The position numbers and the translations under genes were made by a program. From the NCBI GenBank assembly GCA_022563315.1, contig JADFNO010000012.1, forward strand, positions 1 through 40,344: a stretch of DNA of 40,344 nucleotides, read 5' to 3'. The DNA is from Planctomycetota bacterium. Its GTDB lineage: Bacteria; Planctomycetota; Phycisphaerae; Phycisphaerales; SM1A02. Below the pieces are notes generated by a model. It ran no database searches. It was not told the DNA's origin and saw nothing but the letters and a program-made list of their open reading frames with translations. Each line of letters opens with the position of its first letter. Within the stretch, counting starts at the first letter, position 1. Shown piece after piece: positions 1-40,344 of this stretch.

Positions 1-2
1 CA

Positions 3-1802
3 ACCATCCTGGTACTCGGTTCGCTCGTGCTCGCGACGGCCATGCCCCTCACTCATGTTGCCTCGACAGTAGTTGTTGATGCTCACGCATCAGGTATGTC
101 GGTACGCCATGTCTGGGAAGTGGGTCCAAATTCAAATGTGTATCCGAGCGGTGTGTCCCCGGACGGCCGGTATATCTCTTACGTGGATTGGACAGCCGGC
201 AACCTTGCCATTCGTGATCTGACCACCGGCACGAACCGAATGGTCACCAAGAACACCTCATGGGCGACCCTAAGCGGCTGGGCTGAGGAATCGGTCATTT
301 CACCGGACGGCAAGCGGATCGCATACCACTGGTTCGTCGAGGAGGCCGGGGAGAATATCTTCACATTGCGCGTCATCGACATGGACGGATCGAACGTGCG
401 CGTCCTTCATCAGGACAAGAATGTGCCATGGGCGCGGCCCTTCGATTGGTCACCGGACGGCGAGAACCTGCTGGTATATTTCACCCTCGGAAAAATCCGT
501 ACGGGCCCGGACACACCAAGCAAGTTGGCGCTCGTCTCTGTGGACGACGGTTCGGTAACTGAACTGAAGGCGTGGAAAGGACGGCGTCAGCCGCGGATGG
601 CTCGCTTGTCCCCTGACGGCAAGCATGTTGCGTTTGACTTCTCGCCAACTGAAACCTTGGAACCGAAGGACATATTCGCCATCGAACTCGCATCGGGACG
701 GGAGGTTGCGCTCGTCGACCATCCGGCCCACGACGAGTTTCTTGGTTGGACGCCCGACGGCAAAGGTATTCTCTTCGCCAGTGACCGCACATCGGTGCGC
801 AGTCTGTGGATACTCAAAGTCTCCAACGGACAACCGGCTGGGTCACCGGTTCTACTAAAAAGTGACTTCGCCGGCGAGCCCATTGGCTTCGGGAGCGATG
901 GCTCGTACTACTTCGGTAAGCGAACGGGGTCAAGGAATGTCTTTGTCGCCACGTTGGACGAGACCGGCATCGATTTTGAAACCGCGCCTCTGTACGCCAG
1001 TTCACGGTTTGTGCATTCGACATCCTCCAGCGACTGGTCTCCCGACGGTAAATCACTTGCGTTCAAGGCGCGATCGCAAGATGAAGCTGCGAAGTCAGTG
1101 ATCGCAATCTATTCGGCCGAAACCGGCCAGGAGCGCATCGTCGAGCCTTCGCCGCGTCTGAGGTTTGGGCCGGCCTGGAATGTAGGACCAGTGCAATGGT
1201 CTTCGGACGGCAAGGCGCTGTTCGTGGCTGGTGAAAGTCTCAGTGGTGAGCACGGCATCTTTCGCGTCGATCTCTCCACCGGCAACGCTCGACTCATTAC
1301 GAAACAAGAAACGCTGCGGAGCCCGCTGCCAAGCCCGGACGGCAAAGCAATCTATTTTCAACGGGGACGGCGTTCCATCATTCGGCGTGACCTGGCGACC
1401 GGAGATGAAACCCAAATCTATCAATCAAAGAACAACATGCAAGGGCTCGATCTCTCGCCGGATGGCAACTGGCTCGCATTTCATGATCAAGGCAAAGACT
1501 CCATTTTCGTGATATCGACCGACGGTGGCGAACCGCGCGAAGTGGTGCATCTGGACAAGGCAGAACAGACTGAATATGGCCGGAGATTTGCCACCTGGAC
1601 GCCCGATGGCAAACACCTGCTCTTCTCCAAGCGCACCCGCGAAATCTGGCGCATCAATGTTCAGACCGGTGAACAACAGCAGATCGGGTCGAATATCCCC
1701 GGATTAATTCGCGCGACAATGAATCCCGATGGCAAGCGCATCGCATTCACTACTTTCCAAAAAAGCTCGGAACTCTGGGTCATGGAGAACTTCCTGCCCT
1801 AG
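3..1802 (+). CDS. Secreted PD40/TolB-like beta-propeller protein (5' end outside window)
   Basis: The protein is built of repeated WD40-like (PD40) blades, each with an SPDGKxIAF-type turn (SPDGKRIAY, SPDGENLLV, SPDGKHVAF, TPDGKGILF, SPDGKSLAF, NPDGKRIAF), so it should fold as one or two TolB-like beta-propellers. It ends in SELWVMENFLP, as PD40 proteins often do. No kinase or S9 peptidase domain is visible. The frame is open to the window edge: a GTG at 27 and an ATG at 42 could serve as starts, but the residues before them (TILVLGSLVLATA) continue a hydrophobic signal peptide, so the true start lies upstream. The next gene begins 19 nt downstream. The function is probably protein binding or scaffolding outside the cytoplasm. 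The exact ligand is unknown. Confidence 0.8.
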   Translation, partial: TILVLGSLVLATAMPLTHVASTVVVDAHASGMSVRHVWEVGPNSNVYPSGVSPDGRYISYVDWTAGNLAIRDLTTGTNRMVTKNTSWATLSGWAEESVISPDGKRIAYHWFVEEAGENIFTLRVIDMDGSNVRVLHQDKNVPWARPFDWSPDGENLLVYFTLGKIRTGPDTPSKLALVSVDDGSVTELKAWKGRRQPRMARLSPDGKHVAFDFSPTETLEPKDIFAIELASGREVALVDHPAHDEFLGWTPDGKGILFASDRTSVRSLWILKVSNGQPAGSPVLLKSDFAGEPIGFGSDGSYYFGKRTGSRNVFVATLDETGIDFETAPLYASSRFVHSTSSSDWSPDGKSLAFKARSQDEAAKSVIAIYSAETGQERIVEPSPRLRFGPAWNVGPVQWSSDGKALFVAGESLSGEHGIFRVDLSTGNARLITKQETLRSPLPSPDGKAIYFQRGRRSIIRRDLATGDETQIYQSKNNMQGLDLSPDGNWLAFHDQGKDSIFVISTDGGEPREVVHLDKAEQTEYGRRFATWTPDGKHLLFSKRTREIWRINVQTGEQQQIGSNIPGLIRATMNPDGKRIAFTTFQKSSELWVMENFLP

Positions 1803-1821
1803 TTCACAATAAGGAGATGAA

Positions 1822-3927
1822 ATGATGAAGCACAGCAAAAAAGTAACAAGATCGTTTGCGACCGTATTGAACCCGCTTCGTGCACGTTCAGTGCGCGGCT
1901 GCGGACACGCGCTGTCTGCCGTGGTCATGATCGGGACGGTGGTTGTTGCGGCGCAATCCGCCCCGGCCGACCAGATCTTCGCGGACTGGGAAGCCGATAT
2001 CTGTCCAGAGAGCGCCTGGACCAACCTCTTCTGCTGGGGCGCCGAGCCCATGCCCAACAACGGGAACTTTGGCGATACCTACGTCGCGGGCATCTCCGAC
2101 GGCAACGCCATCGTCACAATGAACATTGACATTACACTCGATGGAGTCGTCATCTTCCCTAGTACAACACTGAACGCGATGATCATCCAGAACAATAGAA
2201 AACTGACGATCGAGGGCGGTAACAGGGGAGGAGTCCCCACGGGTTTTATCGACATCAATGATCTGCTGGTCATGCAGTCCACGGGCAGCTTCACCGATCT
2301 CACTGTGGTCGCCGGCCCCTCCGGTTCAACGCTCATCATCGACTCGCCCATCAGCCCCGGCGAGATCAGGATGTCCAACTTCTCTGCGAACCGGATCTAC
2401 GGCGCGACCGGCAGCGAAACCATCATCTTTGGAACCGATCTGACCGTTGGCGGTTCGGGTCGTATCGGCGATGACTTGACGACGCTCATCAATGAGGGAC
2501 CCATCGTCGCAGACCAGAGCATTGAGCTACGTATCGATCCTAGTACCGCTGGAGGCATGACCAACTCGGGTCTGATGGTTGCGCGGGATGGAGGTCTGCT
2601 TTTGCTCAGACCCGGCGTGTACGACAACGCGCTGGGTGAAATCCGCGCTGAGGATGGTTCGACAGTGCGCTTTGACTCAGGCGCCCAGATCACCGGCGGC
2701 CTGATGGTCGCCCAAAGCGGCGGTCTGTTTGAGTTCAATGGCGGCACGCTTCTTGGTCCAACAGTCCGAATCGATGTCGGCGGGGTTGGACAATTCCCAT
2801 TTTTCACGACCTCCACGGTTGAGAACCTCACCAACCACGGCGTCATCAACCAGATCAACGCCGCGACACTTCACACGGCGGGCCAATTCAACAACACCGG
2901 CACCTACTTCATGAACTCGATCAACAACCCCACGGATTTGATCTTGGACAGCGACACGGTGCTGGACGGCGGAGGTGTGATCAACATGACCAACAGCAAC
3001 CAGAATCGGATATACGGCGCTACTGGTACGGAGACGTTCACCAACGTCGACAATACGATCCGTGGTTCGGGTCATATCGGCGATGACTTGACGACGCTCA
3101 TCAATGAGGGAACCATCGTCGCAGACCAGAGCATTGAGCTACGTATCGATCCTAGTACCGCTGGAGGCATGACCAACTCGGGAACGCTCCGGGCAGAGAA
3201 CGGCGCCGAGTTGCGGCTCGAGCCCGGCCCCTTCACAACTTCCGGCTTTGTGTTCGCTGCGGCGGGCGCCACCATCATTCGCGTTGCTTCGGATTACATC
3301 CAGACCGACGGCTCGACAATCGTCGATGGAGCACTCACACTCAACGCGGGTGGGACAGTCACACTCAACGGCGGCATATTGGGTGGAGATGGGCAGGTCA
3401 ACGCCCATGTCAACAACGTCGCGGGCACAGCATCGCCGGGGAGCTCGCCCGGAACGCTCACCGTTAATGGCAACTACACACAGGGCTTCGATGCCAGCCT
3501 TGCAATTGAAATCGGTGGCGTCAAGCCGGGTCAGGTCGATGTTTTGACAGTCAATCTCACTGCCACGCTGGGCGGAACGCTCGAGGTCACTTTCGTCGAC
3601 GACTTCGAACCAACCGTTGGCCAGCAGTTCACCATTCTCTCCACGGACAGTGTCGTCGGCGAGTTCGACTTCATTGACAGTTGTGCCGGCCTGAGCGTGA
3701 CGTACAACACGACCAGCGTAGTGCTGACGATCACTTCAGAGTGCCCCCTTTGCCCGGCGGACTTCGACAATAGCGGCGACGTTGGCGTGAAAGATCTGCT
3801 CTTCTTGCTCGGCGCCTGGGGGCCGTGCCCGCCGAAGGGTGATTGTCTCGCGGACTTCGACGACACCGGCGACGTTGGCGTGAAGGACCTCCTCTTCTTG
3901 CTGGGCGCCTGGGGGCCGTGCCCCTGA
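1822..3927 (+). CDS. Secreted adhesin-like repeat protein with C-terminal GC-type dockerin pair
   Basis: A 701-residue exported protein. The start ATG at 1822 follows an AAGGAG ribosome binding site. A long N-region and a hydrophobic stretch (AVVMIGTVVVAAQSAPA) form the signal peptide. The body is rich in G, N, T and S, with repeated NRIYGATG and SGxIGDDLTTLINEG motifs, as in autotransporter-like beta-helix or adhesin passengers. The C-terminus carries two dockerin-like EF-hand motifs (DFDNSGDVGVKDLLFLLGAWGPCP and DFDDTGDVGVKDL...). In this lineage such motifs are thought to anchor or sort secreted proteins; no cohesin partner is in the window. An internal 119-bp direct repeat shows that the passenger grew by duplication. 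Homology to the other dockerin gene runs past the stop codon. Confidence 0.85.
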   Translation: MMKHSKKVTRSFATVLNPLRARSVRGCGHALSAVVMIGTVVVAAQSAPADQIFADWEADICPESAWTNLFCWGAEPMPNNGNFGDTYVAGISDGNAIVTMNIDITLDGVVIFPSTTLNAMIIQNNRKLTIEGGNRGGVPTGFIDINDLLVMQSTGSFTDLTVVAGPSGSTLIIDSPISPGEIRMSNFSANRIYGATGSETIIFGTDLTVGGSGRIGDDLTTLINEGPIVADQSIELRIDPSTAGGMTNSGLMVARDGGLLLLRPGVYDNALGEIRAEDGSTVRFDSGAQITGGLMVAQSGGLFEFNGGTLLGPTVRIDVGGVGQFPFFTTSTVENLTNHGVINQINAATLHTAGQFNNTGTYFMNSINNPTDLILDSDTVLDGGGVINMTNSNQNRIYGATGTETFTNVDNTIRGSGHIGDDLTTLINEGTIVADQSIELRIDPSTAGGMTNSGTLRAENGAELRLEPGPFTTSGFVFAAAGATIIRVASDYIQTDGSTIVDGALTLNAGGTVTLNGGILGGDGQVNAHVNNVAGTASPGSSPGTLTVNGNYTQGFDASLAIEIGGVKPGQVDVLTVNLTATLGGTLEVTFVDDFEPTVGQQFTILSTDSVVGEFDFIDSCAGLSVTYNTTSVVLTITSECPLCPADFDNSGDVGVKDLLFLLGAWGPCPPKGDCLADFDDTGDVGVKDLLFLLGAWGPCP
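2452..2570 (+). repeat. Internal 119-bp direct repeat, copy 1
   Basis: This segment of the adhesin-like gene recurs at 3064-3182, an offset of exactly 612 bp (204 codons), with two mismatches that I can see (2462 G/A and 2500 C/A). The frame is preserved. Near-identity at DNA level points to a recent duplication or gene conversion and not to protein-level conservation. Confidence 0.95.
3064..3182 (+). repeat. Internal 119-bp direct repeat, copy 2
   Basis: Second copy of the 119-bp block at 2452-2570 inside the same gene. Recombination between the two would delete or add 204 codons in frame. Confidence 0.95.
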
Positions 3928-3940
3928 AGAAGGCCCCGAT

Positions 3941-3989
3941 GGAATCGGGATCTCCGCTACGCTTCGACATCAGAAAGAAGGCATCGAGG
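3941..3989 (+). repeat. Dispersed 49-bp repeat after dockerin gene, copy 1
   Basis: This stretch, starting GGAATCGGGATCTCCGCTAC, matches 39758-39806 at 47 of 49 positions. Both copies lie downstream of dockerin genes, and the sequence just after both stop codons (TGAAGAAGGC) is also shared. The gene end and its downstream flank therefore seem to have been copied together. Confidence 0.85.
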
Positions 3990-4032
3990 CATCGTGGCCG
4001 CGGGAAAGAAAACGCGACCGGTACGTTTGGGG

Positions 4033-4083
4033 ATGTTGGAGCCATCCTCGGAACTGTGGGTCATGGAGAACTTCCTGCCCTAG
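4033..4083 (+). pseudogene. Orphan 3' tail of a PD40 beta-propeller gene
   Basis: Positions 4047-4083 match the last 37 nt of the first gene (1766-1802) with one mismatch. They encode SELWVMENFLP followed by TAG. In this frame the sequence reads from an ATG at 4033 as MLEPSSELWVMENFLP and stop. No beta-propeller body precedes it, so this is a relic of a deleted or recombined PD40 gene that once sat before the following secreted-protein gene, as the intact one sits before the dockerin gene. Confidence 0.85.
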
Positions 4084-4169
4084 CTCGTAGAAATGCGTAT
4101 CGCAAAAACAACCGCGCCCACCACGTTACATGCTTGGTGATCTAGAACTTCACAAAGGAGACTTTTCCG

Positions 4170-4925
4170 ATGAGTAAGAAAATGCTTTGGGGAGCGACAC
4201 TGCCGGGATGTTTACTCCTGGCCCTCGTTTGGGCGACGATGGCGCTGTCCGGAAACTCGCTGGCCAACCCGCCCGATGGAGACGGCAACCATAATCATGG
4301 AGGCGGTGGGGGCGGTGGGGGCGGCGGCAACCTCGCGGTGACCGTTACCTTCCAGGATCTTCCGGGCGACGGCCTGATGAGCGATTGCCACGATTGCCCA
4401 ACGACATGCGAATGTCTCTCCCCCTACATCGACGACGTGGACAACGTGGGTGCGCAGATCGATCAACAAGGAAATCTTGCTTTTGGGATCGGCAAGGCCA
4501 AGCGCAATCAACTGGCGATCCGTACGTTGTTCTTCGATTTCAGCGACTGCGCTTCTGCTGATCCGGCCGACTGCACCCCGCCGTTCTTCGACGATGGTGG
4601 TCTCGGTTCCGGTTTGACAAACGTGCTTATGTTCACAGCTGGTGTTGACCTGAGAGCCATGGCCGTGGGCGAGGTCAGCGAGGAGTTGAGCCTGTATGGG
4701 ACGTTTGATCCGAGTGAAGTGAGCCAAGCACTGCGCTTCTTCTTCGACCCCTCGGACGACAGTTGCCCGGGCAGCACCACCATTACCGTGAGGCATACTG
4801 GTCCTGATACTTGGGAGATCGAAGCGGGGCCCGACGACGTCGCCTGTCTAAGAGAAGGCGGGCATGACTCTATACAAAGGGGGCTATACCACATGCCGTT
4901 CAAATTTACGGTGCAGACGAAATAG
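4170..4925 (+). CDS. Secreted hypothetical protein, paralog A of a tandem pair
   Basis: A 251-residue protein of unknown function. The start ATG at 4170 follows AAAGGAG. The signal peptide is MSKKMLWGATLPGC followed by LLLALVWATMALSGNSLA. Next come a His/Gly-rich linker (HNHGG then a ten-glycine run) and a folded domain of about 190 residues with paired cysteines (CHDC, CEC, later single Cys) that suggest disulfides outside the cytoplasm. It ends in GLYHMPFKFTV. The downstream gene is a close paralog with the same leader, cysteine pattern and ending. The glycine tract (GGCGGTGGGGGCGGTGGGGG) is prone to slippage. No known family was recognised. Confidence 0.8.
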   Translation: MSKKMLWGATLPGCLLLALVWATMALSGNSLANPPDGDGNHNHGGGGGGGGGGNLAVTVTFQDLPGDGLMSDCHDCPTTCECLSPYIDDVDNVGAQIDQQGNLAFGIGKAKRNQLAIRTLFFDFSDCASADPADCTPPFFDDGGLGSGLTNVLMFTAGVDLRAMAVGEVSEELSLYGTFDPSEVSQALRFFFDPSDDSCPGSTTITVRHTGPDTWEIEAGPDDVACLREGGHDSIQRGLYHMPFKFTVQTK

Positions 4926-4989
4926 AACTAGGCCGCCCCGAGCGGCTGGGCTCAGCATGATGCGAACAACTTTACAAAGGAGATTCTTG

Positions 4990-5727
4990 ATGAGTAAGAA
5001 AATGCTTTGGGGAGCGACACTACCGGGATGTGTAGTCCTGGCCCTCGTCTGGGCAACGATGGCACTTTCCGGGGGCGCCCTGGCCGACCCACCGCCCCAT
5101 AATCATGGCGGCGGCGACGACGGTGGCGGTGGCGGCGGCACGATCGCGATGACCGCTACTTTCCAGAATCGTCCGGGGGACGGCCTGATGAGCGATTGCC
5201 ACGATTGCCAAACGACATGCGACTGCCTGCCCCCCTACATCGACAAAGTGGACAAGGTGGGCGCGGGCATCAGTACCCGAGGAAACTTTCGCCTGACGCT
5301 GACCAAGGGCAATCAGCCGGCAATCCGGACGCTGTTCTATGATTTCAGCGACTGCGTTTCTCCGGGCGAGTGCACCCCGCCTTTCCAGAATGGTTTCTCA
5401 GTCGGGCCGGCGAACGTAGTCACATCCGGCTCCGGTATCGACCTGCTCGAGATGCTCGTGGGCGCGGTCCGGGACGATTTGCGCCTGATCATGTCGCTCA
5501 ATCTTGACAGTGTAGAGAACGGCTTGTGGCAAATCCGCTTCGACCCGTCGAACGCGAATTGCTCTGGCAGCACCTTTGTTACCGTAGAACGAATCAGCGC
5601 CGATACCTGGGAGATCGAAGCGGGACCCGAGGACGTTGCCTGTCTGACGAAGCAAGCAGGCGGAGGCGAACATATATTCAGCGGGCTATACCACATGCCG
5701 TTCAAGTTTACGATCAACTTCAAGTAG
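4990..5727 (+). CDS. Secreted hypothetical protein, paralog B of a tandem pair
   Basis: A 245-residue paralog of the gene before it. The frame is open further upstream, but the ATG at 4990 is chosen: it follows AAAGGAGATTCTTG, and the protein then begins MSKKMLWGATLPGC exactly like its neighbour. The leader, a HNHGGG linker (shorter and interrupted by Asp), the CHDC...CDC cysteines and the YHMPFKFT ending are all conserved, while the middle has diverged. The nucleotide match starts upstream of the ribosome binding site, so the duplicated unit includes the translation signals. A strong terminator follows 42 nt after the stop. Function unknown; probably extracellular. Confidence 0.82.
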   Translation: MSKKMLWGATLPGCVVLALVWATMALSGGALADPPPHNHGGGDDGGGGGGTIAMTATFQNRPGDGLMSDCHDCQTTCDCLPPYIDKVDKVGAGISTRGNFRLTLTKGNQPAIRTLFYDFSDCVSPGECTPPFQNGFSVGPANVVTSGSGIDLLEMLVGAVRDDLRLIMSLNLDSVENGLWQIRFDPSNANCSGSTFVTVERISADTWEIEAGPEDVACLTKQAGGGEHIFSGLYHMPFKFTINFK

Positions 5728-5769
5728 GCGGCCCGCAGACCCCCTGATTATTTCGCGCAACAATGCATC

Positions 5770-5800
5770 GCGCCCAGCACATCACGTGCTGGGCGCTTTT
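5770..5800 (+). terminator. Rho-independent terminator
   Basis: An 11-bp perfect stem (GCGCCCAGCAC / GTGCTGGGCGC, 5770-5780 and 5786-5796) with a 5-nt loop, followed by TTTT. It ends the rightward transcript of the secreted paralogs and separates it from the opposing gene at 5819. Confidence 0.85.
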
Positions 5801-5818
5801 CTCGTATTCCCACCACGC

Positions 5819-6652
5819 TCAGCCGCCGAAATCACACCACGGCTGACCCCACTCTTCGATACTGATGATTTCGACGTTCCCCTTGGCGTCGGTCTCGATG
5901 ACGTAGACGCGGTGACAATCGCAGCCGTCGAAACAATCCTTCCAGCCGTCGTCGATATCCCACAGCCACACGCCGTCCTTCATCGGCGTCAGCTCCCAGA
6001 AGTTCTGCCCGCCGATCCACCAATTTGGTTCGGCAACCAGCACCGACGCTGCCTCCGTGTAAATGATCGACAGCGCAGGAATGTTCAGATCGTCCGCGAA
6101 CGTCAGCACATACCAGTTCGAGAACAAGTTAGATTCATCCGTCACTTGATAGAACTCATTGAGGCAAAGGTAATCCTGCTGCGGGTCACCTTTCTCACGC
6201 TGTACGATCATCTGGTTGGCAACCCAAGCCGGTGAATGTGTTTGATCGAGAAGCCGTTTGTCCGCAACACGAATCAACGCCTGGTCGGTGATGATGCGTT
6301 CGTAGTCTGCGAGCTCAGGACGGAGCGGTCCGGACGACCCCAACATCTCCAATGCGATCTGTTCCGCCTCCGCGTTGTCCAGCGTAGGACCGAAGTCGAA
6401 AACGGTCGGCCCCCAACCGCCCAGGAGCACGAGCAGGTCTTTCACGCCGACGCTGCCGTCTCCGTCAAAATCCGCTGGACAGTCCGGGCACGGCCCCCAA
6501 GCGCCCAGAAGGTTGAGCAGATCTTTCACCCCCACGGCGCCGTCATCGTCCAGATCGGCGTTGCACGGCGGCGCAGCATGGGTCGAGAACGAAAGGGCAA
6601 GGCTCACGCCAACCGCCAAGGCAGCGGCCGGGGCTTGTCGGGAAATCTTCAT
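5819..6652 (-). CDS. Secreted protein with N-terminal GC-type dockerin pair
   Basis: A 277-residue exported protein. The frame extends upstream, but the ATG at 6652 is chosen because AGGAG lies just before it and a signal peptide follows (MKISRQAPAAALAVGVSLAL...THA). Two dockerin-like motifs come straight after the leader (about residues 30-52 and 57-80: DLDDDGAVGVKDLLNLLGAWGPCP and DFDGDGSVGVKDLLVLLGGWGP). About 195 residues of an unrecognised domain follow, with ALEMLGSSG, a WWIGGQNFWEL stretch and a Cys-containing DGCDCHRVYVIETDAKG segment. Dockerins usually sit at the C-terminus, as in the other two dockerin proteins here, so the order is inverted. It may be a substrate or metal-binding exported protein; I do not assign a function. 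Confidence 0.8.
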   Translation of the reverse strand: MKISRQAPAAALAVGVSLALSFSTHAAPPCNADLDDDGAVGVKDLLNLLGAWGPCPDCPADFDGDGSVGVKDLLVLLGGWGPTVFDFGPTLDNAEAEQIALEMLGSSGPLRPELADYERIITDQALIRVADKRLLDQTHSPAWVANQMIVQREKGDPQQDYLCLNEFYQVTDESNLFSNWYVLTFADDLNIPALSIIYTEAASVLVAEPNWWIGGQNFWELTPMKDGVWLWDIDDGWKDCFDGCDCHRVYVIETDAKGNVEIISIEEWGQPWCDFGG

Positions 6653-6843
6653 GATGAATCTCCTATTCTCTACGCTGGGGTCGTCGGGCCGACCCAACCA
6701 TATCACCTTGATTCGCCCGCCGCCAGAGGGAGTCAAGAACATTGGAATTCCTTTGGATGATCCCCTGATGAGGGTTGTGGGGGCTGGTAGCAGGCAATAA
6801 CCGGCGGCGACTTTGCGCGCACGAGAAAATCGGCGAATAGGGA

Positions 6844-7401
6844 TTAGTTTGCGCGCGCATCGGCGACCGTTTTGGTACTTGACTCCTGACCGTTGAGATT
6901 GGGTTCATCACGGCTGGGCGGCGGGCTGATCGATTTGTTGAGCTGGGTCGGGCGTGAAGAAGCTCCGTCCATCGAGCCGAGACGTTCCAGCGAGGCGAGA
7001 ATCTCCGATTCGCTGTACACCGGCGGCGGAGGCATCTTCTGCGGCCGCTTGTCCTCCAGGTAGGGATCGATCAGGCGAATCTTCAGTAGATCAGCACACG
7101 CCCGGCGAACGGTCTCCGGCGACTCAGCGCTCGCAGCGACCTCCGCCAACCGGGCCGCAGCAAGCAGCCGTTGCTGGCAGATGATCAGTTGGGTCTGCGC
7201 ATCCAAAATAGTGACGAGGTTGCATATCTGCTGCCGGTTGTGTGGCTGCATGATCCAGTCTGAAACTTCATCAAGCGTCAGATCAATCGTGTCGCGCAAG
7301 CGATGCAGCGGCCCCAGCGCTCCGGAAACGAGTTGATCCATGACGGATGGACCGGGAGTGGCGGATAGTTCGCTTGAGTTGGTTTCGGTTGGTTGAGTCA
7401 T
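6844..7401 (-). CDS. Hypothetical helical protein
   Basis: A 185-residue cytoplasmic protein with no signal peptide. The ATG at 7401 (MTQPTETN) is preferred to the longer frame because the extra N-terminal residues are arginine- and proline-rich shadow sequence; a GGAAAG lies upstream. Residues about 25-130 look mostly alpha-helical (LTLDEVSDWIMQPHNRQQ, ICNLVTILDAQTQLIICQQR, LAEVAASAESPETVRRACADLL), which could be a helix-turn-helix or bundle. The C-terminal third is proline/serine-rich and likely disordered. Four TGCGCGCA-type palindromes flank or touch the gene. I cannot name the family. A regulatory or phage-adaptor-like role is only a guess. Confidence 0.6.
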   Translation of the reverse strand: MTQPTETNSSELSATPGPSVMDQLVSGALGPLHRLRDTIDLTLDEVSDWIMQPHNRQQICNLVTILDAQTQLIICQQRLLAAARLAEVAASAESPETVRRACADLLKIRLIDPYLEDKRPQKMPPPPVYSESEILASLERLGSMDGASSRPTQLNKSISPPPSRDEPNLNGQESSTKTVADARAN

Positions 7402-7772
7402 GGAGGGCTTTCCTAACGAAAAAACGGGAATGTGAGCGGTTGCTTTTTGACCTCTCCCACGCCCGGCCGTTGAGTGCGCGAGGGGAACCGGATCGCGCAA
7501 CGATGACATCCTCCATCCAGGGGCGCGCGGTCTCGAACGTGCGCGCAAAAGTGGTACTTTTTGGTATTAGCGCGTCCGAATCCGCCCTGGCGACCACATC
7601 AGGCGTGAAAAGTTTTTCTGAAAAATGCGTTGAAGGCTATCGAATCAAGCCACGCTTGCGCGCACGAATGGGCTGAGGATGATTCCAGCGGTCAGCGGTC
7701 GGTTGCCGATCCTGCGGGAATACGTGACTGTCTCGAATTCTCGTCGGCACAACCATTAGCTCGTCCAGGCAA
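7402..7772. other. Gene-free stretch between hypothetical protein and AIPR gene
   Basis: No convincing coding sequence. It holds two TGCGCGCA palindromes (7540-7547 and 7657-7664) and presumably the promoter of the leftward hypothetical gene and the 3' end of the AIPR transcript. No clear terminator hairpin was seen. I also found no icd-like sequence here, so the left boundary of the accessory region is not marked by a recognisable repeat. Confidence 0.5.
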
Positions 7773-9527
7773 CTAGCCGTACGTTTCCTTCAGCCTGTTG
7801 AATCCAGATTTCATTAAATCAAACTTGGCAGCGGACCTAGCAAACGTCCTCAGCGTCATAGGCTCGGTCGCACTTTCATTACGCTGCCATTCTGAGCAGA
7901 TTACAAACAAACTAGCTTTCCAGCACTTATCCCAATACTTCTCAAAGTTCCTGTCATTATTTAGCAGGCTCGATCTGTCATCATCGCTAAGTTCCGCGCG
8001 CACCGACTCACCGATCAATGACAAGATATGATACCGCAACTGATTCAGATAGTTTGCGCCATCGTTGTTGGATAGGTACTCCTTAATGGACTTTTGTGTT
8101 CTCCAGAAAAACGCGATACCGAGACGCGCCCTATGCAATTCCGCCTCGGGAAGTAGAATCTCTAGCTTACCGTTCACACCAAAGGCCTTCTCGTAAGCGC
8201 CCTCGGAATGATCAACCTTGCTCGTGAACAGGTCCTTCGGAGAATTAATAACTAGCGTAGGCTCGTACTCGAACGCGTATCTAATCTTCGCAAATTCATC
8301 GAGCCTCAGGATACGACTTCCTGATTTTGTGCGGGCGCCTGTGCCCCTGCGCCTGTGATACTCGATCAACGGTAAATGATCACGACCTCGTTTTGGAGAC
8401 AGATTCTTCTCCAACCACTCCTGAATCTGATCATTAGCCCGAAAATCGGATATACGTATTGCATTCTTTGTGTTGTTGAAACGAATTATCTTTTCATTGA
8501 TGCCCCTGATTTGTGTTTTACGGGACGATTCGGTAATCCGCATCAATACGTAAATTTCAGCTTCTGATTTCGCGTCCACTATCGCCCCGACCGTCTGGGC
8601 GCCGTTAATGATATAAAAATTCTCTGCACGAAGGATGTGTTCCGAGTCGACTTCTAGGGAAGTACATACGCACGAGATACCATTGTTAAAGTAGAAGAAG
8701 TTTTCGGGTTCCTCCTCGATGGTGGTGACGATGTCCTTGTTGATGGAAGTGCGCCGACCTAACCAATCTCGAATATTCAATGCGAACAACCGTTCGCGTA
8801 CGCCTTTCTTTTCGTATAGATTGCGAAGCCAATTGCCCTTTATTGCACAGACTAGTGTCTTTCGCGGCTTGGATCGTATAAAATACGTATCCTTAGGTAG
8901 AGGTTGCTCAATATCGATGCCGACAGTACCTTCTAGCGACTGAGTCCTGACAAAGAACTCCCGCAGTTCATGAATACCAAGTGTCGTGCAGGTGACTGAT
9001 TCGCCGGCTGCCCCAAAATCACGATTACGTTTCTCGGTTAATTCTGAGATACGTTCGGTCAGCTTTCCCGTGGACACGAAGAAGTACGAAACAGCGTATC
9101 CATCATCAATTCGACTCTTGTAATCACCGAGTAGATTCACCGCTTTCTGCGATCCATGCTTTCGCACCCAATCGTGCTCACAATAATACCTATGTCTGTC
9201 GAAGAATGAAGCGACCTGAGTTTCGTCCATTGGCTTTGAATGCGAAACCAATGTTAACAGCTTCGACTGAACAATAATAAGCCGTTTCTGAATCGCGTCG
9301 TCAAGCACAATGTCGGCGCCCAGATCAGTGCCTTCAATAATCGCTTCGTCCGGCTCCGTGTCAACGCCTTGATAGGCTTGCTGAAAAAGTGACGCCAGCC
9401 AAAGCTGAAATGCCGTTCCACGATACTTGCCTACGGAGTACGACCATGCACGTTCATCACAAAGCTCCTCCACCTGAGCCTTGAGATACTTGCGGAAAGT
9501 GTCGGTTGACATCCCTTCATTGAGCAT
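7773..9527 (-). CDS. AIPR-family abortive phage infection protein
   Basis: A 584-residue protein of the AIPR (abortive infection phage resistance) family. Hallmarks are FFYFNNGIS (about residues 277-285), IINGAQTVGAI (306-316), VLMRITE, and IIRFNNTKNAIRISDFRANDQIQ (347 on). The N-terminal 150 residues contain a GADIVLDD...LIIVQSK arrangement (D72, then Q87-S88-K89), which fits a PD-(D/E)XK-like nuclease core, so the protein may cut nucleic acid on infection. The ATG at 9527 is preceded by GAGG. Its DNA is visibly more A/T-rich than the neighbours, which supports horizontal acquisition. It starts 33 nt after the stop of an icd-tail relic, and a DNA methyltransferase gene lies upstream on the same strand. 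Family assignment is firm; the nuclease activity is inferred. Confidence 0.9.
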   Translation of the reverse strand: MLNEGMSTDTFRKYLKAQVEELCDERAWSYSVGKYRGTAFQLWLASLFQQAYQGVDTEPDEAIIEGTDLGADIVLDDAIQKRLIIVQSKLLTLVSHSKPMDETQVASFFDRHRYYCEHDWVRKHGSQKAVNLLGDYKSRIDDGYAVSYFFVSTGKLTERISELTEKRNRDFGAAGESVTCTTLGIHELREFFVRTQSLEGTVGIDIEQPLPKDTYFIRSKPRKTLVCAIKGNWLRNLYEKKGVRERLFALNIRDWLGRRTSINKDIVTTIEEEPENFFYFNNGISCVCTSLEVDSEHILRAENFYIINGAQTVGAIVDAKSEAEIYVLMRITESSRKTQIRGINEKIIRFNNTKNAIRISDFRANDQIQEWLEKNLSPKRGRDHLPLIEYHRRRGTGARTKSGSRILRLDEFAKIRYAFEYEPTLVINSPKDLFTSKVDHSEGAYEKAFGVNGKLEILLPEAELHRARLGIAFFWRTQKSIKEYLSNNDGANYLNQLRYHILSLIGESVRAELSDDDRSSLLNNDRNFEKYWDKCWKASLFVICSEWQRNESATEPMTLRTFARSAAKFDLMKSGFNRLKETYG

Positions 9528-9560
9528 CTACATCCTCATTTCAGCGTTAGCGCTACAAGG

Positions 9561-9618
9561 TCACGCCCCGACCGCTACCCCTGCCCCCATATGTTCGATG
9601 ATGGCGTCGGCGAAGGCG
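9561..9618 (-). pseudogene. Relic of the icd 3' end (tail A)
   Basis: Read leftward, this encodes [18 protein letters not shown] and TGA, identical to the last 18 residues of the intact isocitrate dehydrogenase at 17808-17865. The two blocks align without gaps over 58 bp with 50 identities. All eight differences are at third codon positions and none changes the protein. Similarity stops abruptly at both ends: before it the codons read Phe-Pro-Ser-like in place of Cys-Ser, and after the stop there is no match. This is what an att-type 3' gene segment carried by an integrating element from another species would look like. Confidence 0.92.
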
Positions 9619-9640
9619 AACGGCGACTGCGACGCGCTTG

Positions 9641-10660
9641 TCAAGAGATTTCTTGTTTCGTTTGGTCATCTCGCAAGACGTTCAGTGTTCTTTGAGAGAA
9701 CATATTTGCGGTTTCCTCGGCGAAACGCCTGCACGAGCTCTCGAAGTACACAGCGTCAGTCTCAACACCGATGCTGTTGCGGCCGGATTGAGCTGCCGCG
9801 ACCGAACTTGATCCCGTGCCATGAAACGGATCAAGAACGGTATCGCCAACAAAGCTGAACATCCGGATGAGTCTGTGTGCAATCTCGACTGGATAGGGCG
9901 CGGGATGATTCCTTGTAGAGGCGCCTGTCAATCCAGTCCAAATCTGCTGGAACCATCGCTGATGGTCATTGACCGAGATTACACTCAGGATTCGCTTTGC
10001 CGAGGAAGGCTTGCGGTATCCACCCGGCTTGCGTTGCATCAGAATGAATTCGATATCGTTCTTGATCACCGCATTGGGTTCGTAGGGCTTCCCGAGAAAA
10101 CCGCCGGCCCCCTGCACTTCATACGTGGCGTTTGCGATCTTGTGCCAGATGATCGGGGCGAGATTATCAAAGCCGATGTGCCGGCAATGTTCCTGAATTG
10201 AAGCGTGTAGCGGAACGACGACGTGCCGTCCGTTGTTGTTCCGCCTGGATAGACACACATCGCCGACCACGCAGACGAGTCGCCCGCCGGGCACAAGTGC
10301 GCGAAAACAGTGCTGCCACACGCGATCCAGCTCCTCCAGAAACTGCTCGTAGTCCTGGACGAATCCAAGTTGGTCTTCGCTGCGCCGATACTCCTTGAGC
10401 GTCCAATATGGCGGGGACGTAACGACGAGGTGAACCGACTCCGGTTCAAGGAAATCCATCAATCGAGCATCGCCGAGTCGATAGTCATGGCGGGTTGGAA
10501 TCGAACCGATCGCTGCCTCGATAACAGATGTCAATCGCGTATCCTTGGCGATCCGCGGCAGATCCCGTTGCAGATTGGGCAAACTCCGAAGTTCCGCAGG
10601 AACGAACCTACAAAGATCGCAAGCCTCTGACGAGAAAGCTTGTTCGGGTTCTGTCAGCAT
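9641..10660 (-). CDS. DNA methyltransferase, N4-cytosine/N6-adenine type (beta order)
   Basis: A 339-residue SAM-dependent DNA methyltransferase of the N6_N4_Mtase group. Catalytic motif IV TSPPYW (residues 81-86) precedes the SAM-binding motif I DPFHGTGSSSVAA (277-289), the beta-class order. SPPY in place of DPPY favours N4-cytosine methylation. VPGGRLVCVVGD and NHPAPYPVEIAHRLI are further family motifs. The frame is open upstream, but the ATG at 10660 is chosen since everything before it reads through the BlaI promoter region. It may be a solitary methyltransferase or the modification half of a restriction system with the AIPR gene 113 nt downstream. The icd-tail relic between them argues that the pairing arose by recombination. 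The divergent BlaI promoter lies about 100 nt upstream. Confidence 0.9.
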   Translation of the reverse strand: MLTEPEQAFSSEACDLCRFVPAELRSLPNLQRDLPRIAKDTRLTSVIEAAIGSIPTRHDYRLGDARLMDFLEPESVHLVVTSPPYWTLKEYRRSEDQLGFVQDYEQFLEELDRVWQHCFRALVPGGRLVCVVGDVCLSRRNNNGRHVVVPLHASIQEHCRHIGFDNLAPIIWHKIANATYEVQGAGGFLGKPYEPNAVIKNDIEFILMQRKPGGYRKPSSAKRILSVISVNDHQRWFQQIWTGLTGASTRNHPAPYPVEIAHRLIRMFSFVGDTVLDPFHGTGSSSVAAAQSGRNSIGVETDAVYFESSCRRFAEETANMFSQRTLNVLRDDQTKQEIS

Positions 10661-10758
10661 GGCGGCATAGTACCACCGAACGACCTTTGCACAACTTGGT
10701 GGCTGGCTGCAATTGGTTAGCGCGCCTTTGGCATCGGAAGTTTTTCTCAAAAAGACCC

Positions 10759-10786
10759 TTGACAGGAGCCCGGGGTGATATACTAT
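10759..10786 (+). promoter_or_regulatory. Promoter of the blaI-M56-DUF1573 genes
   Basis: TTGACA (10759-10764) and TACTAT (10781-10786) with a 16-nt spacer form a near-consensus housekeeping promoter. The -10 box is the left half of a perfect palindrome. The predicted start near 10793 leaves about 48 nt of leader to the TTG start at 10841. Confidence 0.7.
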
Positions 10787-10796
10787 GGCCATAGTA
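10781..10796. promoter_or_regulatory. Palindromic operator, probable BlaI-like repressor site
   Basis: TACTATGGCCATAGTA is a perfect 16-bp inverted repeat overlapping the -10 box, just upstream of a BlaI/MecI-type repressor gene. BlaI-family operators are short dyads with TAC...GTA ends, so this is the natural candidate for autorepression. Binding is inferred. Confidence 0.75.
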
Positions 10797-10840
10797 CTAC
10801 GGTTGCTGTAGATAACTGCCCCTACCCCGGAGAACTGGCT

Positions 10841-11242
10841 TTGGTCACGCGAAAGCTCTTTGATGAACTGGGAAGCCTTCAGCGAGCGGTGATGGAGGTG
10901 GTTTGGGACAAGGGCCAGGCCAGCGTCAGCGACGTGCGGCGGGCGCTGGGGCGATCCAAGCGGCCGGCGTATACGACCGTCCTGACGGTGCTGCAAAAGC
11001 TCGAAAAGGCCGGTTGGGTGAAACACCGCAGCGAAGGCCGAACGTATATCTACTCAGCCAAGCGATCGCGCGAGGATGAGGGCGCTAAATCGCTCAAAGG
11101 CTACGTCGATCGTGTGTTTAGGGGTGATCCGTTGGTGTTGTTTGAGCACCTGATGGATGACGATCGGCTGGATGATGAAACCCTCGCCACGCTGCGCAAG
11201 ATGATCGACAACAAGCGACGGGAGCGAGAAGCGAATGTATGA
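10841..11242 (+). CDS. BlaI/MecI-family transcriptional repressor
   Basis: A winged-helix repressor of 133 residues when started at the TTG at 10841, which has GGAG seven nt upstream. An ATG at 10775 would lie inside the promoter and is rejected. The family signature is clear: LGSLQRAVMEVVWDKGQASVSDVRRAL, then AYTTVLTVLQKLEKAGWVKHRSEGRTYIYSA, with a C-terminal dimerisation and cleavage helix region. Members repress their own operon and are inactivated by the partner M56 peptidase. The gene overlaps the M56 gene by 8 nt, so the two are translationally coupled. The palindrome over the -10 box is its likely target. The inducing signal is unknown; a beta-lactam response should not be assumed, because no beta-lactamase is nearby. 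Confidence 0.9.
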   Translation: MVTRKLFDELGSLQRAVMEVVWDKGQASVSDVRRALGRSKRPAYTTVLTVLQKLEKAGWVKHRSEGRTYIYSAKRSREDEGAKSLKGYVDRVFRGDPLVLFEHLMDDDRLDDETLATLRKMIDNKRREREANV

Positions 11243-12626
11243 CACGCTTTTAGACGGCTCGTTGATCGTTGATGCGCTGTGGCAACCGACGCTGTGCTTA
11301 TTGATCGCAGGTGTTGTGGCAGCGTTGCTGGCGAGACAACCAGCCCGCGCGCATCATGCTGTGCTGCTCCTATTGGGGGCGGCGGTGGTGACGCCGATGG
11401 TCAGTGCGGCATTTCGCGCGATTGGATGGGGGTTGATCGCACCACCAAGTCATACGATACCTGAGTCGACCCCATCGAATCAGATCCCAGCCCTGTCAAT
11501 GAATTACCTGGCCAGCGCGTTCACGTGGGAACGGTTGTTTGGGGTGATATGGATTGTCCTGTCGATCGTCGTCATCGCGCGACTCGTGCAATCGATTCGA
11601 AGCAGCAGGCGACTGCTTCGTGATTCTCGCCCGCTTGATGATCCGAGGATCAACGCACTAGCCAACCAAGCAGCGCGGAAGCTCGGTTTACGGTGCACGC
11701 CTACGGTGCGCGTGAGCGACTCCATCGCCTGCCCCGTCGTATGGTGCTGGTCCAAACAGCCGGTGATATTGCTGCCGCAAGGGATGGCGGATGCGTCTGA
11801 TGCCAAGGCGCTTGCGGGCATTTTGTGCCATGAACTGGCGCATTGGAAGCGGCGTGATCACGTGTCGGTGTTTGTGAGTGAGCTTTTGGCGTGCGCCATG
11901 CCGTGGCATCCGATGGTGTGGTGGACCAAACGCCGCATGGCGCAGCTCAGCGAGCGAGCGTGTGATCAATGGGTGTTGGCGACCGGTCAATCGCCGACGG
12001 TGTTCGCTGAATCGCTGCTCAATCTTGCGCCGCAACGAGGCAATCGTCTGGCGCTGGCTGCGGTAACGAACAAGCACGGCTTGGTGCGGCGCATTCACCA
12101 CATCCTCGATGGTTCGGAGAGGCGCCGTCCTCACACGAGTGGCGCGTGGCTCGCACTGTTTATTGGGATCGCGATGTTGCTGTCAACGACGGCGGCGCTT
12201 GCGCATCGACGCGTGCAGGTCGTGACGTCGAACGTTGGCGCCCCGGCCGGTGAGAATATGGCGATCGGCGATCAACTCGCACCGACTGATAAGGATTCGC
12301 CGTTCATTGTGCGCGTCACGCCGGCTGAGCTTGATCTAGGGATCGGCGAAGCGGGCAAGCCCAAAGCTGGCAAGCTGTGGCTGATCAACACGGGCTCGAC
12401 GCCGATGCAAATTGAACGCGCCAAGGTCGCCTGCGGGTGCACGACGATCACTCGATTCCAGATCGGCCCCCTCGCGCCGGGCGCATCAATGCTTGTTGAA
12501 CTTACGATGACCGCTCCCGAAAGACCGGGCGAACGAAAGACCAAGGACGTGACGTTCTTTATCCAAGGGCAACCGCCGCTGAAAGTTCCGATCCATCTCG
12601 AAGCCGGTCGCTTCGATACAGAGTAG
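11235..12626 (+). CDS. M56 (BlaR1-type) membrane peptidase fused to DUF1573
   Basis: A 463-residue integral membrane metallopeptidase. Membrane segments lie near residues 9-32, 43-68, 101-121 and 304-322. The zinc motif HELAH is at 199-203, with a later ERACD (Glu about 241) as the likely third ligand. In BlaR1/MecR1 the peptidase signals induction by causing cleavage of the BlaI repressor. Here the extracytoplasmic part is not a penicillin-binding sensor but a DUF1573 domain (about 355-455) with ACGCTT at 399-404. The next gene also encodes a DUF1573 protein, so the sensed state probably concerns whatever DUF1573 binds. The start ATG lies inside the end of the repressor gene. The domains are certain; the signal is unknown. 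Confidence 0.88.
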   Translation: MYDTLLDGSLIVDALWQPTLCLLIAGVVAALLARQPARAHHAVLLLLGAAVVTPMVSAAFRAIGWGLIAPPSHTIPESTPSNQIPALSMNYLASAFTWERLFGVIWIVLSIVVIARLVQSIRSSRRLLRDSRPLDDPRINALANQAARKLGLRCTPTVRVSDSIACPVVWCWSKQPVILLPQGMADASDAKALAGILCHELAHWKRRDHVSVFVSELLACAMPWHPMVWWTKRRMAQLSERACDQWVLATGQSPTVFAESLLNLAPQRGNRLALAAVTNKHGLVRRIHHILDGSERRRPHTSGAWLALFIGIAMLLSTTAALAHRRVQVVTSNVGAPAGENMAIGDQLAPTDKDSPFIVRVTPAELDLGIGEAGKPKAGKLWLINTGSTPMQIERAKVACGCTTITRFQIGPLAPGASMLVELTMTAPERPGERKTKDVTFFIQGQPPLKVPIHLEAGRFDTE

Positions 12627-12708
12627 TTTTTCTCGCGCATCGAATGTCCAACCGCACAGCAACGTTGCTGTGTACACGATGTCGGTGCGCCCACAAGGAG
12701 ATCAACCC

Positions 12709-13686
12709 ATGCGAAGAATCACAACAATCACACCAACCACAGCGTTCAAATGCTCTTTTGTATATCTGCTGGCAATGTGCATCTCGTTGCTCACAATACC
12801 AACAGCGATTGGGAGCGGCGGCGACGCTGAGGGAGCCATACTCGTTCCGAACGTGTTGGACTTCGGCAAATGCGCTGCTGGGGATACCGCGGCGGGAACG
12901 ATGTGGATCATCAACACAAGTGATGCGCCGATCACCGTGATCGGCGCCAAGGGAAGCTGCGGCTGCACGACGATCGTTGATTTCGTATCCGAGACGCTTG
13001 AACCGCGTCAAGCCAAGGAACTTCACATCCGCATGAAGGCTTCGAGTAAGCATTTGGATCAACAGGTAACGAAGAAAGTGACGGTAACGTTGGCGGATGG
13101 GCCGCCGGTAGAAGCGCAGCTGCAGATTGAATCGATTCATCCGCTGTATGCGAAGTTGCTCGGTTATCGAGAAGCGCGGAAGGCGCATGCTACGCAGCGG
13201 ATCGCAGGTTACCTGGCTGAGGAGTCGCGGATTTGGTTTGACAAGAAAGAAGGGCCGGGCGCACTGCGTAAACCATCAGGCGATGGACCATGGGCGGAGT
13301 GGGACCGCGAAATGAAATCAACCAGCACGACCCATGCGTATGAAGTGAACGGCAACGAACTGGTGACGGTCGTGAGCGAGACGAACGATTACTTCAAGCT
13401 GCTTGATCGTAAGCCCACGCCGTATCTGCTTACATACTGGTTTGATGACGAGGAGCGGATTGAGGGGATGTTGGTTTCGAGCTTGCCCAAGGAGCCGAAG
13501 AACAAGGGGCGGAACGACCAGTTCAAGAAATGGGCTGATGAGCACCACCCGGGGGTTCTCGATGAGTTGCAACCCGACGGCCGAATTATTCCGAGCAAGG
13601 AAAACGCGATCCGCTGGCGGGAACTGTTGATCGAGTGGCGTCAGGATGTCGGGTTGCCTGAGGTGAACTTAGGCAGCGCTGAGTGA
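12709..13686 (+). CDS. Exported DUF1573 protein with C-terminal NTF2-like region
   Basis: A 325-residue protein. The ATG at 12709 follows AAGGAG (12695-12700), which decides the start. A signal peptide (FVYLLAMCISLLTIPTAIG) precedes a DUF1573 Ig-like domain with LDFGKCAAGDTAAGTMWIINTS and SCGCTTIV. The C-terminal half looks NTF2/SnoaL-like (NDYFKLLDRK, YWFDDEERIEGMLV, FKKWADEHHPGVLDELQPDG, RWRELLIEW), a fold that often binds small molecules. It is the third gene of the BlaI/M56 set, 82 nt after the M56 stop, and shares the DUF1573 domain with the sensor. It may be the regulated output or a competitor ligand. The molecular function is unknown. Confidence 0.8.
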   Translation: MRRITTITPTTAFKCSFVYLLAMCISLLTIPTAIGSGGDAEGAILVPNVLDFGKCAAGDTAAGTMWIINTSDAPITVIGAKGSCGCTTIVDFVSETLEPRQAKELHIRMKASSKHLDQQVTKKVTVTLADGPPVEAQLQIESIHPLYAKLLGYREARKAHATQRIAGYLAEESRIWFDKKEGPGALRKPSGDGPWAEWDREMKSTSTTHAYEVNGNELVTVVSETNDYFKLLDRKPTPYLLTYWFDDEERIEGMLVSSLPKEPKNKGRNDQFKKWADEHHPGVLDELQPDGRIIPSKENAIRWRELLIEWRQDVGLPEVNLGSAE

Positions 13687-13708
13687 ATTGAGTCCTGTAT
13701 GAAAGAGA

Positions 13709-13751
13709 CCCAGGGACTCCCGCTCGAATCGGGACAGGGTCCGTCCCTGGG
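13709..13751. terminator. Bidirectional terminator-like hairpin between convergent genes
   Basis: CCCAGGGAC (13709-13717) pairs with GTCCCTGGG (13743-13751) around a loop that contains the dispersed CCCG...CGGG palindrome. It sits between the DUF1573 gene and the convergent oligopeptidase gene. The T-run after it is poor, so termination may be partial. Confidence 0.55.
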
Positions 13752-13763
13752 CTTTGCTTGATG

Positions 13764-15920
13764 TTAATCTGCGCTGGTCTGCACCGACGATGACGGTATC
13801 CCCACTCGATCGATGATGAAGGCGTACTCAAAGGCGAGCTCTTCGTATCGACCGTATCGCCCCGACGCGCCGCCGTGGCCCGCGCCCATGTTGGTCTTGA
13901 GGATCAGCAGGTTGTCATTAGTCTTCATGGCGCGCAGCTTCGCCGACCACTTGGCCGGCTCCCAGTAGTGAACGCGCGGATCGTTGAGCCCGGCCGTGAT
14001 CAAAATGTGCGGATAATCCTGCGCCGCGACATTGTCATAGGGCGAATAACTCTTGATATAGGCGTAGTACGTTGAATCGTTGGGGTTGCCCCACTCTTCA
14101 TATTCGCCGGTCGTCAGCGGAATCGACGCATCGAGCATTGTGTTGACGACATCCACAAACGGAACGGCTGCATGCGCCGCAGCGAACAAATCGGGCCGCA
14201 TGTTCAACACCGCGCCGATCAGCAACCCGCCCGCTGAACCGCCGCGAATCGCCAAGCGATCGGGATTCGTGAACCCCGCTTCGATCATGTACTCAGCGAC
14301 GGCGATGAAATCAGTGAAGGTGTTGCGCTTGTTGAGCATCCTGCCATCTTCTTTCCAATGCCGGCCCATTTCCGAACCGCCTCGAACATGGGCGATGGCA
14401 TACACGAACCCACGATCAAGTAGCGAAAGATTGTTCGACGAGAAATAGGGGTCCATCGAAGCGCCGTAGGAGCCGTACCCATAGAGTAAGCACGGATTGT
14501 TCCCATCCTTCTTGATCCCCTTTCGATGAACGATGGAAACGGGAACGCGCGCGCCATCGGGCGCGATCGCATACCCCCGAGCGGTTTCGTACTCGCTTGG
14601 ATCGTACCCGCCGAGCACTTCTTGCTGCTTCATGAGCGTTCGGCTGCGTGTGTTGACATCGTAGTCATACACCGAACTGGGCGTTACGAGCGACGTATAG
14701 GAGAACCGAAAGATCGATGTGTCGTACTGAACGTTTGTTGACGGGCGAACCGTGGCAACGGATTCAGGCAGCTCAATCAGATGCGCGTTACCGTCGGTGA
14801 AATTGTGAACGCTTAGGGCCGTGTATCCATCCCTGCGTTCGCTCAGCACCATGTGATCGGCAAACACGCTCACGCCTGTCAGGAACACGTCCGGCGAGTG
14901 CGCGATCAGCGTCGTCCAATTGGTCGGACTGGGGTCGGAGACAGGTGCGGTGACGAGCTTGAAGTTCGGCGAGTTGTCCGCATCCGTCACGATATAGAAC
15001 GTGCCGCCATTCGCGCCGCGCCGATGGTCGACTGAATAACGAACGCCTTGGCGTCGAGGCGCAATGACCTTGAACTTCGCAGCTGGATTGGATGCATCGA
15101 CATACCAGGTCTCGCTGGTCGTGCTTGAGTTTGAAGTAATACGAATGAACTCATCAGAGCGCGTACGAGAAACGCTGATGCCGTACTTCACATCATCTTC
15201 GCGCTTGACCAACACATCTGCAAACGCATCTGCGCCGCGCGTGTGGCGAAAAATGCGATTGGTTCGTTTCGTTTCATCGGTGCGCGTGTAGAACAGGGTC
15301 TTGCCGTCGTTGGCCCAGGTTAGCCCCCATGGGCCGGCGTCTTTGATTTCGGCTTCGGATGTCTCGCCGGTCGTGAGGTCCTTTATCGAAATGGAAACCG
15401 CTTCATACCCGGTTGTATCCACTGCGTAAGCGAGGTACCGATGATCCAGACTGATCGCTCGACTGGTGATTCGGTAATACTCATGCCCCTTGGCAAGCTG
15501 ATTGACATCAAGAATGATCTCTTCAACGGCCTCCAACGATTCACGTTTGCGGCAATAAATCGGATAGTCCAATCCCTCGACCGTGCGCGAGTAATAGAAA
15601 TACGGACCATTGCGATAGGGAACACTCAGATCGGTTTGCTTGATGCGCCCGAGCATCTCGTCGTACAGCGTCTCTTGGAGCTGCTCGGTGTGCGCCATGA
15701 TGGTTTTGGTGTAGTCGTTCTCCGCATTGAGGTGCGCGATGACGGCTGGATTGGACTTTTCGCGAAGCCAGGCGTAATCATCAACGCGCGTATCGCCGTG
15801 CAGCGTTGACGAAACCGGCTGCTTCTCGGCGATCGGCGGTGCAGGCGGATCAGCAACAGCTGCGGCACTACACATGAATAACGACGTACCAAGGAACAGA
15901 GGGGCGATTCTTGTGGACAT
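13764..15920 (-). CDS. Oligopeptidase B (S9A prolyl oligopeptidase family), exported
   Basis: A 718-residue serine peptidase. The ATG at 15920 has AGGAG upstream and starts a signal peptide (MSTRIAPLFLGTSLFMCSAAAVA), so the enzyme acts outside the cytoplasm, unlike E. coli PtrB. The N-terminal beta-propeller region is followed by the alpha/beta hydrolase domain. Catalytic Ser is in GGSAGG (about 562), Asp in LNDPR (about 647) and His in GAGHGGASGRYG (about 682). The GEYEEWGNP segment and the GHGGxSGR form mark oligopeptidase B, which cuts short peptides after Arg or Lys. It is convergent with the DUF1573 gene and downstream of a GNAT gene on the same strand. Confidence 0.92.
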   Translation of the reverse strand: MSTRIAPLFLGTSLFMCSAAAVADPPAPPIAEKQPVSSTLHGDTRVDDYAWLREKSNPAVIAHLNAENDYTKTIMAHTEQLQETLYDEMLGRIKQTDLSVPYRNGPYFYYSRTVEGLDYPIYCRKRESLEAVEEIILDVNQLAKGHEYYRITSRAISLDHRYLAYAVDTTGYEAVSISIKDLTTGETSEAEIKDAGPWGLTWANDGKTLFYTRTDETKRTNRIFRHTRGADAFADVLVKREDDVKYGISVSRTRSDEFIRITSNSSTTSETWYVDASNPAAKFKVIAPRRQGVRYSVDHRRGANGGTFYIVTDADNSPNFKLVTAPVSDPSPTNWTTLIAHSPDVFLTGVSVFADHMVLSERRDGYTALSVHNFTDGNAHLIELPESVATVRPSTNVQYDTSIFRFSYTSLVTPSSVYDYDVNTRSRTLMKQQEVLGGYDPSEYETARGYAIAPDGARVPVSIVHRKGIKKDGNNPCLLYGYGSYGASMDPYFSSNNLSLLDRGFVYAIAHVRGGSEMGRHWKEDGRMLNKRNTFTDFIAVAEYMIEAGFTNPDRLAIRGGSAGGLLIGAVLNMRPDLFAAAHAAVPFVDVVNTMLDASIPLTTGEYEEWGNPNDSTYYAYIKSYSPYDNVAAQDYPHILITAGLNDPRVHYWEPAKWSAKLRAMKTNDNLLILKTNMGAGHGGASGRYGRYEELAFEYAFIIDRVGIPSSSVQTSAD

Positions 15921-15993
15921 GCCGTATCTCCTTATGGGGAGCGGGCAGTGTAACGGGTCCGACACGCGCTGCGTCCAAAACGCCGAAATCCGG

Positions 15994-16458
15994 TCAAATG
16001 GGCATGACAAACACGACTCGATCGAATCCGGGTCGAAGATAGTCCTTGACCACCGGAACGCCTTCGCCGTTCGGTTCCCCAATCATTTCCATGCCAAGGG
16101 AAAGGTGAAATCGAATCGTCTGCTCGTTGCTCGGATGGCCGGTGGCTTTGAGCTTCGTGCAGCCGCGTTTGCGCGCTTCGTCAGTGAAATGTTCATAGAG
16201 TTGCCGGGCCAATCCCTGCCGGCGGTAGTCCGGGTGGACCGCGACCATATGAACATACCCCGTCGGCTCCGTTTGAGAGATGAAACCCATGAGATATGCT
16301 GCGATGGTTTGGCCGTTCTTCATGACATACGCGGTGTCGCCGAATTCGTTGATGAAGATGGGATGATGCAGTTGGAACGTGAGATCGCTATTCCAGTAGG
16401 TGCTGTGATCGGTGATGATCCGGTCAAAATCGGCTTTTGTCATTAGCGCGATGTTCAC
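15994..16458 (-). CDS. GNAT-family N-acetyltransferase
   Basis: A 154-residue GNAT acetyltransferase. The acetyl-CoA binding motif A is VHMVAVHPDYRRQGLARQLYEHF (Q/RxxGxG/A), with an earlier AYLMGFISQTEPTGY strand and a later GCTKLKATGHPSNEQTIRFHLSLGM. Such enzymes acetylate small amines, antibiotics or protein N-termini; the substrate cannot be told. MNIALM or the internal MTKADF could be the start; no strong ribosome binding site favours either. It lies between the decayed icd tail and the oligopeptidase gene, 73 nt upstream of the latter. Confidence 0.85.
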   Translation of the reverse strand: MNIALMTKADFDRIITDHSTYWNSDLTFQLHHPIFINEFGDTAYVMKNGQTIAAYLMGFISQTEPTGYVHMVAVHPDYRRQGLARQLYEHFTDEARKRGCTKLKATGHPSNEQTIRFHLSLGMEMIGEPNGEGVPVVKDYLRPGFDRVVFVMPI

Positions 16459-16596
16459 GAGATGGGTTCCATCTGAGGGTCGATCGGTATCGCATGTATC
16501 ATAGATAGAGCAAGACCCAGGGACGGGAGTCGCTACGCGACGAGTGATGATGAATGCCGAAACTGTTTCAGGCCCCGACGGGAACCCTTCCAGGGC

Positions 16597-16660
16597 CAGG
16601 TGTTTAATGATGGTGTCGTCGAAGGCAGAGCACTTGAGCGCGGTCCATCAGTTTTGGAAG
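16597..16660 (-). pseudogene. Decayed relic of an icd 3' end (tail B)
   Basis: Read leftward, 16597-16638 encodes LKCSAFDDTIIKHL against [14 protein letters not shown] in the intact icd (10 of 14 residues). In a shifted frame, 16640-16654 gives KLMDR against RLMDG. About 8 nt are missing between the two parts and there is a further frame break upstream, so it is a pseudogene fragment. It begins within about 20 nt of the stop codon of the YgiT-type gene. It differs in protein sequence from both other tails, so it comes from a more distant icd or is much older. Confidence 0.8.
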
Positions 16661-16675
16661 TCGTTGGGCTACGTC

Positions 16676-16900
16676 CTAAGCTGCATATGAACGTACGTCA
16701 ACTTCAACACCTGCGGCCGCTGCTTCGGCCGCCTGCTTCAAGAGGCGAGACGTGACTGCCTCGTCGACGTAACCTTCGCCGCAGTTGTCGCAAACCTGAG
16801 CAGGCACATTCTTCACCACAAGTGTTGTCGTCCCTTTCTCTAACGTCACGGTCTTGGTGCCAGCGTGAGTCTGGCCATGATTGCAAATAACACAACGCAT
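16676..16900 (-). CDS. YgiT-type (MqsA-like) zinc-finger protein, probable antitoxin
   Basis: A 74-residue protein with four zinc-ligand cysteines in two pairs (C3-C6 in MRCVICNHG, C37-C40 in VCDNCGEGY), the N-terminal half of MqsA antitoxins, followed by a short alanine-rich helix. In related antitoxins this domain contacts the toxin. A separate DNA-binding domain is absent. The ATG at 16900 is chosen over a TTG at 16909 because GGAGAG lies at the right distance inside the end of the upstream gene. It starts 5 nt after the FRG gene stop, so the two are cotranscribed in the usual toxin-then-antitoxin order. Cognate pairing is inferred from position. Confidence 0.8.
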   Translation of the reverse strand: MRCVICNHGQTHAGTKTVTLEKGTTTLVVKNVPAQVCDNCGEGYVDEAVTSRLLKQAAEAAAAGVEVDVRSYAA

Positions 16901-16905
16901 GTCGA

Positions 16906-17772
16906 TCAATCTCTCCGACTAACAATCTGACCTATTGAACTGTCAAAATCCAACTGCCACAGGTCGTTTATGTATTTAGCAGCGCCGTCGAGATCAGGAA
17001 AGAGTGACATTCTGTTCAATCCCATTTTGTTCAGGAACTTGAGGCACTCTTGCCACTCCTTGCCGGAGATACTTATGATCTCAAGTACCGCCCGTGTGCT
17101 AAGTGCTTGATCTCCTGTCTCATCAGGGAACTTCTTGCGTATGAATTCTTCGAGATCGCACTCTTGTGGCATCTTCAGGAATACTGCCCTTTGTGTGAAT
17201 TGCCGTTGCGTAATAGCCAATTTCGGCTCAATCGGTGACGGGCCATCCTCACCTGTCTTCAGTTTTTCTTCCACAAGGTGCCAGGCTACTCGATATACGT
17301 ATCTACGGTCTGGTTCTTGAAACGAACCATTGATCTCAACACGTCGTGCTTCAAACGCGAAGAACAGGGCAGCAAACGGGTAAAGCGTCCAGTCAAGCAT
17401 CGGAGTTGCCAGCCCATGATGCTGGCCCAACTCCCACCATTCGTCCTCTTGAGAATCTGGAATGGGAACCCGGGTTCGCCCTCTTGCCGCTGCTTTGAAC
17501 GCCTGAAGATGATCATCCCGACCTGCAGGGGGACACTCGAATGCCTTAGGAATCCCACCCGAAAAGTTCCTCTTCGTGGGATACTCTCCTTCTAATCGAT
17601 CCAACGTGGACTTCAAAGGCCAACTATGTGCTTGGCCACGGTAGATATACGCCGGACAGTTCGCGTGCTCATTTCTAATAAGCTCCACGAATTCGAACCA
17701 ATGGTTGAAGGTCCTTTCGAGAACTCCTTCTTTCACCGGTTCTTGGTTTGCTGTCACCTGGAAGAACCCCAT
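16906..17772 (-). CDS. FRG-domain protein, candidate toxin of the pair
   Basis: A 288-residue protein with an FRG domain: FNHWFEFVELIR, CPAYIYRGQAHSWPL (about 38-52), then WWELGQHHGLATPMLDWTLYPFAALFFAFEA (about 112-142). FRG domains (named for a conserved F/Y-R-G motif) are common in phage-defence and toxin-like genes; their chemistry is poorly settled. The frame runs back into icd, but the ATG at 17772 is chosen because upstream residues are Arg-rich shadow sequence. No clear Shine-Dalgarno is present, which fits reading from the icd transcript whose stop lies 35 nt upstream. The DNA is less G/C-rich than icd. Toxicity is a hypothesis. Confidence 0.8.
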   Translation of the reverse strand: MGFFQVTANQEPVKEGVLERTFNHWFEFVELIRNEHANCPAYIYRGQAHSWPLKSTLDRLEGEYPTKRNFSGGIPKAFECPPAGRDDHLQAFKAAARGRTRVPIPDSQEDEWWELGQHHGLATPMLDWTLYPFAALFFAFEARRVEINGSFQEPDRRYVYRVAWHLVEEKLKTGEDGPSPIEPKLAITQRQFTQRAVFLKMPQECDLEEFIRKKFPDETGDQALSTRAVLEIISISGKEWQECLKFLNKMGLNRMSLFPDLDGAAKYINDLWQLDFDSSIGQIVSRRD

Positions 17773-17807
17773 TTGAAAGAGTGACGGCCGCGATGCTGAG
17801 GTGAGAC

Positions 17808-19196
17808 TCACGCTCCCACTGCGACGCCTGCTCCCATATGCTCGATGATGGCATCGGCGAAGGCGCTGCACTTTAGTAAGGTCGCGCCGTCCATGAGTCG
17901 TTCGAAATCGTACGTCACGGTCCGAGCGCCGATGGCGCCGTCGATGCCTTGGATAATGAGATCGGCCGCTTCGGTCCATCCCATGTAACGCAGCATCAGC
18001 TCGCCGGAGAGAATCACCGAGCCGGGGTTGACTTTGTCGAGGCCGGCATACTTGGGGGCGGTGCCGTGCGTGGCTTCGAAGATGGCGTGGCCGGTGTCGT
18101 AGTTGATGTTCGCGCCGGGTGCGATACCGATTCCGCCAACTTGGGCAGCCAATGCATCGGACAAATAGTCGCCGTTGAGGTTCAGCGTGGCGATCACGTC
18201 AAATGACTTTGCACGGGTCAGGACTTGCTGAAGGGTGATATCCGCGATCGCATCACGAATGAGCAGCTTGGTTTTCCACTTGCCGTCGCCGTGGGTGGGC
18301 CACAGCTCAAGGGCTTTTTCGACCTCGGCGCAGATCGCTTGCTGCTTGTCCGGCGTCATCATGTTGTAGCCGGGATCGATTTGCCGGGCGTTTGCTTCGG
18401 CGGAGATGTCGGCGTTGGATTCCTTGTTGCCGAGGATCCAACTTTCTCGCTCGCTCACGGTTTCGTTTCTAAACTCGTTCACAGCCAAGGCGTATCCCCA
18501 ATCACGGAACGCGCCCTCGGTGAACTTCATGATGTTGCCTTTGTGGACGAGCGTCACACTGCGCCGATTGTTCTTCAGCGCATAGTTGATCGCAGCTCGC
18601 ACCAAGCGTTCGGTGCCTTCGCGGGAAACAGGCTTGATGCCGATGCCGCTGGTATCGGGGAAACGGATGTTCGTGACGCCCATCTGATCCTGAAGGAAGG
18701 CGATGACTTTTTTCGCCTCGTCGCTTTGGGCTTCCCACTCCACCCCGGCGTAGATGTCCTCGGTGTTCTCGCGGAAGATGACGATGTTCACATCCTGGGG
18801 CCTTTTCACGGGCGAAGGTACGCCGGTGAAGTAGCGCACGGGTCGCAGACAAACGTACAGGTCGAGCATCTGGCGGAGGGCGACGTTGAGGCTGCGGATC
18901 CCCCCGCCGACGGGCGTGGTGAGCGGGCCTTTGATCCCGATGATGTATTGCCTGAATGCCTGGACGGTCTCATCGGGCAGCCAATTGCCGGACTGGTTGA
19001 ACGCTTTTGCCCCGGCCAGAACTTCCTTCCATTGGAGTTTGCGCGAGCCGGCGTAGGCCTTTTCGACCACGGCGTCGAAGACGCGCACCGCCGCGGCCCA
19101 GATGTCAGGCCCGGTGCCGTCGCCTTCAATAAAGGGGATAATTGGATTGTCCGGGACGTTCAGTCCCTGGTCGGTCATCGTGATCGAATCAGCCAT
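17808..19196 (-). CDS. icd: NADP-dependent isocitrate dehydrogenase
   Basis: A 462-residue E. coli-type isocitrate dehydrogenase that converts isocitrate to 2-oxoglutarate in the TCA cycle. Seen are [17 protein letters not shown] (Ser about 102, equivalent to the E. coli phosphorylated Ser113), [57 protein letters not shown] and [12 protein letters not shown]. The ATG at 19196 is chosen; upstream residues are shadow sequence, and MTDQG at 19178 is an alternative. It is about 45 residues longer than the E. coli enzyme, mostly through extra sequence near residues 255-310 ([18 protein letters not shown]...). Its 3' end is duplicated at 9561 and, decayed, at 16597. The gene's 3' end is a known integration site for phage 21 and e14 in E. 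coli. Confidence 0.95.
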
Positions 19197-19367
19197 CGCG
19201 CAGGAATCTCCATCCGAGGTCGGTGGTGGTTGCTGGTTTTTGAGCGAGCCCGGCAGTATAGCAGGGCCGAGACACGACGCGCGGGACGTACGGCGGCGCG
19301 GGCGCGTCTGCGCCCATATCGCTTTGAACACGAAGCAAGCGAGCCGAACGATGTTGCGGCCGATGAC

Positions 19368-19838
19368 CTATTTGTCTGGTGTGTCGCTGGTGTCGCTCGA
19401 CGTTGTGGAGGGCGCTTCGTCCTGTGGCGGCATCCCGCTGAGCAGATCCAGGACGTCGAGGAAGTAGCGCTCGCCTTCGTGTTGCGCCTGGGACGGGACG
19501 CCCAGACCACGGCTGGTGAACGTCGCCAGAGGCGGGTCGATCGGCTCGAAGATCACCTGGAAGCGCCATTCGCGATTCTCACGCCGAGCCTTGGAGGCTG
19601 GCTGATCAATCACGCGCCGCAACCGGCGATAGATCTCGATGCGGTGGGCCGATTCGTCCACCCACACATCGTTGTCCGTCACGGTCCAATCGTCGTAGTT
19701 GGGGCTCTCGGCGACGGCGACCAGCGCAGTCCAGACCTGATCCGAGGGCAGCCCGGCGAACTCCTGATGCACGGCCGTGCAACCAAAGAGCGTCAAGACG
19801 GCCAGGAGAACGACCATGAGGCGCGACGTGATCTTCAT
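19368..19838 (-). CDS. Small predicted lipoprotein
   Basis: A 156-residue protein with a lipoprotein signal (MKITSRLMVVLLAVLTLFGC, Cys20). The mature part has alternating strands (DQVWTALVAVAESPNYDDWTVTDNDVWVDE, EWRFQVIFEPIDPPLATFTSRG) and a Ser/Thr/Asp-rich tail. An ATG at 19856 six codons further upstream is an alternative start; neither has a good ribosome binding site. It lies 171 nt upstream of icd on the same strand. The family is not recognised; probably an envelope protein. Confidence 0.7.
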   Translation of the reverse strand: MKITSRLMVVLLAVLTLFGCTAVHQEFAGLPSDQVWTALVAVAESPNYDDWTVTDNDVWVDESAHRIEIYRRLRRVIDQPASKARRENREWRFQVIFEPIDPPLATFTSRGLGVPSQAQHEGERYFLDVLDLLSGMPPQDEAPSTTSSDTSDTPDK

Positions 19839-19957
19839 AAGTAATAGGGTCGTCATCGGGGCGTGATTGTCAAGCGCTGCCAGTTGGACAGCGGTTCGTA
19901 TACGTTCGGCCACGCTACCCGGACCTTCCTCGTGGACTCGTCAGGTCCGGCTTCCGC

Positions 19958-20005
19958 GCTTCCGGGGGTCCGCGCTTCCGGGGGTCCGTGCTTCCGGGGG
20001 TCCGG
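19958..20005. repeat. Three tandem copies of a 16-bp unit
   Basis: GCTTCCGGGGGTCCG plus one variable base is repeated three times in a row, ending 2 nt before the acyP stop codon. On the acyP sense strand it is C-rich. No hairpin with a T-run was seen, so it is a minisatellite and not a typical terminator. Confidence 0.9.
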
Positions 20006-20006
20006 G

Positions 20007-20282
20007 TCAATACCGTACCGTAAACCCATCGAACTCGCCGGTGGCATCAAGGCGTGTGATATCGGTGTTGTCGATATTGGCTTGCTTGGCGAGTTGGATG
20101 TCGTTGACGAACCGATCCAGCTCATCCGCCTCGCCCTCGACGACACAGCGAACCGAGCCGCCGCGCTCGTTTCGCACCCAGCCGGTCACGTCGTAGCGGC
20201 GAGCCATCTCCTGGGCCGTGGCGCGGAAGAACACGCCCTGGACCCGGCCGATGAAGATGATGTCATAACGGCACAAAGCCAT
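20007..20282 (-). CDS. acyP: Acylphosphatase
   Basis: A 91-residue acylphosphatase that hydrolyses carboxyl-phosphate bonds such as acetyl phosphate or 1,3-bisphosphoglycerate. The catalytic Arg20 lies in GRVQGVFFR and Asn38 in GWVRNERGG, both at the expected spacing, and the length is typical. It is 42 nt downstream of the SRPBCC gene. No Shine-Dalgarno is obvious. Confidence 0.95.
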   Translation of the reverse strand: MALCRYDIIFIGRVQGVFFRATAQEMARRYDVTGWVRNERGGSVRCVVEGEADELDRFVNDIQLAKQANIDNTDITRLDATGEFDGFTVRY

Positions 20283-20324
20283 GGATCATCAAAGTTTAGC
20301 GGCGGGCCTCCGGACCGCGCTTTC

Positions 20325-20792
20325 TCACACCGGTTGGGCGTTGGCCGATGACTCGACGAAGACTTTCAGATCTTCAAGGTCCTTCTCAAACGCTTTGGTG
20401 CACGCACCTTTCATCATCCAACCCATCAAGGCGCCCATGATCTTGCCAAAGGTCGTCAGCGGAACGATGCTCATCGACGTGGTCACGCTTGCGCCGTCAC
20501 CGTCGCCGTCGCAGGTGATCGCAGTCGTGTAATGGCAGCCGCAGCCATCAGCCTCAGTGGTGTAGGAGTTCGGCGGATTCCATGCGGTAATTTCCATCTC
20601 CTCGGTGGCTTCCTTCTTAAACATGATGCGCGTTTCGCGGAAGCGCGTACCCAGACCGACCGGTCCGTCGGTGAGCACTTCTAAGCTTACGATCGCCTGG
20701 ATTCGATCAGCGGCGCTCTCGAAATCGGTCATGACTTCCCAAACCGTTTCCGGGGGCGCGCTGACATGTTTACTTGCGGTGATCGGTTGCAC
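20325..20792 (-). CDS. SRPBCC-superfamily (polyketide cyclase/START-like) protein
   Basis: A 155-residue protein. The GTG at 20792 has AAGGAG six nt upstream and is preferred to the TTG at 20828. The sequence fits the SRPBCC helix-grip fold: ITASKHVSAPPETVWEVMTDFESAADRIQAIVSLEV at the start, then paired strands (GTRFRETRIMFKKEATEEMEITAW) and a long C-terminal helix (AFEKDLEDLKVFVESS). Such proteins bind hydrophobic ligands in a cavity. A GCGC stretch in the middle (ADGCGCHYTTAITC) is unusual. The ligand is unknown. Confidence 0.85.
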   Translation of the reverse strand: MQPITASKHVSAPPETVWEVMTDFESAADRIQAIVSLEVLTDGPVGLGTRFRETRIMFKKEATEEMEITAWNPPNSYTTEADGCGCHYTTAITCDGDGDGASVTTSMSIVPLTTFGKIMGALMGWMMKGACTKAFEKDLEDLKVFVESSANAQPV

Positions 20793-20847
20793 TCGTTTCT
20801 CCTTGAATTCCGCACGAGGCGCGACCAACGGTCGCGGCTTTATGTTC

Positions 20848-21591
20848 TCACCCCGCCATCACTTCCTCGGGAATGTCAGCGTTGGAGTAGACCTTTTGCA
20901 CATCGTCGTGCTCTTCGATCGCGTCGAGCAAACGCAACACCTTCGCGCCGATCCTCGCATCACAATCGATCGTATTGGCGGGGATCATCGTCAGCTCGGC
21001 TGAGTCCGGCTCGATGCCCGCCGCGATGATCGCCTCTTTCACGCCGATGAAATCAGCCGGAGCGCACGTCACTTCCCACGCGCCTCCGGATTCGGCAACA
21101 TCGTCGGCCCCGGCCTCGATTGCAATCTCCATCAGCGTGTCCTCGGAGACTTTACTCGCTTCGATAACGATCAGTCCCTTGGAGGAGAAACCGAACGACA
21201 CCGCCCCCGGCTTGCCGAGGTTTCCTCCGTATTTTTCGAATATCGTGCGCATCTCCGGCGCGGTGCGGTTCAAGTTGTCGGTCAGACAATCGACAATAAT
21301 CGCCACCCCGCCCGGCCCATATCCTTCGTAACGAACTTCTTCGTAGTTGGCTCCTTCGCCGGCTGTGCCCGAACCCTTCTTGATCGCTTTCTCGATCGTG
21401 TCCTTGGGCATGTTGGCGGAGCGGGCTTCGTCGATGGCATAGCGGAGCGAGAGGTTCATGTCCGGATCACCCCCGCCGGCCTTGGCCGCGACGATGATCG
21501 CGCGGCTGCACTTTGACCACAGCTTGCCTCTGACGGCGTCCTGGCGCGCCTTTCGGTGCTTGATGTTGGCCCATTTACTATGGCCGGCCAT
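20848..21591 (-). CDS. yebC: YebC/PmpR-family protein
   Basis: A 247-residue YebC/PmpR-family protein of full typical length, starting MAGHSKWANIKHRKARQDAVRGK. Other family motifs are DMNLSLRYAIDEARSANMPKDTIEKAIKKG, YEGYGPGGVAIIVDCLTDNLNRT and GAVSFGF. Members were annotated as transcription regulators; recent work on family members links them to relief of ribosome stalling at proline-rich motifs, which would suit this block of transcription and translation genes. The ATG at 21591 has GGAG upstream and lies inside the end of the TPR gene (14-nt overlap). Confidence 0.95.
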   Translation of the reverse strand: MAGHSKWANIKHRKARQDAVRGKLWSKCSRAIIVAAKAGGGDPDMNLSLRYAIDEARSANMPKDTIEKAIKKGSGTAGEGANYEEVRYEGYGPGGVAIIVDCLTDNLNRTAPEMRTIFEKYGGNLGKPGAVSFGFSSKGLIVIEASKVSEDTLMEIAIEAGADDVAESGGAWEVTCAPADFIGVKEAIIAAGIEPDSAELTMIPANTIDCDARIGAKVLRLLDAIEEHDDVQKVYSNADIPEEVMAG

Positions 21592-24500
21592 GGTCGGACT
21601 CTCCTGGGGTACTCGTCTTGGGCATCTCGGCGAAGGTTGGGGCGATCTGGGGATCCCCACCCTGCTCGGCGTCGCGCAGCTTGGCCGAAATGCGCTGCAG
21701 CAACATGCCGAAGTTCCGATGATACATCTCCTCGGGGTCGGCCACGAGCAGCCCCCATCCTTGCGTGGGATGGATCTGAACGAGCTGGTAGTTTTGCAGC
21801 CAGCGTTGGCGGAAAGCGGGCGCTTCCAGTAGCCGCTCGGCACGGCGCCAGGCGTCGATCGCCGCCTCGGCATCGCCGGCCCGCCACTGCACATCACCGA
21901 GGTGATCGAGCACTTCGGCGCTCGGCTCCGAGTCATTGGCCATCGCGTCTTTGATCAACGAGATCGCGCCGGGCACGGGTCCGTCATCGCCCAACCGGCC
22001 CTGCTTGTAGCGCAGCCAACCGATCGTGTCCAGGATGTTGCTATCCAACGGCTCCAGCTCGTAGGCCCGCTCGATCCACTTGATAGTCTGGGCGTCCGCC
22101 CCGCCCAGCTCGAGCCGCGAGTAACCAAGGTTGTTCAAGACCATGGCATGGTCGGGGGTGAGCTGCGCCGCGAGCTGCAGCAACTGTTCGGCGCTAGTTT
22201 GTTTGCCCAGCGCGGCGTAGATCTGGCTCGCTTGATAGAAGACATCGGCCAGCGCCCGCTCCTCGGCGACGTCGGACGGCGGGGGCGCGAGCCCACGCAA
22301 GGCCGGGTCCTTGAGCAGGGCGATCGAATCCTCAAGTCGATCGACGGCCGCGTCCGCGACGACCGCCACAGTCCGCAGCTTGATCACCGCTTGCGAATCG
22401 AGCGCCGCTTCGGCGCGAAGGCGCGCTCGAACGGCGCGAGCGGCGGCGGCGGGTCGGCCGTCATCGACCAGCGCCTGGGCAAGTTGTTGCCAAAGGATCA
22501 CCGCGGCGAGCGAAGAACCAGACGCGCCGGGGGCGGAGACGACGGCCCGGTCGGCCAGCGCATCGAATTCTTCGTCAATCCGCCCCATTCTCGCCAGCGC
22601 CCGCAGCCCGCTGCCGTACACCCGCAGCGGCGCGTCAGGGAAACGCTCCGTGATGGAGTAGGCCCATTGAAGCGTGAGTTCACCGGCGCCCTCGATGCGG
22701 CCCGCAACCGCCATGGCGCTTGCCATCTCGTCATACCCTGTACTTTCCCGCTGTTGATAGATCCACTCCAAGCGCGTGATCGCCGAGTCGTTCATACCCG
22801 CCCCGGCATACAGGGCTGAGAGCTCGAGTTCCCGGCGAACACCTTGAGGCCGCGACAGCAACCGCTGCTGGGACAACTCAAAGGCGCGGTCGCCCCGGCC
22901 GGCCGCTCGATACAACGACTCAAGCAGATTGCGGGCGGCGTGATGCTCCGGCTGTTCGTCGAGCAGGGCCTCGAGCCGGTCAATCGCGACATTCGACCGA
23001 CGACTTTGCAGTTGCAGCACCGCCCATTGCTCCAGCAGCGCGGGATCACCGGGGCGCTCGGACAAACGCTCGTCGAGCCACTGCAACGCGGCGTCAAGCT
23101 TGCCTTGTCGAATCCAAGCGGCAACAGCCAGGTTCACGCTAGCTAAGTCTGTTTGGTCACGGTCATACAGGCTGCGGAACTGCTCGATGGCTTGCTCGAA
23201 CCGGCCCTCGCGCGCGGCGCGCTGGGCCAGCATTTGCCCAAGCAACGTACTGTCCGGTGCGGCAGCGCGCAGCCGATCGATCGTGCCGTCGTACCGTAGG
23301 GAGTCGCGCAGGAGTCCGGTCTGGTCGTAGAGACCCAGGAGCACGGCGTAAGCGTCGTCGTGATGAGGGTCCAGATCGACGGCGCGTTCGGCAGTAACCA
23401 CCGCGTCCTGAGCGTATCCGCGGCGATCGGCAATATCCGAGAGGCCCGCTGCGTGCGCGGCGCTGGAACGCGCCAGCTCGGTCACGGCTTTGACGTTCTG
23501 CGGAGCCTGAGCGACCGCGGCCTCTGCAGCGTCGAGCGCCGATTCGGTCTGGTCCAGTGCGCGCCGCGCTTGCGCTCGCGCGAGCCACGTCGTCACATCG
23601 TCGTACTGAGCAACCGCCTCAATGGCTCGATCCAACAACCGCGGCTCCTTCAGATCGGCCGCGAGCGCGATCTGCAACAGCAGGAGCGCTCGATCGTTGG
23701 GCCAGGCGGCGAGCCCCGCTTGGCATACGTGCCAGGCCTCGCCGAAACCTCTGAGGTACGCCAGAAGCCGACTCTCGACAACCGCGACTTCCGGCGCGGG
23801 GGGCATGCGGCGCACGGTCTCGAGCAGGGCGCTGGGGCGCGGCGCGGCCACGCCCAGTCGCAGAACGTATTTTCCCGCGAACTCGGGGTGAGCTGCACAA
23901 AGGCTGGCCGTCAACTCGACGGCCAACTGCGGATCTTCCTGCACAAGCCAGCGCAACAGTTGGCTGAGGACGGCCAGATCGTCCGGTCGACGATCGAGAA
24001 ATTGCCGAAGCAATCCGACGGCTTCAGTCGGCCCCATCAGCGCCGCCGCTGCTCTCGCTAAGAAGGGATCATCGAGATTATCGTGGTAGCGTTGCGCGAC
24101 CGCCTCAGCCAGCAGTTGTGTTTGATCCACGTGTTGGGCGAGGTAACTGCACAGACGAACGCTGCGCTCCGAGGCGGGCGAGTCGTCTTGGCCGAGCATT
24201 GTCAGAACCTCTCGCTGAGCGCTGAAAATCCGTCCCAGCCGAAGATTCACATAGACGATCCGCAGGTCCAAGGCGGCTGGCTCAGCGCTGGGGAGCGCCG
24301 CGGACTGCTGATAGGCCTCAAGAGCCGGGGCATATTCACCGAGGCGACAGTGCGCATCACCGATGGCGCGCCACATGTCGCCGCGCTGGCGGTAGATACG
24401 GGCGATGCGTCGGGCGTGAACCGTGGGACGATCAATCCCGGCCGGGGTCAGGACCACCGCCCCCCCCAGCTCGATCACAGCGCGATCGCACCCGAGCTTG

Positions 24501-25261
24501 CGCAGCGATTCGACGAGGATGAAGTCGGCCACGTATTCCACGCCGGGCTCATGGTCGAATGATCGTCCCGCCAACCGCGGCTGAGCGAGATGCGCCACCG
24601 CTTGGGCGTGTGCCAGACGATTCGCGGCTGCGAACCCGATTTGGAAGTGCGCCTCGTGATCCTCCGGCAGAACTTGTAATAGGCGCTGATAGATACTTAC
24701 AGCACGGCGCCGTTTGTTTTGACTTGGGTGCAGGTAGCTCCGGGCCAGCTCGCGAAGAATGTTGGGCTCATAAGGATCGAGCTCGGCTGCCTGCTGAAGC
24801 TCGACGATCGCGACGAGTGATTGGTTGTTCAGCGCCGCGTCGCGGCCTTTGATGTAATGGCGCAGCGCCTCGGCCCGTATCACCGCGTCAACACTCGGGA
24901 TCTCGGAGGGAGCAGGATTCACCAACGGCGGCTGCGCGACGATCGTTCGCAGCGCGTCATCGAGGCTCAATGTTGCCAGGGTGTCGCTCTGGGGGCGCGG
25001 GGCGAGCACCTGCGGATCAACACCCGACGGTGTCGGCACATCCAGCGGCGCCAGGTTCCGGGCCACGGCCTCCGCGGCTGCGAGGTGCTGGAGGTTCTCC
25101 TGCGCTGAAAGCTGCGGATCAATGCGGGCCGCCAAACCGCCCGCCCGGCGGGACTGCGAACCTTCGGCGCAGCCGACCCAGCCGAGGCCCGCCAGCGCCA
25201 GCAACACCAACACGCGGGACGAGGGACCGGGTTGGCGCGGTGGTTGAGACAACTTCAGCAT
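21578..25261 (-). CDS. Large TPR-repeat lipoprotein
   Basis: A 1227-residue protein with a lipoprotein signal (VLVLLALAGLGWVGC, Cys31), then tetratricopeptide-like helical repeats over almost its whole length (for example EALRHYIKGRDAALNNQSL, DPYEPNILRELARSYLHPSQ, AQYDDVTTWLARAQARRALDQTESALDAAE, MVLNNLGYSRLELGGADAQTIKWIERAYELEP). It probably serves as a scaffold on the outer face of the inner membrane or the inner face of the outer membrane. The last repeats resemble TPR proteins of exopolysaccharide or secretion systems, but no partner genes are near. It overlaps yebC by 14 nt. The precise role is unknown. Confidence 0.85.
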   Translation of the reverse strand: MLKLSQPPRQPGPSSRVLVLLALAGLGWVGCAEGSQSRRAGGLAARIDPQLSAQENLQHLAAAEAVARNLAPLDVPTPSGVDPQVLAPRPQSDTLATLSLDDALRTIVAQPPLVNPAPSEIPSVDAVIRAEALRHYIKGRDAALNNQSLVAIVELQQAAELDPYEPNILRELARSYLHPSQNKRRRAVSIYQRLLQVLPEDHEAHFQIGFAAANRLAHAQAVAHLAQPRLAGRSFDHEPGVEYVADFILVESLRKLGCDRAVIELGGAVVLTPAGIDRPTVHARRIARIYRQRGDMWRAIGDAHCRLGEYAPALEAYQQSAALPSAEPAALDLRIVYVNLRLGRIFSAQREVLTMLGQDDSPASERSVRLCSYLAQHVDQTQLLAEAVAQRYHDNLDDPFLARAAAALMGPTEAVGLLRQFLDRRPDDLAVLSQLLRWLVQEDPQLAVELTASLCAAHPEFAGKYVLRLGVAAPRPSALLETVRRMPPAPEVAVVESRLLAYLRGFGEAWHVCQAGLAAWPNDRALLLLQIALAADLKEPRLLDRAIEAVAQYDDVTTWLARAQARRALDQTESALDAAEAAVAQAPQNVKAVTELARSSAAHAAGLSDIADRRGYAQDAVVTAERAVDLDPHHDDAYAVLLGLYDQTGLLRDSLRYDGTIDRLRAAAPDSTLLGQMLAQRAAREGRFEQAIEQFRSLYDRDQTDLASVNLAVAAWIRQGKLDAALQWLDERLSERPGDPALLEQWAVLQLQSRRSNVAIDRLEALLDEQPEHHAARNLLESLYRAAGRGDRAFELSQQRLLSRPQGVRRELELSALYAGAGMNDSAITRLEWIYQQRESTGYDEMASAMAVAGRIEGAGELTLQWAYSITERFPDAPLRVYGSGLRALARMGRIDEEFDALADRAVVSAPGASGSSLAAVILWQQLAQALVDDGRPAAAARAVRARLRAEAALDSQAVIKLRTVAVVADAAVDRLEDSIALLKDPALRGLAPPPSDVAEERALADVFYQASQIYAALGKQTSAEQLLQLAAQLTPDHAMVLNNLGYSRLELGGADAQTIKWIERAYELEPLDSNILDTIGWLRYKQGRLGDDGPVPGAISLIKDAMANDSEPSAEVLDHLGDVQWRAGDAEAAIDAWRRAERLLEAPAFRQRWLQNYQLVQIHPTQGWGLLVADPEEMYHRNFGMLLQRISAKLRDAEQGGDPQIAPTFAEMPKTSTPGESDHGRP

Positions 25262-25319
25262 CCGGGAAGTTTAGTGCCGCGAGGAAGGACCCGCCGCGGT
25301 AGGGCGGTCGGAATCCGGC

Positions 25320-26027
25320 TCAACGCGATCGCGACGACTTCTCACGGTCGGCGGCGGTCCGTCGGCCGGTCTTCGTCGATGTAGTCTTCGCTCCTCGGGG
25401 GGTGGAGGACTGAGCTCGGATCGGTCGCCCGCCTCGATCAACCCAGGCCTGAAGGGCAAAGTGGGTCTGAACGGCCTCGGAGGTTTTGATCTGCCGGGAA
25501 AGCCAGGATGAAAGCTCCCAGAGGTCGTCGGTGTCCTGACAGGCCCCTGCCTCGAGCAATGCGCGGTATAGATTTTCATCGACGGGGACGCAACGGCTCC
25601 CGAAACAAAGCAGCATGACCCGGTCGGCAACGAAGGGGACAATCCCATCAAGCGAGCGGAGATACTTCTTGATCTCGCGCTTGCCCATCGAATTGAGCCG
25701 TTCAAGGCTCACGGCATGTTCACGATTATAGATGTGACGCAGCACCGCCCGAATCCGCTGGGAACGGTCCTGGGCCTGGGGGTAGCGACCCCCGAAAAAC
25801 CCCGCGATCTCCCCCGGCATCGACACCCGCAGATCGTTGAAATCCACGACCCGTTGCTGGATCCTTTGGTAGGCGGTCTTGGCCTTGGCCGACGTGCAGT
25901 TCCACAGCAAAAAGGACATGATCAGGACGTCGACGGTGTCCTGCTGCGCTGGCGGCGGCGGTCCCGATTTGCCGAGCTTGCGCAGAAGCGCACCGAAGTT
26001 GCGGCCGGCGTCAGCAGCTTTTTTCAC
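25320..26027 (-). CDS. Degenerate HhH-GPD (endonuclease III-like) protein
   Basis: A 235-residue protein with a GTG start at 26027 overlapping the rbfA stop (GTGA), so it is translationally coupled to rbfA. Residues about 50-160 fit the HhH-GPD DNA glycosylase fold: FNDLRVSMPGEIAGFFGG, QRIRAVLRHIY, then LRSLDGIVPFVADRVMLLCFGSRCVPVDENLYR, which aligns without gaps to the LPGVGRKTANVVL...VDTHIFR region of endonuclease III. The catalytic Lys is replaced by Phe (132), while the Asp (150) is kept. The iron-sulfur cysteines are absent and the tail is basic. It may bind DNA or RNA without lyase activity. Assignment is by motif only. Confidence 0.65.
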   Translation of the reverse strand: MKKAADAGRNFGALLRKLGKSGPPPPAQQDTVDVLIMSFLLWNCTSAKAKTAYQRIQQRVVDFNDLRVSMPGEIAGFFGGRYPQAQDRSQRIRAVLRHIYNREHAVSLERLNSMGKREIKKYLRSLDGIVPFVADRVMLLCFGSRCVPVDENLYRALLEAGACQDTDDLWELSSWLSRQIKTSEAVQTHFALQAWVDRGGRPIRAQSSTPRGAKTTSTKTGRRTAADREKSSRSR

Positions 26028-26410
26028 GAACCCGAATCCTCCGTCTGCGTCTGGTCTGGGGACGGGCGCTCCGTGCCGCTCACTTGCATGATCGCGGCCA
26101 TCGCCTCGGCCGCGTGCCTCATCGAGTCATCCAGTTTGAACGTAAGTCGCGGCTGGTGCCGGAGCCGGGCGGTTCGTCCAAGTTCACCTCGGAGGTGGGT
26201 AGCCGCACTTTGTAAGCCGCGCAAGGTCAGTTGGGCGTGCTTAGCCGGCATGACGGATATGAGAATGACCGCCTCCGACAGATCCGCCGCCACCGTCACC
26301 TGCGTCACCGAGATCATTCCGCGAACCCTGGGATCGTTCAGCCCACGGCTCAGCCGGGACTGCACCGCCCGGCGAATCAGTGAAGCAATTTGGTCCGTGC
26401 GTCTGCTCAT
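26024..26410 (-). CDS. rbfA: Ribosome-binding factor A
   Basis: A 128-residue RbfA, which binds the 30S precursor and helps mature the 16S 5' end. Seen are RRTDQIASLIRRAVQSRLSRGLNDPRVRGMISVTQVTVAADLSEAVILISV and a C-terminal RLRHQPRLTFKLDDSMRHA, the usual RbfA ending before a short acidic tail. It sits in the standard nusA-infB-rbfA order, 126 nt after infB; no coding sequence was seen in that gap. Confidence 0.95.
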   Translation of the reverse strand: MSRRTDQIASLIRRAVQSRLSRGLNDPRVRGMISVTQVTVAADLSEAVILISVMPAKHAQLTLRGLQSAATHLRGELGRTARLRHQPRLTFKLDDSMRHAAEAMAAIMQVSGTERPSPDQTQTEDSGS

Positions 26411-26536
26411 GAATCAATTCAGGAAACGATCCGTCAACGTATGGGGCGTCAAAGCGATGGAACGACAAGCCGCAGCCGTACAGTCCGGCGGCATGACTCT
26501 CTCGACCCGGCAGCGTCGGCGCTTCGGGTCCTTGTT

Positions 26537-29344
26537 CTACAACGTTCTGCGCACCTCCAGTTTCTTGTAACACTCCAGGACGTCGCCGACCTTGATGTCG
26601 TCGTACGCCTCGATCTTCATGCCGCACTCCTGGCCGGTGCGAACCTCCTTCGCATCGTCTTTGAACCGCTTGAGCTGGTCGAGCTTCCGATCCTTCTCGA
26701 CCACAATATCGCCGCGCGTCACGCGGATAAGCGCGTTGCGCTCGATCACGCCGTCGGTGACATAACAACCGGCGATCATCCCCACGCGAGATATCTTATA
26801 GACCTCTCGGACCTCTGCGTGCCCGATGACTTCGAGCTTGTGCTCGGGGTCGAGCAGTCCTTCGGCGGCCTTGATCACATCGTCGGTGACGTCGTAGATC
26901 ACGTCGTAAAGACGGATGTCGATTTGCCTCTCATCCGCTTGCCGGCGCGCTTGGACCGACGAGGTGACGTTGAATCCAATGATGATGGCGCCGGTCGCCT
27001 TCGCCAGGAGGACGTCCGATTCATTCACGCCGCCGACGGCTGCGTGCTTGACCGCGATCATCACCTCGTCGGTGGATATCTTCTCAAGGACGACCTTGAG
27101 CGTATCGACCGAGCCCTGCACGTCGCCCTTGATGATCAACGGCAACACCTTCTTCGTGTCCGCGGACATCCGCTCGAAAATGTTGTCGAGCGTAATCTTC
27201 TCCGTGACCAGATCGCGATCGCGCTCCAGGTCGCGGCGCTCCTGGGCGGCCGCCTCGGCGTCCTTGAGACTCGTGACGACGTAGAACCGGTCACCGGGGT
27301 CCGGCACTTCGCTGATGCCCGAGCACACGACCGGCATGGACGGGCCGGCCTCGTCGATCCGTTTCCCATGGTCGTCCACGATGTCACGAACGCGACCGGA
27401 GGCCCGGCCGACGACGATGAAATCGCCCTTCTTGAGACAGCCCCGCTGTACGAGCAGGTTGGCGACCGGACCGCGTCCCTCTTGGAGCCTTGCCTCCAGC
27501 ACGGTTCCCTCGGCCATGCCGCCGAAATCGGCCTTGAGCTCCAGCAGGTCGGCTTGATAGTCCAGCACGTCCAGAAGGTCCTGGATCCCTTCGTTCTTCA
27601 GCGCGCTGGTCTTGACCACATCGGTTGAACCGCCCCACTCCGGAGGGGCAAGTTCGTGTTCCGCAAGCTGCCCATAGATCCGCTGAAGATTCACGTCGGT
27701 CGCCTCCGGCTTATCGATCTTGTTCAGCGCGATGACGATCGTCACTTGCGCAGCTTTGGCGTGGTTGATCGATTCGACGGTTTGAGGCATCACGCCGTCG
27801 TCCGCGGCAACGACCAGCACCACGAGGTCGGTGACGCTCGCGCCCCGGGCGCGCATATCGGTGAACGCCTCGTGGCCGGGCGTATCGATGAACGTAATCA
27901 GGCGCTCTTTGTCGCCGGTTCGAACGGGTACCTGGAACGCACTTGTGGCCTGGGTGATGCCGCCCGCCTCCGACTCCGCCACGTTCGTATTTCGGATCCG
28001 ATCCAAAAGCGACGTCTTGCCGTGATCGACGTGCCCGAGGATGGTGATCACCGGGTTGCGCGGCCGTTCGTCCACGACCTCGCGCTCGAGGAACTGCTCT
28101 ATGATCTGTTGCTGAGCGGTCTTCTGCTCAAGAACCTCCAGCTCGATGTTGTACTCGAGCATGACCTCGGCCGCGGTACGGCCGTCGATGATCGAATTGA
28201 CGGTCGTCGGGTTGCCAGCGAGGAACAGTGTCCGCACGATGTCGGCGGCCTTGACCCCGGTCGCCGCGGAAAGGGTCTTGATCGTAATCGGCTCTTGAAT
28301 CTTGACGAACCCGCCCACCTCGGCGGCGCTCACGGCCCGATGTCCGGCACCGATGGTGCGCTTGAGGTTGTCACGACGATGCGCTTTGAAGAAGCCGCCG
28401 GATCGCGTCAGCCGCCGATCTCGCTCCAGCAGATCCTGCCGGGTCCAATCCGACCGTTGCGGTTGTTCGCTGCCGGTGGCCGTGCGTCCGACCCGCCCGC
28501 GTTGGTCTCGGTCGGTCGTCGTGCGGCGCTTGTTGCGCCGGGAAGCAGCGCCACGACCCGTCCGAGCCGGGTCACCCGACGAGGCGGGCGCCTCGGGAAG
28601 CGGGGTGCCCACACCTCGGCCGGCACGGGGACCGCTGCGACGCATTGTCGTCTCCGGTCGCGAAGCTGGACGCGGCGCCGCGACCACCTCCGGGCTCTCC
28701 ACGCGGATGATCCGCGGACCGGCCAGCTTGGTCTGGGTCGGTTCCGCCAGCATGCGTCCAGCCGGGGCAATGACCGGCGGGCGGTCCGGGATGTTCATTC
28801 TCGGCAAGTCCTGACTCGGCTCCGGCGCCTGGGCCGCCGGGGCAAGAGCCGGGTCCAGAGCGGGGATCACGGGTTCCTCGGGGGCCGGTGGCGGTACCAG
28901 CGTGTCAGGGGCAACGGTCAGCGGCTCGGGAACCACCGTCGGCAGCAGGGGCGCCGCGACCGGCGATGGCGGAGCGTCGACCGGCCCCGATTCAGGCGGG
29001 GCGGCTACCGGGACCGTCTCAGGGGTCAGCTCCTCTTCCAGCTTGGGCGCAGCCTCGGCGACCACCGTCGTCGCCGACTTCTTCCTCGTGGCCTTCTTTT
29101 TGACTTTGGCCCGTGCTTTCGCCACATCGACCGGGGCCGCCGTTTCTATCGCGGTGGTCGTTGTCGATTGCCCCTCCCCGAACCACTCGCGCACCGTTGC
29201 GGCCAAGCCCCTTGAGACCGCCGACATGTGGTTGGTGATATTCTCGATCCCCTCAGCCTGACACTTGGCGATGATGTCCTTGGACGTCACGCCAATGTCC
29301 TTGGCCATTTGGAAGACTCGGATGGTGGCGGTCTTCGTTGCCAT
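26537..29344 (-). CDS. infB: Translation initiation factor IF-2
   Basis: A 935-residue IF-2, the GTPase that brings initiator tRNA to the ribosome. The N-terminal IF2_N-like domain (about 1-55) is followed by a long Pro/Ala then Arg-rich linker (about 100-340), a second IF2_N domain (about 350-405), and the G domain with GHVDHGKT (about 437-444), DTPGHEAF (about 487) and NKIDKPEA. The C-terminal domains end [12 protein letters not shown]. The switch region reads [12 protein letters not shown] where most IF-2 proteins have GGITQHIGAYQV. The start codon overlaps the nusA stop by one base (TAATG). Confidence 0.96.
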
Positions 29345-30912
29345 TAGTCTCCAGTCCCGCCCGCGGGCTGCGCCGAAGCGGCTTCGTCACTCGGCAACGG
29401 TGCGACTTGCGGCGCCGGCTCCGTCGATTGAACCGGCTCATCGCTCGACGCCTCGGGGGTTGCCGGCTCCACATTGGGGGATGTCTCTTCCGACTCCTGG
29501 GCGGTGCTTGGTGCTTCCGTTGCCGGCGCTTCACCCGTGTCGGTCGAGTCCGAATCCTCCGGTTGGGTTTCTGTGATTGGCGGGGGCGGTGCTCCGCCGA
29601 GGATCGACGCCGCCGCCGCCTCCGCGCGGGCATCCGCGTCAAGATCAGCACCGGCAAGGGCCTCGCCGGTTCCCAGCAGGGTCGCTGCCGTGGCTTCCTC
29701 CTCAGCCTTGCGCTTTGCGGCCTCCTCCTTCTCCTTCTGTTGTTGCTCGGCCACGATCTTGGCCTGAGCGGCGCAGGTTTCGACCACCGTTTGCGCGACT
29801 TCGGCTGGCATCTCCAGCTCCTCCTCAAGCACGGCCGGCCCAACCTCCTCGATATCAAAGACGCTGATCATCCCCAGCGCCCCCATCCGATCCAACATTT
29901 GCTCGTTGACCCCCTCGATCGGCCTGACCGTCTGCTCCAGCGTCTCCAGGCTCTTGGCGAACTCGGCCGGAGTAAGAATGTCGATATCCCACCCTGTCAA
30001 GCGCGCCGCCAGTCGCACGTTCTGGCCGCGTCGCCCGATCGCCAGCGAGAGTTGATCCTCACGAACAATAATCGTGGCCCGTCCCAGCTCGAAGCACAAA
30101 CTGACCTCTTCAACTTCCGCGGGCTTCAGTGCGTTGCCGATGAGAACTTGGCTGGACTCGTTGAAACGAACGATGTCGATCTTCTCGCCCCCGAGCTCGT
30201 CGACGATGTTCCGGATGCGGCTTCCGCGAACGCCAACGCATGCGCCGACGGCGTCCACTCTCGAATCGACGGACGAGACGGCAATCTTGGTGCGAAACCC
30301 AGCCTCACGCGCCATGCCCTTGATTTCGATCACGTGTTCCGCGACCTCGGGGACCTCTGCTTCGAACAACCGCCGTATGAAGTCCGGATGTCCCCGCGAT
30401 AAGACGATCTTGACCTGATTCCCCACGTCCCGAACATCGAGAATCAGGCATCGCACCCGGTCGCCGGGGTGAAACTGCTCGCCTGGTATCTGCTCTGAAC
30501 GGGGCATGAACCCTTCCGCCCGATCGATCTGGACCACGAGCGCGCCGCCTTCGTATCGGTGTGCAATGCCGGTGACGATTTCGCCTTGTCGCTTGGAGAA
30601 CTCCTCGAGGAGGCTCTGCCGCTCATCCTCGCGGAACTTCTGGATCATCACCTGCTTGGCGGTCTGGGCCGGGATTCGGCCGAGCGTCTCCAGCTCAATG
30701 ACCTCCCGTGAGTCGTCATCGAGGTTCCGCCAGATCGTGATCTCACCGGTCATCCGGTCGATGTGACAACCAAAGCCCTCCGTGTCAAGCGAGTTGAAGT
30801 GCTTGCGAGCGGCGCTGATCATCGCCTGCTCGAGATCTTGGATCAGCAGATCTCGGTCGATATTTCGGTCCCGCGCGATTGCGTCGAGGATACGGAGTGT
30901 TTCAGGGTTCAT
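29344..30912 (-). CDS. nusA: Transcription termination/antitermination protein NusA
   Basis: A 522-residue NusA that binds RNA polymerase and modulates pausing, termination and antitermination. The N-terminal domain starts MNPETLRILDAIARDRNIDRDLLIQDLEQAM. The S1 domain (about 130-200, GEIVTGIAHRYEGGALVVQIDRAEGFMPRSEQ) and two KH domains follow (GSRIRNIVDELGGEKIDIVRF; QLSLAIGRRGQNVRLAARLTGWDIDI). A helical stretch rich in Glu and Lys and an acidic, Pro/Ser/Thr-rich disordered tail of about 110 residues end it. No rimP gene precedes it. The leader before the ATG lacks a Shine-Dalgarno and consists of octamer repeats. Confidence 0.96.
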   Translation of the reverse strand: MNPETLRILDAIARDRNIDRDLLIQDLEQAMISAARKHFNSLDTEGFGCHIDRMTGEITIWRNLDDDSREVIELETLGRIPAQTAKQVMIQKFREDERQSLLEEFSKRQGEIVTGIAHRYEGGALVVQIDRAEGFMPRSEQIPGEQFHPGDRVRCLILDVRDVGNQVKIVLSRGHPDFIRRLFEAEVPEVAEHVIEIKGMAREAGFRTKIAVSSVDSRVDAVGACVGVRGSRIRNIVDELGGEKIDIVRFNESSQVLIGNALKPAEVEEVSLCFELGRATIIVREDQLSLAIGRRGQNVRLAARLTGWDIDILTPAEFAKSLETLEQTVRPIEGVNEQMLDRMGALGMISVFDIEEVGPAVLEEELEMPAEVAQTVVETCAAQAKIVAEQQQKEKEEAAKRKAEEEATAATLLGTGEALAGADLDADARAEAAAASILGGAPPPPITETQPEDSDSTDTGEAPATEAPSTAQESEETSPNVEPATPEASSDEPVQSTEPAPQVAPLPSDEAASAQPAGGTGD

Positions 30913-31564
30913 GATCGGTCTTCGTTGTTTGAGTTGTTGGGTTGTTGAGTTGTTGAGTTGTTGAGTTGTTGGGTTGTTGGGTTGTTGGGTTGTTGGGCTG
31001 GCTGGTTCTCAGGAAGGAGGCTCGCTCTCAGGGGCGCTCGCGCATCGCTTGGTCTGGTGGTTCGATGATGGTGCTGGCGAGCTGGGTCCGGTTGCGTCAC
31101 TAAGGGTTCGGAAGTTCGGGTCCAAAACGACAAAGCCACGAGCGTGCTCAAGCAACGTCCCGTGACCCGTGCGGGGCGTCCGACAAACCAAGCGGCAGCG
31201 TGCCGGACCATCGATCTGTCGCGGTGCGTCAGATCAAGGCTGCCACCTGTCGTCGGGGCGACGGCAAAGGCACGGCAAGACGCCGGCTGCGCCATTCCTG
31301 CACACAGCACAGGAGATGGTCACGATCAGCGACCACGGGGCAAGACCGGAGTTCGGGCGACCAGGATCACGGGCAAATCCCCATACAAGAGAATCTGGGT
31401 CAATACAATAGCTAAGGATATCGCCAGGGCGGTTGCCAAGTCAACAGACGGCGCCCACCCCACAGGCTGATCGAACCGCGCGGTGGCCCGTGGCATCCAG
31501 GCGACAGCGAGACGACGACGCCCCGGCCGGATCGATTGGCGGCGTAGCGTCAACCAGACTCGGC
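30913..31564. other. Gene-free stretch between fliM and nusA, with nusA leader
   Basis: No convincing gene. It should hold the promoter of the leftward nusA operon, although no clear -35/-10 pair was found. The nusA-proximal part (30925-30997) is an octamer minisatellite. A short leftward frame at 31326-31553 has a hydrophobic stretch but is not well supported. No tRNA-like cloverleaf was seen. Confidence 0.5.
30925..30997 (-). repeat. Octamer minisatellite in the nusA leader
   Basis: On the plus strand TTGTTGGG and TTGTTGAG alternate in eight perfect-period 8-bp units (30934-30997), with one imperfect unit (30925-30933) next to the gene. In the nusA mRNA this reads as CAACAA-rich, unstructured RNA ending 12 nt before the start codon. 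Confidence 0.93.
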
Positions 31565-32575
31565 CTACTCGCCCGACTGGATCGGCTCCAGGATGCGCAC
31601 GGCCCGGTTGCCCCGATACTGGCCCGATCTCGCCAGGAACTTCGGGATGCCCTCGACGGTGACCGTCACGGGTGCTTCGGCCGGCTTGTCGGTCGTCAAC
31701 AGATCGCCGATCTCCAGGTTCCGCAGCTCGGCCATGGTGATGCTCGTCTCGGCCAGCACGGCGGCAACGTCCAGCGAGGCCTCCGCGATGCGCTGCCCGA
31801 CGAGCCGCCGCCAGTGATCATCTGCTCGATGCCGACCGGCCTGGAACCAGCTTTGGGCTGCAAGATCCTCGATGATCGGCTCGATCACCGGAAACGGGAT
31901 ACACAGGCTCATGGTCCCGGCCCGGTTGCCCAACTTCAACTCGAACCCCAGCACGACGACCACCTCGTTGGGCGGAACGATCTGAACGATCTGCGGGTTG
32001 GATTCCAAGGCGCCGAGCTTGAAATCGATCTTTTTCACGGTCTCCCACGCCTCGGTCAACGCCGCCACCCCCCGCTCCAGGATCTTCTTGATCAGCCTCG
32101 TCTCGATGATCGTCAACGGCCGCTGCGGGATGAATATGTTCTCATTGGAACCGCCAAGCAGGCGGTCGATGAGGGGATAGATGATCAGCGGGCTGATCTC
32201 CAGGCAAAGCTGGCCGTCAAGGATCGGGGCCTCAATGAGGTTGAAGCTCGTGGGATTGGGCAGGCTCGACGTGAACTCCGAATAGGTCATCTGCTCCGCG
32301 CTGGCGACACGAATCTCCACGATCGTCCGCAGGAAGCCCGACAACGCCGCGCCGAAGTTGCGGGCGAACGCCTCGTGCAGCGTCTGCAATGCCCGCATCT
32401 GGTCCTTGCTGATCCGCTCCGGCCGCTTGAAGTCGTAATCCTTGATCTCGACGTCGTCGAGGTCTCGCCGATGCCGCGAGAATATCTGTGCCTGTTCCCC
32501 GGGCTCTTCCACCTCCCCTTCGCTGACGGCGCTCATCAGAGCGTCGATTTCAGATTGGTCAAGGACATCAGTCAT
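31565..32575 (-). CDS. fliM: Flagellar motor switch protein FliM
   Basis: A 336-residue FliM, the C-ring protein that binds CheY-P and sets rotor direction. The ATG at 32575 begins MTDVLDQSEIDALMSAVSEGE, whose LDQSEIDALMSA is the CheY-P-binding peptide of the family. The middle domain (YDFKRPERISKDQMRALQTLHEAFARNF, LLGGSNENIFIPQRPLTIIETRLIKKI) and the C-terminal SPOA-like domain (LAETSITMAELRNLEIGDLLTTDKP) are complete. No other flagellar gene is in the window. It is divergent from the dsbD-like gene with 203 nt between. Confidence 0.94.
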   Translation of the reverse strand: MTDVLDQSEIDALMSAVSEGEVEEPGEQAQIFSRHRRDLDDVEIKDYDFKRPERISKDQMRALQTLHEAFARNFGAALSGFLRTIVEIRVASAEQMTYSEFTSSLPNPTSFNLIEAPILDGQLCLEISPLIIYPLIDRLLGGSNENIFIPQRPLTIIETRLIKKILERGVAALTEAWETVKKIDFKLGALESNPQIVQIVPPNEVVVVLGFELKLGNRAGTMSLCIPFPVIEPIIEDLAAQSWFQAGRHRADDHWRRLVGQRIAEASLDVAAVLAETSITMAELRNLEIGDLLTTDKPAEAPVTVTVEGIPKFLARSGQYRGNRAVRILEPIQSGE

Positions 32576-32778
32576 GGCGTTTGGCGGAGGCTGGGAATGA
32601 TCGGCGGCGGCGGCCGGTTTGTAGACCGGAATGCCCACGGCGCGGCAAAGGGCTTCCCCCAACGGCGGAGGGGACGTACTGTTTCTGGACCCTTAGGCTT
32701 TATCGGAGCGGCGGCCGGGGCCACTTGAAGGGCCAGGGGCCAGTCGAGCTATTTGCGAGGCCGTGGAGACTCTCGATC

Positions 32779-34548
32779 ATGATGATGCTTGGGCGGGTTG
32801 TTCCCTTCTTCTTGACGGCCGCAATCCTGACGGGGCCGGCGTCGGCACAGTTCGGCGACGTCCTGGTCGGCACCCAGTGGGTCTTTGATACGGATGCCGT
32901 CCACCCCGGAGGCGCCGTCCATGCGGCCCTGCAGGTCAGGCTCGACAGGGAATACCACGTCAATTCCAACAAGCCGGATGAAGATTTTCTGATCCCGACC
33001 GTTCTCACCGTCACGCCCCCGGAAGGGTTTACGGTCAGCAAGATCGTGTACCCCGAGGCGCTGATGATCACTCCCGGGTTTTCGGATGTCCCCATGTCGG
33101 TCTTCGAGCGGGAGTTCGTGATCGGGGTGGTCCTTGAAGTCGGCCCTGATGTTGCCCCCGGCACCTATTCGATCACTAGCAAACTGGCCTACCAAGCGTG
33201 TAACGACAAGTTCTGTCTTGCGCCCGCGACCAAGAGCGTCGACAGCACGCTGAAGGTCGTACCGGCGTCGGAGCCGATCGGGCGCGTTGATAATCCACTG
33301 TTTGATCGAATTGATTTTGGAGGCGGCGAAGAACCGGTTGTCGCGCCAACACCTGATCCTGAAACTCATGTCACGCTCACCCCCAATGAAGACCTGGACA
33401 TCCTCGACGAACTTGAGGACTTTGACATCCTTGGAACCGCAGGCGGGTATCTGAACGTCGAAGACTTCCTTCAGTTCGTTGACGATGCTGAATCGGGGAC
33501 CACTCAAGCGGGATGGTTTGACGACAAGGGTCCGCTGGTCATCGTACTGGCGGTGATCCTGGGCGGGATCCTGCTGAATCTGACGCCGTGTGTTTTGCCC
33601 CTGATTCCCATCAACCTCGCCATCATCGGCGCGGGCGCTCAGGCCGGCTCACGAACGCGCGGGTTCGCCCTGGGCGGGACGTACGGCCTCGCCATGGCCG
33701 CGGTCTACGGCACACTAGGGCTGATCGTCATCCTGACCGCAAGCACGTTCGGGGCCATCAACTCCACGATCTGGTTCAACGTCGGCATCACCATTCTTTT
33801 CATCGTCCTGGGCTTGGCCATGTTGGATGTCTTGGCCATCGATTTCTCGAAGCTACAAGGCAAGCTGGACCTTGCCGGCAAGGGTAAACGAGGCACCTTC
33901 GCACTGGCGTTCGGCATGGGCGGCATCTCGGCGCTCCTGGCCGGAGCGTGTGTCGCGCCGGTCGTAATCCAGGTGATCGTCTACTCCGCTGATCAATACG
34001 ACAAGGGCACCCAGATCGCCCTGGCGTTGCCGTTCTTCCTCGGTCTGGGCATGGCGTTGCCCTGGCCGTTTGCGGGCGGGGGTCTGTCGTTCCTGCCCAA
34101 GCCCGGCCCCTGGATGGTTCGCGTCAAGCAGGCGATGGGGGTACTCATCCTGGCGTTCGCCGGCTACTACGGCTACCTCGCCTGGGGAATCTACGACAGC
34201 ACCAATGTTGACAGTGCTGAGGTGATGGCGTCCGTCGAGGCCAGTCTTGCCGAGGAAGGTTGGACCGCCTCTGCGTATCAAGGTTTGGCACAAGCCAAGG
34301 CCCAAGACAAGCTCGTCTTCATCGACATGTGGGCGCAGTGGTGCAAGGCGTGCAAGACAATGAACGCAACGACGCTCAAGGATGAACAAGTTGTCGCGCG
34401 GCTCGCCGACTATGTGAAGATCAAGTACGAGGCCCCAATACTCAACGAGCCGCCCGCAAGAGATGTCCTCAAGCTCTTCGGCGGGATCGGGCTGCCCCAC
34501 TATGCGATCCTGCGGCCGAAGGCCGAAGCAATCGCCGCCAACTTTTGA
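32779..34548 (+). CDS. dsbD: Thiol:disulfide interchange protein, DsbD family
   Basis: A 589-residue transmembrane electron carrier that moves reducing power from cytoplasmic thioredoxin to the periplasm. The ATG at 32779 starts a signal peptide (MMMLGRVVPFFLTAAILTGPASA). The alpha domain carries the redox pair C141/C146 (ACNDKFCLAP). The membrane beta domain has C271 (LTPCVLPLIPI) and C391 (GACVAPVVI). The C-terminal thioredoxin-like gamma domain has WCKAC (C522, C525). All three Cys pairs are present, so it should be functional. An acidic linker (DLDILDELEDFDILG) separates alpha and beta. Divergent from fliM. A small hairpin (34545-34564) overlaps its stop. Confidence 0.92.
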   Translation: MMMLGRVVPFFLTAAILTGPASAQFGDVLVGTQWVFDTDAVHPGGAVHAALQVRLDREYHVNSNKPDEDFLIPTVLTVTPPEGFTVSKIVYPEALMITPGFSDVPMSVFEREFVIGVVLEVGPDVAPGTYSITSKLAYQACNDKFCLAPATKSVDSTLKVVPASEPIGRVDNPLFDRIDFGGGEEPVVAPTPDPETHVTLTPNEDLDILDELEDFDILGTAGGYLNVEDFLQFVDDAESGTTQAGWFDDKGPLVIVLAVILGGILLNLTPCVLPLIPINLAIIGAGAQAGSRTRGFALGGTYGLAMAAVYGTLGLIVILTASTFGAINSTIWFNVGITILFIVLGLAMLDVLAIDFSKLQGKLDLAGKGKRGTFALAFGMGGISALLAGACVAPVVIQVIVYSADQYDKGTQIALALPFFLGLGMALPWPFAGGGLSFLPKPGPWMVRVKQAMGVLILAFAGYYGYLAWGIYDSTNVDSAEVMASVEASLAEEGWTASAYQGLAQAKAQDKLVFIDMWAQWCKACKTMNATTLKDEQVVARLADYVKIKYEAPILNEPPARDVLKLFGGIGLPHYAILRPKAEAIAANF

Positions 34549-34598
34549 TCCCTGTATGGATCAATGCACGGGACCGGGATTGGCCGATGCATTGACTC

Positions 34599-34806
34599 AT
34601 CAGACCACACGGCAGCGCAGCGGAGTTGGAGCGACGGTGTTGACGGGCGATCGAGTCGCTGAGCAAGGGCTTCTCGACGACCGAGGTCGCTGATCGGGTT
34701 GGCGCCGATCCCAGCCGTGTCGGTCGATGGCGGCAGGCCCACCGACGGACGGGAGACCATGGTCTGAACGCCAAGCCGCATCCGGGGCGCCCTTCGGGCC
34801 TACCGT
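34599..34806 (+). pseudogene. IS630-like transposase relic (helix-turn-helix part)
   Basis: The frame reads RPHGSAAELERR, an in-frame TGA (34641-34643), RAIESLSKGFSTTEVADRVG, then ADPSRVGRWRQAHRRTGDHG and LNAKPHPGRPSGLP. This is the winged helix-turn-helix start of IS630-type transposases (EVAxxVGxxxSxVxRWR, AKPHPGRP). Similarity ends near 34806. No DDE catalytic domain and no terminal inverted repeats were found, so it is a dead fragment. Confidence 0.75.
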
Positions 34807-34911
34807 TTACGGTGCCGTCACGCCCAGCTGCACGATCTCGAATGAACCATCTTCCAGCGCGATGACAGCGTACCCCTCGTCCGTTTCGTAGTTGCGTAGT
34901 CTGCTGTGCAT
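34807..34911 (-). CDS. Possible small ORF or fragment
   Basis: A 34-codon frame, MHSRLRNYETDEG continuing to LEDGSFEIVQLGVTAP, that reads like real protein in a gap otherwise lacking genes. It has no ribosome binding site and the frame is open for some codons upstream, so it may be the C-terminal scrap of a lost gene. It is convergent with the transposase relic and its stop abuts the relic's end. Function unknown. Confidence 0.25.
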   Translation of the reverse strand: MHSRLRNYETDEGYAVIALEDGSFEIVQLGVTAP

Positions 34912-35078
34912 CGTCGTAGGCCGGCCACTGGTTTGGCACGTTGGAACGGAAGAATCCTTGATCCGGCCGGTGCCACAAAAGAGCGAGCGGCCGACGGTGT
35001 GTGTGCCGCTGGGGTTTGGATTTCACAGTCGGGTCGAGGCGGTGCCAGCGAGGTGTCGTCGCGCGGCGGCGAGGTCGA
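34912..35078. other. Remainder of the gap before the DUF1573-ankyrin gene
   Basis: No coding sequence or clear signal recognised here. Together with the relic and the fragment before it, this makes up the 529-nt gap after the dsbD-like gene. Confidence 0.4.
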
Positions 35079-36692
35079 TCAGGAATCGGAGTCGTCAGCC
35101 GCCTTTTCGCTCGATGGGGGCTGAGCCTCGAGCATCTTGATGATCTCAACCGATGGGGCGTCGCTGCGCTTCTGGCGAGCCAGGTCGAGTGAGGTCTGCC
35201 CCTGCTTATTGGTAGCGGTGACGTCCGCGCCCGCGTCGAGCAGCACCTTGACCGTAGCCGGCGCTCCGTACCGTGCGGCCCACATCAGCGGAGTCATTCC
35301 GGTATTGTCCACCTGATTGACGTCTGCGTTCCCTGCGACCAGAGCGGCAACGATCTCGGGATTACTGAATGGTCCAGCCGCCCAGCTCAAAGGCGTTCCG
35401 CCGATCATTGTACCACGCGTGTTGACGTCAGCTCCCTTGGCGATGAGGGCTCGCACCACCTCGACGGAACTGTCGCGCGTCTGCACAGCCGCCAGAAGCG
35501 GCATGCGCCCCTTCTGATCGCGCGCTTCGATCTTCGCGCCTGCTTCAAGCAGCATACGAACGACCTCAGCCTGCTTGGCGCGAGCTGCGATTCCGAGCAA
35601 CGTAGCGCCGTCTTGATCCGCTTGCTCAAGGTTCTTGCCGTCCTTGATGGCCTGGCCGATGGTCGCAACGTCGCCGCTCCTCGCGGCTGCCGCCAATGGG
35701 CTATCAACCGTCGCCGCGGATGGTCGGGCCGTCGCGATGCGTGAAGTGTTGCCCGGAGTGGTGCGCGCCCGCACAAGCGTCACGCTTACCTTGTTCGCTT
35801 GCGGATGATCGATCGTGAAGTCGATCTTGCGGGCCCGCGACTGCGCTTGCAAGTCGTCCAAGGGCAGGTACAGCACGTGCTCGGTACGAGCCTCGTCATC
35901 AAACGCCTCGATCCACGGCGGATTCATGCTCAGAACTCTAAACGGCTGGTCATCCAGGGATCGGATCACCACGCGGCCGTCGGTCGTCTGCCGCAGGTCG
36001 ATCTTGCTCGGCTCGACCTCAACGTAGGCGACGACGTCCACGAACACCGGCACGCGCAACACCGGCTGACCCTCGACGATGAAGTCCACGCGCTTGGATT
36101 GGCGGCGCCCGCCGATCAGCCCGGCCTTCATTTGAACCTGGACCTCAACGGACTCGCCCGGCTGGAGTTCCCTGTTCTTGGGGCAGTTGGTCGTCGTGCA
36201 CCCACAGTTGGCTTTGCAGTTGATGATCCGCATCGGCCGATCGCCGGTGTTGACCAGCCGGATGATCCCCGTCGCCTGCTGGCCGGTCCCGACGGTCCCC
36301 ATGTCAAGCGAGATCGGCTCGGCGATGACGATCAGCTCGGTCGAATCACCAGACACCGCCGGCTTCGCCAACCGCGTCGGCCTCGTCGTGGCAACCTCGA
36401 GAGTGGTGTCCTGCCGCGCCGCCACCAAATTGGGCTGCACGGTGCGTTTCCGATCGACCAATGAGTCGGTAAGCGTCGCGCGGAACGACGGCGGGGCGCT
36501 CTGGATCTCCGTTTGATCCCCAGTCGCGTTGGACTGGTCGCCCACCGGGGTGGCCGAGGACGAGCCCGTCCCATCACCGGCGGTGTTCGTCGATCCTTCC
36601 GCTCCGCTGTCCGAGCAGCCGGCCAATCCGAGCAGCAACACACAGGACAAGGCCGCGATACTGCGAGTCAAGTTCGTAAGCTTCGTAAGCAT
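35079..36692 (-). CDS. DUF1573-ankyrin lipoprotein
   Basis: A 537-residue protein. The ATG at 36692 has GGGAG upstream and begins a lipoprotein signal (Cys26 in LLLGLAGC). A low-complexity Ser/Thr/Gly region follows, then a DUF1573 domain (about 125-220, LDMGTVGTGQQATGIIRLVNTG, NCGCTTTNC), a second Ig-like region (about 220-310), and five or six ankyrin repeats (about 330-522, DGATLLGIAARAKQAEVVRMLLEAGA, GMTPLMWAARYGAPATVKVLLDAGADV). Ankyrin repeats mediate protein contacts, so this is likely an envelope adaptor. Its DUF1573 resembles those in the BlaI/M56 set, 23 kb away. Function unknown. Confidence 0.88.
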   Translation of the reverse strand: MLTKLTNLTRSIAALSCVLLLGLAGCSDSGAEGSTNTAGDGTGSSSATPVGDQSNATGDQTEIQSAPPSFRATLTDSLVDRKRTVQPNLVAARQDTTLEVATTRPTRLAKPAVSGDSTELIVIAEPISLDMGTVGTGQQATGIIRLVNTGDRPMRIINCKANCGCTTTNCPKNRELQPGESVEVQVQMKAGLIGGRRQSKRVDFIVEGQPVLRVPVFVDVVAYVEVEPSKIDLRQTTDGRVVIRSLDDQPFRVLSMNPPWIEAFDDEARTEHVLYLPLDDLQAQSRARKIDFTIDHPQANKVSVTLVRARTTPGNTSRIATARPSAATVDSPLAAAARSGDVATIGQAIKDGKNLEQADQDGATLLGIAARAKQAEVVRMLLEAGAKIEARDQKGRMPLLAAVQTRDSSVEVVRALIAKGADVNTRGTMIGGTPLSWAAGPFSNPEIVAALVAGNADVNQVDNTGMTPLMWAARYGAPATVKVLLDAGADVTATNKQGQTSLDLARQKRSDAPSVEIIKMLEAQPPSSEKAADDSDS

Positions 36693-36901
36693 GGCATCTC
36701 CCACCGCTTTCTTTGTTCGATCCGCCTTGAATTGATCCAGATCTTCAAATCCATCACCCGCACCAGCCGACCCGGCACGATCCGGATAGGCGTCCCCAGC
36801 TGAGAACGGGCTCCCTCCATGGGAAGCACATTCTAACCAATACATAGCACGTACGGGCATATTCGCCAGAAATCTCTCCCAGGATCCCCCAAATAGGTCT
36901 C

Positions 36902-37369
36902 GTGAAGAGCACAGCAGTGAGTTATCTTCTCTGGATTCTCGGCGGATTTGGGGTTCTAGGACTCCATCGCTTCTACCTGGGGCGCTGGGTGACCGGCCTG
37001 ATTTGGCTCCTGACCGGGGGTCTGCTGGGCATTGGGGCCATAATCGACCTCTTCGTGATCCCTCCCATGGTCCAGGTCGAGAACCTGTCCCGGCAACTGC
37101 TGAGCCAGGCTCAGGGGAAGAAACCACAGATGGACACGGATGGACAGAGAGAGGTGGAAAGAGAGAGTGTCAGGAGTTCGGAGACCCCAATCCTCAGGCC
37201 TCAAGCCTCAAGCCTTCCTTCGCCACAGATGAACACAGATAGAACCGGGAAGCCGGACCTGAGGCTTTGCGAAGGTCCGGGTGGCGGTGAAGAAGGCACG
37301 GGCGTACGGAGCAGCGAGCTCCCGATTCCACCGGCTCTCATTCCCCTCTCCCCCCGGGAGAGGGGTTAG
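36902..37369 (+). CDS. TM2-domain membrane protein with read-through tail
   Basis: The first 75 residues are a TM2 domain: two membrane helices with the family motif GGFGVLGLHRFYLGRWVTGLIWLLTGGLLGIGAIIDLFVIP. The GTG at 36902 is the start. After about residue 73 (SQAQGKKPQ) the frame runs into intergenic repeats: the CCACAGATGGACACGG and CCACAGATGAACACAG elements, CCTCAAG repeats, and a CTCTCC...GGAGAGGGG hairpin. The last 80 residues are therefore unlikely to be an evolved domain. The original stop seems to have been lost to a repeat insertion. Function of TM2 proteins in bacteria is not settled. Divergent from the ankyrin lipoprotein. Confidence 0.75.
   Translation: MKSTAVSYLLWILGGFGVLGLHRFYLGRWVTGLIWLLTGGLLGIGAIIDLFVIPPMVQVENLSRQLLSQAQGKKPQMDTDGQREVERESVRSSETPILRPQASSLPSPQMNTDRTGKPDLRLCEGPGGGEEGTGVRSSELPIPPALIPLSPRERG
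37124..37242. repeat. Dispersed CCACAGATG-type intergenic repeats
   Basis: Two copies of a short element (CCACAGATGGACACGGATGG at 37124-37143 and CCACAGATGAACACAGATAG at 37223-37242) flank a CCTCAAG-rich stretch. The same kind of element is familiar from intergenic regions of planctomycete-like genomes. Here it lies inside the read-through end of the TM2 frame. Confidence 0.7.
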
Positions 37370-37727
37370 GGGTGAGGGTCTGCTCCGCTCTGCTCTGCTC
37401 GCGGTCGCCCCGGTTCACGTGACGGATCCCGATCCCGATGGAATCGGGACGGCTCGCGGGGGTGGCCACGCTCCCGGCTCCTGAACACAGTGCGGGAGCA
37501 TTTCTTTTCGGATGGCTCCACTGCGAAGTGAGGCTCTTGCCATCCTTGGCCTCCCTGTGCAGGTCAATCGGGGCTTGTATCTCACAAATGCCGCTTGGAT
37601 ACAGCCCCCCTGTGATACACTGTTCTCGACCGGCTGCACGGGGGCACCTGTCTTCGGGGCAGTCATCCCGATTGAATCGGGACGACGGGCACCACCGTGC
37701 GGCCACTTTGCCAGGCGGAGGCCAACG
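37370..37727. other. Gene-free stretch before the beta-helix dockerin gene
   Basis: The dockerin frame is open back to 37512, but the extra N-terminal residues look non-coding. The stretch holds a palindrome of the GAATCGGG family at 37426-37450 and another at 37664-37683, and presumably the promoter of the next gene. Confidence 0.5.
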
Positions 37728-39614
37728 ATGGTACATCGTCAGTTATTCAAGAATCGTGCGGTCTGCGCATGCGCGTCGATGATCGCGATGTTCGTGATCT
37801 CAGTCGCAGCTCACGGGGAGGGTGTTCTGTACGTCGATGATGACGCTCCGCAAGGCGGCGACGGAACGACCTGGGGTACGGCGTACCGATTCCTTCAGGA
37901 CGCGTTGGCCGATGCGTCCGGCGGCGGTGTCACAGAGGTCCGTGTCGGGCAAGGCACCTACAAGCCCGACCGCGACGAAGCGAATCCAAGTGGTACCGGC
38001 GACCGTGAGGTCGCATTCCAACTGCTCGACGGTGTCGCGCTCATGGGTAGCTATGCGGGGATCGGTGCGGATGATCCTGATGTTCGCGATTTCGAATTGT
38101 ACGAGACGATTCTCAGCGGTGATCTTGCTGGGGACGATGGGCCGGGATTCGAAGGGAACCTTGAGAATAGCCACAACGTGGTTCGAGTGGCCAACCTTCG
38201 GGTAGGCGCGATCGTCTCGCTCGATGGATTCATAATTAAAGGGGGGAACGCAGCAGACGCCCCGTCACCGATCTGGTCAGGTGGCGCGGTGTATATCCTC
38301 TTTTCGGATTTCGTTTCTCAATTCTCGCTTGCCAATTGTACTTTCATTGACAACGTCGCAAAGCAGGGCGGGGCTGTCTTCGCTTACCGCGGCGTTGGTG
38401 AAATTGCAGATTGCGCATTCGTACACAACGCCGCCACAGAACCTGGCGGTGCCCTCCATCTCTTGAATGGAACGGCTTGCCTGTGGAGTACTCGCTTCGA
38501 GATGAATGAGGCTTTTGAGCAAGGCGGCGGTGTGGCTGTATCTAGTCCTTCGGGTGATACTTGCGTGATAGACTGCCACTTTCTCTACAACACGGCTCAC
38601 TGGGATGGCGGTGGACTTTTCGTTGACTTCTCGGGTGGCAACCGTCTGCTATCGGTCTCGGGCTGTAGCTTCATCGGCAACGCAGCGATTCTAGGACAAG
38701 TTGGGGCAGACGGCGGTGGGCTATTCTCTGATGATGTACGTGTGGAGTTGTCAGACACGCTCTTCCTTGAGAACTTTTCTGCTGTGCACGCGGGAGGAGC
38801 GATGATCGATTCGGACGTTGAATCGCTCATCGTCAACTGCACTTTCCTAGGTAACACGGCAGGTTACGATGGCGGTGGACTCCAACTCTTGGGAGGCAGC
38901 CCAAAGACAATCGTAAATAGTCTGTTCCTCGGGAACGTCGCCTTTCGTGACGGTGGTGGGATTTTCAATCCGGTCTCGGGGGGCGGTGACGCTGGCCGCC
39001 GGTTCGCCAATTGCACGGTCGCAGGCAACACGGCGGGTGGGGTGGGAGGAGGAATCCTCGCGGGCGATACGGACAACGTGATTGAGAATTGCGTTGTTTG
39101 GGGCAACTCGGATATCAACGGACAAGGACAGGAATCCCAAGTTACTTTCTCCAATTGGCCATTTCCGGTCAACTACTCATGTATCCAAGGCTGGAACGGA
39201 ACTTACGACGGCGTTGGCAGTCACGGGAATGATCCGCTCTTCATCGATCCTGACAACGGCGACTATCGCCTTTCATCTGGCTCGCCGTGTATTGATGCGG
39301 CGGACAACAGCGCCGTGCCGAAGGGTATCGATACCGATCTCGACGGCAATCTGCGGTTTGTTGACGATCCAGACACCAAGGACACCGGCTTCGGCGATCC
39401 GCCGATCGTCGATATGGGCGCATACGAGTTCCAAGTTGTATCGTCCTGCCCCTGGGACCTCGACGACGACGGCGACGTTGGCGTGAAGGATTTGCTCATC
39501 TTGCTGGGCGCCTGGGGACCGTGCAAAGGCTGCCCCGCGGACTTCGACGACAGCGGCGACGTTGGCGTTAAGGATCTGCTCATCTTGCTGGGCAACTGGG
39601 GGCCGTGTCCTTGA
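37728..39614 (+). CDS. Secreted right-handed beta-helix protein with C-terminal GC-type dockerins
   Basis: A 628-residue exported protein. The ATG at 37728 has GGAG upstream and is followed by a signal peptide (CACASMIAMFVISVAAHG). VLYVDDDAP...GTTWGTAYRFLQDALADA is the usual start of planctomycete parallel beta-helix proteins. The body has repeated GGA/GGG-x-N turns (NCTFIDNVAKQGGAVF, CSFIGNAAILG, NCTVAGNTAGGVGGGI), the polymorphic-outer-membrane-protein-like pattern, then SPCIDAADNSAVP...DMGAYEF, a typical end of such domains. Two dockerin motifs close it (DLDDDGDVGVKDLLILLGAWGPC, DFDDSGDVGVKDLLILLGNWGPCP). It probably binds or cleaves polysaccharide at the surface, but no catalytic residues can be named. 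Confidence 0.88.
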   Translation: MVHRQLFKNRAVCACASMIAMFVISVAAHGEGVLYVDDDAPQGGDGTTWGTAYRFLQDALADASGGGVTEVRVGQGTYKPDRDEANPSGTGDREVAFQLLDGVALMGSYAGIGADDPDVRDFELYETILSGDLAGDDGPGFEGNLENSHNVVRVANLRVGAIVSLDGFIIKGGNAADAPSPIWSGGAVYILFSDFVSQFSLANCTFIDNVAKQGGAVFAYRGVGEIADCAFVHNAATEPGGALHLLNGTACLWSTRFEMNEAFEQGGGVAVSSPSGDTCVIDCHFLYNTAHWDGGGLFVDFSGGNRLLSVSGCSFIGNAAILGQVGADGGGLFSDDVRVELSDTLFLENFSAVHAGGAMIDSDVESLIVNCTFLGNTAGYDGGGLQLLGGSPKTIVNSLFLGNVAFRDGGGIFNPVSGGGDAGRRFANCTVAGNTAGGVGGGILAGDTDNVIENCVVWGNSDINGQGQESQVTFSNWPFPVNYSCIQGWNGTYDGVGSHGNDPLFIDPDNGDYRLSSGSPCIDAADNSAVPKGIDTDLDGNLRFVDDPDTKDTGFGDPPIVDMGAYEFQVVSSCPWDLDDDGDVGVKDLLILLGAWGPCKGCPADFDDSGDVGVKDLLILLGNWGPCP

Positions 39615-39757
39615 AGAAGGCACAGGGCATTGGGCACTAGGCATTAGGGAAGAGCTCAAGCGCAGGGTTTCGCCGGCGGGCTTGACCCGCCGTGGCGACC
39701 GGAGCAATGTGCTGTGTCTATAAAGATGGCCCCGATCCCGATGGAATCGGGACAAGT

Positions 39758-39806
39758 GGAATCGGGAGCTCCGCTACGCTTCGACATCAGGAAGAAGGCA
39801 TCGAGG
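39758..39806 (+). repeat. Dispersed 49-bp repeat after dockerin gene, copy 2
   Basis: Matches 3941-3989 at 47 of 49 positions and likewise lies just downstream of a gene ending in two dockerin motifs. An additional GAATCGGGA palindrome sits directly before it. Confidence 0.85.
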
Positions 39807-39817
39807 GGGAGAAGAGG

Positions 39818-39869
39818 GCATTAGGCATTAGGCATTAGTAGGCACTAGGCACTAGGCACTAGGCATTAG
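39818..39869. repeat. Heptamer minisatellite (AGGCATT/AGGCACT)
   Basis: Seven or so 7-bp units of AGGCATT and AGGCACT, broken once by AGT. A smaller run of the same units lies at 39625-39649. Repeats with period 7 are typical of slippage-prone intergenic DNA. Confidence 0.9.
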
Positions 39870-40014
39870 GGGCATCAGGAGTGAGCCGGGGCCGCCGCGG
39901 CGGGCGCGCCGTAATGATCGCACCGCAACTGATCGCGCCCGAGTGAGCGAAGGATGCCGGCTACCAGTGTGGCTCCAGGCGATCGTTTCGAACAGCAAAG
40001 TAGGCAATGTGGGG

Positions 40015-40344
40015 TCAGGTTGTCAGCGCAGTCCCGCACTCGGGGCAATGGCCGTGCGGTGTACCGCGCAGATCGTACCCGCAGATGACGCAGCAGCCTT
40101 GTCGCGAACGCAACGCGCGCCGACCGGCAACGATGAGCATCAATAGCACAAGCCAGATGAGCGAATAAAATGCCGTGTCCACGAGGAACCCGCTCCAGAT
40201 TATTGCCAATGGCAGCATGCGCACCGTCGTGCCCGGGCTTGGTGTTGACATTGCGCTGGGATTGAGCACCAGTCCGTGCATGATCGTCGGAGTCTTCGTC
40301 GGCAGTTGGATAGGATCGTCGTATGACAGGCCGCTCCACATTGC
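40015..40344 (-). CDS. Membrane protein with C-terminal zinc ribbon (5' end outside window)
   Basis: The visible 110 codons hold one strong membrane helix (AFYSLIWLVLLMLIVAG), preceded by a hydrophobic PLAIIWSGFLVD stretch, and end in CCVICGYDLRGTPHGHCPECG. This zinc ribbon closes many small membrane proteins of Phycisphaerae. The frame is open to the window edge; an internal ATG at 40341 exists but the protein probably starts further right. The family's function is unknown. Confidence 0.75.
   Translation of the reverse strand, partial: AMWSGLSYDDPIQLPTKTPTIMHGLVLNPSAMSTPSPGTTVRMLPLAIIWSGFLVDTAFYSLIWLVLLMLIVAGRRALRSRQGCCVICGYDLRGTPHGHCPECGTALTT

Follow-up and report, generated by a model that had tools for sequence, protein, structure and literature searches.

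A predicted BlaI/BlaR1-like circuit of a planctomycete in which DUF1573 replaces the beta-lactam sensor

Introduction

Pairs of BlaI and M56 genes are usually taken as beta-lactam resistance systems. In the closest described cases, BlaI/BlaR1 and MecI/MecR1, a repressor gene overlaps the gene of an M56 gluzincin peptidase (HEXXH...E) with a predicted four-helix layout and a C-terminal outer domain, and an inverted repeat lies at the pair's own promoter. These traits recur, the four-helix layout as a prediction, in a three-gene operon at positions 10759-13686 (+ strand) of a planctomycete stretch of DNA of 40,344 nucleotides, hereafter the window. The outer domain, in contrast, is a class-D beta-lactamase-like sensor in BlaR1 and MecR1 and DUF1573 here, the operator here reads TACTAT...ATAGTA and does not have the TACA/TGTA core, and the third gene encodes a DUF1573 protein and no beta-lactamase.

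The CopY/CopR copper repressors belong to the same superfamily and likewise have 16-bp operators with symmetric half-sites (PMC7253601), but CopY itself senses metal through a C-terminal C-x-C, whereas the repressor described here is paired with a membrane protease. With DUF1573 (PF07610) and HYDIN-like Ig domains in general the locus shares the domain and its CGC motif, and it differs from them in the fusion to M56 and the tie to a BlaI operator. Among open-licence papers none was found that links DUF1573 with BlaR1, or M56 plus BlaI with planctomycetes, nor one that describes the M56-DUF1573 fusion or its tie to a BlaI operator.

Results

The operon encodes a BlaI-type repressor, an M56-DUF1573 peptidase and a second DUF1573 protein. 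The repressor gene (10841..11242, +, 133 aa) matches Penicillinase_R (PF03965, 1e-27) with 97 bits against a curated Pfam cut-off of 22.6. Its start was set by comparison with orthologs, which fit a TTG at 10841 with GGAG at 10829-10832 and led to a GTG at 10775 being dropped. The start of the peptidase gene (11235..12626, +, 463 aa) overlaps the blaI stop with eight shared bases, and 82 bases separate it from the third gene (12709..13686, +, 325 aa). A terminator-like stem-loop 3' of the operon (13735..13756, +) is a weak call, as seven such sites were found against 2.8 expected. In operon order, dN/dS against the closest homologous operon (genome G001) is 0.16, 0.19, and 0.30, which indicates purifying selection on all three genes. 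Directly upstream on the opposite strand (7773-10660) lies the gene of an AIPR/AbiU-like protein beside an N6/N4 DNA methyltransferase gene, possibly a phage-defence pair. The window also encodes several secreted proteins whose repeats resemble DFDDSGDVGVKDLLxLLGAWGPCP and look dockerin- or EF-hand-like by eye (1822-3927; 5819-6742, - strand; 37512-39614), and two similar adjoining secreted proteins (4170-5727; MSKKMLWGATLPGC...), a relative of which is also found near the operon of genome G014 (L040).

The peptidase domain (PF05569, 1.2e-27) spans residues 22-290 and scores 97 bits against a cut-off of 31. The zinc site HELAH (residues 199-203; 11829..11843, +), which aligns to BlaR1 chains 8exs/8exp, and the partner motif E240xxxD244 (11952-11966, +) are invariant in six aligned homologs, and H199, E200, H203, E240, D244, D208, and R286 are all kept and align with the catalytic residues of S. 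aureus BlaR1 (PMC9834060). Four strong hydrophobic segments and one marginal one (210-228) are present, and the charge pattern fits BlaR1 topology, so that the protein is predicted, from a model of middling quality, to have four transmembrane helices, both termini outside and a periplasmic DUF1573 domain. A Foldseek search with the whole model returned S. aureus BlaR1 (8exq) as its top match; the AlphaFold models have a mean pLDDT of 69 for this protein and 67 for the third protein, with shallow alignments.

DUF1573 occupies residues 364-446 of the fusion (PF07610, 9e-10; 12324..12572, +) and scores 38.9 bits against a cut-off of 26.1. The first-pass annotation had described an M56 protein ending in DUF1573 with an ACGCTT motif and followed by a second DUF1573 protein, and both statements hold: the motif lies at residues 399-404 (CGC at 12432-12440), its CGC being typical of DUF1573 generally, and the next gene product carries the domain at residues 49-131 (4.9e-10, 39.7 bits; 12853-13125, +; CGC at 12958-12966). 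A penicillin-binding or transpeptidase domain had no Pfam match in the fusion protein, whose C-terminal part matched only DUF1573/HYDIN-like models, SXXK is absent after the last transmembrane helix (residues 324-463), and the protein reaches 66.1 of the 400 bits set as the NCBIfam blaR1_generic cut-off. Because the defining domain is absent and this cut-off is missed, the protein is not a beta-lactam sensor. The matches to PF03965, PF05569, and PF07610 nevertheless support the proposal that the circuit is BlaR1-like and that DUF1573 takes the place of its sensor.

The N-terminus of the third protein is hydrophobic and signal-like, which suggests that the protein is probably exported; DUF1573 comes next, and then a C-terminal alpha+beta domain (13126-13683, +). 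Pfam searches of this last domain up to an E-value of 10 gave nothing credible and a PDB sequence search gave no match. An NTF2/SnoaL-like identity was set aside, as it was a likeness seen by eye that no search supported, and the fold search spanned almost only the DUF1573 part. An origin of the partner by gene duplication inside the locus is likewise unsupported; within a locus, the DUF1573 domains of the M56 protein and the partner are not each other's closest relatives. The same C-terminal domain was also matched in three off-operon ORFs (L145, L146, and L147; G033:C6, G105:C142, and G023:C275), the G105 copy being a 221-aa likely lipoprotein, and a gene of genome G023 (L076, 466-1524) combines DUF1573 with this domain about 2 kb upstream of blaI.

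The search for fusions covered 60 relatives, 181 genomes from the family, an evenly drawn sample of 392 genomes from the phylum and a contig collection. Seven distinct M56-DUF1573 fusions were found: that of the window and those of G001, G014, G399 (which belongs to another family), G026, L077, and G023, with M56 identities to the window of 95, 54, 41, 39, 38, and 36%, respectively. G102 is a likely eighth case, its contig stopping before the C-terminus. With only seven distinct cases across the genomes searched, five among the 181 family genomes and a further one in the evenly drawn sample, the fusion is rare and patchy. The expectation that DUF1573 would be fused to M56 in relatives was thus borne out wherever the M56 lineage of the window is intact, but not as a general trait of related genomes. 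A DUF1573 gene lies directly downstream on the same strand in 7/7 fusions against 0/47 other M56 genes for which the sequence reached far enough downstream, a count that is not to be read as a probability because descent is shared. In the window, G001, G014, and G399 the neighbour combines a single DUF1573 with another domain, whereas it carries DUF1573 twice in G023, G026, and L077. Gene order, fusion and partner pairing thus recur on comparison, and the presence of the partner in every fusion suggests that the circuit probably governs how much of the partner protein is made.

The promoter region was compared among these operons. A -35 element TTGACA (10759..10764, +) is followed after 16 nt by TACTAT (10781-10786), which doubles as the -10 box and is the left half of a perfect 16-bp palindrome, TACTATGGCCATAGTA (10781..10796, no strand assigned). 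Of the near-consensus promoter claimed earlier, the hexamers, their spacing and the overlap with the palindrome stand, while the -10 box fits the consensus at only 4/6 positions and the promoter taken alone is not above chance (one found against 1.2 expected in a consensus scan). Support for it therefore rests on conservation: TTGAC lies 16 nt before TACTAT in G001, G014, and G023 (G399 has TTGCGG instead), and an alignment shows TTGAC, TACTATG and TAGTACTAC conserved with the remainder diverged. None of 100 shuffles of the window yielded a site within three mismatches of the palindrome. The exact 16-mer is found in the window, G001, and G014, while G023, G399, L077, and G102 have a 17-bp form, TACTAT-N5-GTAGTA, and the operators of distant members are looser and mostly 17 bp long (TACTAY-N4/5-RTAGTA). 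Since distant members carry the looser form, the flawless palindrome is the variant that one lineage has of an operator common to the clade. The operator expected in orthologs is thus present, exactly in two of them and in degenerate form in more distant ones, and its perfection is a trait of the nearest lineage only. A possible second, weaker operator overlaps the first (10795..10813, no strand assigned; TACTAC at 10795-10800 and GTAGAT at 10808-10813); TACTAC or TACTT with GTAG further downstream recurs in most promoters compared, and the site may have a similar function. The other BlaI-M56 pair of the same genome has a different arrangement, with TGTAGTA repeats. By comparison, the inverted repeat conserved in position at the blaI promoter is the predicted binding site of BlaI, and a conserved candidate operator at the operon's own promoter agrees with the self-regulation suggested earlier.

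The fusion might also be a chance joining of domains in a silent or decaying circuit that does not signal. Its rare and patchy distribution would fit this, as would the damaged copy in G026, where blaI and the M56 gene of one operon (L041; G026:C419) each contain an in-frame TAG, which means that the system can decay or that the assembly is in error. Such a joining is very improbable given purifying selection, intact catalytic residues, an operator that is exact at 54% protein identity and the pairing with a partner in 7/7 fusions.

A genome scan had been proposed as a way to find a wider regulon, and it revealed none. The palindrome is unique: elsewhere in the 3.76-Mb draft genome of the window no further copy was found within three mismatches, against six matches of a reversed control pattern. 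Operators in gaps would be missed, because the draft consists of 298 contigs, and BlaI might bind at sites beyond the pattern used. The genomes of G001 and G023 showed no second operator either, and a wider regulon was consequently rejected. G399 has one more 17-mer before an amidohydrolase gene and G014 one near ApbE-like and SUMF-like genes (assigned by eye), but with eight and 36 hits of the reversed pattern, respectively, these sites are leads only. The G399 site (L156; G399:C44:186096) consists of TACTATCATTCGTAGTA and a further imperfect repeat just 5' of the amidohydrolase-like gene, which the repressor of G399 might control as a distal target. Because its own genome shows no further operator, the most likely output of the circuit is the operon itself and hence the third protein.

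In a tree of 97 M56 cores, all seven fusions fall inside one 17-member clade (SH-aLRT 89), and the fusion may have arisen once or more than once. A sub-clade contains sister planctomycete BlaI-M56 pairs (L078 and L080-L086) that share the M56 clade with the fusions but differ in their outer domains, which are AhpC/TSA, LRR, ankyrin or CarboxypepD-like, and in that no DUF1573 neighbour was found. The blaI promoters compared covered all of these pairs but L085, and the same operator type occurs 5' of blaI in L078, L080-L084, L086, and G219. In L078, L080 and others, TTGACA lies only two bases before the operator, which would place the operator between the -35 and a TACTTT -10 box. The clade thus appears to be a repressor/protease chassis with swappable outer domains and a retained operator type. 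A third DUF1573 protein of the window (35079-37127, - strand) is fused to ankyrin repeats, and the outer domains of the L083 and L085 M56 proteins are also ankyrin.

What the outer DUF1573 may respond to was considered in view of its cysteines and its fold. A redox switch, in which a Cys-x-Cys disulfide made, lost or exchanged with the partner DUF1573 toggles the protease, would fit the cysteine pair, which is invariant across the fused domains aligned and kept as C-x-C in the partners. Selenocysteine forms of DUF1573 listed in reviews, where UGC replaces CGC (PMC9312934, PMC13188914), and weak hits to the NCBIfam OS_HP2 (seleno)protein model point the same way. However, CGC is the general motif of DUF1573 and is also present in DUF1573 proteins that have no M56 tie, so the motif is no proof of redox sensing here, and redox is no clear theme of the clade, because the AhpC/TSA domains of the L078 and L080 proteins have no CxxC in the segment read. 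The switch is thus rather unlikely. The same cysteines could bind a metal, for example copper, which cytoplasmic CopY repressors bind through their C-x-C (PMC7253601); CopY_TcrY is the best NCBIfam model for the repressor, although the 55 bits reached fall short of the cut-off of 122, and DUF1573 resembles a Cu-bound PCuAC domain in its fold. Yet metal sensing is quite unlikely, as the operon has no metal transporter or chaperone, the CopY C-x-C sits in the repressor and not in a periplasmic domain, and the fold likeness is common to many PapD-like domains.

Fold searches with the DUF1573 part of the fusion returned PapD/ASH/HYDIN domains, and the DUF1573 models resemble Ig-type domains of the PapD, MSP, and ASH/HYDIN kinds, among which several are binders of peptides or strands. 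The domain could accordingly be an envelope or protein-folding sensor that binds an exposed strand, a peptide or another envelope ligand for which the partner competes or which it delivers, and the sporadic C-terminal domain of the partner, also seen as a likely lipoprotein, would suit such a role. A fold does not show function, though, and this account is possible but doubtful.

Discussion

The reading I favour, with somewhat better than even confidence, is a self-repressed proteolytic signalling operon on a BlaI/BlaR1 chassis whose outer DUF1573 monitors its partner or a shared ligand. A BlaI dimer on the palindrome over the -10 box would keep the operon low. The M56 protein would span the membrane with four helices, placing the zinc protease on the cytoplasmic side and DUF1573 on the outer side, and the exported product of the third gene would act in the same compartment. 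Gene pairing suggests contact between the two DUF1573 proteins, and the outer domain may monitor the partner or the shared ligand through such contact or through its Cys-x-Cys state. A change in this signal would activate the protease, BlaI would be cut and the operon induced. The partner would then be made until the signal ends, giving a homeostatic loop in which a shortage or an alteration of the partner leads the protease to lift BlaI repression.

A more specific version can be put forward tentatively: the circuit might read a periplasmic DUF1573, through either its thiol state or its occupancy, and reset it by making a second DUF1573 protein, which would give DUF1573 its first signal-receptor role, with an outer domain freely swapped on a constant repressor and operator. 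As judged from sequence, the operon works like BlaI/BlaR1 without being a beta-lactam sensor. Since the same repressor, protease and operator join several outer domains, an annotation of planctomycete BlaI-M56 genes as antibiotic sensors should be avoided, and DUF1573, a domain of unknown function, would gain a concrete genetic setting as receptor and partner in one autoregulated operon.
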